This document shows, one piece after another, positions 1-43,164 of a DNA stretch of 43,164 nt. The stretch is from positions 1 through 43,164 of the forward strand of contig JAIOHV010000106.1 in the NCBI GenBank assembly GCA_019912885.1. The letters run 5' to 3'. The position numbers and the translations under genes were made by a program. Source of the DNA: a bacterium (GTDB taxonomy: Bacteria > Lernaellota > Lernaellaia > JACKCT01). The notes under the pieces were generated by a model that saw only the letters and a list, made by a program, of their open reading frames with translations, had not been told where the DNA came from and searched no databases. The stretch's first letter is position 1. Each line of letters opens with the position of its first letter.

Positions 1-819
1 GCCGGCGCCGTCGCGGCCGATCTCTATCTCGCGCTGCGCGCGATGGTCCGTATCGTCCTTGGCGCCGGTTTGATCCACGCGCGCGACTCCGACGATCTTT
101 TGCGCGACGAGCTGCTCAAAATCGCCGCCGCTTTTTGCGGCGTCGCCACGGTCAGCAAACACCCGCTCATCGCCGGGCTTGAGCGCGCCGCCGTCTCGAG
201 CGCCGCCGGGCTGCCGCCGCGCACCTATGCGAGGCTGTCGGACCTCGTGCTGCCCGCGCTGATCGCCCGCGTCACGCACGATCGGCTTGGCGCGCGCACG
301 GGGCTGGCTGTCTCCATGATCGCGGGCGCCGGCCTTCGCGGTGCCGCGGCGTACGGAACGATGCGCGCGTTTTCGATCCTCGCGCTTTCCCATATCGAGG
401 AGATCGACCGCCTGCACCCCTGGCGGCGGCACGAGGAGCGCGCGCGTCTTTCGAAAATCGACGTCGAGGACCTGGCCCGCGTCGTGCATGCGGTGGCGTG
501 GGCGGATCGGTCGTTTGGCGCGCGCGAACGCGCGATGATCGGTGAAATCCTGAACCCGCTGCGCATCACGGGCGAGATGAAGCTGCGCGTGCGCGATTGG
601 CAAAAATCCCCCGCGCGCCTCGGCGCGGTCCACGCGGACCGCGCGCCCCTGCGCACGCGGGAGCTGATCTACCGCGCCGCGTTCCTCGTGGCGGCCTCGG
701 ACGGGCCGGTCAACGCGCGCGAAACGCGCGTCCTGCGCGACGCGGCCAAAAAGCTCGATCTCGCGCCGCCGGTCGTCGAGGAAATCCACGCGGAAACGGT
801 GACATGGTTCGAGTTTTGA
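1..819 (+). CDS. TerB-like helical protein, 5'-truncated
   Basis: The frame is open to the left edge of the window, so the gene probably begins upstream; the first internal ATG is at 43. The protein is mostly helical. Two segments in its second half look like the repeated halves of a TerB/DUF533-type tellurite-resistance-like bundle. One is around HAVAWADRSFGARE, the other around AAFLVAASDGPVNARE; each has hydrophobic helix, small-Asp and Arg-Glu spacing. TerB-like domains are often acidic metal-binding or scaffold modules, and the function of this one cannot be told. No signal peptide is visible in the part present. It is followed directly by a repeat island. The TerB assignment is by pattern only. 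Confidence 0.6.
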   Translation, partial: AGAVAADLYLALRAMVRIVLGAGLIHARDSDDLLRDELLKIAAAFCGVATVSKHPLIAGLERAAVSSAAGLPPRTYARLSDLVLPALIARVTHDRLGARTGLAVSMIAGAGLRGAAAYGTMRAFSILALSHIEEIDRLHPWRRHEERARLSKIDVEDLARVVHAVAWADRSFGARERAMIGEILNPLRITGEMKLRVRDWQKSPARLGAVHADRAPLRTRELIYRAAFLVAASDGPVNARETRVLRDAAKKLDLAPPVVEEIHAETVTWFEF

Positions 820-822
820 TTT

Positions 823-1063
823 CGGCGGTACACAGAGGGCACGGAGGAGGCGTGACTTGTCGCTGAGCGGTTTGTCTTTCTGAGCGAAGCGAAGAATCTC
901 CTTCCGCGGTGGCACGGGGCGAGACCCTTCGCTTCGCTCAGGGTGACAAGTCGCGCCCTTTGTGCCCATTGCGTCCCCCTGGTGAATGCGGCCCTGCTAC
1001 GACCTTCCAGTCTTATCGTTCCTCGGTGTCCTCTGTGTCTCCTTCGTGCCCTCTGTGTTCCGT
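823..1063. repeat. Nested inverted-repeat island
   Basis: The outer arms are ACAGAGGGCACGGAGGA-type sequence at 823-850 and its inverted, longer counterpart at 1017-1063. Between them lies a second inverted pair: GAGCGAAGCGAAG at about 882-894 against CTTCGCTTCGCTC at about 927-939. That pair is flanked by GACTTGTC (854) and GACAAGTC (945). The right arm overlaps the 3' end of the 1013-2899 gene. I see no coding potential. Confidence 0.75.
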
Positions 1064-2899
1064 CGAAAAAACCTGCCGCTCGCCACGCGCCTCCAGCACC
1101 CGCAAGCCGCCCAGAAACGCGATCATCGCGTGCTGGTTGAAATCCACGCGCACGTCGTTGTCCACGAGGCCGCCGCGGATGCCGCCGCGCGCGCGTCCCG
1201 GGTCACGCGCCAGGTAGTCGATGCGCGGGCCGTACTGGCAGTTCATGATGAAGCGGCACGCGCGCAAAACCGCGTCGCCGTATTGATCGGCGCGCGCGGT
1301 TTCGCCGGCCGCGTGCGCCAGGTCAAACGCCGCGGCGAGGGCTTCCGTGCGCGCGGAGGCCGGCGTCGCGCGGGGCGGGCGTGAGTTGTCGAATCCGCCC
1401 CATTCGTCACGGTAGCGCACCTTCCGCCCGCCCCCGTGCTGATGCTTCACGTACCAGTCCGCCAATTCAAAACACGCCGTTCGCCATTGGGGGTCCGGGT
1501 CAAGACGTGCCAACCTTGAAAGCGCCTGCGTCAGCCAGGCGTCCGGCACGTCGCGCTTCCTGAAGTCGGCGATCTGAAATCGCGCCATCTTTTTCGCCTC
1601 GTCCAGAAGCGACGGATCGCGCGCGCGTTCGTAATAGCGGACGAGCGCCAGCAGGCTCTCGCCGGGAAAGTAGAGCACCGGCGGATCGGGCTCCCAGCGC
1701 ACCAGCCGTTGCGCCCAGGATCCGTACGAACCGCCTGACGGCGCGTTCATCGCGACGAGAAACTTCGCGTAGCGCGCCATGCGCGCCTCGTCCTCGGGAG
1801 TCGCCTCCGGTGTTTCCAGGAGCGACAGCAGCCCGAGCGCCGTCGCGCCGAGGAACGACAGTCCGTTCTGGCGCACGCTTTCCAGGCCTTCACCGAAAAG
1901 CGGCTCGCGCGAGATCGATACCATGTACGCGAGCGACGAATCGGCCGCCGCGCCGATCGCCGGATCGTTCAGGACCTCGTTGGCCTCGTAAAGGCCATAG
2001 ACCGTCGCGGCGTGACGAACGACGCCGTAGTAGAAGGAAAGATTCGTCTCGTCGGGGATCGGCTCGTAGATATAGGTAAAGCGCCCATCGTCCTCCATCA
2101 GCCTTCTGACGAAATGCGCGGCCTCGGACAGCGCTTCGCGCAATTCCGCGGGGCGTGGATCGCCTTTTTGCGGATCGAGCCCGCGATACAGGCGGCGCGG
2201 CGGCGCGCCCGCGGCATCCTGGATGAACGCTCGCGTGCGGAACCTGTAGAGGTTGGCGTTTCGCCAGCCGTTCGATCCGCGCCCGGCCGCCTTCGACAGG
2301 CGCGAAAGCCAGCGCGTGTTGCGGCGGTGCGCGCGGTTGCCGCCCTCGGCCACTTCCCAATCGCCCGTCAGGATATCCCACGGCGGCAGCATCACGAGGC
2401 GATCGGGAAGTTGCAGGATCACTCCGTCGAGCCCGGCCTCGAGCGCCATGCGTCGCGGCTCGTCGCGCACTCGCAGCTTCTTGCGCTGGTGCAACAGATC
2501 GACCTTGATGGCACAGCGGTCGGCGATCGGCCGAAAACGTGCCGCGACCGCCTCGCTTACGCGCAGTTTCGCGGCGGCCTCGCGAAACGCGGCATCCCAC
2601 GGACCAGGCTCCGATTGCACGAAAACCGGGTCGACCCCCGGCGCGAACAGCGAGACGAAAATCTGCGTTCGGGGGATATCGACCACGGGCGTCGCAACCT
2701 CCGCCGCCGGGTCGGCGACGATGCGCCGCAACGCGCCGGCGATTTCGACCATTTCGCTTCCGCTTGGCCGGGCGCGTTCGGAAAAATATCCGAGCTCGTC
2801 CAGGTGACGCAGGTCCGGCGCCGGCCACCACGCGACAAGCGCCGCCAACGTCGCCACGGCCAGAATGGCGAGCGCCCCGCGCTTATTTCTTCGCGTCAT
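1013..2899 (-). CDS. Membrane-anchored protein, possible (alpha/alpha)6-barrel C-terminus
   Basis: Residues about 8-26 form one hydrophobic segment after a basic MTRRNKR start, so this is an anchored or exported protein. Residues about 70-180 have an FVSLFAPG...GPW..AFREAA layout faintly like the AMMECR1 fold. From about residue 210 to the end there are repeated amphipathic helix pairs (ALVRYYERARDPSLLDEAKK, ELADWYVKHQH), as in six-hairpin glycosidase or epimerase toroids. I do not recognise a named family. Its ATG overlaps the stop of the upstream methyltransferase by 4 bp (TCAT on the plus strand at 2896-2899), so translation is probably coupled. The last 16 or so residues (TEHRGHEGDTEDTEER) are translated from a dispersed repeat that supplies the stop codon, so the native C-terminus may have been altered. 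Confidence 0.65.
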   Translation of the reverse strand: MTRRNKRGALAILAVATLAALVAWWPAPDLRHLDELGYFSERARPSGSEMVEIAGALRRIVADPAAEVATPVVDIPRTQIFVSLFAPGVDPVFVQSEPGPWDAAFREAAAKLRVSEAVAARFRPIADRCAIKVDLLHQRKKLRVRDEPRRMALEAGLDGVILQLPDRLVMLPPWDILTGDWEVAEGGNRAHRRNTRWLSRLSKAAGRGSNGWRNANLYRFRTRAFIQDAAGAPPRRLYRGLDPQKGDPRPAELREALSEAAHFVRRLMEDDGRFTYIYEPIPDETNLSFYYGVVRHAATVYGLYEANEVLNDPAIGAAADSSLAYMVSISREPLFGEGLESVRQNGLSFLGATALGLLSLLETPEATPEDEARMARYAKFLVAMNAPSGGSYGSWAQRLVRWEPDPPVLYFPGESLLALVRYYERARDPSLLDEAKKMARFQIADFRKRDVPDAWLTQALSRLARLDPDPQWRTACFELADWYVKHQHGGGRKVRYRDEWGGFDNSRPPRATPASARTEALAAAFDLAHAAGETARADQYGDAVLRACRFIMNCQYGPRIDYLARDPGRARGGIRGGLVDNDVRVDFNQHAMIAFLGGLRVLEARGERQVFSTEHRGHEGDTEDTEER

Positions 2900-4893
2900 G
2901 TCGCGACCTCAGCCGCCGCGGTTTGTGCGGCGGGGATGATCGGCGCGGCCGCTCCCTGGCCGGCGTCGTAGGCCGCTTCCAGGATCGAATCGATTCTCGA
3001 ACGCCACCACGCGGCGCCGGCGTCATTCGGGTTCTCGTGCAGTTCCCGCGAGATCGCCGCCACGTCGCGCACGTAGGCCGGCGCGATCAGCCCGCCCGCG
3101 TTTTGGGCGCCCGGCGGAAGCGGCATCGCCGCGAGCAGGTCGATGTCGATCTGCGCCATCGCGCGCCCGGTCTCGCCCGCCACGGCGGCGTACAGCGCCG
3201 CAAACGGCGCGCTGTTCACGAGCGCCGCGACGAAATGCAGGATCTCGTCGCTGCCGGCAAGCCCGACGTGCAGGTTGTTGGTTGCCCACAATCCGCTTGC
3301 GTCCACGGCCGCGCGCGGCCGGTCGCCCGTCTGATTCACCAGGAGCTTCGCGCTCTCGTACCAGCGGGCGTGATATCCGGATTTGTAAAGGGCCGCGTCG
3401 CGCCGCGCGAAATGGCCCGCCCAACGCACGTCGAACGCGCGAAGTTCGCGCCCGCTCGCGATGAGCGGGACGAGGTTGTCGGCGTCGTCGCCCGCGCACA
3501 CCGCTTGGCTGCGTTTGCGGCTCGGACATTGCAACGCCGCATCGCTTTCCCGGTCACGAACCGCGACCGTGAGGGAGCGGGTTTCGTCCGGCGTCACCAC
3601 AAAACTCGCGCGGCCGTTTTTCGCGACGAGCCCCGACCGGAATTGCACGATGCCGGATAGCGGCGCGCCGGAAAACGCCCGCGTCACCCGGCGCCACGTT
3701 GCGTCACATGCGATCGGGGAGAAACGCGTCGCCGGCAAAGCCGCGAATGCGCGCGCGCTTATTTTCGCGGACGCGGCGCCCGTCGCGCCCAGGGCGTCCA
3801 CGTTTTTCGCGCGCACGATCGTCACCACGCGGCGCGTGCCGCGATCGTCCGGCGACGCGACGAGGACAACCGTGCGTCCGGCGTCGCCCCGCGCGAACGC
3901 GCGATCGATGACGGCCAGGCGCTCGACGCGCCCGCCGCGCGCAAGCAGCTCCTCGCGCAAGCGGCGAAAATAACGGCCGGTCAGAAAGCTGTCCGGCAGC
4001 ACAAGCCCCACGCGGCCGTCCGCGCGCACAAGCCGCAGCGCCAGTTCGACAAACAACGCGGGGATATTGATCTTGTATTCCGCGGACAGCGGAAACCGCG
4101 CGCGCAAATCAAGGCTTTTCGCGGCATCGAGCGTCGCCGCGCCGCGCAAGCCGTGGGTGATGTAGGGCGGATTGCCGACGACAACCTCAAACGGCCCCGC
4201 GCCCACGCATCCGGGCGCGATTTGGGCATCGGCGAGCGCGCGAATGGTGTCCGGCGCGAGCGCGTCGGCGTCGAGGATGGTCGGCGAGACACGGAACCGG
4301 GATTGGGAAGCGAACTTGACCAGCCCCAGCCGCGCGACGATCACCGCCAGCGGGTCGGTGTCCACGCCAACAACGCACTCCGCCGCGCGGGCGCGGGCCT
4401 CGTCAACGGGCACGCCGCGCGCGATGGCCGCGTCCGCGATGCGCCGCGCCGCCGCCAGAAGAAAACGCCCGCCGCCGCACGCGGGATCAAGGACGCGCAA
4501 CGCGAGCGGATCGTCCGCGCGTTCGAGCGCCGGCGCGAGCGCGTGGTCGAGCACGTATTCGACAAGCGGCGCCGGCGTATAGACCGTGCCGCGCGCGCGG
4601 CGGTCGTGCGCGTGACCGGGCGCCGCGGCGAGCATGGCGTCGTAGAGATTGTCAAAGCGCACGGGATCGCCCCCGGGGACGCCCCCGGGAACGCCGAGCT
4701 CCAGCTCGGCCTCGGGAATGGAAAGCACGTCCTGCCGATCGATCCCGTCTGCTAGGGCGTCGATCGTCTCGCACGGGTGCGTCATAAATTTCCGCATCAA
4801 CCACGCGGCCGCTTGCGGAAAATCCACGCCGCGCGCCCCGGCGTCGGCGAAAAACGCGCGAAGGCGCTTTTGATCGTCGTTTGGGCGAGGCAT
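2896..4893 (-). CDS. Eco57I-type N6-adenine DNA methyltransferase
   Basis: This is an S-adenosylmethionine-dependent adenine methyltransferase. Motif I (DPACGGGRF) begins at residue 136 and the catalytic motif IV NPPY is at 241-244, the order seen in gamma-type Eco57I/type IIG enzymes. The C-terminal third should contain target recognition. I place the start at 4893 (MPRPNDDQ). The open frame extends to a GTG at 4956, but the extra 21 residues are translated from an intergenic GTCCAT-type 9-bp repeat. No nuclease domain is fused. Residues about 436-468 are encoded by two dispersed repeat units (3491-3523 and 3558-3588) also found in intergenic DNA, an in-frame insertion. A divergent gene at 5178 encodes a nuclease-like fold. 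Whether the enzyme is an orphan or part of a restriction pair is open. Confidence 0.85.
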   Translation of the reverse strand: MPRPNDDQKRLRAFFADAGARGVDFPQAAAWLMRKFMTHPCETIDALADGIDRQDVLSIPEAELELGVPGGVPGGDPVRFDNLYDAMLAAAPGHAHDRRARGTVYTPAPLVEYVLDHALAPALERADDPLALRVLDPACGGGRFLLAAARRIADAAIARGVPVDEARARAAECVVGVDTDPLAVIVARLGLVKFASQSRFRVSPTILDADALAPDTIRALADAQIAPGCVGAGPFEVVVGNPPYITHGLRGAATLDAAKSLDLRARFPLSAEYKINIPALFVELALRLVRADGRVGLVLPDSFLTGRYFRRLREELLARGGRVERLAVIDRAFARGDAGRTVVLVASPDDRGTRRVVTIVRAKNVDALGATGAASAKISARAFAALPATRFSPIACDATWRRVTRAFSGAPLSGIVQFRSGLVAKNGRASFVVTPDETRSLTVAVRDRESDAALQCPSRKRSQAVCAGDDADNLVPLIASGRELRAFDVRWAGHFARRDAALYKSGYHARWYESAKLLVNQTGDRPRAAVDASGLWATNNLHVGLAGSDEILHFVAALVNSAPFAALYAAVAGETGRAMAQIDIDLLAAMPLPPGAQNAGGLIAPAYVRDVAAISRELHENPNDAGAAWWRSRIDSILEAAYDAGQGAAAPIIPAAQTAAAEVAT
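3491..3588 (-). repeat. Two dispersed repeat units inside the methyltransferase gene
   Basis: Read on the minus strand, 3491-3523 contains GAGCCGCAAACG followed by an AGCCAAGCGG-like stretch. The intergenic copy at about 39930-39965 has the same order. 3558-3588 contains GAACCGCGACCGT followed by GAGGGAGCGGG, matching intergenic copies at 6730 and 6771. Both units keep the reading frame open. Confidence 0.7.
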
Positions 4894-4898
4894 GCGTC

Positions 4899-4942
4899 TG
4901 TCCATATCGTCCATCGTGTCCATTCTGTCCATGGTGTGTCCG
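4899..4942. repeat. GTCCAT 9-bp-period tract
   Basis: GTCCAT/GTCC units recur about every nine bases just upstream of the methyltransferase start. The same unit appears at 41494-41545, and inverted (ATGGAC) at 6804-6840 and 31474-31522. Confidence 0.7.
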
Positions 4943-4964
4943 TACGAACCGCGCACTTGGCGAT

Positions 4965-5122
4965 GTCAGGGCCGCAAATGGAGGCCCCGCTCCGAGCGGG
5001 GCCGGAATGCGCGGTCGGCACCGCATTGGCACGATGGATGGCGATCGACAGCGGCGATGCCCGGCGGCGCCGACCGCGCACTCCGCATTCGCTTCGCGAA
5101 CGCTTCGTTTGCGGCCCTGACG
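4965..5122. repeat. Inverted pair of GCCGCAAA...GCGCGGTCGG elements
   Basis: The left arm (4965-5020) reads TGTCAGGGCCGCAAATGGAG, then a hairpin CCCCGCTCCGAGCGGGG, then GGAATGCGCGGTCGGC. The right arm (5069-5122) is the inverted form with a different inner hairpin built from GCTTCGCGAACGC. About 48 bp separate the arms. The element lies between the divergent methyltransferase and nuclease-like genes. Confidence 0.75.
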
Positions 5123-5177
5123 GGGTAACAGGAACGGGTGAGAAGATTGTGATATAAAGCAGACATCGGGAGGAAAC

Positions 5178-6707
5178 ATGCAATCGGTACCCGAAAAACG
5201 TCGCGGCGACGATTCCGTCGATATCGAAAAAAAGCCGCGCACGAACGGCAACGGCAAGGCCGCGTCGCTCGACCTGACGTTGCGCGTGACGGACCCCGTC
5301 GTGGTGGATGCGCTTGCCGAAATCGAGGATCTGGTCGAACGCGAGGAACGTGCGCTCGTGGCGCTGAAGATCGGCGTCCTCGCGCTGCGGCAGGGCGCGG
5401 ACGAGGCGGGCGCGCTGCGCGTCCGGCACGAGGGCGAACGCCTGCTCGCGGAGCTGGCGACCACCTTCAAGGGCAGCGAATTGACGCTGCGCGAGTCGAT
5501 CCACCAGACGCTCGCGCCGTTCCTCGACAAGGAGCGCGCCGAAAGCCTGCCGCAGCAGCTTTCGCGCCTTTTCGCGGCGGACGGCGAACTTGCGCGCCTG
5601 CTTTCGACGCACGTCGGCAGCGATGGCAGCGTCATCGTGGCGACGCTCGAGAAGCACCTGGGCAAGGACACACCGCTGTTTCGCCTGCTCGATCCGGAGC
5701 ACACCGACGGCCTGCCGACGCGGATGCAGACGATCGTCGAGGAGGAGCTGGCGGCGCAGCGCAAGCAGATTCTCGCGGCGTTCGATCTGAACGATTCGTC
5801 GTCGACGCTGTCGCTGCTTGTCGCGAAGATGAACGAGGCGCAGGGCGATTTTCGCAAAGGCGTCGGCGAGGACATCGACACGCTCAAAAAACAGCTTTCG
5901 CTCAACGTCGAGGACTCGGCGATCTCCGTCATGAACAAGGTACTCACGCGCGCGGTGGAGGAGATCGTCAAGAAGCAGTCCGACTTCCAGACGGAAGTAC
6001 GAGCGCTGCTGGAAAGCGAGAAGACGCGGCGCGAGGTGGAAAAACGCACACCGCTGCACGGCGACGCGTTTGAGGTCGCGGCGGTCGAATTGATCCGGCG
6101 CGAGGCGGAGGCGACCGGCGACCTGTTCGAGGCTGTCGGCGCGATTCCGGGCCTCGTCGGCAAGAAGGGCGACGCGCTCGTCATCCTTCCACCCGATCAT
6201 TCGTGCGCGGGCCAGCGGATCGTTTACGAGATCAAGGACGACAAGTCGTACACGGACCGGAAAGTCCTCACGGAGCTTCAGGACGCCAAGAGGAATCGCG
6301 ACGCGTCAATCGGCGTTTTCGTCCGCTCGCGTGAAACGGCCGCGAGCGGCGAGCCGCTGCGTCGATTCGGCGAAGACCTTGTCGTCGTCTGGGATCCCGA
6401 GGATCCGGCGTCGGACGTGTATCTGAAAGCCGCGGTTTCCGTCGCGCGCGCGCTCGTTCACAAGAAGCGGTTCGCGCATGCCCAGCTCGGCGTGAACGTC
6501 GAGGCGATCGATCGCTCGATCGCGCACGTCGAGGAACTGGTGAAGGCGCTCGACGACATCACGACGCTGACCAAGACGATCCGGAACAACTCCGACAAGA
6601 TTCAAAAGCACGTCGACAAGACACGCGAGTCGATCCTCGAGGCCGTGCGGGATCTCCACGCCCACTTCGCCGGCGTGAAAACGGCGCTGGAGTCGGGCGG
6701 GGAGTAG
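5178..6707 (+). CDS. Coiled-coil protein with DUF2130/PD-(D/E)XK-like C-terminus
   Basis: The start is well supported: GGGAGG at 5168-5173 precedes ATG 5178. Residues about 30-290 are charged and helical with coiled-coil character. From about residue 295 a compact alpha/beta domain follows, with GD at 331-332 and then YEIKD with Glu351 and Lys353. That is the D...ExK pattern of PD-(D/E)XK nucleases as arranged in DUF2130 proteins. A final helical region (about 430-509) returns to coiled coil. No membrane segment is present. A DNA-processing role is inferred, not shown. It is divergent from an adenine methyltransferase across a 284-bp repeat-bearing gap. A weak -10-like GATATAAA lies at 5151-5158 without a convincing -35. 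Confidence 0.7.
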   Translation: MQSVPEKRRGDDSVDIEKKPRTNGNGKAASLDLTLRVTDPVVVDALAEIEDLVEREERALVALKIGVLALRQGADEAGALRVRHEGERLLAELATTFKGSELTLRESIHQTLAPFLDKERAESLPQQLSRLFAADGELARLLSTHVGSDGSVIVATLEKHLGKDTPLFRLLDPEHTDGLPTRMQTIVEEELAAQRKQILAAFDLNDSSSTLSLLVAKMNEAQGDFRKGVGEDIDTLKKQLSLNVEDSAISVMNKVLTRAVEEIVKKQSDFQTEVRALLESEKTRREVEKRTPLHGDAFEVAAVELIRREAEATGDLFEAVGAIPGLVGKKGDALVILPPDHSCAGQRIVYEIKDDKSYTDRKVLTELQDAKRNRDASIGVFVRSRETAASGEPLRRFGEDLVVVWDPEDPASDVYLKAAVSVARALVHKKRFAHAQLGVNVEAIDRSIAHVEELVKALDDITTLTKTIRNNSDKIQKHVDKTRESILEAVRDLHAHFAGVKTALESGGE

Positions 6708-6729
6708 TTTTCCGCGAAACGCGATGTCG

Positions 6730-6926
6730 GAGCCGCGACCGTCACGGAGCGGGTTTCACCAACGCGCGACGAACCGCGACCGTCAGGGAGCGGGTATTTG
6801 CGCGATGGACAAAATGGACATCATGGACCCGATGGACGGACGGGACAGGCCGCACGCGGTGCCACCGGGTGCCCATCGAAACGGCGTGTGCCAATAATCT
6901 TCAATCTCCCGTCTTCAATCTTCAAT
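6730..6926. repeat. Three kinds of intergenic repeat in tandem
   Basis: Two GARCCGCGACCGTCA-GGAGCGGG units lie at 6730-6757 and 6771-6796. An ATGGAC 9-bp-period tract follows at 6804-6840, and TCTTCAATC units at 6896-6926. The three families also occur elsewhere in the window. I see no gene here. Confidence 0.7.
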
Positions 6927-6968
6927 AAAAAAGGGCACGGCCCTGCTCGGTGCAGAGCCGCGCCCTTT
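6926..6968 (-). terminator. Rho-independent terminator of the 6991-10476 gene
   Basis: On the plus strand AAAGGGC (6930-6936) pairs with GCCCTTT (6962-6968), with inner CGGC/GCCG and CTGC/GCAG pairings. Read on the minus strand the hairpin is followed by a run of six T. It lies about 22 bp beyond the stop of the large lipoprotein gene. Confidence 0.8.
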
Positions 6969-6990
6969 GGCGATTCGTTTTCGCGGACGG

Positions 6991-9900
6991 CTACGGGATG
7001 ACCGGCAGCAGGTCCGTGAAGATGCCCATGAAGTCGTTGTTCGAACCCATGATGGTCTCGTCAACGAGATACAGGCCGTAACCCGCCACGTCGAACGACG
7101 GGATCTGGATTCCGCTCATGAGCTCGCCCAGGAACGGAATGAGCAGTTCGCCGAGGATCGGCGCGACGTTCTCGAACAGCGCGTTATCCCAGTCCATGAG
7201 CGGTTCGGCGAAGACGTAAACGGTCATCGTCGGATCGTCGAAGTCCACCCAGAGGGTGTTGTCCGGGAAGGTGATCGAAAGTTCGCCGGGGATGATGATG
7301 CCGACCGCCATCTCCAGGAAGAGCGTCTCGTCGGAGCCGTCGTCGACGTACATCGACACGAGCAGGTCGCCGAGCTGGAACTCGATGGGGATGAAGCCGT
7401 CGGTTTCGGCCTGGCCGCTCGGCGGCGCCACCACGAGGACCGGCGGCAGCAACGGACGCAGTTTGATGTCCACATCGCCCGGCTTGGCAGCGTGCAGGCC
7501 CGGGAACGCGAGTTGCATGAAGACGTTGTCGGTCTCCACGACCGCGTCGAAGTTCTGCGAGATCATGCCCGTGCGGAACAGCAGATACAACGCCTGGTTG
7601 ATGAGGTCGTCACCGAGCACGACGCCGAATCCGTAGGGGTTCTGCGTGCCGGGGACGTTGGCTCCGATCTCGGTATCCGCCGGCGGAATGCCCGGGGTGT
7701 AGAGGGAGCCGCCGAAGTCGGGCACGCCGGGGATGGTGTCGGGCGAGCTGACGCCCATGTTCATCTCGATGGTGCCGCCGTCCTGATCCCACAGCACCGT
7801 TTCGATGGCGTAGGTCACACCGAACTCGGCGCCGCCGACATCAAACGAGAAGTCGGTCGGGAGCTGGTTGAGCAACTCCTCGAGCAGATCCGGCACGGTG
7901 TCGGAGAGCACGTCGTTGATGACATCTTCCATGAGATCGCTGATGTCGTCCTTGAACCAGTCCTCGAGTTCGTCGGGGAAGTTGTTGATATCAAACGAGA
8001 AGCCCTGGATGCTCATGCTGATGTTTTCGATCTCGACGGTGAAGTGGTCGTTTTCGTCCACGTAGATGAACGCGTCCGAATCGAGCCGGATCTCATCCAT
8101 GTCCACATCGCCGGAAATCGAGTAGCCGATGCCGAGAATGGTGCCGCGCACCTTGAATTCGAGGTGGATGTCGTTGACGCCGGCGACGAGCTTGATGCCG
8201 AGGCTCGGCAGAACGTCGAGCGAGAAGAACGGATCGCCGATCGTGACCTGTTGCACCTCCGCGCGCGCGCTGGCGATCGTGATGCCCCAGAATTTCACCT
8301 TTTCATCGAAGATCGGGTTCAACGAGTAGAGCAGGTTCGGAATCTGGTCGATGAGCTCGTTGAGGATCGGCATCATGAGATCGATCAACTGGTTGAACCC
8401 GCGCTCGTTCATCCGGAAGAACATCGCCGGCTGGATGAGCGCATTGTCGGGAACCTTTGAGCCGTTCATCGTGCTGACGGACGCCTTGGACGTATTGCCC
8501 GAGCCGCCCTCGGTGACCGTCAACTCCATGATGTTGAGGCCGTGCTCGAGGTTGTAGTCGTGGCTGAACTGGCACGCGTTCGGCGGGCCGGCGAGGTTTC
8601 GGACGGTACCCGGTGAATCCGAATACACGATCGTATCGTTCAGATAGTTGCAGCCGTTCACGATGCCGGAAATCAGGATGGAGTTCTGATCCACCCACAG
8701 GCCGCGTTCGGGCGTCCAGATTTCGATATCCGGCGCCGTCACGTCGATGACCTGGATGGTTTCCGTATCCGACAGGCCGCTCCACGGAGGCGCGGCGGTG
8801 CCGGTGATGTCGAAGATGCCCTGGTCGTTGAAGGTGATGTCGCCGGCCGCCGGCGTGTCGTCCTGCACCCCATTCGTCGGATTGACCGAAAACGCCGCGT
8901 CGACGGTGTCCACGATATTGCCGTACTGGTCCTTGATGACCGCCTCGGGATGCGTGAACTCGCCCTGATTCAGCACGGGGTCGGGAATGAGGATGTCGAG
9001 CCGGAACGGATCGCCCGCGAGCACCTCGACGACCTGTTCGGCGAACAGGCCCGTGCCCACCACCGTCGCGCGCACGGTGACGAAGCCCGCGCGGGTGAAG
9101 ACGAAATACGCCGGGTTGCCCTGCGTGATGGTAACGCCCCACGTGGGGGAGGTCGTCCACAGGACGTTCGCGAAAATTTCCTGATCGTCCTCGTTATACA
9201 CGGTGGCCGTGCCGGAGATCTGCTCGCCCGCCTGCGTTTGCAGCGCGGACATGTCGATCTCGATCGAGCCGGCCTGGTCCGGGTCCACCCACACGAACGC
9301 CTCGCCTTCAACGAACTCGCTGTCGAGAATCGTGGAAAGCGTGATCGTGAAGAAACCGGGCTGCGTGAACAGCACCGTCTGGTTCAGTTCGTTCACCGTC
9401 ACGCCGTTGGCCGGCAGGACGTCCCAGTCAACCGTGACCTCGTCCGAGCGATCATCGCCGGTCTCGTCGATGACGGCGTAATCCACCGTCACGAATTCGC
9501 CGGCCTCGATCTGGTTCTTGTCGAGCGTGACCTGGATGTGCGGTTCGATAAGCTCGATCGAGAAGTAGCTGTAGGCGTCGACGATGCCCTGCGGATTCGA
9601 GTCCGGGTCGACGTGGTTCGGATGCGTTCCGTAGATGCGAAGCGTGTAGTCGCCGGGATCGACATACGGAAATTCGCCGCTGACGAATCCGCCGCCGACC
9701 GTGAGGTCGCCCGTCCAGTCCGCGTACCCGGAGCCGTTATCCACAAGGACATGAATCGTGCCCGGATCGATGTTGAAATACGTCGCCTGAATGGGGATGT
9801 CGCGGTAATTGAAGATCGCACCGGGCTGCGGCTCGATGATTTCGATCTTGCCCATGTCGATGGAGAAATTGACGGAATCCGTATCGCTGCCGCCCGAACC

Positions 9901-10476
9901 GTCGAAGACGTTCGCGACCAGCGTGTGGCTGCCCGCGTCGATCGCGAAGACGCCGGTGATCTTGGTGGAAGTGACGGTCAGGTACGAGGTGATGTCGTCG
10001 CCGTCGAGGGTAACGACCGTCAACCCGACGTTGATATTCGCGACGTTCGCCTCGATATCGAAGGTGTAGCCGTCGAACTCCTGATTGTCGGCCGGCTTCA
10101 CGAACGCGACGGTGGGGAGGTCGTCATCGTCGTCGTCCGCGTCATCGTCGGAGTCGTCGTCGGAGTCATCGTCCGAGTCGTCGTCCGAATCGTCGTCCGA
10201 GTCGTCATCCGAGTCGTCATCCGAGTCGTCGTCCGAGTCGTCGTCGGCGTCGTCGTCCGAATCGTCATCGAAATCGTCGTCCGCGTCGTCGTCCGGGAAG
10301 GTGTCGTCGTCGCCGATGTCGTCATCGCCCGGAGGGGGCGGGCTAAAATCGTCGTCGTCATCGCCGACGCGAGAGCCGCCGTTGTCCTCGCCGCCGCCGC
10401 AAGAGCACGAGGCCAGCGAAAAGGCGAGCGCCAGTACAAGAAAGACCGTAAGCGCGGTCGACCGATTCCGCGTCAT
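6991..10476 (-). CDS. Large surface lipoprotein: Asp-rich tether, Ig-like domains, BPI/TULIP-like domain
   Basis: ATG 10476 follows GGGAGG. The signal peptide ends in lipobox LASC with lipidated Cys24, Ser at +2 and a second Cys at 26, so outer-membrane sorting is likely. Residues about 36-127 are an Asp-rich tract (DDDS/DDDD units). Residues about 128-660 contain several beta-sandwich Ig-like modules (for example FVKPADNQEF, IEIIEPQPGAIF, QTQAGEQISGTATV). From about residue 690 the protein resembles the two-barrel TULIP fold of BPI/LBP. An amphipathic region is followed by DVDMDEI and VEIENISMSIQG strands. A helical stretch (DDISDLMEDVIND) comes next. A second half opens GFGVVLGDDLINQALYLL and the ending is LMSGIQIPSFDVAGYGLYLV, laid out like the BPI C-terminus. 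Lipid or hydrophobic-ligand binding at the cell surface is inferred. A terminator follows the gene. Confidence 0.8.
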   Translation of the reverse strand: MTRNRSTALTVFLVLALAFSLASCSCGGGEDNGGSRVGDDDDDFSPPPPGDDDIGDDDTFPDDDADDDFDDDSDDDADDDSDDDSDDDSDDDSDDDSDDDSDDDSDDDSDDDADDDDDDLPTVAFVKPADNQEFDGYTFDIEANVANINVGLTVVTLDGDDITSYLTVTSTKITGVFAIDAGSHTLVANVFDGSGGSDTDSVNFSIDMGKIEIIEPQPGAIFNYRDIPIQATYFNIDPGTIHVLVDNGSGYADWTGDLTVGGGFVSGEFPYVDPGDYTLRIYGTHPNHVDPDSNPQGIVDAYSYFSIELIEPHIQVTLDKNQIEAGEFVTVDYAVIDETGDDRSDEVTVDWDVLPANGVTVNELNQTVLFTQPGFFTITLSTILDSEFVEGEAFVWVDPDQAGSIEIDMSALQTQAGEQISGTATVYNEDDQEIFANVLWTTSPTWGVTITQGNPAYFVFTRAGFVTVRATVVGTGLFAEQVVEVLAGDPFRLDILIPDPVLNQGEFTHPEAVIKDQYGNIVDTVDAAFSVNPTNGVQDDTPAAGDITFNDQGIFDITGTAAPPWSGLSDTETIQVIDVTAPDIEIWTPERGLWVDQNSILISGIVNGCNYLNDTIVYSDSPGTVRNLAGPPNACQFSHDYNLEHGLNIMELTVTEGGSGNTSKASVSTMNGSKVPDNALIQPAMFFRMNERGFNQLIDLMMPILNELIDQIPNLLYSLNPIFDEKVKFWGITIASARAEVQQVTIGDPFFSLDVLPSLGIKLVAGVNDIHLEFKVRGTILGIGYSISGDVDMDEIRLDSDAFIYVDENDHFTVEIENISMSIQGFSFDINNFPDELEDWFKDDISDLMEDVINDVLSDTVPDLLEELLNQLPTDFSFDVGGAEFGVTYAIETVLWDQDGGTIEMNMGVSSPDTIPGVPDFGGSLYTPGIPPADTEIGANVPGTQNPYGFGVVLGDDLINQALYLLFRTGMISQNFDAVVETDNVFMQLAFPGLHAAKPGDVDIKLRPLLPPVLVVAPPSGQAETDGFIPIEFQLGDLLVSMYVDDGSDETLFLEMAVGIIIPGELSITFPDNTLWVDFDDPTMTVYVFAEPLMDWDNALFENVAPILGELLIPFLGELMSGIQIPSFDVAGYGLYLVDETIMGSNNDFMGIFTDLLPVIP

Positions 10477-10855
10477 GTTCGGATTCCTCCCAACCCCTAA
10501 TGGCTTCCCAAATTACGCATCTTGTTCGCATTCGGGGCGAACGCAGTAAAGCGAATTTCTCAGTCGCAAATGATATCCCCTCCCGCCGCGTGGCGTCAAC
10601 GCGGCACCCACGAAAAAATGCCCCAAATTTCGGGTATTTCAACGAAAATCGTCGGGAAATTGTCACCGCCCTCGCCGGAGAAGCGGGAAAATATCCGCCG
10701 CGCGGGGGCTCCGGAGCGAACGGCATCACCGCGCTTGGCGGACCGAAATTCGTGCGTTCCGGATCACGCCATCGCCGCGAAGCCGTTGTCGCTGGCGTTT
10801 GGGACGTGTTATTGGGAACAGGAACGCTGGGGTTTTTCCATTGTGGAGGTGATTC
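10477..10855. promoter_or_regulatory. Divergent intergenic region between two lipoprotein genes
   Basis: This 379-bp gap must contain the 5' signals of both the large lipoprotein (minus) and the cupredoxin gene (plus). Shine-Dalgarno sequences are clear on both sides: GGGAGG for the minus gene, and GGAGGTGA at 10845-10852 for the plus gene. I find no convincing -35/-10 pair, and none of the dispersed repeat families. Confidence 0.4.
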
Positions 10856-11527
10856 ATGAGGCGTTTTCCCCGTGCGATTTATTTTCTCATCGCCGCGAGT
10901 GCGATCGCGATGTCGCCGTTCGCGGCGTCTTGCTCCTGCTCGGGCGACGATGACGACGACTCGGACACCGGCGATTTGCCCACCGTGGACGATGACGCGG
11001 CGGACGACGACGACACCGCGGGTGGCGACGATGACGACGCCGGCGACGACGACGATTCCGCCGGCGACGACGATGCGGGTGATGACGACGATGACGATGA
11101 CTCCGGTGACGACGACGATGACGATGACACCGGTGACGACGACGACGATCTTGACGACGACACGGGCGATGACGACACGGGCGACGACGACACCGGCGAC
11201 GACGACACCGGCGACGATGACACGGGCGACGACGACTCCGCCGTGGCTTACGATCACCTGGTCACGATCGACGGCTCCGATGTGGACATCGATCCGCTGA
11301 ACATCGACGTCGGCGATACGGTGCGTTTCCTGAACGAAGACTCGTTGACGCATCGCCTGATGAGCGGCACGCCGGGCAACCCGGACGGTGAGTTTGACAC
11401 CGGTAATCTCGGCAACGGCGATTTCTTCGACCACACCTTCGACTCGGTGGATTCGTACACGTACTATTGCTCGCTGCATTCGGGCACGATGTTCGGGTAC
11501 GTGATCAACGTGTCGGCGGTGAAATAG
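10856..11527 (+). CDS. Asp-tethered cupredoxin (blue-copper) lipoprotein
   Basis: GGAGGTGA lies just upstream of ATG 10856. The signal peptide ends AASC with lipidated Cys26, Ser27 and a second Cys28. Residues about 30-129 are almost wholly Asp with Gly, Ser, Thr and Ala spacers (DDDTGDDDTG units). The C-terminal 90 or so residues form a plastocyanin/azurin-type domain. It has a type 1 copper ligand set: His166 (in DSLTHRLMSG), Cys205, His208 and Met212 (CSLHSGTM). Cupredoxins carry single electrons between redox partners. Here the copper domain would sit on a long acidic arm away from the membrane. The redox partner is not in the window. It is convergent with the SWIM gene across about 34 bp, with no obvious terminator. 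Confidence 0.9.
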   Translation: MRRFPRAIYFLIAASAIAMSPFAASCSCSGDDDDDSDTGDLPTVDDDAADDDDTAGGDDDDAGDDDDSAGDDDAGDDDDDDDSGDDDDDDDTGDDDDDLDDDTGDDDTGDDDTGDDDTGDDDTGDDDSAVAYDHLVTIDGSDVDIDPLNIDVGDTVRFLNEDSLTHRLMSGTPGNPDGEFDTGNLGNGDFFDHTFDSVDSYTYYCSLHSGTMFGYVINVSAVK

Positions 11528-11561
11528 CGTACACGTTGCCGAGGCGAAAACGGCGGAGTCG

Positions 11562-12737
11562 CTAGGTGTTCATGCGTTTCTGCAAAAAGTACTGGAGTTC
11601 GATCACCATGTCCCTCAAAGTTTTTCCGCCGACGCCCTGAAATTTCAGGAAATTCGCGGCTTCGAATTGCAGGATTTCCTCTATGGTGTGAATTCGGTTC
11701 GCCATCAGGATATTGGTGAGTCTTGCGGGGAGTTTCATCGTCCCCAAATGCGTTTTCCGCAGCGGCTCGGGTAATTTCCCGGCCAGCTCTTGCAAAAGGG
11801 GGTCGCCCAGCGCGGGGAGCCTCTTTTGCGTCGAAACGATTTTCGCCTCCGACTTCACGATGACGCGAAGGATCCTGGCAGGCGGCCGATCCATGTAGGC
11901 CGGTTTCAGACACTCGACGAGCTGCTCCCCCCCGATAGGCTTGGGGCAAGGCCCCAGAATCAAAAGAGCCGCCTCGGGCGTTTCGGGAAGCACCGGTTCA
12001 TACGTCAGACCCTCGATGTCTTCGCCCAGGCGCCAGAAGCGGTCCGGATCCGTCGAAATCGGCGTTGCCGGCTCCTCAATGGACGCGTGTCCCGGTTCCG
12101 CGATGACGGCGGGCGCATCGCCGGAATCGGTTTTCCGCAGTTTTCTCAACGCCTCGATGACCTGTTTCTCGTCGCGCCCCCGCAACGCGAAAATCAAAAA
12201 CGGGTCGTCGTCGAAGCGGTCGCCGAGAACGTAATACACGGCCGCGATATGCTTGCAGGGATTGGCCCAGTCCGGACAGGAGCACACCGTTTGCAGGTCG
12301 TCGATCCTCTTCGGGAACAACGATGCGCCGACCGCGGAGAACGCCTCCTCGATCGCCTGCGGCATCTCCCCCGCCAGCAGTTTTGCCGCGAAAAGGGCTT
12401 GCGAGGCCAAGGCCTTGAAGATTTTTTCCCAACTCGCGTCCGACAGGGGCTGGATTTGCAACTTGACCGCATACGGCGTTCTTCGGCTGCCCTGAACCCG
12501 CGATCGGACGACGCCGGCGCCGATGTCGATGTCGATCACCTGCCCTCGGCGCGCGTAGGTTCTCCCCCGCGCAAGCCGCGCGCCCATGTCGAAGGACTCC
12601 AGCACGCCGATCCACCGGGACGACCACCACGTTCCGCCGATTTTTTTCTCGACCTTCAAGCCGTCCTTGACCTGGCGCGCCAGCTTTTTCTCGAATCGGG
12701 GCCTATAGCCGTCGTCGTCCCATCGCCACCCGCCCAT
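11562..12737 (-). CDS. SWIM zinc-finger protein, SNF2 partner
   Basis: The protein carries a SWIM zinc finger with Cys152, Cys154, Cys161 and His163 (CSCPDW...CKH), a CxC-x6-CxH arrangement. The N-terminus (MGGWRWDDDGY) and following beta-rich part match the family usually encoded beside bacterial SNF2 helicases. The C-terminal 60 residues include an FLKFQGVGGKTLRDM-like helix-hairpin-helix segment that may touch DNA. I choose ATG 12737 because GGAGGA sits at the right distance upstream, inside the end of the helicase gene. The longer frame to 12782 has no such site. Only one base separates the two genes, so they are surely co-transcribed. SWIM fingers bind DNA or protein. The pair's role is not established; repair or clearing of stalled complexes is plausible. 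Confidence 0.85.
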   Translation of the reverse strand: MGGWRWDDDGYRPRFEKKLARQVKDGLKVEKKIGGTWWSSRWIGVLESFDMGARLARGRTYARRGQVIDIDIGAGVVRSRVQGSRRTPYAVKLQIQPLSDASWEKIFKALASQALFAAKLLAGEMPQAIEEAFSAVGASLFPKRIDDLQTVCSCPDWANPCKHIAAVYYVLGDRFDDDPFLIFALRGRDEKQVIEALRKLRKTDSGDAPAVIAEPGHASIEEPATPISTDPDRFWRLGEDIEGLTYEPVLPETPEAALLILGPCPKPIGGEQLVECLKPAYMDRPPARILRVIVKSEAKIVSTQKRLPALGDPLLQELAGKLPEPLRKTHLGTMKLPARLTNILMANRIHTIEEILQFEAANFLKFQGVGGKTLRDMVIELQYFLQKRMNT

Positions 12738-12738
12738 T

Positions 12739-15700
12739 TCAGTCCTCCGCCACGGCTTCCCGGGAAAGCGCGAACATCTCACGCAACCGATCCGTGGACA
12801 TTTCGGTCAGCATGTTTTCGCCGACGCCGATGACGCTGTCGGCCAACGCCTTTTTTTCGTCGATCATGCGGTCGATCCGCTCCTCGATGGTCCCCTGGCA
12901 AACGAATTTGTGGACCTGTACGTTTTTTTTCTGCCCGATGCGGAACGCGCGGTCCGTGGCCTGGTCCTCCACCGCCGGGTTCCACCAGCGATCGAAGTGG
13001 AACACGTGGGAAGCCGACGTCAGGTTCAGACCGGTTCCCCCGGCCTTGACCGAGAGAAGGAACAGCGCGGGCCCGCCTGGCGACTGAAATTCGGCGACCA
13101 TGGCATCCCGTTTTTTCTTGGGCACCGCACCGTGCAGGAATAACGTTTCCCGCCCGGTGGCGTGCTGGAGCGATGTGCGCAACATCGTGCCCATCGCCGC
13201 GAATTGCGTGAAGATCAGCGCCTTGTCCCCGGCGTCCAGGATCTCCTCGAGCATCGACAACAGGCGCGTAAGCTTTCCCGACCGCCCGTCGAGGGATCGC
13301 TCCGGAACGTCACGCTCCTGAAGGAATTGCGCGGGGTGGTTGCAGATCTGCTTGAGTTTCATCAGCGTGGCCAGCACGAGCCCCTTGCGTTCGATGCCCT
13401 CCGCGGAATCGATTTTTTCCATCATCTCGTTGACCACGGCCTGGTAGAGGGTTCCCTGCTCGCGGCTCAGCGGGCAGAAGACCTTCGTCTCGATCTTTTC
13501 CGGAAGGTCCGCGATCACGTCGCGATCCGTCTTTAACCGCCGCAGCACGAACGGAGAGATCGCGCGCTTGAGAATCTCGGCGCGCCCGGTGTTGCGATAT
13601 TTCTCGATCGGGATGGCGAACCCGCGGCGAAACGACTCCGCCTGGCCCAAAAATCCGGGATTCAGGAATTCCATGATGGACCACAATTCGGCAAGCCGGT
13701 TTTCGACGGGCGTGCCCGTCAGCGCGGCTCTTCGAGACGCGCCGATCGCCCGGATCGCCCGGGTTTGCCTGGCCTGGCTGTTCTTGATGTTCTGAGCCTC
13801 GTCGAGAACCACGCGTCTCCAGGAAAGGGCCTGGAACAACTCGCGATCGCGCAGCGCGAGAGCGTAGGTGGAAAGAACGAGATCGTGTCGTTTCGCGTGG
13901 TCGATGAAATCGTCCTTCGTCGAGAGGCGTTGCGGGCCGTGATGGATGGTGACGCGCAGGGACGGGGCAAAACGCAACGCCTCGAGCTTCCAGTTCTCCA
14001 GCACGGACATGGGCGCGAAGAGCAGCGTCGGCGGAATACCGGAATCGACGGGGACGCCTTCCCGTTCCAAGAGCAGTAGTGCGAGCAACTGGATCGTCTT
14101 CCCAAGGCCCATGTCGTCGGCCAGGCAAGCGCCGAGGCCGAAGCGCTCAAGAAAAGCCAGCCACGAGAGGCCGCGTTCCTGGTAGGGGCGCAAAGTGCCT
14201 TTCAAAGATCTGGGCACGGATACCGGCGCCAAGGCTTGCCCCGTGGTCAGACCCTCGAATAGCGGAGCGATGTCGCCGGTCACCTCCACGCCGACTAACG
14301 GGAGCCCCGCCGCGTCCGTTTCGTGGAAAAGTCCGGCGCGAAGCGCATCGGACAGCGCCATTTCGCCCCGATCCTGTTTTTTTCGAAAGAATTCCAGCGC
14401 CGCTTCGATCTGATCCGCCTTCAATTCCACCCATTGCCCGCGCACTTTCACCAAAGGCTGCTTGAGACGCGCAAGCCGCTCGAACTCGGCCAACGAAAGT
14501 TCGGCGTCGCCAAGGGCAATGGACCAGGAAAAGGCGACGATGCCCTCCTCGCCGACCAGTCCCGACGAAACGCCGCCTCCATCCTTTGAGGAGAGCTTCA
14601 TTTTGACGCCCAATCGGGCGACCGGCTTGCTCCACCAGGGCGGCGTCAGCACCCCCAGCCCCGCCTGCTCCAACAGCGGCGCGGCATGGCGCAGAAAGTC
14701 GTAAGCATCCCCCGCGGAAAAGAAAAACCCGGTTGGTGTCGGATCGGACAGGCTTTTTTCGATGGCCGGGGAAAGGCGGGATGCCTTCCCCAAATGTGCA
14801 AGCAACCGCTCCTGCGGGTCTTCCCATTTTCGCTTGAGAAAGGTCAAAGTTCGCTTGCTGGTTGTCCAGACATCCGCCGCGTCGAGCACGACGCTGGGGT
14901 CGTCCAGAGCCTGCAAGTGGTAGCTGACTCTCCATTCGGCGGAATTCGCTTTTTCGGTGTCCTCGGGCGGTTCAACGCGGCAGCAAAGACGAAAGGAGCC
15001 GCCGGTGTCCGCGCCTTGGGTCCAGGCCCGCAAATCGCGCACAAAAGGCGCCCATCGGTCGTCATCCCCCAACAGTATTTCGTTCTCGTCGCCAAGGGAC
15101 GCCAGCCACGCGTCAAGAGGCGGGGCTTTCAACAACCCGCGCCGGGGAAACGACAAAGGACGGCCTTGGAGCGCCCGGCGTACCCGCGCGTCGAGCAGGG
15201 AAGTCACGAAGCCCCGCGTCAACCGATCCGCCGAATGGTTCGCAAGGGAAGGAACGGCCCTGCAAGACGGCGGCATGGCCCGCAACAGGACGGCCAGCCG
15301 GCTGTCGTTTTCGAACAGGGGCCGCCATTCCGATACCCACCCGTCGCTTGCCTTGCTGATGGACGGCAAATAGCGCTTGTTCAAAAAAAGTTCGTCCGCC
15401 AGTCGGGCCGCCTCCGAAAAAAAGCGCAGGGAGTCGCCAAAAACGACGCCCATGCCGGGGCGCGACGGCAACCGGAGCAAAACGTCCGTTGTGTCCATTC
15501 CGGAAAAGCAAAGAGCGGGTACGCGCCAAGCACCAAGCTCGCACGGACTCGTCGCGTCAAGGGATGCGCGATCTTCCAGGATCAACCAGGGCGACGAAAC
15601 CGGACCCGTGGCCGTGGCCGGTAACAATAATTCGAGAACGTCGTCGTTTCCCGGCGCCGGCAATCCGTCGCCGAGCAGATCCGCGAGCGTTTCCCGCAAT

Positions 15701-15849
15701 GGCCCGCATGCGGCGGCGTGGGGATGCGGCGCGATGGCCGCCACTTTCGCCGTGCGCACTTCGCGCTTTTTCGACGAGGAAACGGAGTCCGTTTCGCCCC
15801 AGAGAAAAAAGCCGTTGTCCGGCGACCAATTGGCATGAATGACGATCAT
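12739..15849 (-). CDS. SNF2-family helicase/ATPase
   Basis: This is a 1036-residue superfamily 2 ATPase. The N-terminal half is the variable SNF2-associated region (DUF3670-like), ending near [19 protein letters not shown], the Q-motif-like entry to the motor. Walker A is DDMGLGKT with Lys584, the DEAQ box is at 683-686, and the second RecA lobe contains [12 protein letters not shown] and [12 protein letters not shown] (motifs V and VI). Such enzymes translocate on double-stranded DNA to remodel bound proteins; RapA is a well-known relative. Length and all motor motifs are intact. The start has no strong Shine-Dalgarno, but [12 protein letters not shown] is typical of the family. It is the first gene of a two-gene unit with the SWIM protein and is divergent from methylmalonyl-CoA mutase. 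Confidence 0.92.
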
Positions 15850-15936
15850 GGTTTATTGAACGGCGCTCCGCGTCCGTGGCTCGGCGGATTTTTCGATCAA
15901 AACTCAGCAAGTTACAAGACGGGCGGTCGCTCCGGC

Positions 15937-15965
15937 TTGGCGCGTCTTTCGCGCTTGGCTATGAT
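15937..15965 (+). promoter_or_regulatory. Sigma70-like promoter for methylmalonyl-CoA mutase
   Basis: TTGGCG (15937-15942), a 17-base spacer, and TATGAT (15960-15965). The expected start of transcription near 15972 leaves a leader of about 50 bases before ATG 16021. Confidence 0.6.
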
Positions 15966-16020
15966 CGGCTCGTCGTATCCCGGCGCGTCGGGAATCCCAC
16001 GGTCGAGACAGGAGCATCGT

Positions 16021-17685
<1,665 letters not shown>

Positions 17686-17737
17686 AGTTTCGAGTGTCGA
17701 GTTTCGAGTGGCGAGTGAAACGCCAAATCGCATTCGG

Positions 17738-18066
17738 CGGAACACGGAGCGTACGGAGGAGACACGGAGGACACGGGGGATTTCGCGCGACGCTGCGGCG
17801 TCAGTGCCGCAAACGGAGGCGCGAAGCGCCGGAGTGCGCGGTCAAGTCCGCGTTGTCACGTCGCGTGTTTGGCGCCGCGGCGTCAGTGCCGCAAATGAAG
17901 GCGCGACGAAGTCGCGACGGAATACGCGGGTGGCATTCGACAACCAGCACGCAACGCGCCGCCAACTTGTTCGATTCACTCCCCCGCGATCGCGCACGGC
18001 TTGTCTGTTCAAAAATTCCCCCTCCGTGTCCTCCGGGTCTCCTCCGTGTTCTCTGTGTACCGTCGG
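17738..18066. repeat. Composite inverted-repeat island
   Basis: The outer arms are CACGGAGGAGACACGGAGGA-like sequence at 17738-17785 and its inverted form (CTCCGTGTCCTCCGGGTCTC) at 18008-18066, the same family as the 823-1063 arms. Inside are two direct copies of a GTGCCGCAAA...GGA-TRCGCGG element at about 17796-17850 and 17878-17932. The inner hairpin of the first copy is GGCGCGAAGCGCC. Confidence 0.75.
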
Positions 18067-18116
18067 ATGCGATTCGCCGGGCACGGGCACGCGCATGCGA
18101 ATCAATATCCAAAATG

Positions 18117-18148
18117 CAAAACAGGCCCGGGGTTCCGGGCCTGTTTTG
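18117..18148. terminator. Bidirectional terminator-like hairpin
   Basis: A perfect 14-bp stem (CAAAACAGGCCCGG with its complement) closes a GGTT loop. The T-rich flank is within the stem on either strand. It is about 430 bp past the mutase stop and over 400 bp from the facing lipoprotein stop, so which gene it serves is uncertain. Confidence 0.5.
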
Positions 18149-18576
18149 GTTCCCTCTCGGGGAACTCTTCACACAAAAAGGAGAGGCGGCAGGAGCTGAC
18201 TGGTTAGCTCGTTTCGGAAGGAAATTTTCTGGCCGTTGCGGAACGGCTTAAAGCCGCACCCGAACTTTTCTGAGGATCACAGCGGATTGGGGCGCGCTTC
18301 CTGCCTTCTCTGCTCGTTCGTTCGATTGTCAAATTGAATGACGATTCATTCATCCAAGGCCAAATTTAACGCGGTGCGTCGAAGTTGTCAACCCATTTTT
18401 TCCCCGGCGCCCGGCGGGGCGCTTTCCCGACCTTGGATACGCATCTGACACCGCCGGCGTTTCCGGGGTTCAGAAGAAATAATTTGTTGCGATTTTCGGC
18501 ACTTGGCGATGACGATCGCGTCGCGCTTGGGGCGGCCGTCCGCGACGTCGTACGTGTGACGGCTCGCCGGGGGTGA

Positions 18577-21051
18577 TCAGTCCGCCTCCAGGAAATCATC
18601 CCCGAATCGGACGTACCATAGGGACTGTTCCCCGCCGTATAAAAGGTGAACCATGGCACTCGCGTCCACGGTAAGATCCATGCCGCTGTTGCTGCCGACA
18701 TGACCACCCCAGTCCACCACTTTGTCGAGCCAAGTACTGTCTTGCAGAACCATTGCATGCACCTCGCAACACAATGGGTCTATCGGCACAAGGGGGGCAT
18801 CCGCGTAGGCAACGTACAGGCGCCCATCCGGTCCGAAGGCCACAGCCGTGCTTTCGACACTGATGGACTCCGTCGGGTCCGTCAGATCCTCGATGGTCCA
18901 CGACCCCTTGCTCCCGGTTGCCAACCGTCCGCCGACCCCCGTGGAGTTCCGGTAACCGTAGGTCACGTAGATCGTGCCGTCCTCGCCCATGACGGCGTCC
19001 ATGCCGAGTCCGTACTCGGTCTCTGTCGGACCGACCTCGACGTAGTGCCGTTGCCAACCCAGGGGCGTCTTCCACAGCGTCACTAGGAACCGACCGATGG
19101 AAAAGAAATTGAAGTACGGGAACGAGCCGATGACGTGCGGGGTGCCGTCCGGAGCCATCAGCAAACGGACATCTGCGTAACCGGTGACCGCAGAGAACCA
19201 GTTCCACACATCCGTGTGCCAAGTATCGCCGTCCCCCCAAGACCACGTCACCCCCAGATCACCCCAAGAGACGTCGCCGACGATCCCCGCCGCCACGACG
19301 TTCACGACATCATCCGGCGTCAGATCCACGCTGGTTTCGATCTTGTAGGCGGGGTAGCCCGGGTCGTCGGGCGCAGTTTCCACGGTGCGCTCGCGCCAGG
19401 CGCCCGTGACGTTGTCGAACAACAGGACGAGGCTGTCTGGCGCGTCGTCCTCGGATGGGTCCGCAGCGCTGATGTATCGGGCACCCGCGGAATCGAGATC
19501 GAGGCTGGGACCCTGTCCCGTCCCCACCTTCTCCACCACCCAGCGGTCGTTCTGCCGCCGCGCCGCCCAGATTTCGCCAATGTTACGCCACGTATCCTCA
19601 TCGATCGGTTGGTAGATGAAGTGCTGAAACGCGACGTCCAAGCGGTCTCCCCAAACAGCGCTGTCGGTGTGGGGATACGACAACGCAAACCCATCTTGCA
19701 TCTTTGAGCTAACCTGCCAATTCGTACCATCAAACTGCGCGAGGAAAAGCCCAACCGGTGAAGATGAAAATGCAATTTCTGCGAAGTTAGTTTCATTCGC
19801 ATGTGAAACCGAATAATCAATCAAATATGGAGGTGCCTCCATCGCCTCACCTGCCCATTGGCCGGAAATTTGATGCCAGAGTGTCAGGGCAAAATCCGAT
19901 CGGGTGACGATCTGTAATTCACCATTCAGTAAACGCACATCTATTAACCGACGAGATTGCGTCTCGATGGGAAGGAGTTCATCAACCCATCCATCATCGG
20001 TGCGATGCGTTAACCACACATTATCGTAAATAATTCCATTCTCGATCCAAGCGATGACTGGTTGACCATCGGCGTCTAGGGTCATGTCAATGTAGGGTGA
20101 CCCCCCATCGCGGGCGGTTTCCATCGTCCAACCCTCTCCCGGTGCCTTTCGCGCGTATCGAAAGACATACCCATCCGTACTAAAGTGGTGAAAGGCGTAA
20201 TGAACTGTCCCCGTATTATCCACAACCAACGCTTTATTACGATCATAACTACCGATGTTCGTCGTGCCGAACGGGTCCAGCACCTCGAATTCCCAAGCGC
20301 CGCTCTCGTTCGTCCCGTAGGAGTACCCGCCCCGAACGGCGTCCTCCAATCCCAGGTGGACGTATCCCATGTCATCCACGTCGACTACGAACTGAACCGC
20401 GCCGTTTTCCCGGTACAGAATGTAGTCGCTGATGATTTCGCGCGTCCAAGCGCCGCTCCGGTTCGTCGCGTAAACAAGCTTCGCGCCTCGCAGGTCGAGA
20501 TATAGCACATGAAGACGGTCGTCCGTGTCGATCGCCACGGCGGGCGACGACGCAAAGTACGCAAGCGTTTCTTTTGCGATTTCCTCCTCGGGCGTGACCT
20601 TGTAGTGAACGACACATCGTCCCTGTCCGGCGACCACGTGCCGGTCGCCGTTGCTCGCCAGGACAAAGGCCTCGGACGTCAGATTCGGAAATCCGCCCCA
20701 TACCCGTTGAAGAAGCAAGCCGTCCTTGTCCCAAAGCGTTTCCGAGGGATCGTCGGGCAGGGCCGTGTCATCGTCCGACTCCGTGTCATCGTCGATGGCC
20801 GAATCGTCGTCGAACCCCGTGTCGTCGTCCAGGCCCGTGTCATCGTCATCGATGGAATCGTCATCGGCGTCATCGTCGCTGGAGTTATCAACCGAGTCGT
20901 CATCATCGATGGAATCGTCGTCGAGCGCGGTGTCGTCGTCGGCCTGGCCTGCGTTTGACGAAGGGTCGCCGCAAGAGCAACCCGTCACCAAAAACACGCA
21001 AACCACCGCGATCAGTAGTAACGCAACCCTGAGGCGGCTTCTCTCGCGCAT
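18577..21051 (-). CDS. Asp-tethered lipoprotein with beta-propeller-like repeats
   Basis: I take ATG 21051 (MRERSRLRVALLL), preceded by GGAG nine bases upstream; the frame runs ten codons further to 21081. The lipobox is VTGC with lipidated Cys25, Ser26 and Cys27. Residues about 36-104 are Asp-rich (DDDS, DDDT units). The rest consists of repeats of roughly 40-60 residues, each a hydrophobic strand followed by a turn and an aromatic strand (AVAIDTDDRLHVLYLDL, VVDVDDMGYVHLGLED, ALVVDNTGTVHYAFHH, TVDASAMVHLLYGG). They resemble blades of a BNR/sialidase-like propeller. No catalytic residues are identifiable, so ligand binding at the cell surface is a guess. The coding DNA between about 19690 and 20270 is clearly richer in A+T than either side, which suggests part of the propeller has a different history. 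Confidence 0.8.
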   Translation of the reverse strand: MRERSRLRVALLLIAVVCVFLVTGCSCGDPSSNAGQADDDTALDDDSIDDDDSVDNSSDDDADDDSIDDDDTGLDDDTGFDDDSAIDDDTESDDDTALPDDPSETLWDKDGLLLQRVWGGFPNLTSEAFVLASNGDRHVVAGQGRCVVHYKVTPEEEIAKETLAYFASSPAVAIDTDDRLHVLYLDLRGAKLVYATNRSGAWTREIISDYILYRENGAVQFVVDVDDMGYVHLGLEDAVRGGYSYGTNESGAWEFEVLDPFGTTNIGSYDRNKALVVDNTGTVHYAFHHFSTDGYVFRYARKAPGEGWTMETARDGGSPYIDMTLDADGQPVIAWIENGIIYDNVWLTHRTDDGWVDELLPIETQSRRLIDVRLLNGELQIVTRSDFALTLWHQISGQWAGEAMEAPPYLIDYSVSHANETNFAEIAFSSSPVGLFLAQFDGTNWQVSSKMQDGFALSYPHTDSAVWGDRLDVAFQHFIYQPIDEDTWRNIGEIWAARRQNDRWVVEKVGTGQGPSLDLDSAGARYISAADPSEDDAPDSLVLLFDNVTGAWRERTVETAPDDPGYPAYKIETSVDLTPDDVVNVVAAGIVGDVSWGDLGVTWSWGDGDTWHTDVWNWFSAVTGYADVRLLMAPDGTPHVIGSFPYFNFFSIGRFLVTLWKTPLGWQRHYVEVGPTETEYGLGMDAVMGEDGTIYVTYGYRNSTGVGGRLATGSKGSWTIEDLTDPTESISVESTAVAFGPDGRLYVAYADAPLVPIDPLCCEVHAMVLQDSTWLDKVVDWGGHVGSNSGMDLTVDASAMVHLLYGGEQSLWYVRFGDDFLEAD

Positions 21052-21137
21052 CGAGACGCTCCAATAATGACGCGAAATCACGATAGGCTTGTCGCCCCAA
21101 GTTGTCGATGAAAAATATCTTCATCTTTCCACGCGTA

Positions 21138-22436
21138 TTATCGACGCAGCGCCGCCTTGGTGCATTTGGCGCGCCAGGCCGCGCGCTGGGCGGGGTACAT
21201 CAGGCAGAAAGTGAGCGCCGCGACAAGGCCGGCGATCATACGCACGCCGATGATGCGCGCGCCGGCCGAAAGGATGGCGATCGCAAAGCACGCCAGCAGC
21301 ACGCGCCACGCGCGGCGAAGGAACTCGGGGCGCGCGGCGATGCGCCTTCGGAGGGCGTCGAATCGCGGCAGCGTGAGTGCGAGAAGCACGACAACAAGCC
21401 CCGCGCGCACCCACTGCGCGGCGGCAAAAGACATGGTCTTGTTAAGAAACGGTGTCGTCACCGTGACAAGGCCGATGAAGATCCAGTGGAAGACGAGGAA
21501 GTCGAGAGAATTGACGCCGAAAAATTCGATCGCTCGCGTGAACTTCGTCCGGCGCACTTTCGGGTAGAGATAGCGGAACGTGAACAGCCAGCCGGTGTAA
21601 AGGGGCAGGATCTGCATGAGGAACTTGAGATCGGCGCGAAGGACGGGGTGCGTATCGGGGTTGTAGATCATCGTCGGCATGAGGTGCGATGCGAACGCAA
21701 GCGCAAGGCAAAACGCGCCCCACGCGACGGCTCTCGCGCCGCGCATGCGCTCGATGAAAACGCCCATCAGCACGAAACCCGACACGGGCAGGCCGCCGAA
21801 CATCGCGAACAGGTAGGGCGTGGGCCAAAGCGCCTTGAGCCCTTCTTTTGTCATCTCGCCGTGGCCGGCGAATAGGCGCCAGAAGAAATGGTCGCGCACG
21901 TCGGGGGCGATCGAAAGGTTCGCGCCGACGGCCAGGTAGTAGCAGGCCAAAAACAGCAGCGCGACGATCGGCAGCAGCCACGTCGGCGTCTTCACGCGCA
22001 GGAAGATGTACGTGACAAACACGCCGACGCCGATCGACTGCACGACGCTCATCCAGGGCCCGGTGCCTTCGAGCAGGTTGTAGCTCCAGCCCATGAAGAA
22101 AAGGCCCCAAGCGGTGAGCGCGTAGAATTTCGTGATACGGAAAGCCGGGTTCGCCGACATGCGGTCCATGACCAGATCGACGTTGATGCCGGCGAGCATC
22201 AGAAAGCCCGCGGAGAAAAGCTCGGCGTACGAGAAAAGGAATAGCCGCATCGTCTCGTCCGCGCGCATCGGCGCGACCGAGTGCATGAGCAAGTGCGCGG
22301 CGACCATCTGCACGACGGTGAAACCGCGATAGAAATCGAGGTCGCGCCGGCGCTCGCCCGTGACGGCCGGCATGCCGACAATCGGCGGGCGCTCATTCGC
22401 GGCGGCGGATGTGGATGGCGTGTCGATTGTCGTCAA
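21138..22436 (-). CDS. HGSNAT/DUF1624-like membrane acyltransferase
   Basis: About ten hydrophobic segments make this an integral membrane protein. Near the N-terminus RRRDLDFYRGFTVVQMVAAH matches the conserved entry of the DUF1624/heparan-glucosaminide N-acetyltransferase family (R..LD..RG). The following LFSAGFLMLAGINV corresponds to its second helix. Members move acyl groups across a membrane onto sugars or other acceptors; the substrate here is unknown. I keep the TTG start at 22436 because GGAG lies at the right distance, whereas the internal ATG at 22373 has no ribosome-binding site. The basic C-terminus (RAKCTKAALRR) is probably cytoplasmic. It lies downstream of the acyl-CoA dehydrogenase gene, with a terminator between them, so it is likely transcribed separately. 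Confidence 0.75.
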   Translation of the reverse strand: MTTIDTPSTSAAANERPPIVGMPAVTGERRRDLDFYRGFTVVQMVAAHLLMHSVAPMRADETMRLFLFSYAELFSAGFLMLAGINVDLVMDRMSANPAFRITKFYALTAWGLFFMGWSYNLLEGTGPWMSVVQSIGVGVFVTYIFLRVKTPTWLLPIVALLFLACYYLAVGANLSIAPDVRDHFFWRLFAGHGEMTKEGLKALWPTPYLFAMFGGLPVSGFVLMGVFIERMRGARAVAWGAFCLALAFASHLMPTMIYNPDTHPVLRADLKFLMQILPLYTGWLFTFRYLYPKVRRTKFTRAIEFFGVNSLDFLVFHWIFIGLVTVTTPFLNKTMSFAAAQWVRAGLVVVLLALTLPRFDALRRRIAARPEFLRRAWRVLLACFAIAILSAGARIIGVRMIAGLVAALTFCLMYPAQRAAWRAKCTKAALRR

Positions 22437-22459
22437 CGCGGCTCCGAACGATCGAAAGA

Positions 22460-22492
22460 AAACGGCTCCCGGTGCCTTACCGGGAGCCGTTT
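22460..22492 (-). terminator. Terminator of the acyl-CoA dehydrogenase gene
   Basis: AAACGGCTCCCGG (22460-22472) pairs with CCGGGAGCCGTTT (22480-22492) around a TGCCTTA loop. It lies about 50 bp beyond the minus-strand stop at 22543. The stem ends in A/T on both sides, so it could act in both directions. Confidence 0.7.
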
Positions 22493-22542
22493 GTCAATTC
22501 TGTTTTTATCGAACTGGTCACGAATTGTGACCAGTCATCGCG

Positions 22543-24462
22543 TCAGCCCGCCTTGGCGTGCGTCTCCGGTTCCTTGGCGGCCTGCTCGCGGCGCTTCAGG
22601 ATCTCCGGCACGGACAGCGGCGTCATCTGCTCGACCGTGTACGGCACGCCCATCGAGCCCTTTTCGAGCCAGGTGTCCTTGCCTTCCACGATGTCCTTGC
22701 CGAGGTTGTACTTGAAGATGTCGTCGTTGTGGAACATGCCGCGCAGAAGCTCGTTCACCTTGCGCGAGGCGTCGCGGCAGAACATGTCGGCGTAGAGCAT
22801 CGCGCGATCCGCGTCCGGCGCGTTCGCTTTTTTCAGCGCGTGCGCGCGCGTGACGGTCACCGACATAACGAACAGCTCCATCGCGACGTCGACCGCGCGA
22901 AACAGGAAGCCCTGCCGGTGTTCAAGTTTCGCCTGATGCACGACCATGCCGTGGAAGATCGAACGCGCGAGCCGGCGCGATCGCCTTTCCACGAAACGCA
23001 GGTGCCGCGCCAGCCGCCCGAACTCCTCGTACTTCGGCCAGAAGCCCCAGCCGATCCATCGCGTCGGATACCACCAGGAATAGAAGGCGATCATCTTCGG
23101 CAGCGTCGCGAGCTTTTCGCCGACGGACGATTTCGGATTAACGAGCGCACCGGCGACGTCCAGGTGCTTGTCCACGGCCTCGCGCGCCATGAACAGGTGC
23201 ATGATCTCGCTTGAACCTTCGAAGATGAGGTTGATGCGCGCGTCGCGCAACGCGCGTTCGACGCCGATGCCCACCTCGCCGCGGTTGACGAGCGAGTCCT
23301 CCGTCTCGAAACCGCGCCCGCCGCGAATTTGCAGCAGCTCATCGAGCATGTGCCACATGCGCACGGTGTTCCATTCCTTGGCGGCGGCGGCCTCCAGGCG
23401 GATGTCGTAGCCCTTGCGGTCGGCGAGGTCCGCGACGAAGTGCGAGACGGATTCCATAGCGAACGCCTGCGCGCCCATGTCGGCGATCTTGTGCGTGATC
23501 GCCTCGTGCTTTCCGATGGGAAGGCCCCACTGCACGCGGGCGTTGCTCCACTTGCGCGCGACCTCGATTGCCGTCTTCGCGCCGCCGGCCGTCGCCGCGG
23601 GCAGCGAGAGACGCCCGGTGTTCAGCGTGATGAGGGCGATCTTGAGGCCCTCGCCCTCCTTGCCGATGAGGTTTTCCTTCGGCACGACGACGTTGGTAAA
23701 GCTGATGTCCGCGTTGGCAAGCGCCTTTAAGCCCATGAAGCGGCAGCGATGGTCGATCTTGATGCCGGGCCAGTTCATCTCGACGATGAAGGCGTTGATG
23801 CGGTTGTTTTTCGGGTTGCGGGCCATCACGACGATGACTTCGGCGAGCGTGCCGTTGGTGCACCAGAGTTTTTGCCCGTTCAGGATGTAGCATTTGCCGT
23901 CCTCGGTGGGCTCGGCGACGGTCGCAAGCCGGCCGGGGTCCGATCCGACGGCGTGTTCGGTGAGGGCGAACGCGCTGATGGCGCCCTTCGCGCAGCGCGT
24001 CAGGTATTCCTTCTTCTGTTCGGGGGTGCCGAAGAGCTTGACCGGATTCGGCACGCCGATCGCCTGGTGCGCGGACAGCAGCGCGGTGATGTTCGCGTCG
24101 TAACTTCCGAGCAGCGCCATGGTGCGGACGTATTCGGGATGCGAGAGCCCCAGGCCGCCGTACTCCTTCGGGATTTTCAGGCCAAACGCGCCAAGCTGCG
24201 CGAGCCCCTTGACCACCTCCGGCGGATATTCGCCGGTGCGGTCGATCGCGGCGGGATCGACCTTTTCTTCCAGGAAGGTTTTCAGCTTGCCGTAGAACTC
24301 CAGGAATTCGGGCCGATCCGGCTCCCCGATGGGGTAGGGGTGAATGAGGCCGAGTTCGAAGTTGCCGAGGAAGATGTCGCGAATGAAGGCGTTGCCGTGC
24401 CACTCCTTCTCGCGCGCCTCTTCCGCGATCTCCCGGGCTTTCATCTCTTCCGCGGTCGCCAT
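22543..24462 (-). CDS. Acyl-CoA dehydrogenase, long form
   Basis: This is a flavoprotein dehydrogenase that introduces the alpha-beta double bond into acyl-CoA thioesters. ATG 24462 (MATAEEMKAREIAEE) has GGAG nine bases upstream; the frame continues to 24516 but the extra residues are basic and unconserved. FALTEHAVGSDPG and YILNGQKLWCTNG are the flavin-contact motifs of the middle beta domain. QIRGGRGFE and LIFEGSSEIM lie in the C-terminal helical domain, with Glu415 of FEG as probable catalytic base. The protein has 639 residues, against about 380 for short-chain enzymes. The extra 200 or so residues at the C-terminus form a second helical region, as in VLCAD/ACAD9-like or FadE-type dehydrogenases. 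The chain-length preference cannot be read. A terminator follows. Confidence 0.92.
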   Translation of the reverse strand: MATAEEMKAREIAEEAREKEWHGNAFIRDIFLGNFELGLIHPYPIGEPDRPEFLEFYGKLKTFLEEKVDPAAIDRTGEYPPEVVKGLAQLGAFGLKIPKEYGGLGLSHPEYVRTMALLGSYDANITALLSAHQAIGVPNPVKLFGTPEQKKEYLTRCAKGAISAFALTEHAVGSDPGRLATVAEPTEDGKCYILNGQKLWCTNGTLAEVIVVMARNPKNNRINAFIVEMNWPGIKIDHRCRFMGLKALANADISFTNVVVPKENLIGKEGEGLKIALITLNTGRLSLPAATAGGAKTAIEVARKWSNARVQWGLPIGKHEAITHKIADMGAQAFAMESVSHFVADLADRKGYDIRLEAAAAKEWNTVRMWHMLDELLQIRGGRGFETEDSLVNRGEVGIGVERALRDARINLIFEGSSEIMHLFMAREAVDKHLDVAGALVNPKSSVGEKLATLPKMIAFYSWWYPTRWIGWGFWPKYEEFGRLARHLRFVERRSRRLARSIFHGMVVHQAKLEHRQGFLFRAVDVAMELFVMSVTVTRAHALKKANAPDADRAMLYADMFCRDASRKVNELLRGMFHNDDIFKYNLGKDIVEGKDTWLEKGSMGVPYTVEQMTPLSVPEILKRREQAAKEPETHAKAG

Positions 24463-24717
24463 GGACGTGCTCCTTCTCCGCCGCGGCGGCGTCCAAAGGT
24501 CGGACGCGCCAGGCACGCCGACCGCCGCCCGGAGCGTTCGAATGAAAAAAACCGGAGGTCAGGCGCGAGCGAGACGCGCCCGCGCCCGAACACGAATCTC
24601 AAAACCTAACGAAACCGCGATACGCTGTCCAGTCAAAACTGAACCACCATTCATCGCCGCGACGCGGGCAAGACGCACGCCGCGCGCGACCGGATCGTCC
24701 CCCATCGGCGCCGGCCG
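24463..24717. other. Gene-free gap upstream of acyl-CoA dehydrogenase
   Basis: No coding signal or dispersed repeat is visible in this 255-bp stretch. On the minus strand a TTGACT lies near 24630, but the matching -10 is poor, so no promoter is called. Confidence 0.4.
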
Positions 24718-24924
24718 TCAGTGCGCGGTTTCCCTCTCGAGCATTTGGCGAAGCTGCTCGCGAAACTCCGGCGTGTCCTTGTGCCCGTGCTTCGAAACCG
24801 CATGCTGCACGGCCGCCTCGAGGACTTCGTCCCTTGTTCCGGCGATCGTCAGGGAGCAATTGATATCGCTCGGAAACCTGCGGCAATCGGCGACGTAGCG
24901 TTCCTGATTCGGCTGCTCGGCCAT
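24718..24924 (-). CDS. DUF1059 small protein
   Basis: A 68-residue soluble protein. AAGGAGGAT on the minus strand directly supports ATG 24924 (MAEQPNQERY); the frame extends twelve codons further without support. The pattern ADCRRF...DINCSLTIAGTRDEVLEAAVQHAVSKHGHKD is that of DUF1059: a cysteine-bearing strand, a second Cys, then a helix with E..A..HA...HG. Function is unknown for the family. A hairpin (GCGGAG/CTCCGC, about 24942-24958) lies just upstream of the ribosome-binding site and may affect translation. The gene stands alone. Confidence 0.85.
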   Translation of the reverse strand: MAEQPNQERYVADCRRFPSDINCSLTIAGTRDEVLEAAVQHAVSKHGHKDTPEFREQLRQMLERETAH

Positions 24925-25090
24925 GTCGGAATCCTCCTTACGCGGAGCCGGGCTCCGCACCCCGTGGAAAGACGCGCCGTCATTGGCGTTACGGGTGACT
25001 CTAGCGCGCGCGTGCGACGGAGGATGGCGGGCGGGGGGAATAATTCGAGTTTTTGTGAGCAGACAAACAACGAAGGCGCAAGTGGCGGTA

Positions 25091-26986
25091 TCAGTTCTCG
25101 TCGTGCGAACCGGCGGCGATCGGCGGGCGGACCTCGTCGGGCGCCGCGCGTAAAAGGCAGCCGGGGCCGTCGCCGATCAGGTCGGTGCGGCCCGCTTCGA
25201 TGAGCGCCTCGTACACGAAACGCGCGTTTTCCGGCTTGTAAAACTGCAGGAGCGCGCGTTGCAACTTGCGTTCGCGGTGCGAGAGCGGACGGTACATCGT
25301 CTCACCGGTGTACGGGTCCATGCCCGTGTAATACATGCACGCGCTTGCCGTTCCGGGGATCGGCACGAAGTCGTGGATCTGGCATTGCGCGATGCCGCGC
25401 TCATCCATGAACTGCGCAACTTCGAGAGCGTCCTCCATCGTGGAGCCCGGGTGCGACGCCATGAAATACGGCACAAGCTCCACGTCGTCCGCACCGATCT
25501 TTTTGAGCGTTTGCGAACAGTTGGCGACAAATCGCTCCGTCGCGTGGTTTGGGTATTTGCGCAATCGGCGGATAACCGCGTCCGAGACGTGCATCGGGCT
25601 GCACTTGAACTGCGGGCCGGAAAAGACCTTCAGGATCAGTTCGAGCAACTCCTGCCCGCACGGGTCGCCCTCCAGCAGATCGTAGCGAACGTGCGAGGCC
25701 AGGAACGCCTGTTCGACGTTTTCGATGGCAAGGATTTTTTGCAGCAGTTCGAGGTAGGGGCGCTGATCGGTTTTCATGTTCCGGCACGGCTCCGGATACA
25801 TGCACGAATCCTGGCTGCAACTTTCGCGCTCGCGGCGGCCCGCCACGCGCGAGCATTGCGTCTGATACATATTCGCCATCGGCCCGCCGATGTTGCTGAT
25901 GACGCCGCGGAAATAACGGAACTTCGAGACCTGATTCGCCTCGTCCAGGATACCCTTTTCGCTGCGCGAGGTGACGTGGTGCCCTTGGTGGAAGTAGATC
26001 GGGCAGAAGCTGCATCCGCCAAAGCACCCGCGATGTGTCATCAGCGAAAACTTGACGGTTTCGAACGCGGGAATCGCGCCCTGTTTCTTGTATTTCGGAT
26101 GCGGCGTACGCACGTAGGGCAATTCGTAGATCTCGTCGAGCTCCTCGGTGGTCATCGGCGGCTGCGGGCGGTTGATGACCAGCCGGTGATCGCCGTATCG
26201 CTGCACGAGCGGCCGCGCGGTGTACGGGTCGATGTTCTTGATATCCGCCTTGGCCATGTTGAAGAAATTCATCTTCTCCGCGGCCACGGCATCGAAATCC
26301 GGCAGCTCGATCTCGTCGCCGCCGGTGTGCGGGGCGATGTCCTCGTCGTCGCCGGCGCGGAACGCGAGCCCCCGGATGTCGCGGCACCCGCGCGCGCCCT
26401 TGCCGCTCACGAACACGCGCACGATTTCGCGCGTGGCCTTTTCGCCCTGGCCGAAGACGAGCAGATCCGCGCCGGACTCCGACAGCGCGCTCATCTTCAC
26501 CTCGTCGTCGAAATAGTCGTAGTGCGCGAGGCGGCGCAGACTCGCCTCGATTCCGCCGAGCACGACGGGCACGTCGGGGTAGATGCGCTTCAGCGTTGAC
26601 GCGTACGCGACCACGGCGTGGTCCGGCCGCCGGCCGGGGATCCGCCCCGCGCTGAAGTTATCGAACTTCCGCGGGCGCTTGGTGGGCGAGTAGTTGTTGA
26701 TCATCGAGTCCGCGCAACCACTTGTGACGCCGAAGAAATAGCGCGGCTTGCCGAGCTGGGTGAAATCGACGACGCGGCTCGGGTGCGGTTGCGCGATGAT
26801 TCCGACGCGCAGGCCTTCGGCCTCGATCAGGCGCGCGATGACCGCGACGCCGTAGCTGGGGTGGTCGATATAGGCGTCGCCGGTCATGAGCACGACGTCG
26901 CAGACGTCCCAGCCCAGGCGCTGCATCTCATACCGCGACATCGGCAAAAACGTGGGGCGTTCCGGCGGCGGGGTTTGATATCTCAT
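25091..26986 (-). CDS. YgiQ-type (UPF0313) radical SAM protein
   Basis: The radical SAM cluster motif is Cys321, Cys325 and Cys328 in RGCFGGCSFC, the CxxxCxxC that binds a [4Fe-4S] cluster. The N-terminus FLPMSRYEMQRLGWDVCDVVLMTGDAYIDHPS is the hallmark of the YgiQ/UPF0313 family. It leads into a cobalamin-binding-like Rossmann region and then the TIM barrel. Residues 395-420 carry several further cysteines (CSQDSCMYPEPC). The length of 631 is usual. The reaction of the family is not established. ATG 26986 fits the family start although the ribosome-binding site is weak. ThiD begins on the same strand about 100 bp upstream, so the two could share a transcript, but nothing shows it. Confidence 0.92.
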   Translation of the reverse strand: MRYQTPPPERPTFLPMSRYEMQRLGWDVCDVVLMTGDAYIDHPSYGVAVIARLIEAEGLRVGIIAQPHPSRVVDFTQLGKPRYFFGVTSGCADSMINNYSPTKRPRKFDNFSAGRIPGRRPDHAVVAYASTLKRIYPDVPVVLGGIEASLRRLAHYDYFDDEVKMSALSESGADLLVFGQGEKATREIVRVFVSGKGARGCRDIRGLAFRAGDDEDIAPHTGGDEIELPDFDAVAAEKMNFFNMAKADIKNIDPYTARPLVQRYGDHRLVINRPQPPMTTEELDEIYELPYVRTPHPKYKKQGAIPAFETVKFSLMTHRGCFGGCSFCPIYFHQGHHVTSRSEKGILDEANQVSKFRYFRGVISNIGGPMANMYQTQCSRVAGRRERESCSQDSCMYPEPCRNMKTDQRPYLELLQKILAIENVEQAFLASHVRYDLLEGDPCGQELLELILKVFSGPQFKCSPMHVSDAVIRRLRKYPNHATERFVANCSQTLKKIGADDVELVPYFMASHPGSTMEDALEVAQFMDERGIAQCQIHDFVPIPGTASACMYYTGMDPYTGETMYRPLSHRERKLQRALLQFYKPENARFVYEALIEAGRTDLIGDGPGCLLRAAPDEVRPPIAAGSHDEN

Positions 26987-27085
26987 CGGATTTTTTTTCT
27001 CATGCCTGTGCGCCGGTGAAAACCGGGTTCCGGGATTTCCCCGACGAAAATTTTTCTGATGGCCCCTCGGGCCGGGTCGGCTCCG

Positions 27086-27958
27086 TCATTCGATCGAATC
27101 GGGCACACGCCCCATCCACCGCGCCCGCGGTCCGCGCCCGACGCGCGCCGCGCCGTCAATGTATTTCTCGACGAACGCGCGAGCGCCGCGCGCCGCCGCG
27201 ACGGGATCGTCACCTCGCGCGAGATGTGCCGCGAGCGCGGAGGCATGGACGCACCCCGTTCCGCGCACGTCGCGCCGGCGCCGTTTTCCGCTTGCGTGCT
27301 CCAGGCCATGTCCGCCAAACACAAAGTCGTTCCCGCGAGCGAACGATAGATGTCCGCCCGTCAGGACGACGAACGACAATCCCGCATCATAAAACGATTC
27401 GCACGCTTTCGCGATATCCCCGCGATTCTCGATCGAGATGCCGGAAAACGCCTGGGCTTCGTGGGCATTGGGGGTCATCGCGGTCACGATGGGCGCAAGG
27501 CCGCGCATCATGGCCCGCCAGCGATGGTCGGGCGCAAGCGCGCCGCCCGAGGAGCTTGTCCGCACGGGATCGACGACAATCGGCACGCCCGCGCCCCGGA
27601 CCGCTTCGGCCACGGCGCGCGCGAGGGCCGGGGTGCCGAGCATACCGATCTTGATACCCGCGACGGGCATCGTGGCCAGCAGCAGTTCCAACTGCGTGCG
27701 CACGAGCCTGGCCGGCACGGGATTGGCCGCGACGAAGCGGTCAAGCGTCTGCGTCGTGAGCGCGGTCGCCACGGCGAGCGGATGAAAGCCGTACGCCGCG
27801 AAAACGCGCGCGTCAACGAGAATCCCCGCCGCGCCGGACGGATCGAGGCCGCCGACGGCAAGGAGGCACTTCGGGGCGCCGTCCCGGGAGCGCGGGCGTC
27901 CCGCCTGCTTCGATTGCGTTTGAAGATTGAAGATTGAAGATTGAGGATTGACGCGCAT
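27086..27958 (-). CDS. thiD: Hydroxymethylpyrimidine/phosphomethylpyrimidine kinase
   Basis: ThiD phosphorylates HMP and HMP-phosphate to HMP-diphosphate in thiamine synthesis. CLLAVGGLDPSGAAGI is the family opening (GxDxSGGAG substrate loop). IKIGMLGT, VPIVVDPVRTSSSGG, TPNAHEAQAFSG and FARGNDFVFGGHG follow in the expected order. Near the C-terminus the VRGTGCVHASALAAHLARG block carries the GTGC anion hole and catalytic Cys. The ribokinase-like core begins only at about residue 30. The preceding residues (NPQSSIFNLQ and QAGRPRSRDG) are translated from two intergenic repeat types, so the true start is uncertain or the N-terminus has been extended by repeat insertion. No other thiamine gene is nearby. 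Confidence 0.9.
   Translation of the reverse strand: MRVNPQSSIFNLQTQSKQAGRPRSRDGAPKCLLAVGGLDPSGAAGILVDARVFAAYGFHPLAVATALTTQTLDRFVAANPVPARLVRTQLELLLATMPVAGIKIGMLGTPALARAVAEAVRGAGVPIVVDPVRTSSSGGALAPDHRWRAMMRGLAPIVTAMTPNAHEAQAFSGISIENRGDIAKACESFYDAGLSFVVLTGGHLSFARGNDFVFGGHGLEHASGKRRRRDVRGTGCVHASALAAHLARGDDPVAAARGARAFVEKYIDGAARVGRGPRARWMGRVPDSIE
27919..27952. repeat. TTGAAGATTGAAGA tract at the thiD start
   Basis: TGAAGATTGA/AGATTGAGGATTG units in tandem form the 5' end of the thiD frame. The same unit, inverted, lies at 6896-6926 in intergenic DNA. Confidence 0.65.
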
Positions 27959-28028
27959 CCGTCGTTTTTCCGGCGGCGGGCGGCTCGAACGTCCGCGATG
28001 ACATTCCAGCTTTCCAGCCTGTTCCCTG

Positions 28029-29090
28029 TTACAACTGATACCGCTCGCTGATCGGCTCGTCGTCCGGAAGAAGATCCGCGGGCGCCGTTTCCTCGTATTC
28101 GTGCGCCTGCTCGAAAAACGCGCGCGTGTGATTCACGAGCGTTTCCGGGTCCACGAACATATGCAGGTCGGCGCGAAAATCGTTGGCGCGATGAAGGCCC
28201 CTGGTGAACCAGATGAGGTGCTTGCGCACGTCGCGCACGGCCTTTTCAAGGCCGCGAAACCCGGCGAGCTCCTCCCAGAAGCGGCGCACAACCTCCCACT
28301 TTTCCATCGCGCGCGGGCGCGGGGGGACGGGTTCGCCCAGGAGCACGGCGCGCGCCTCGGGGATCAACCACGGGTTGCCAAGCACGCCGCGCGCCAGCAT
28401 CACGCCGTCGCAGCCGGTCTCGTCGACAAGGCGGCGCACATCGTCGCCGGTCATCACGCCGCCGTTGCCGATGACAGGAACCGACACGGCCTGCTTCACG
28501 CGGCGGATGTGCGTCCAGTCGGCGGCCTCGCCGTAGCTTTGCGAGCGGAAACGGCCATGGACGCAAATCGAATCGACGCCCTCGCCCTCGGCGATGCGCG
28601 CGATCTCGGCGGCGTTCGCGTTGTCCGGATCCCAGCCCGCGCGAATCTTCACCGTGAACGGCACGCCCGGCGCGGCGGCGCGGATCGCGGCGATGCAGCG
28701 TCGCGCGTTTTCCGGCTCGCGCAGAAGTCCGGAGCCCGATCCGTTGCCGGCGACCTTCCGGGTGGGGCAGCCCATGTTGAGATCGACAAGGTCCGCGCCA
28801 TATTCGACGGCGATCGCGGCGCCGGCGGCGAGCGCGTCGGGAATGCTGCCGAAAAGCTGCACGGCAAACGGCCGCTCGTCCGGCTCCGTCGCGATGATGC
28901 GCATCGCGTGCTTGATCTTGCCATTCTTGAACGCGATGAGCGTCGGCCCGGCGATCATCTCGCAGTGCGTCAGGTCCGCGCCAAACCGCCGGCAAAGGCG
29001 CCGAAACGGCAGGTCGGTGACGCCGACCATCGGCGAGATCAGCACGCCGAGGCCAAGGTCCAGGTCGCGGATTTTTAGGGCAGGACGCAT
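28029..29090 (-). CDS. dusB: tRNA-dihydrouridine synthase, DusB type
   Basis: This FMN enzyme reduces specific uridines in tRNA to dihydrouridine. ISPMVGVTDLPFRRLCRRFGADL is the FMN-binding entry to the TIM barrel. DLNMGCPTRKV holds the catalytic Cys108, followed by GSGLLREPENA. VKIRAGWD, ICVHGRFRSQSYGEAADW, VPVIGNGGV and GVMLARGVLGNPWL complete the barrel, and a short helical domain closes it. The closest subfamily by these motifs is DusB. ATG 29090 is reasonable for length, with only a weak AAGG upstream. It reads away from the DUF1016 gene across 122 bp, on the same strand. Confidence 0.93.
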   Translation of the reverse strand: MRPALKIRDLDLGLGVLISPMVGVTDLPFRRLCRRFGADLTHCEMIAGPTLIAFKNGKIKHAMRIIATEPDERPFAVQLFGSIPDALAAGAAIAVEYGADLVDLNMGCPTRKVAGNGSGSGLLREPENARRCIAAIRAAAPGVPFTVKIRAGWDPDNANAAEIARIAEGEGVDSICVHGRFRSQSYGEAADWTHIRRVKQAVSVPVIGNGGVMTGDDVRRLVDETGCDGVMLARGVLGNPWLIPEARAVLLGEPVPPRPRAMEKWEVVRRFWEELAGFRGLEKAVRDVRKHLIWFTRGLHRANDFRADLHMFVDPETLVNHTRAFFEQAHEYEETAPADLLPDDEPISERYQL

Positions 29091-29212
29091 CGATGAAATA
29101 CCTTTTCAACGCGCGCCGATCTTCGGCTCGCGCGGGCCGGTATAAATACCACAGCGGCAAACGAATTAAACGGGAAAGCCCGAGGGGCGGTTCGGCTGTC
29201 GCCGTAGCGGAT

Positions 29213-30379
29213 TTACCCGTCGGTCAGTGACGAATCGGCGAGTTCGGCCTCGATCTCCTCCACGGACGGCAGACTACCCTTCAATTCATTGGGCAGATTG
29301 GCGACAATAAGCGTCTCCCACTGGGCGACGCCGATCGGCTTTTTCAGATTGCGCAGCGCGTATTCGACCACGATCTTTTTCTTCGAACGGCACAATAAAA
29401 GGCCGATAGTCGGCCTGTCGTCCGGGTGGCGCAACAGGTCGTCCGCGGCGGAGAGGTAAAGGTTCAACTGCCCGATGAAGGCCGGACTGAAGGGAACGGC
29501 CTTGAGCTCGATGACGACGTAGCAACGCAGTTTCAGGTGGTAAAAGAGCAGGTCAATGTAAAAGTCGTCGTCCCCGACTTCAAGCAGCACCTGGCGTCCG
29601 ACGAACGCGAATCCGGTTCCCAGCTCGAGGAGAAATCGTTGGATGTGATCGACCAGCGCCTGCTCGACCTCGTGCTCCCGCCGGGGATCGGCGGTGCCCA
29701 GAAAATCGAACAAATACGGATCCTTGAAAATCTGCGCGGCCATGTCGGAATCCGAGGGCGGCAGCGCGACATCGAAATTCGTGATCGCCTTTCCGTGCCG
29801 TTCGTCGGCTCGGGCGTCGATCTGCATCGCGAGGATGTTACGCGACCAGCCGTTTTCGATGGTTTTTTTCATATACCATTCGCGAGTCGGCGCGTCGGCG
29901 ATTTTGTCCAGAAGGATGCAATTGTGAAACCAGGGTATTTGTGCAGCAAGCTGCTGCACAATTGCCCGGTCCGGCCAGGCGACGGCGAAGGCGCGCATAT
30001 ATTTCAGGTTCCGGGGGGATAGGCCTTTCATCTCGGGGAAGGCTTCGCGCAGGTCGGACGATAGGCGGTCGATGACCTTCGCGCCCCATGCGGCGCGCGC
30101 CTGGCGCTCCAGGATCACGCGCCCGATATCCCAGTATAGATTGACCATCGCGGAATTGGCGGACAGCACCGCGCGCAGGCGCTCGTTCGCGATGCGGCGC
30201 TTCAGTTCGCCCAGGGTTTCGGCGTAGTCGCGCGGAAGTTCCGAACGCGGCGGCGCGACAGGGAACGCCGCCTCGTCGCGCGCGCGTCCCATCGATCGCC
30301 GTGCGGGCGTCTTGTCCGATGCCGGGCCGGCGCTTTTTCGTTTCGTAGTCAAAATCCGATCCAATCGTGTCGTCGCCAA
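29213..30379 (-). CDS. DUF1016/YhcG-family PD-(D/E)XK nuclease-like protein
   Basis: The N-terminal helical DUF1016 domain (YAETLGELKRRIANERLRAVLSAN to about residue 200) is followed by a nuclease-like core: Asp276 in FYIDLLFYH, then Glu291 and Lys293 in VIELKAV. The later QLNLYLSAADD segment matches the family. YhcG-type proteins are widespread, often beside restriction or toxin genes, and are predicted DNA-acting nucleases. No partner lies next to this one. I choose TTG 30379 because AAAAAGGAG sits just upstream. The frame continues to a TTG at 30445 with no ribosome-binding site; an ATG at 30292 is a further alternative. It is probably a stand-alone mobile-type gene, which is an inference. 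Confidence 0.85.
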   Translation of the reverse strand: MATTRLDRILTTKRKSAGPASDKTPARRSMGRARDEAAFPVAPPRSELPRDYAETLGELKRRIANERLRAVLSANSAMVNLYWDIGRVILERQARAAWGAKVIDRLSSDLREAFPEMKGLSPRNLKYMRAFAVAWPDRAIVQQLAAQIPWFHNCILLDKIADAPTREWYMKKTIENGWSRNILAMQIDARADERHGKAITNFDVALPPSDSDMAAQIFKDPYLFDFLGTADPRREHEVEQALVDHIQRFLLELGTGFAFVGRQVLLEVGDDDFYIDLLFYHLKLRCYVVIELKAVPFSPAFIGQLNLYLSAADDLLRHPDDRPTIGLLLCRSKKKIVVEYALRNLKKPIGVAQWETLIVANLPNELKGSLPSVEEIEAELADSSLTDG

Positions 30380-30460
30380 CGCGCTCCTTTTTCGTTCATT
30401 GCGTTCGCGTTGACAATGTCGGGCCGCCCGTATCCGCCAAATCAATCAAGGTTCGCGACT

Positions 30461-31453
30461 TCAGGTACGCACGCGCAATACCTTTTCCGAAACGACCTGG
30501 GCCACCACGCGCACGTCGCCGGCCAACGCCGATCCGACTAGCGCGATAACGCCCCCGCCAAGGGCGCAATCGCATAAGACGCAGCGGTGCGTCTGCGTGA
30601 CGTCGGGATCGAACGCGACGGATGTTTCCGCGGCGGCCCAGCCGTCGCGCGCTCCGTCGGGGATGAAGCCCTCGTTGACGAAACCCTCGACATCCTCCGC
30701 GAGGGGAAGACGGGAATACGTCACCACCGCGCCGACTCCGTTGCGTACGCAAAGCCGCGCGAGCGCGGCGAGAAGGCCGCGCGCGTCGATGGCTTCCGCG
30801 TCGCGGATGTTCTCGGCGTGTTTCAATAGTCCGATATCCAGCGCGCCCGCCATGCGCCCGTACCGCCGCATCGCCTCGGCGTCGCGATGACGCAGCGCGA
30901 CGTGAGCGGTCACGCCAAGGCCGACGGACTTGGTCAAGATGAACGCGTCTTGGGGCCGCGCGGGGCCGCCGGTAAAGACCGACGGGCCGGTGCCGGTGGC
31001 GGTTACGGTGATGAAGCAGCGCGACGCGGGAGAGGCGTCCGCGAGGGCGGCATCCGGTTCGACTTGCGAAAGTTCGCCGACGGACGCGCGGGCGTCGATG
31101 GCGGCGGCGGCGAAGCCGGCGGCCATTTCGGAGACGAGGGATTCGGAGAGGGCCGAGCTGGAGCTCGGCGTTCCCAGGGCGGGAGCCGAGAGCGTGGCGG
31201 AGAGCGAACGCGGCGCGATGCCGCGGGCGACAAGGCGCGCGATGGCGGCGGACGCGGCGACGTATCCGAGCGCTCGCGCTTCGCGCGTGACAAACGGCAC
31301 GCGGATCGTGGCGGCGAGGTCGCCGGTCGAATCGTCATGCGCGTATGTCGTGTCGTCGTCGCCGGGAGCGATGTCGCGGACGAGCGCGCGCGGAATCAGG
31401 CGCGGGTCGATATCGTCGTCAGCCGCGCGGCGTTTTTTGCGGAAGAGCGGCAT
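30461..31453 (-). CDS. SelD/AIR-synthase-like protein, probably not a true selenophosphate synthetase
   Basis: The protein has the PurM-like two-domain layout. GDDDTTYAHDD is in the place of the SelD GDDAAVY motif. GGPARPQDAFILTKSVGLGV matches the GD.LILTKPLGTG segment. VLCDCALGGGVIAL aligns with the SelD ending L.DPQTSGGLL. The N-terminal catalytic Cys/Sec-x-x-Lys stretch is missing (the start is MPLFRKKRRAADDDID), and several conserved Asp/His positions are altered. It may therefore be a paralogue with another substrate or an inactive relative. ATG 31453 is chosen because the 26 residues before it are translated from an ATGGAC-type intergenic repeat. It lies 81 bp upstream of the DUF1016 gene on the same strand. 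Confidence 0.7.
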   Translation of the reverse strand: MPLFRKKRRAADDDIDPRLIPRALVRDIAPGDDDTTYAHDDSTGDLAATIRVPFVTREARALGYVAASAAIARLVARGIAPRSLSATLSAPALGTPSSSSALSESLVSEMAAGFAAAAIDARASVGELSQVEPDAALADASPASRCFITVTATGTGPSVFTGGPARPQDAFILTKSVGLGVTAHVALRHRDAEAMRRYGRMAGALDIGLLKHAENIRDAEAIDARGLLAALARLCVRNGVGAVVTYSRLPLAEDVEGFVNEGFIPDGARDGWAAAETSVAFDPDVTQTHRCVLCDCALGGGVIALVGSALAGDVRVVAQVVSEKVLRVRT

Positions 31454-31473
31454 GCGGTCAGGCGGTGTGCGTG

Positions 31474-31625
31474 GCGATGGACGAAATGGACATGATGGAC
31501 CGAATGGACGCGATGGACGAATAGCTGTCAACAGTCAGCAGTCAGCAGTCAGCAGTCAGCAGTCAGCGATCAGCGTACGTGCCGGTGAGGTGCCGCTCGC
31601 TCCCTCAAGGTCGCGGCTCCGTTCG
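31474..31625. repeat. ATGGAC tract, CAGTCAG tract and a GCTCCCTC-type unit
   Basis: ATGGAC every nine bases (31474-31522), then five CAGTCAG units (about 31532-31566), then an inverted copy of the GAGCCGCGACC-GGAGCG family (31594-31620). These lie between the SelD-like gene and the subtilase stop. Confidence 0.7.
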
Positions 31626-31659
31626 TCGCCATGCCGCTTCCCGTCTATCAGCCTCTTTC

Positions 31660-34533
31660 TCAACAGCCGCAGCAGCCGCCGTCATCGTCGTCATCGTCGT
31701 CATCGTCATCGTCGTCGTCGTCGTCGAGCGGCGAGCCGGAGTCGTCGTCCGACGCGTCGTCATCGCCGGTGTCGTCGTCCATCGAGGTGTCGTCGTCGGC
31801 GGTATCGTCGTCGGCGTCGTCGTCCGCGGTGTCGTCATCCATCGTGTCGTCATCCGCGGTATCGTCGTCGATCGACGTATCGTCGTCGGCGGTGTCGTCG
31901 TCATCGTCGCCGGGGATCGTGGTCGTCGTGGTGGTTGTCGTGGTCGTCGTGGTCGTTGTCGTGGTGGACGGCGTGTCGGGCCATCCGCGCACGGCGATGT
32001 TGTCGAGTCCCCAATACTCCGCGGGGCCGATGCCGGTGACGTACCGGAAACGCACGTACAACGCCGGCTCGTTCGCCGCGTTCGGCAGATCGAATTCGCG
32101 TTCGCCCTCGTCGTCCAGGAAGCGGAAGGTCCGCACCACGGTCCAGTTCTGGCCGTCAGTGGAATAGGCGACGTCGCCGGGCTCCGCGAAGCCGGCACTG
32201 AAGAAATGATCGAAACGCACCGTGATATCGTGGTGCTCCGAACAGTCGATCGCGGGCGTGATCATCGCGTCATCAAAAGGCACGAGGAAGCCGGCGAATT
32301 CCTTGTCCGCGATCGCGAACGTCCCGTCCCAGAATGGCGACGTGCGCGCGCCGGGGTTGTCCGTGCGCCAGGTGTGCGCGGCGCTGCCGCCGTTTTCGAT
32401 TGTCCAGTCGGACAGGTCGCCGGTCACCGTCTCCCAGTCCTCGAAAAACAGGGTGTCCGGACCGATGGGCATGCCGAGGCGCTCCACCGTGTTCGTTTCC
32501 TCGTAACCGAACGCATCCTCGGCGCGCACGACGTAGTAGAACGGCGTGTAGTTTGCGAGGCCGATATCGATGTAAGTGGTCTGCGTCGTGGAGGCGAGCG
32601 GCGCGCCGAAGTTTTGCCCGCCCGGCGCAAGCGCGCGGTAGATGTTGTAGGTCACGTTCGTTTGATCGGCCGCCGCGCTCCAGGCAAGCGTGACGGTCGT
32701 ATCGCCGCCGGTCGCGGACGTAAGTCCGGCGAAGATCGGCGCGGCGCAGTCGATCTCGACCTCGGCGGTTTTTGTCACGTTCGTGCCGCCGTCGCCGTCG
32801 TCCGCGTCGATGTAAGTGACCGTCGCGAGGTCGCCGTGCGCGACCTGCAAAACGCCGTCCGTCGCGGGCGCTCCGGTTTCCGCGCTGATGACGCCCTCGT
32901 ACACGCCGTCCTTCACCTTGGTCAGCGTCACCGTTTCCGGTGTCGTCTCCGTGTCGCTCGTCGCTCCGACATACGCGAAGGCCGCAGTGAGGTCCGCGTC
33001 GCGCAGCGTGATATCGATGTCCTGCCCGCAGGTGACGACGGGCGTCGCGTCGACCTTGCCGTCGGAGTTGACCATCAGCGTTTGCAGGAAAAGATAGGCC
33101 TCGACCACGTCGATGCGCCCGTTGCCGAATGTGTTGTCCTCGCCGGCGTCGCCGAGATCGACGGCGGTTTCAAAGAGCGCGAACTTGATCTGTTCGGGCG
33201 TGGCGTCGGGGAAGGCGTCGCGCAACAGCACGACCGCGCCGGCGACATGCGGCGTGGCCATCGAGGTGCCCGAGAGGTTGCCGTATTGATCGCCCGGCAT
33301 CGAGGAACGCACGTCCGATCCGACGGCGGAGACCTCGGGCTTGATCGTCACGTCGTCGCAGCCCGAAGGCCCGCGGCTCGAGAATCCGGAGATCGTCGTG
33401 CCGTCCTGCAAGAGCGATCCGATCGCGAATGAATTGTACGGCGAGCTGATGCGGTCGCCCGGCGTGCGCAACGTCTTGGCGGCGGAGCCCTCGTTGCCCG
33501 CGGCGAACACGACGGTGACGCCCGCGGCTTCGGCGGCGTCGATCGCGCCCCACATCTGCGTGTCGCAGAAGGGCACCCCGTGATACAGAGGGCTGATGCC
33601 CCAGGAGTTGTTGATGACGTCCGGCACGTCGTCCATCGTCGCCGGATTGCCGTCCGGGTCGGCGAACCACTGGAACGCGAGGACGGAGTCGTCGATCGTC
33701 TGCTGGATGCTCACCCGGTCGATCGTGCCGGCCGCGATCCATTTCGCGCCCGGCGCCATGCCGATCTGATTGCCCGCGCCGTCGTCGCCGACGATGGTGC
33801 CGAGCGTGTGCGTTCCGTGGTAGCCGGCATCGAACGGGAAGGTCGTGTTGGTGACCGGATCGAACCATGCCTCGCCTGGATCCACACCCGCGTCGAGGCC
33901 GCGCCAACGGTCGCCGAACGCGATGTGATTGCCGTCCGCTCCGGTGTCGCAGTCGCCCGCGATCGCGGTGGACCCGTCGATGCCAAGCGCCCACAGCTCC
34001 GGCGCGCGCGTGATGGAAATGCCGTTTTCGATCGCGGCGATCAGGTGGCCGTCGTCAATCACCGGCTCGCCGATCGGCGCGATGTTTTCGATGGGATACG
34101 CGAAGGCGATCTCGCTTACGTCATCGCGCCAGGCGAGCTGCTGGATGAACGCGGGCTTCGCCCACACGGTGACGGCGTTCATGATCCAGTACGGCCGGAA
34201 CTTCGCGACGTGGCCCTCGCGTTCGCCGTCGGCCAGGTGCGCCCGAAGATCGGACTGCGTCGCGGCGGCGGTCTCCTGAAGCGCGGTGATGACCTCGTAG
34301 TGCCGGCGGGAAAGGCTTGCGCCGCGCGCCGTGAGTTCGTCGACCATCGCCTGCAAATCGACGCGCCCAGTCAGGATGACGAAGGCGCGCAGATACGCGT
34401 CGGGCGCGGCGTTTTCGATCGCCTGCCCGAGGGTGGGGTCAATCTTGTTGTCGGCCGTCGCGCCGGCAAAGGCCGTCCCGGCGCAAATAACGACAACGCA
34501 CACAAAAACGAACGCCCGCGATAGCGAACGCAT
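31660..34533 (-). CDS. Secreted subtilisin-like protease with Thr/Asp-rich tail ending in a Cys cluster
   Basis: ATG 34533 (MRSLSRAFVF) follows GGAGGG; the frame upstream is not needed. A signal peptide (cleavage after TAFA) precedes an I9-like propeptide (AYLRAFVILTGRVDLQ). The S8 catalytic domain has Asp196 (CDTGADGNH), His239 (HGTH) and Ser424 (SGTSMATPH), with the Asn in FAAGNEG, so it should be active. C-terminal parts are an FN3-like module (TLAWSAAADQTNVTYNIYRA) and a jelly-roll-like domain beginning FFEDWETVTGDLSDW and ending GLDNIAVRGWP. A run of about 17 Thr near residue 853 comes next, then about 80 mostly Asp residues, then GGCCGC at the very end. No transmembrane segment or known sorting signal is present in the tail. 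Confidence 0.9.
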   Translation of the reverse strand: MRSLSRAFVFVCVVVICAGTAFAGATADNKIDPTLGQAIENAAPDAYLRAFVILTGRVDLQAMVDELTARGASLSRRHYEVITALQETAAATQSDLRAHLADGEREGHVAKFRPYWIMNAVTVWAKPAFIQQLAWRDDVSEIAFAYPIENIAPIGEPVIDDGHLIAAIENGISITRAPELWALGIDGSTAIAGDCDTGADGNHIAFGDRWRGLDAGVDPGEAWFDPVTNTTFPFDAGYHGTHTLGTIVGDDGAGNQIGMAPGAKWIAAGTIDRVSIQQTIDDSVLAFQWFADPDGNPATMDDVPDVINNSWGISPLYHGVPFCDTQMWGAIDAAEAAGVTVVFAAGNEGSAAKTLRTPGDRISSPYNSFAIGSLLQDGTTISGFSSRGPSGCDDVTIKPEVSAVGSDVRSSMPGDQYGNLSGTSMATPHVAGAVVLLRDAFPDATPEQIKFALFETAVDLGDAGEDNTFGNGRIDVVEAYLFLQTLMVNSDGKVDATPVVTCGQDIDITLRDADLTAAFAYVGATSDTETTPETVTLTKVKDGVYEGVISAETGAPATDGVLQVAHGDLATVTYIDADDGDGGTNVTKTAEVEIDCAAPIFAGLTSATGGDTTVTLAWSAAADQTNVTYNIYRALAPGGQNFGAPLASTTQTTYIDIGLANYTPFYYVVRAEDAFGYEETNTVERLGMPIGPDTLFFEDWETVTGDLSDWTIENGGSAAHTWRTDNPGARTSPFWDGTFAIADKEFAGFLVPFDDAMITPAIDCSEHHDITVRFDHFFSAGFAEPGDVAYSTDGQNWTVVRTFRFLDDEGEREFDLPNAANEPALYVRFRYVTGIGPAEYWGLDNIAVRGWPDTPSTTTTTTTTTTTTTTTTIPGDDDDDTADDDTSIDDDTADDDTMDDDTADDDADDDTADDDTSMDDDTGDDDASDDDSGSPLDDDDDDDDDDDDDDDGGCCGC

Positions 34534-34588
34534 GGAGCCCTCCGTTCGTGTCCCGTTCAAGGGAATCACCCAGGAAAAACGCGGGGGG

Positions 34589-34617
34589 ATGTTAGGCGCT
34601 TTGCGGGGCGCAAGCAA
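34589..34617 (-). promoter_or_regulatory. Possible promoter of the subtilase gene
   Basis: On the minus strand TTGCTT (34612-34617), a 17-base spacer, and TAACAT (34589-34594). This puts the likely transcript start about 50 bases before ATG 34533. The match is moderate. Confidence 0.35.
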
Positions 34618-34728
34618 CAACGGGGACGATCGTTTTTTCGGCGAGAGCGCCACGATTTCCCGCCAGGCAGGCGACATCTCCCGGATTCTTGTTTTTCAAT
34701 TGGCCGTAGGCGCGCGCCGATCGACCAA

Positions 34729-35064
34729 CTACGCCATATACATGCTGGCGTCGGGAATCCGGCCGGTGACGAAATCGTCGATGATCTTTTCGACGGCGCC
34801 GGAAATCCACGGCACGACGTGGACGCCGGACTCCTCCAGGCGCGAAGCCAGCGGCGTCGAGACGCCGTTGCAGACCACCCAATCGATGTCGTTGTCGTGG
34901 AACCAGCGCGCGCGTTTGGCGCTTGGGCAATCGCACACGTCGATTTCCTCGCGAGCGGTCACCGCGTGATCGTCAACGGTCACGACGATGATGCGCTCCG
35001 CGTTGTCGAGGACCTCGTGGATGTTCGCCGCGCCCGCGCCTCCCAGGGGGATTGCGAACCTCAT
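34729..35064 (-). CDS. NifX/NafY-like protein (dinitrogenase Fe-Mo cofactor family), copy 1
   Basis: A 111-residue protein of the NifB/NifX/NafY fold: MRFAIPLGGAGAANIHEVLDNAERIIVV, then a mid-region VCDCPSAKRARWF with a CxC pair, then WVVCNGVSTPLASRLEESGVHVVPWISG, typical of the family's last strand and helix. Members bind iron-sulfur or iron-molybdenum cluster precursors, but many occur in organisms without nitrogenase, and no nif gene is seen here. ATG 35064 has AGAGGTG upstream. The frame could extend to 35109 without support. A strong promoter lies upstream. It is a close relative of the next gene and lies downstream of it on the same strand. Confidence 0.85.
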   Translation of the reverse strand: MRFAIPLGGAGAANIHEVLDNAERIIVVTVDDHAVTAREEIDVCDCPSAKRARWFHDNDIDWVVCNGVSTPLASRLEESGVHVVPWISGAVEKIIDDFVTGRIPDASMYMA

Positions 35065-35111
35065 GACGCACCTCTTCATTTTCCCACTTGCTTCCGCGGA
35101 TCCAAGCAAAA

Positions 35112-35139
35112 ATTATACGCCGATTCAACCCGGCGACAA
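35112..35139 (-). promoter_or_regulatory. Sigma70-like promoter of the first NifX-like gene
   Basis: On the minus strand TTGTCG (35134-35139), a 16-base spacer, and a perfect TATAAT (35112-35117), about 48 bases upstream of ATG 35064. Confidence 0.6.
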
Positions 35140-35221
35140 CGAATTTCTTGCGACGCCGCGTCGAAATTTCGGTGACGGGCCGGGCGAAGACGGGATTCGT
35201 TTCTGTTTTCTCTTTCTCATC

Positions 35222-35560
35222 TCAAAGCGCGTACGCATGGTCGTCGGGAATCCGGCCGGTGATGAAGGAATCGATGGCCAGTTCGATCGTTCCCGCGAAG
35301 TGGGGAACGACGTGAACGCCCTTTTCCGCGAGGCGCGCCGCGAACGGCGCCGAGATTCCGCCGCAAATCACCCACTGGATTCCGTGGTCGCGAAACCAGC
35401 GCGCGCGGCACGCGCTTGGGCACTCGCACACCTGAAGGATTTCGCGCGTGAACGAGCCGTCACCCGCAAGCGAGATGACCATGACCTTTTCCGCGTTGTC
35501 GAGAACTTCATGAACCCGCGCCGCGTCCGCGCTCCCGAGCGGTACGGCAAACCTCAACAT
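35222..35560 (-). CDS. NifX/NafY-like protein, copy 2
   Basis: A 112-residue paralogue of the neighbouring gene: MLRFAVPLGSADAARVHEVLDNAEKVMV, VCECPSACRARWF (CxC plus a third Cys), WVICGGISAPFAARLAEKGVHVVPHFAG, TGRIPDDHAYAL. The two copies agree along their whole length, so they are a tandem duplication that has diverged. GGGGGA directly precedes ATG 35560; the frame to 35635 lacks a ribosome-binding site and family similarity. The role is unknown; metal-cluster binding is inferred from the family. A gap of 157 bp with its own promoter separates the copies, so the downstream copy can be expressed alone. Confidence 0.85.
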   Translation of the reverse strand: MLRFAVPLGSADAARVHEVLDNAEKVMVISLAGDGSFTREILQVCECPSACRARWFRDHGIQWVICGGISAPFAARLAEKGVHVVPHFAGTIELAIDSFITGRIPDDHAYAL

Positions 35561-35674
35561 AATTTCCCCCGAATCATCCCCCACGATTCGACGGGCGCGG
35601 TAAGTCCAATGTACGCCGCTTGGCGGGAAAGGCAAATGGCGCGAATCGCGCTCGCCGCCGCTTTGCGCTCGCCG

Positions 35675-35728
35675 CCTCTTTCCTCTTTCCTCTTTTCTCT
35701 TTTCTCGTGTCGCCTCTTTTCTCTTTTG
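35675..35728. repeat. Pyrimidine-only CTCTTTCCTCTTT tract
   Basis: Near-perfect CTCTTTC/CTCTTTT units fill most of this stretch, interrupted once by GTGTCG. It lies in the divergent gap between the NifX-like genes and the ParA gene. Another simple-sequence intergenic family. Confidence 0.6.
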
Positions 35729-35793
35729 TCCGCTTCGTGGTAATGCTCGCGTGACACCGATTCCACGCGTTTTCCCGGAAGAATTTCCGCTTC

Positions 35794-36567
<774 letters not shown>

Positions 36568-36569
36568 TT

Positions 36570-37325
36570 ATGGCCACGGACAAAGGCAAGCGCGATTCGA
36601 TCTTCGAGTCCACCGCCGGGGGCGAAAACGCGAAAGCCCCGGGCGGCGAAAACCTCGAACCCACCTCGACGGGCCTGCAATCGCGCAAGACCACGGGCAC
36701 ACGCGTGGCCGTCAAGCGGCCGGGCTCCAAAAAAGAGCCCAAGGCCGAGGCGCCGGCCCCGAAGGCCGCCGCGAAGAAGGTCGAAAAGCCCGAGACCGGC
36801 GGCGGCGACGGCGGCGGATCGTCCGGCGACGGCGGCGGCGACGCGAGATTTTCGCCCGACCGCTCGAATACGATGCTGGCCATCCTCCAGACGCACGCGA
36901 ACGAGATCCTCTACCGCAAGACGAAAGAGGACCGCCTGTTCATCCTCGGCCTGTCGCTTGTCGCCGCGATCGCCGCGTCCGCGTTCCTCATCCGCGGGCT
37001 GTCCGGCTGCGGGAGCGGCGGCTGGTTTTTCTGCCTTGTCTACAAGGGATTTTTCGCTCTCGTGACGCTTGCCGTCGGGTTCACGTCCGCGGCGATGGTG
37101 GAGTTGAACCGCACGCGCCTGCAGGACCTGCTCGCGATGACCGTGAAGATTCACGACTCGCTCGATTTGTTCGAGGACGGCGCTTACGCAAAAGACGGCG
37201 GCGCGTTCCTGCCAAACACCTACAAGTTTGTCGGCAGCATCAACGACGACGAGACGAACTACGTCGTGCTCGTGCTCAAGCTCGGCGCGGTCGCGGCCGC
37301 CGCGGCGGTGCTGTTTTTGGCGTAA
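36570..37325 (+). CDS. Membrane protein partner of the ParA ATPase, unknown function
   Basis: ATG 36570 is preceded by GGGAG inside the end of the ParA gene; a GTG at 36564 is an alternative. Residues about 1-90 are disordered, rich in Lys, Ala, Gly, Pro and Glu (KRPGSKKEPKAEAPAPK, GGGDGGGSSGDGGG). Three hydrophobic segments follow: LFILGLSLVAAIAASAFLI, FFALVTLAVGFTSAAMV and a C-terminal VLVLKLGAVAAAAAVLFLA. Between the second and third is a soluble loop. I do not recognise a family. The basic tail could contact DNA or the ATPase. Tight coupling with ParA suggests they act together at the membrane, which is an inference. Confidence 0.75.
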   Translation: MATDKGKRDSIFESTAGGENAKAPGGENLEPTSTGLQSRKTTGTRVAVKRPGSKKEPKAEAPAPKAAAKKVEKPETGGGDGGGSSGDGGGDARFSPDRSNTMLAILQTHANEILYRKTKEDRLFILGLSLVAAIAASAFLIRGLSGCGSGGWFFCLVYKGFFALVTLAVGFTSAAMVELNRTRLQDLLAMTVKIHDSLDLFEDGAYAKDGGAFLPNTYKFVGSINDDETNYVVLVLKLGAVAAAAAVLFLA

Positions 37326-37332
37326 GAAATTT

Positions 37333-37425
37333 CACCGCAAAGGCGCAAAGAATCGCAAAGGAACGCAAAGGATTCCTGTTATTTTTCTTGGCGTCTTCGC
37401 GTTCCTCTTAGCGCCTTTGCGGTAA
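37333..37425. repeat. CCGCAAAGGCGCAAAG inverted pair
   Basis: The left arm (about 37333-37370) has CACCGCAAAGGCGCAAAG and CGCAAAGGAACGCAAAGG. The right arm (about 37388-37425) is the inverted form ending GCGCCTTTGCGG. It fills the gap between the ParA partner and the next gene, which starts a few bases after it. It could also fold as a hairpin in RNA. Confidence 0.75.
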
Positions 37426-37428
37426 GAC

Positions 37429-39741
37429 ATGCGCTTCCAATCCGTCCTCATCGCTACTCTTCTCGTTGTCACGGTCGCTCAGGCGTTCCTGCCGCTCATC
37501 GGCGACGTGGGCTACGAGGCCGCGCAGCTTCAGACATTCTTCTTCGCGATCGCCGCCGGGCATCTGGCGATCGCGCGTTTTCGCCGGGAGCGCCCGCGCG
37601 CGGCGGCGCTGTGGCCGCACATCGCGGGTACGACGGGCGTCCTTCTCGGCGTGCTGGTCGCGAACGTCGCGATCCTCGCTTTCGCCGGCGTGTTCAGGGG
37701 ATTGTGCGACGTTTCTTCGTCGCTGTTGTGGTTTGCGATCCTGCCCGCGCCGACGATCGCTTACGCCTCCGCGCTCGGCGTGCTGTGCGCCGCGTATTTC
37801 CGCCGCGCGCATCGGGCGTATCTGGCCATCGTGCTTCTTCATCTGGGTTGGGAGGTTTGGGTCGTCTGGCAGGAGCCGGTGGTGTTCGCCTTCAACACCC
37901 TGCTCGGCTATTTCCCCGGCCCGGTTTACGACCGCGCGGTGCGTATCACCGCCGCGCTTGCGGCAAGCCGCGCGCAGGCGCTCGCACTCGCCGCCGCGTC
38001 GGCCGTCGCCGCGCGCCTTGTCCTTCGCCGCGCCGAGGAAGGCGAGGGCGCGCGCTTTCGCCTGACATTCGCCGAAGGACAGCTATTCGCCGCCGCGCTG
38101 CTGGCGTTTTTCGTGCTCGCCGCCAGGGGCGAGACGCTTGGCGTTGCGATGACGCGTGCGGTCATCGCCGAGCGCCTGGGCGCCCGATACGAATCCGCGA
38201 ACGCGACGATCCATTACCCCGAGGACGTGTCCGCTGCTCGCCTGCGCGAGATCGTGCTTGATGTCGAGTTTCGCTTCGCCCAGCAGGCCGCGTTCCTCGG
38301 CATCGAGGATCCCGATCCGGTCACCGCGTTTTTCTATCGCGGCGAACGCGAGAAAAAGCGCCTGCAGGGCGCCGGAAGCACGCAATACGCCGACTGCGCG
38401 CATCGCGAGATGCACATGAATATCGAACCGCCGCCGCACCGCGTGTTGAAACACGAGATCGTACATGTGCTCGGTTCGGATTGGGGCATCACCGGCCTTG
38501 GCTATTCGCCGGTCCTCGGACTGACCGAGGGACTCGCGGTCGCGTCGGAAAAATTTCGCGATGAATACACGATCCCGCAATGGGCCGCGGCGATGAAGCG
38601 CGTCGGCCGCCTGCCAGACATCGCCGCGATCTCCGGGCCGACCGGCTTCTGGCGTCTGCAAGGGCGGCGCAGCTACCTCGCGTGGGGAGGATTCGTGACC
38701 TGGCTTCTCGACACGCACGGCCTCCCCGCGGTGTCGCGCGTCTATCGCACCGGCGGGTTTGAACGCGCATTCAACAAGCCGCTCGCCGAGCTTGCCGACG
38801 AGTGGGAGGCGTCGCTCGACGCGGTCGATGTGCCGCCGCGCCTTTTGCGCATCGCGAATTACGCGTTCTTCCGCCCGTCACTGTTCGAGGAGCGCTGCGC
38901 CCGCCGCGTCGCGCGCCTTTCCGAGGATGCCGACAGGGCCGCGCGAAGCGGGCGATACAAAAAGGCGGCGCGCCTTTTCACCGCGGCGTACGAGACGGGC
39001 GGCGAACATCCGCGCTATCGGAGCGACATCATGCGCGCGCGGTTCTACGCGGAGGATCTCGATGCGGCGCGCGAGCTTGCCGAGACGATCGTCGCCACCG
39101 AGGGCGCGCCCGAAAGTGTTGCAACCGCGGCCGTGGGGGAGCGTGAGCCGGGCGGCACGGACACGGTCCGCCCGCCTCATGGCGACATCCGCGCGATCGC
39201 CGAGGCGCGGCTGATCCTCGCCGAAATCGCGTGGCGCTCCGGCGACCTCGACGCGGCGCGCGCACACTATCGGGAATTGCTGGCGCTCGATCTCGTGTCG
39301 TCGTACACGCGCGAGGCCGCCATCGCCCTGGCCGCGATGGACGACGAGTTCGTCGAGCCGAACATGCGCCGCTACTTCACCGAGACGCGCGACCTGGACC
39401 ACACGTTTCTTCTCACGGACGCGCTCAAGTTTCGCCCGCAAGCGGGATATCTGCATTATCTGCTCGGGCGCAGGCTCGCCAACGACCGCCATCCCGTCGA
39501 TGCGGCCCGCGCGCTGCGCATGGCGCGGCACCACGGCCTGCCGCACGCGGAACTTGAGATCGAGGCTTGGCTGACGCTTGGCGAAACGCTCTACGAGGCG
39601 GGCGATTATGAGCAGGCGCGGCGCGTGTTCGCCGAGGAGCCGCCGGCCGATTTGCCGCCGGGGTTGCGGATGCTGGCGGACGAGTGGGCCGAGCGGTGCG
39701 CATTCGCGAAGCGGTACGCGGCGGAGCACGAGCTACCATAG
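37429..39741 (+). CDS. Membrane-anchored HExxH metallopeptidase with TPR-like tail
   Basis: Residues about 1-235 contain seven or more hydrophobic segments. A periplasmic domain follows with HEIVH at 342-346 and Glu367 in GLTEGLA, which is the gluzincin pattern (two His, then a downstream Glu) of MA-clan peptidases. The C-terminal half (about 495-770) is helical, with TPR-like repeats: RSGRYKKAARLFTAAYETGG, RSGDLDAARAHYRELLALD and EAGDYEQARRVFAEEP. I cannot name the family. It may process or recruit envelope proteins, but no substrate can be inferred. ATG 37429 directly follows a repeat element and has only GGTAAG as a ribosome-binding site. Spacing from the ParA pair leaves an operon possible. 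Confidence 0.75.
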   Translation: MRFQSVLIATLLVVTVAQAFLPLIGDVGYEAAQLQTFFFAIAAGHLAIARFRRERPRAAALWPHIAGTTGVLLGVLVANVAILAFAGVFRGLCDVSSSLLWFAILPAPTIAYASALGVLCAAYFRRAHRAYLAIVLLHLGWEVWVVWQEPVVFAFNTLLGYFPGPVYDRAVRITAALAASRAQALALAAASAVAARLVLRRAEEGEGARFRLTFAEGQLFAAALLAFFVLAARGETLGVAMTRAVIAERLGARYESANATIHYPEDVSAARLREIVLDVEFRFAQQAAFLGIEDPDPVTAFFYRGEREKKRLQGAGSTQYADCAHREMHMNIEPPPHRVLKHEIVHVLGSDWGITGLGYSPVLGLTEGLAVASEKFRDEYTIPQWAAAMKRVGRLPDIAAISGPTGFWRLQGRRSYLAWGGFVTWLLDTHGLPAVSRVYRTGGFERAFNKPLAELADEWEASLDAVDVPPRLLRIANYAFFRPSLFEERCARRVARLSEDADRAARSGRYKKAARLFTAAYETGGEHPRYRSDIMRARFYAEDLDAARELAETIVATEGAPESVATAAVGEREPGGTDTVRPPHGDIRAIAEARLILAEIAWRSGDLDAARAHYRELLALDLVSSYTREAAIALAAMDDEFVEPNMRRYFTETRDLDHTFLLTDALKFRPQAGYLHYLLGRRLANDRHPVDAARALRMARHHGLPHAELEIEAWLTLGETLYEAGDYEQARRVFAEEPPADLPPGLRMLADEWAERCAFAKRYAAEHELP

Positions 39742-39744
39742 CGC

Positions 39745-39975
39745 AATGGGGAATTGGGAATTGGGAATTGGGAATGCCATCGCACGTGGGTGTTTCTAAT
39801 TTCGCGATTGCGATGACCTTCCGGACTTTCGGACTGCCGGACTGCCGGACTCACCAAACTTCCAAACTTCCAAACTTTCGGACAATTCCATCGGGCACGG
39901 GCACGGGTTGTTTTTGCCGGGGCGGTATCGACCGCACACTCCGCTTCGCTACGTTTGCGGCTCCGATCGCGGCCC
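39745..39975. repeat. Composite repeat region
   Basis: In order: GGGAATTGGGAATT units (about 39745-39776), GGACT-GCCGGACT units (about 39824-39852), TTCCAAACTTCCAAACT units (39856-39881), and an inverted GAGCCGCAAACG-type element (about 39930-39965). Together with a promoter, these fill the 336-bp gap before the patatin gene. Confidence 0.7.
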
Positions 39976-39982
39976 TTTCGAT

Positions 39983-40012
39983 TTGACGCACCACGTCAAG
40001 AACGCGTAAAAT
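39983..40012 (+). promoter_or_regulatory. Sigma70-like promoter for the patatin gene
   Basis: TTGACG (39983-39988), an 18-base spacer, and TAAAAT (40007-40012). The leader before ATG 40078 would be about 60 bases. Confidence 0.55.
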
Positions 40013-40077
40013 TTGAATAATTTGGCGCACCGTTTGCGCCGATAGGGATGTGGAGGGGCGAAACGCCCGGAGGGTGC

Positions 40078-41433
40078 ATGTCCGTTACGATCGTCGCCAA
40101 GAGCGATCCCAACGTCAAAAAGAACAACGCCAAGGTCGCGCTCGTGCTCGCGGGGGGCGCGGTTTCCGGCGGCGCTTACACGCTGGCGGGCCTCAAGGCG
40201 CTGAACGACCTGATGGTCAACCGCGACGTGACGGATTTCGACATCTTCGTCGGCCTGTCCGCGGGTGCGTTCCTCGCCGCGCCGATCGCGCACGGCATCG
40301 GCGTGGAGGAATTGCTCAAGAGCATCGACGGGCGCGGCTCGCGTTTCAGCCAGCTCAAGCCGCTCGATTTCTACAGCCCGAATCTGTCCGAGTTCGTCTC
40401 CAAGCCGCTGCACCTGGTCTTCGACTCGATGACGATGCTTCCACGTTTCGCGGTGAAGTTTCTCTCGAACGTCGTCAATCCGGAGCATCAGTATCCGCAG
40501 GCGCTCCTGAAGTTTTTGCGCCGGCCGAACTGGAAGAACGCGGACAACTACATGAAGACGCTCGTGCGTATGACGCTGGCGAGCACGAACGTGCCGAGCC
40601 CGCTATCGTACCTGCCCGCGGGCATCTTCGACAACCGCCCGCTCGAGCGCTACCTGCGCGAAAATTTCGAGCGCAACAACCGCAAAAACGATTTCAACGA
40701 GCTGTATTTCCGCCGGCGCAAGGAGCTCTACATCACCGCGCTGAACCTCGACACCGCGGAGCGCGCAATCTTCGGCCACGACGAGGACACGTCGCTTTCG
40801 ATCAGCGAGGCGGTGCAGGCGAGCACCGCGCTTCCGGGGTTTTTCAAGCCCGCGCGCATCCGCGGCGTGGATTACCTGGACGGCGGCGTGACGACCACCG
40901 CGAACATCGACGTGGCGGTCGAGCACGGCGCGGACCTGGTCATCGTGTTTAATCCCTTCCGCCCGTTCGTGAACAAGCTGCTGGTGCGTTTTTACAAGGA
41001 CCTTGGAACGTATGTGCCGGACAAGCCGTACCTGGGCGACGGCGGCGCGCTCGCCGTGCTGAACCAGGCGTTCCGCACGCTTTTGCATTTCCGCCTGCAC
41101 CACGCGCTCAAGCGATTCGAACAGGACCCGCACTTCAAGGGTGACATCATCCTCATCGAGCCGGACCTCTACGACATCAATTTCTTTGAAATCAATCCGA
41201 TCGCCTTCTGGGACCGCGCCAAGGCCGCGGAGCACGGCTTCGTCTCCGTCAAGGAGGCGTTCGACACGAACTATTCCGCGATGAAGCGCGTGCTGAACAG
41301 CTACGGCATCGAAACGACGATGGTGTTTGTCGAGGAAGATTGCCGCAAGATCCAGGGCACGCCGTACGACGAGACGGTGATCTCGATTTTGGGCAAGGAG
41401 CGCATCAAGCGCGACATCCGGCTGGCGATGTAA
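40078..41433 (+). CDS. Patatin-like phospholipase
   Basis: This is a serine lipid acyl hydrolase. VLAGGAVSGGAYTLAGL supplies the oxyanion-hole glycines, GLSAG holds the nucleophile Ser61, and YLDGGVTTT provides the Asp268 of the Ser-Asp dyad, all in the standard order. GGAGGG immediately upstream supports ATG 40078 (MSVTIVAKSD) rather than the frame's first ATG at 40048. The 451 residues include a long C-terminal region (residues about 300-451) beyond the usual catalytic domain, with an ILIEPDLYDINFFEINPI segment. No signal peptide is present, so it is probably cytoplasmic or peripheral. Bacterial patatins range from housekeeping lipases to toxins; nothing here decides. A promoter lies upstream. 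Confidence 0.9.
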   Translation: MSVTIVAKSDPNVKKNNAKVALVLAGGAVSGGAYTLAGLKALNDLMVNRDVTDFDIFVGLSAGAFLAAPIAHGIGVEELLKSIDGRGSRFSQLKPLDFYSPNLSEFVSKPLHLVFDSMTMLPRFAVKFLSNVVNPEHQYPQALLKFLRRPNWKNADNYMKTLVRMTLASTNVPSPLSYLPAGIFDNRPLERYLRENFERNNRKNDFNELYFRRRKELYITALNLDTAERAIFGHDEDTSLSISEAVQASTALPGFFKPARIRGVDYLDGGVTTTANIDVAVEHGADLVIVFNPFRPFVNKLLVRFYKDLGTYVPDKPYLGDGGALAVLNQAFRTLLHFRLHHALKRFEQDPHFKGDIILIEPDLYDINFFEINPIAFWDRAKAAEHGFVSVKEAFDTNYSAMKRVLNSYGIETTMVFVEEDCRKIQGTPYDETVISILGKERIKRDIRLAM

Positions 41434-41437
41434 TCGC

Positions 41438-41545
41438 CAATTGGGAATTGGGAATGCGGAATGGGGAATACCCGTTCCGCGTTGCCACCGGCCTGTCCAT
41501 CCCGTCCATTCCGTCCATAATGTCCACGATGTCCAATCGGTCCAC
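41438..41545. repeat. GGGAATTGGGAAT and GTCCAT tracts
   Basis: ATTGGGAATTGGGAAT-type units (41438-41469) and GTCCATnnn units (41494-41545) occupy the space between the patatin and HAD genes. They keep a frame open in front of the HAD gene, but this is not conserved protein. Confidence 0.7.
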
Positions 41546-41548
41546 GGC

Positions 41549-42667
41549 ATGACGCCCGACTTCGGCGATGGCTGGAGCCCGCGCGCGGTCGATCTCCTTT
41601 CCGCGCTGGTGCGCGAGCGCGGGCGCGGGTCCGCGTCGTTCGATGCCGCACATCCGCCCGTGGCGGTGTTCGATTTCGACGACACCATGATCGCTGGTGA
41701 CATCGGCGAGCAGGTGCTGCGCGCGCAGATCGACCGGTTGATCTTCGGCATGACGCCCGACGCGTGGCGCGCGCACATGCCCGTCGATCCCATGGGCGTG
41801 ACGCACATCGACCCCGCCTGGGGCGGCGCACGCATCGCCGATCTGTCGGCCGACGTTGCCGACGCGTACGCGTGGCTTTTCGAACGCGCCCAGACGCTCG
41901 GCGGCGACACGACGGTGGACAAGCTGCGCGACGCGCCGGCGTTCGCGGAGTTTCGCGTCAAGATGAACATCCTTTTCATGGGGCTCGTGGAGACGCACGG
42001 CGTCGGCAAGCTGTTCGCGTATCCCTGGTCGAATCAGCTCGACGCGGGCCTTGCGCCGGGCGATCTTTCCTCGCTTGCGCTCGATGTGTATGCGCGCGAG
42101 ACCGCCGCGCCGCGCCGCGTGGAGACGCTCGCGTGCGCCGGCGAGGGGACGCGCGCGGGCGCGCAGACGGTCAGAATTGCGACGGGCATCCGCGAGACTC
42201 CCGCGATGAAACAGGCGGCCCGCGCGCTTTCGGGCGTGGGATTTTCGGTGCACATCGTCACCGCGAGCATGCAGGAGATCGTCGCGCCAATCGTTTCCGA
42301 TCCGCGATGGGGCTACGGAATCCCCGCCGAAAACGTGCTCGGCATGCGGCTTGTCGTGCGCGGCGGGCGCTACACCGACGAGCTGCTGCGCGAGGGCTAC
42401 GACGTCACTTACGGCCCCGGCAAGGTGCGCGTCATCGACCAGGTCATCGGCCGCGCGCCGCTATTGGTCGCGGGCGATTCGGACACCGACTACGAGATGC
42501 TGAACGACTATTCCGAGACGCGCGTGCGCCTCGTGGTGCATCGCGGCAAGGGCGGCGTGATGGCCGATCTGTACGCGCGCGGCGAGCGCGGCGACGCGGG
42601 GTGGTGCGTGCAATATCGGGACGAGGAGACAGGGGAATTGTTGCCGGCTGCGCCCTGCACGCGCTAG
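41549..42667 (+). CDS. HAD-superfamily phosphatase (phosphoserine-phosphatase-like)
   Basis: VAVFDFDDTMI carries the nucleophile Asp42 and acid/base Asp44 (motif I, DxDDT). VHIVTAS is motif II and the GDSDTDYEML loop is motif IV, with GPGKVRVID before it, in the order of the haloacid dehalogenase family with a C1 cap. About 150 residues between motifs I and II form the cap. The substrate is unknown; relatives act on phosphoserine or similar small phosphates. I choose ATG 41549 (MTPDFGDGW). The frame reaches back to 41441, but those residues come from intergenic repeats. The ribosome-binding site is weak. No export signal is present. Confidence 0.88.
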   Translation: MTPDFGDGWSPRAVDLLSALVRERGRGSASFDAAHPPVAVFDFDDTMIAGDIGEQVLRAQIDRLIFGMTPDAWRAHMPVDPMGVTHIDPAWGGARIADLSADVADAYAWLFERAQTLGGDTTVDKLRDAPAFAEFRVKMNILFMGLVETHGVGKLFAYPWSNQLDAGLAPGDLSSLALDVYARETAAPRRVETLACAGEGTRAGAQTVRIATGIRETPAMKQAARALSGVGFSVHIVTASMQEIVAPIVSDPRWGYGIPAENVLGMRLVVRGGRYTDELLREGYDVTYGPGKVRVIDQVIGRAPLLVAGDSDTDYEMLNDYSETRVRLVVHRGKGGVMADLYARGERGDAGWCVQYRDEETGELLPAAPCTR

Positions 42668-42680
42668 CAACCGGGACGAG

Positions 42681-42709
42681 ATTGTTGGCGTTTGCGTGAT
42701 CGTCTATCA
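42681..42709 (+). promoter_or_regulatory. Possible promoter of the right-edge lipoprotein
   Basis: TTGTTG (42681-42686), a 17-base spacer, and TATCAT (42704-42709), about 47 bases before ATG 42756. Confidence 0.45.
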
Positions 42710-42755
42710 TGTCACTCTGCATTTCCGTCTGTCCGGGGCTTCGCGGAGTCGTCGC

Positions 42756-43164
42756 ATGCGTATGTTTGTGCGCGGATATTTCCGGTCAGTCCTTGTTTTC
42801 ATATTCGTTTTTTTTGGGATTGCCGTCTCGGGTTGCGAATGTTTTGCCATCGTCGGAAGCGAGGATGGCCCCTTTTCAAATGACAACGACCACAACAGCG
42901 GTTGCGGTAAGTCGACCGGTGCAAAATGTGTCTATCCCGATGATTACTTTGACGACGACACGGCCGACGATGACACGGCAGACGACGATACGGCAGACGA
43001 CGATACGTTGCCTGACGACGATACCTTGCCTGACGACGATACGTTCGATGACGACACCGGCACCGACGACGACACGCTGCCGGACGACGACACGACCGAC
43101 GATGACACGTTGCCGGACGACGATACGGGCACCGACGACGACACCCTCCCGGACGACGACACGG
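42756..43164 (+). CDS. Asp-tethered lipoprotein, 3'-truncated by the window edge
   Basis: The frame has no stop before the right edge. ATG 42756 is preceded by GCGGAG. The N-terminus MRMFVRGYFRSVLVF is basic, then very hydrophobic, ending in lipobox VSGC with lipidated Cys27, Glu28 and Cys29. Residues 30-65 contain three further cysteines in about 35 residues (Cys near 52 and 60 among them), unlike the other family members. From about residue 67 the sequence is all DDDT units with LP, TG, TA or FD spacers to the end of the window. The functional domain lies beyond the window. It is the fifth Asp-rich surface protein in 43 kb. Confidence 0.85.
   Translation, partial: MRMFVRGYFRSVLVFIFVFFGIAVSGCECFAIVGSEDGPFSNDNDHNSGCGKSTGAKCVYPDDYFDDDTADDDTADDDTADDDTLPDDDTLPDDDTFDDDTGTDDDTLPDDDTTDDDTLPDDDTGTDDDTLPDDDT

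Follow-up and report, generated by a model that had tools for sequence, protein, structure and literature searches.

Low-complexity, Asp-rich stalks of great and variable length are familiar from Gram-positive staphylococci, in which SD stalks standing before LPXTG lead from the anchor to the functional domain. MYXO-CTERM proteins provide a second point of reference. In their signature, a helix and an Arg cluster come after a generic GCGC motif (PMC11980579), and in M. xanthus the signal is cleaved by myxosortase (PMC11980579). The authors of that work propose that cleavage takes place on the distal side of a Cys that bears lipid, added by an acyltransferase for which Lgt is the foremost candidate; export would follow through type II secretion (PMC11980579).

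The window – the whole stretch of 43,164 nucleotides that was analysed – contains five Asp tracts, each within a few bases of where the original prediction had put it (the subtilase tract is longer, through a preceding Thr run). Two layouts are distinguished below: N-type, with the tract behind an N-terminal lipobox Cys, and C-type, with the tract ahead of a C-terminal Cys-Gly-Cys. The features are:

10120..10362, minus strand: N-type Asp tract of the 'BPI-like' lipoprotein (gene 6991-10476), 81 aa, 69% Asp
10399..10407, minus strand: lipobox Cys and CxC (CSC) of the 'BPI-like' lipoprotein, translation FSLASCSCGGG
10931..10939, plus strand: lipobox Cys and CxC (CSC) of the cupredoxin lipoprotein (gene 10856-11527), translation PFAASCSCSGD
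10940..11239, plus strand: N-type Asp tract of the cupredoxin lipoprotein, 100 aa, 62% Asp
20737..20940, minus strand: N-type Asp tract of the putative propeller lipoprotein (gene 18577-21081), 68 aa, 51% Asp
20971..20979, minus strand: lipobox Cys and CxC (CSC) of the putative propeller lipoprotein, translation VTGCSCGDP
31660..34677, minus strand: C-type subtilase gene (signal peptide I, PF00082, choice-of-anchor J domain)
31663..31674, minus strand: terminal Cys-Cys-Gly-Cys of the subtilase, stop codon (31660-31662) directly after
31681..31977, minus strand: C-type Thr run and Asp tract of the subtilase, 99 aa, C-terminal
42834..42842, plus strand: lipobox Cys and CxC (CEC) of the right-edge lipoprotein (gene 42696-43163), translation VSGCECFA
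42951..43163, plus strand: N-type Asp tract of the right-edge lipoprotein, at least 71 aa, interrupted by the contig end

Asp makes up 51-69% of the window tracts over 68-100 residues, in units of the DDDS, DDDT, DDDA and DDDTG kind, and all four N-type lipoproteins carry, on translation, a CxC at the lipidated end. The subtilase, which had been taken for the same arrangement, is actually of a mirror-image C-terminal class ending in CCGC: its order is signal peptide I, subtilase domain, choice-of-anchor J, Thr run, Asp tract and CCGC-stop, the final residues reading DDDGGCCGC-stop. Searches of Pfam and NCBIfam confirmed the subtilase and cupredoxin identities (the latter by PF00127, above cut-off), returned only sub-threshold matches for the supposed propeller and found no family for the protein called BPI-like. 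The right-edge tract (42951-43163) lies at a contig end, and contigs C29 and C54 likewise start in or near such tracts; because contig ends fall there, the repeats probably break the assembly. At 10085-10549 (plus strand) and similar places, other frames of the Asp tracts read as long runs of Ser or of Val/Ile, and automatic annotation could call these spurious ORFs.

Asp codons are mixed within the tracts (GAC:GAT is 44:12 in one of them), and units identical as protein show a DNA tandem match of only ~84%, poorer than the protein match. Together these data indicate that the tract is maintained as protein rather than being the outcome of fresh slippage; nucleotide slippage alone, as the origin of the tracts, is ruled out by the mixed codons.

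The search was extended to seven class genomes (G000-G006, the host being G000: 4.82 Mb, 230 contigs, 99% complete) and to 53 more distant genomes. The pattern DDDxDDDxDDD matched 357 times in the host genome against 0 in a reversed-pattern control, and 154 to 811 times in each of the six other class genomes, the class genomes not being independent observations; any match at all occurred in only 4 of the 53 distant genomes, at no more than 8 each. Asp tracts belong, beyond chance, to a class-wide system. The N-type pattern CxCGDDD gave 82, 33, 59, 1, 3, 5 and 0 matches in G000 to G006 (control 0-1). The pattern DDxxCGC-stop gave 27, 21, 15, 2, 20, 30 and 0 (control 0 in every genome), the G002 counts here and above being lower bounds because tract genes in that genome appear broken. 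By the patterns used, G006 has few C-type proteins. Several tract genes in G002 (L319-L338) look frameshifted, probably through assembly errors. On a wider scale, DDDxCCGC-stop was looked for in 84,980 species and matched 7 times, with only one of the matches in an Asp-tract protein (FR_14, matching G002); with a single such protein in 84,980 species, the idea that this end is widespread in other phyla was rejected.

The estimate of at least five proteins was therefore much too small: the host genome shows no fewer than 82 matches to N-terminal CxCGDDD and no fewer than 54 proteins with a (C/G)CGC-stop end, and the host makes well over 100 exported proteins with an Asp spacer adjoining a cysteine pair at either terminus. 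The idea of a reusable tether beside a membrane anchor, attached to unrelated cargo, is well supported; a restriction of tracts to a few genes, which had been named as its refutation, is contradicted by their genome-wide and class-wide distribution.

Sequence stretches around the matches, several hundred kb in all, provided a catalogue of 212 tract or CGC proteins, which is a sample drawn from those stretches. In most N-type proteins the tract begins 2-5 residues behind the lipid Cys of the lipobox, and in most C-type proteins it stops 4-8 residues short of the C-terminus; composition is equal in both (68% Asp). Position -1 of the lipobox is G, S or A in the 55 catalogued N-type proteins, with T once, and C-type N-termini are mostly ordinary signal peptides (signal peptide I). 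The two architectures exclude each other almost completely. In a tract-only sample, a lipobox only was found in 31 proteins, signal peptide I plus a C-terminal Cys in 12, neither in one and both in none (P=6e-10); in the whole catalogue, whose counts are partly ascertained by the search patterns themselves, the corresponding numbers are 54, 102, 3 and 2. One of the two double-anchor proteins, L277, has a false lipobox. The other, L305, is the exception that carries both a credible lipobox and CCGC, and, of the 104 C-type proteins whose N-terminus was called, the only one to do so. CxC was found in 18 of 24 tract lipoproteins versus 0 of 21 other lipoproteins under the same rule (P=8e-8; 3 of the 21 carry short Asp runs that the rule does not count). 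With CxC in N-type lipoproteins and CGC terminal in C-type proteins, a dicysteine usually marks the anchor end in both layouts. One lipoprotein (L067, 5765-6718, plus strand) has an Asp tract at each end and lacks a C-terminal Cys.

Such placement bears on a rival explanation of the tracts, namely neutral low-complexity expansion devoid of function. Low complexity itself, and the drift of the tracts in length and sequence, accord with it. Against this, an export signal was called in 47 of the 49 tract ORFs of the tract-only sample (the remaining two are cut at the 5' end), and the tracts – strictly beside the anchor, class-wide, of mixed codons and persistent in homologs – make neutral expansion very improbable.

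Comparison of homologs shows that cargo is interchangeable between the layouts. The N-type proteins L074 and L062 align with the C-type proteins L283, L280, L276 and L310 at 29-39% over ~380-445 aa (E down to 2e-82), and N-type L082 with C-type L325 at 51% over 218 aa; L058 and L083 provide further homologous cargo across the two. N-type cargo is diverse, comprising penicillin amidase, phospholipases, sulfatase-modifying-factor-like domains, multiheme cytochromes and lipases. Across genomes, 18 homologous pairs keep the cargo and have the tract rewritten. CGC is nonetheless kept at the ends of both members in 17 of the 18, the exception being L343 (GGCS), while CCGC and GCGC replace one another between homologs (L057/L314, L273/L329, L346/L080, L269/L301); the window subtilase, too, has a homolog in G002 (L327, 59%) that retains the CCGC end. 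The original prediction had counted free variation of the tracts against itself. Their sequence and length are indeed rewritten between homologs; what persists is their presence, position and composition, the behaviour to be expected from a spacer.

The same data bear on the proposal that the tract is a stiff, calcium-loaded arm keeping cargo off the outer membrane. Its very high charge and its place adjoining the anchor would suit such an arm. The regular spacing of calcium sites is absent: neither DxDxDG nor glycine-rich nonapeptide spacing was found, the window tracts consisting of DDDx(x) units only, and calcium repeats were rejected on this ground (the distinction from dockerin and thrombospondin type 3 repeats had already been drawn in the original prediction). 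Stiffness fares no better, as the tract lacks secondary structure in an AlphaFold model built from a single sequence, at a pLDDT of ~50, and tract sequence changes freely between homologs. We consider the arm, of which neither attribute found support, improbable. The model, being of low confidence and from a single sequence, suggests that the tract may be flexible. Calcium binding and stiffness are unnecessary to the account preferred here, in which the tract is a disordered spacer.

A further question concerns the C-type chain end. The pattern DDxxCCGC matched 21 times in the host genome (control 0), with the stop codon directly after in 21 of 21, and CCGC-stop was found at 40 places among the TGYTGYNNNTGYTRR matches listed for that genome; in the cases inspected the linker ahead of it is Asp-rich, or Thr/Ser-rich in L110. 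Over six genomes 132 CGC-ending proteins were catalogued, usually with an Asp tract just ahead of the end; 75 have Cys and 50 have Gly at position -4, and Asp predominates at -9 to -7. CCGC is common in the family to which the window belongs, GCGC in family f3. Paralogous CGC-stop genes stand in tandem in the host (L266 and L263; contigs C100 and C72); C100 has three side by side, their tails almost identical. In G004, a series of small GCGC proteins occupies 223050-228530 of contig C38 (L347). Some C-type cargo matches models named as myxosortase-, rhombosortase- or T9SS-dependent, or as PEP-CTERM- or LPXTG-anchored; these represent families that elsewhere have C-terminal anchors.

Several features recall MYXO-CTERM (TIGR03901): signal peptide I, a disordered linker, GCGC or CC near the C-terminus, predicted Cys lipidation, and dozens of unrelated surface proteins per genome. 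The Cys signature after a low-complexity linker is present, whereas the chain stops at CGC; the helix and Arg tail are missing, and the CGC-stop form is not MYXO-CTERM itself. A helix hidden by frameshift, read-through or a recoded stop was rejected, a helix plus Arg tail being found in any frame downstream of 0 of 128 CGC-stop genes by a detector that recognises 8 of 10 real tails. Full tripartite tails (D-tract, GCGC, TM, RR) do occur in the class (L162, L225, L227, L233), and a tripartite subtilase of G003 (L229) aligns with the host CCGC-stop protein L088 at 36% over 444 aa and with the window subtilase at 30%. The most fitting description of the CGC-stop form is a MYXO-CTERM-like end that is mature as encoded. 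MrtX (NF040593) exceeds its 180-bit cut-off in none of the seven class genomes; sub-threshold scores are 112 bits in G003 (the best) and 42 bits in the host, with none in G001. In G001 (99% complete), PF02517 (CPBP/CAAX protease) gave no match at E <= 0.001, and this genome has 21 DDxxCGC-stop matches, up to 19 CCGC-stop places and MYXO-CTERM-like tails. Since CGC-stop proteins occur there without a CPBP match, dependence of this form on myxosortase is unlikely.

The cysteines could instead form a disulfide or metal-binding cap, dimerising C-type proteins or linking them to a surface partner, with the tract a solubilising or cation-binding tail. Three close cysteines lacking a helix fit this explanation, Asp tracts could bind divalent cations, and the CxC of N-type lipoproteins could likewise be a thiol partner. 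Yet two strongly negative partners would be expected to repel each other, and a cap leaves unexplained the near-exclusive replacement of the lipobox by the tail, the same cargo with either end, and the kinship with MYXO-CTERM tails and the tripartite homolog; we think it unlikely.

Alternatively, the tract might be the export or sorting address – a very long counterpart of the Bacteroidota lipoprotein export signal (LES), read by an outer-membrane exporter – and the cysteine ends only anchor. At least two acidic residues do occur shortly after the lipid Cys, as in LES, with D common at +3 to +8 in N-type proteins and the acidic run beginning at +3 to +5; and LES motifs such as SDDDD, placed after the lipid Cys, are enough to bring a protein to the surface (PMC5080379). 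In LES a Lys or polar residue stands at a fixed position directly before the acidic pair; in N-type proteins it is G or S that comes before the run. As a signal, though, LES is short and bound to its position, while the Asp tract is long, is also C-terminal, and is replaced in the C-type protein L110 by a Thr/Ser linker. An address of this kind is given little credence here.

If the C-terminal Cys is lipidated, an acyltransferase is required, for which the Lgt paralogs would be candidates. Three Lgt-family genes were found in all seven class genomes (partly fragmented in G002 and G003), and three matches in only 1 of the 53 others, most of which have one. Clades A, B and C each cover families f1 and f3, and A and B also G003, in which no clade C copy was found and the third copy is canonical-like. 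The host genes (L380, L381, L382) have non-canonical GCF/ACF..GCC motifs; FYGG and GCF..GCC are common to clades A and B, and clade C, aligned to the E. coli Lgt structure 5azb, is altered at three positions. These are, we presume, the equivalents of E. coli Lgt H103, N146 and E151. Because of the non-canonical motifs and the three changed positions, activity of the host copies is uncertain, and altered substrate use is plausible. The host clade C gene lies ~0.6 kb downstream of a C-type protein ending in CGCGC, an adjacency that may be chance given about one tract gene per 30 kb. The extra copies may also simply serve the many ordinary lipoproteins.

The reading that we hold to be rather probable is that the Asp tract is a disordered, polyanionic, membrane-proximal spacer used with two anchors at opposite ends. 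The N-type module consists of signal peptide II, a lipidated Cys (usually in CxCG), Asp tract and cargo, and the C-type module of signal peptide I, cargo, Asp tract and a chain end of (C/G)-Cys-Gly-Cys, most likely an envelope anchor too. What the sequences establish is this architecture, the mutual exclusion of the two ends, the exact C-terminal position of the CGC, its conservation, the equal tract composition and the exchange of cargo between layouts. The latter may correspond to the mature MYXO-CTERM end (GCGC) encoded directly, minus the helix and Arg cluster that myxosortase removes; its terminal cysteines would carry lipid added by an Lgt paralog, and the cargo would reach the cell surface, with the tract acting as a spacer or surface-retention element. 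How a membrane acyltransferase would gain access to the C-terminal Cys of a helix-less chain is a difficulty that counts against lipidation. The fuller proposal – sortase-free and helix-free C-terminal lipoproteins, whose (C/G)CGC end is mature from the start and receives its lipid, once exported, from a dedicated Lgt paralog, interchangeable with N-terminal lipoproteins and sharing with them a common Asp spacer – is offered as a possibility, and we would sooner doubt it than assert it. Given short tails and three Lgt-family genes per class genome, the lipidation question is directly testable. A confirmed C-terminal anchor would offer a minimal tag for C-terminal protein display, and a function for low-complexity tracts usually discounted as noise.

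Among known systems, dockerin, thrombospondin type 3 and RTX repeats are likewise Asp-rich and extracellular, but have regularly spaced motifs that fold on calcium. In Bacteroidota LES (PMC5080379), too, surface lipoproteins have an acidic run directly behind the lipidated Cys; that signal comprises a few residues at strict positions, whereas the Asp tracts run to tens of residues, are also C-terminal and are coupled to CxC. Unlike staphylococcal SD stalks, the tracts are built of DDDx units, stand next to Cys anchors and come from a lineage rich in lipoproteins. The 'lipo-invert' family of NCBIfam (NF058595) embodies the concept of an inverted, C-terminal lipoprotein-like anchor, but is a domain of 113 positions compared with the short CGC end; it is not among 25 of the 27 families listed for 51 C-type tails scanned, and its only matches, sub-threshold, are to signal peptides of two N-type proteins. 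The literature searched described no C-terminal lipoprotein of this kind, and as an anchor signal, a bare Cys-Gly-Cys terminus without a membrane helix appears to be new. The lineage would provide a natural, stripped-down MYXO-CTERM-like signal: four residues, with no helix and no protease step, on dozens of proteins per genome.

Follow-up and report, generated by a model that had tools for sequence, protein, structure and literature searches.

The window, i.e. the whole stretch of 43,164 nucleotides that was analyzed, harbors four genes for predicted lipoproteins, all of which (4/4) are Asp-tethered and which were the only lipoprotein genes found in it by the scan. The genes, named here by their first coding position (10476, 10856, 21051 and 42756), and their mature starts are the following:

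6991 to 10476, minus strand: Asp-tethered lipoprotein of 1161 amino acids without Pfam match (translation, Pfam scan)
10396 to 10407, minus strand: its C-S-C-G mature start (Cys24 = 10405-10407, Cys26 = 10399-10401; translation, codons checked)
10856 to 11527, plus strand: Asp-tethered lipoprotein with a plastocyanin-like domain (PF00127; Pfam scan)
10931 to 10939, plus strand: its C-S-C mature start (Cys26, Cys28; translation, codons checked)
18577 to 21051, minus strand: Asp-tethered lipoprotein of 824 amino acids from the ATG at 21051, with a weak BNR-repeat match below the cut-off
20971 to 20979, minus strand: its C-S-C mature start (Cys25, Cys27), then G-D (translation, codons checked)
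42756 to 43164, plus strand: Asp-tethered lipoprotein, open at the contig end (translation)
42834 to 42842, plus strand: its C-E-C mature start (Cys27, Cys29), then F and not G-D, off-consensus (codons checked)

A positive n-region, a hydrophobic core and G, A or S at -1 are present in all four proteins. Their predicted cleavage contexts (slash at the cut) are LAS/CSCGGG for the 10476 gene, AAS/CSCSGDD for 10856, VTG/CSCGDP for 21051 and VSG/CECFAI for 42756. The original prediction had claimed that the mature N-termini read C-S-C-G, C-S-C-S, C-S-C-G and C-E-C-F at these residues, which proved correct when the codons were checked. It had also regarded the second Cys, at position +3, as conserved in all four. 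While the C-x-C is indeed found in 4/4, the C-E-C-F gene departs from the consensus, and the +3 Cys of the 10476 gene is not common to its homologues (see below). The strict form C-x-C-G-D-D-D is matched by none of the four (0/4).

Cysteine at position +3 in the genome and the family

The survey of the window's own genome (G000; 4,816,049 bases, 230 contigs) covered the window and 60 further stretches, amounting to 985,068 bases. Genes were called by a codon model and lipoproteins by a lipobox rule; the caller was home-made, not SignalP, and the mature ends are predictions. A lipoprotein was regarded as tethered if a 25-residue window no more than 150 residues from the Cys contained at least 12 Asp. 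Two in-between lipoproteins of G000 (8-11 Asp) were excluded from the 2x2 comparison. In this 985-kb sample, 33 of 63 Asp-tethered lipoproteins revealed a Cys at +3, compared to 1 of 33 untethered ones (Fisher p=3.2e-7). Thus, the opposite outcome, a +3 Cys no commoner in tethered than in other lipoproteins, was not obtained. With the window excluded, the values were 29/59 and 1/33 (p=1.7e-6), and under a stricter first lipobox rule, which placed the call at the second Cys for some proteins, they were 28/64 and 1/33. Stretches chosen at Asp tracts gave 12/29 tethered versus 0/13 untethered lipoproteins with +3 Cys, a second batch of G000 stretches 7/12 versus 1/7 (p=0.15) and a third batch 10/18 versus 0/13. 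When the tethered set was scanned from +2 to +25, 33 Cys residues were counted at +3 and 0-2 at every other position. On the other hand, the +3 Cys was missing from 30/63 tethered lipoproteins of the sample. The 4/4 frequency in the window is therefore partly owed to luck, because the rate in its own genome is 33/63, or 29/59 without the window.

Gly occupies +4 in 30 of the 33 tethered lipoproteins with +3 Cys, most of which then enter the Asp tract. The motif of the tether end is G-C-[S/G/T]-C-G-D(n). Its spread was determined in two further genomes of the same family (G001 and G002) and in four other members of the class (G003 to G006). In a DNA search, C-x-C-G-D-D-D was encountered 82 times in G000, 33 and 59 times in its two family relatives and 1, 3, 5 and 0 times in the four others of the class, while the reversed-pattern control gave 0 in each family genome and 0 in the other four, except 1 in one. 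If G or A was demanded before the first Cys, the counts were 69, 30 and 46 in the family and 1, 3, 3 and 0 in the other four. Outside the class, this form yielded single matches in 4/379 genomes. The best 80 of 117 motif stretches in named genomes included 21 of Deltaproteobacteria bacterium FR_14, a MAG of the same family; a hydrophobic signal precedes each of these 21 and none of the remaining 59. C-G-D-D-D-D, with C-x-C forms counted too, occurred 108, 67 and 102 times in the family and 5, 64, 36 and 0 times in G003-G006. Residue +2 in 148 motif rows was S in 68, G in 64, T in 8, D in 3, Q in 2, A in 2 and E in one, and in G001, 25/33 motif rows read C-G-C-G. Lipoproteins were sampled in the relatives as well: +3 Cys was present in 3/12 tethered versus 1/11 untethered ones in G001 (not significant, p=0.59), in 3/7 versus 0/16 in G002 (p=0.02) and in 0/13 tethered ones in the stretches of the four other class members.

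Homologues of the 10476 gene exist in 7/7 class genomes, in most of them several. Within its cluster of 13 members, only the window copy carries a +3 Cys (0/12 others); the nearest homologues in G001 and G002, read by eye, begin with C-G-G-G and C-D-G-G. In other clusters +2 varies while Cys+3 is kept (CSCG/CGCG/CSCG, CTCG/CDCG/CDCE, CSCG/CSCD), a comparison that is biased as some loci were fetched by the motif itself. About half of the homologues in stretches picked without the motif keep the +3 Cys.

Taken together, the ratio of tethered to untethered carriers, the motif counts in the family and the position scan strongly support a specific association of the +3 Cys with Asp-tethered lipoproteins. 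To speak of a conserved residue or a rule, however, goes too far: about half of the tethered lipoproteins have it. The +3 Cys is the habit of one family without being a universal rule. Searches of the open-licence full-text literature revealed no description of a +3 Cys rule or of Asp-rich lipoprotein tethers of this kind.

Predicted lipidated cysteine and processing machinery

Two Cys residues are available for cleavage and lipidation. In 50 of 53 C-x-C-G rows that had been selected without a lipobox rule, the first Cys is preceded by G, A or S at -1; position -3 is often Ala, which is looser than the consensus lipobox [LV][ASTVI][GAS]C. From the last Lys or Arg, the distance to the first Cys of C-x-C is 18.7, as opposed to 20.2 in single-Cys C-G-D/C-G-G lipoproteins and 16.8 in untethered ones, distances that could suit either Cys. 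We infer that the first Cys is the lipidated one. Alternatively, signal peptidase II might cut before the second Cys, so that the mature protein would start with C-G-D(n) like those of the other class members. Such a cut would yield the class-wide C-G-D-D start, and the signal up to the second Cys (18.7 plus 2) would come near the single-Cys value. However, besides the favorable -1 residue of the first Cys, the canonical signal length of untethered lipoproteins fits the first Cys better, and the second Cys would have a poor lipobox, with mostly Gly, Ala or Ser at its -3 position. Moreover, Ala is nearly absent at +2 (2/148) but common at -1 in the lipoboxes of other lipoproteins, so +2 does not resemble the -1 position of a second lipobox. 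Cleavage before the second Cys is thus very improbable.

Matches to LspA, Lnt, LolC/E-like proteins, the type II secretion system (T2SS) secretin GspD and GspN (TIGR04411) were obtained in 7/7 class genomes. In G000, two tandem LspA and Lnt all scored above the cut-off, and Lgt was recognized by eye next to LspA in relatives. LolC/E exceeded a strict cut-off in one genome only. GspD was above the cut-off in 6/7, G000 having two partial matches at contig ends below it. PF01203, above its cut-off in 0/7, suggested that GspN is absent, which is ruled out by the TIGR04411 matches above the cut-off in 7/7 genomes. Tandem LspA genes (G000:C9:18119-19080) also exist in G001, in G002 (in pieces), in G005 and in G006, whereas G003 and G004 have one copy. 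In relatives the tandem adjoins ileS and lgt (by eye), and both G001 copies retain the N-x-G-A-A-F and F-N-V-A-D motifs. A function of the tandem as a dedicated peptidase was rejected, since it is also found in G005 and G006, two genomes with few or no N-terminal C-x-C starts, and since G004, rich in C-G-D-D-D-D, has a single copy. In these lipoproteins the processing signals are ordinary, and the +3 Cys is new.

Cysteine tails at the C-terminus

The window contains a further protein with an Asp tract, located at the opposite chain end:

31660 to 34677, minus strand: exported subtilase (PF00082) with a choice-of-anchor J domain (NF038128) and an Asp-Cys tail; no lipobox called
31681 to 31911, minus strand: Asp-rich tether ahead of the Cys tail
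31663 to 31680, minus strand: C-terminal tail G-G-C-C-G-C, directly before the stop, mirroring the N-terminal motif

The NF038128 match reached 32.3 bits at a cut-off of 30. In the samples of the seven genomes, 59 of 72 proteins with a C-terminal Asp tract possess a Cys in the last three residues, compared to 28 of 1051 without such a tract (p=1.7e-63). These counts omit open or low-scoring genes and genes of less than 150 amino acids, and another 174 genes, which have 4-6 Asp and include 12 with Cys, were kept outside the 2x2 table. If only proteins that have an export signal but lack a lipobox are considered, the ratios are 49/50 and 10/370. An export signal was missing, by the rule used, from 7/59 C-tail proteins. 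All seven genomes contribute tails (37, 5, 7, 1, 4, 1 and 4 in the samples of G000-G006).

Position -3 is the most frequent Cys site in the 59 tails (50), followed by -1 (41), -4 (14) and -2 (6). GCGC (22) and CCGC (9) are frequent endings; 37 tails contain C-x-C, seven C-C without C-x-C and 15 a single Cys, e.g. ...GGGLFSC. The single-Cys variant G-G-G-[LV]-F-S-C terminates four adjacent genes at L038:3123-8264. A transmembrane-like stretch was present in the last 45 residues of none of the tails (0/59). Read outward from the Asp tract, the N-terminal motif is G-C-x-C-end and the commonest C-terminal tail is identical, Cys residues being placed at +1/+3 and at -1/-3, respectively.

N-terminal and C-terminal anchors seem to replace each other. 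A C-tail was detected on 1/77 N-tethered lipoproteins versus 51/534 other exported proteins (p=0.014), and the lipobox of the lone lipoprotein with a C-tail was probably miscalled, because an ordinary cleavage site comes after it. Homologous domains bear either anchor: a C-tail protein (L080 9366-10904) is related, across a region of about 400 residues, to CSCG/CGCG lipoproteins of three genomes (36-39% identity, E down to 1e-81), a tail protein of G004 to a CSCG lipoprotein across about 700 residues, one of G002 to a CGCG lipoprotein and one of G000 to a single-Cys C-G-G-D lipoprotein. A Pfam scan of ten proteins of each kind mostly gave domains of extracellular type or no domain at all. The C-tail proteins contained subtilase, Kelch, glycosidase 2, beta-helix and PKD domains, and those with the N-terminal motif glycosidase 92, FG-GAP and esterase-like domains.

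NCBIfam models did not match the tail itself in the ten C-tail proteins scanned, and searches of the open-licence full-text literature revealed no description of bare C-terminal Cys tails. The NF058595 lipo-invert tail was rejected as a candidate, as its best match in G000 (27.3 bits) stayed below the curated cut-off of 37 and weak matches were also obtained in 11/14 control genomes. Among the nearest described counterparts are the MYXO-CTERM proteins, which bear a generic GCGC motif and are proposed to undergo Cys lipidation and T2SS export (PMC11980579, PMC3325183); the enzyme lipidating this Cys is stated there to be unknown (PMC11980579). Common to both is a Cys near the end of a surface protein. 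However, in MYXO-CTERM a helix follows the Cys, which is absent in 59/59 tails, and here the Asp tract precedes the Cys. The tail genes end where myxosortase would leave its product. MYXO-CTERM-like ends (GGCGC or GCG, helix, basic residues) were seen at L291:3224-6610, L035:7694-9424 and L042:17410-18648; the first of these proteins (G003, GGCGC and helix) reached 12.2 bits with TIGR03901, below the cut-off of 20. At L291:6611-9796, a PorU-like protein (type IX sortase family, below the cut-off) itself ends with D(n)-ACGCGL. Similar terminal CXC, CCXX and GCAC-like ends are also described for the CXC/CC prenylation of Rab GTPases (PMC12197051), which is eukaryotic and cytosolic and serves as an analogy only. 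The tails may function in a similar way to MYXO-CTERM ends or the C-x-C ends of Rab, yet they are members of neither.

Possible roles of the second cysteine

The residues following the first Cys resemble known export signals. In Acinetobacter, GspN-dependent surface transport requires a Gly/Ser or Asn/Asp motif behind the lipobox, a Gly/Asp hybrid is seen in B. pseudomallei and S. oneidensis, and GDD or GGG is stated to escape Lol sorting in Pseudomonas (PMC12802150). Surface lipoproteins of the T2SS/GspN type, such as InvL of Acinetobacter baumannii and pullulanase, likewise display a lipobox followed by Gly/Ser- or Asn/Asp-rich residues, but a second Cys at +3 is not described for them in the parts of the text consulted (PMC12802150). 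In most of our tethered lipoproteins, G-D(n) comes directly after C or C-x-C, which the C-E-C-F gene of the window does not fit. C-G-D-D-D agrees with the description of GspN transport and Lol avoidance, which, however, gives no reason for the second Cys. The LES of Bacteroidetes, as far as covered by the consulted part of the source, shares acidic residues few positions from the lipidated Cys, the form in Bacteroides fragilis being S-D-D-D-D; it occurs in another phylum and has no Cys at +3, while here a long Asp tract comes next (PMC5080379). With C-[S/G/T]-C-G-D(n) instead of C-x-K-(D/E)2 or S-D-D-D-D, and in a host outside the Bacteroidetes, the motif does not belong to the LES.

Our preferred, albeit tentative, explanation, to which we would give slightly less than an even chance, is that the +3 Cys serves as a second attachment point on the tethers of surface-sent lipoproteins and is most likely S-acylated. 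Judging from the sequence, Cys+1 would receive its lipid and the protein would lose its signal peptide through the usual enzymes, Lgt and LspA. The Gly/Asp stretch would then divert the protein from ordinary Lol sorting to the T2SS with GspN, so that the tethered lipoproteins would most likely be sent to the outer face of the outer membrane, where the Asp tract may act as a spacer keeping the folded domain off the membrane. Cys+3 would provide the second attachment beside the lipid anchor, and one putative activity acting on it might also act on the D(n)-G-C-x-C-COOH tails of exported proteins without lipobox. A second attachment point is suggested because the N-terminal motif parallels the C-terminal tails, and S-acylation is preferred because the GCGC-bearing MYXO-CTERM proteins are proposed to be Cys-lipidated and exported by the T2SS (PMC11980579). 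The original prediction had offered a second modification, a disulfide or metal site, or recognition by a sorting factor. The mirrored tails independently support a second attachment or modification, whereas the two Cys are unlikely to form a disulfide or metal site between them if Cys+1 carries a lipid, which would occupy its sulfur.

It is conceivable, although rather unlikely, that a single enzyme or export machine reads the acidic tether with G-C-x-C in either chain direction and attaches a lipid or another group to the Cys. If true, such anchoring at both ends would give bacteria an extracytoplasmic equivalent of the C-x-C lipidation of Rab proteins, and N-terminal lipoproteins would gain an extra lipid beyond the set added by Lgt and Lnt. 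Against a shared enzyme speaks that families of the class with few N-terminal C-x-C starts have C-tails, too, so that the two need not share one.

A pure sorting function, in which S-C-G or G-C-G at +2 to +4 would be read by LolCDE or GspN and Cys+3 never be modified, we deem unlikely. The motif does sit exactly at the sorting positions, the machinery is present, and known systems read the residues that immediately follow the lipidated Cys as sorting signals (PMC12802150, PMC5080379), but the Cys at the far end of C-terminal tethers, where there is no lipobox or Lol word, would remain unexplained, and the tethered set rarely shows another small residue at +3 before G-D. If, by contrast, Cys+3 and the tail Cys were free thiols cross-linked by disulfides to partner proteins or a surface matrix, both chain ends and tails with one, two or three Cys would be covered. 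Cys-rich surface coats occur in other bacteria. Nevertheless, the fixed place no more than three residues from the chain end appears more typical of lipid attachment, and since we know of no partner either, cross-linking is about as unlikely as a pure sorting function.

Cys+3 might also be a functionless by-product of a micro-duplication that turned a C-G-D start into C-G-C-G-D, followed by drift. This origin would suit the abundance of C-G-D-D-D-D in the class, the prevalence of the C-G-C-G form in G001 and the many homologues that lack the +3 Cys. However, in G000 position +2 has shifted to Ser, mostly with TCN codons, while Cys+3 stays, C-S-y-G-D with another y is rare, and the mirrored C-terminal Cys pairs would require a separate cause. 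The copies are not recent duplicates, because their Cys, Ser and Gly codons vary. Altogether, neutrality is improbable. A metal site formed by the Cys pair and Asp at the membrane is hardly credible, even though C-x-C and C-C-x-C are common metal ligands, as the first N-terminal Cys would be lipidated, which leaves one thiol, and 15/59 tails have a single Cys.

Returning to the preferred reading of a second attachment point, acidic tethers with an outer Cys-x-Cys at either chain end point to an undescribed kind of protein anchoring, as far as their sequences can tell. If the mirrored Cys pairs are modified, the anchoring chemistry would be one not described in the searchable open-licence literature. 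Tails that end at the Cys without a cleavable helix separate lipidation from cleavage, which makes the question of the lipidating enzyme directly testable. Beyond that, the motif flags a large candidate surface proteome, comprising glycosidases, subtilase, Kelch and FG-GAP proteins, in an uncultured lineage.
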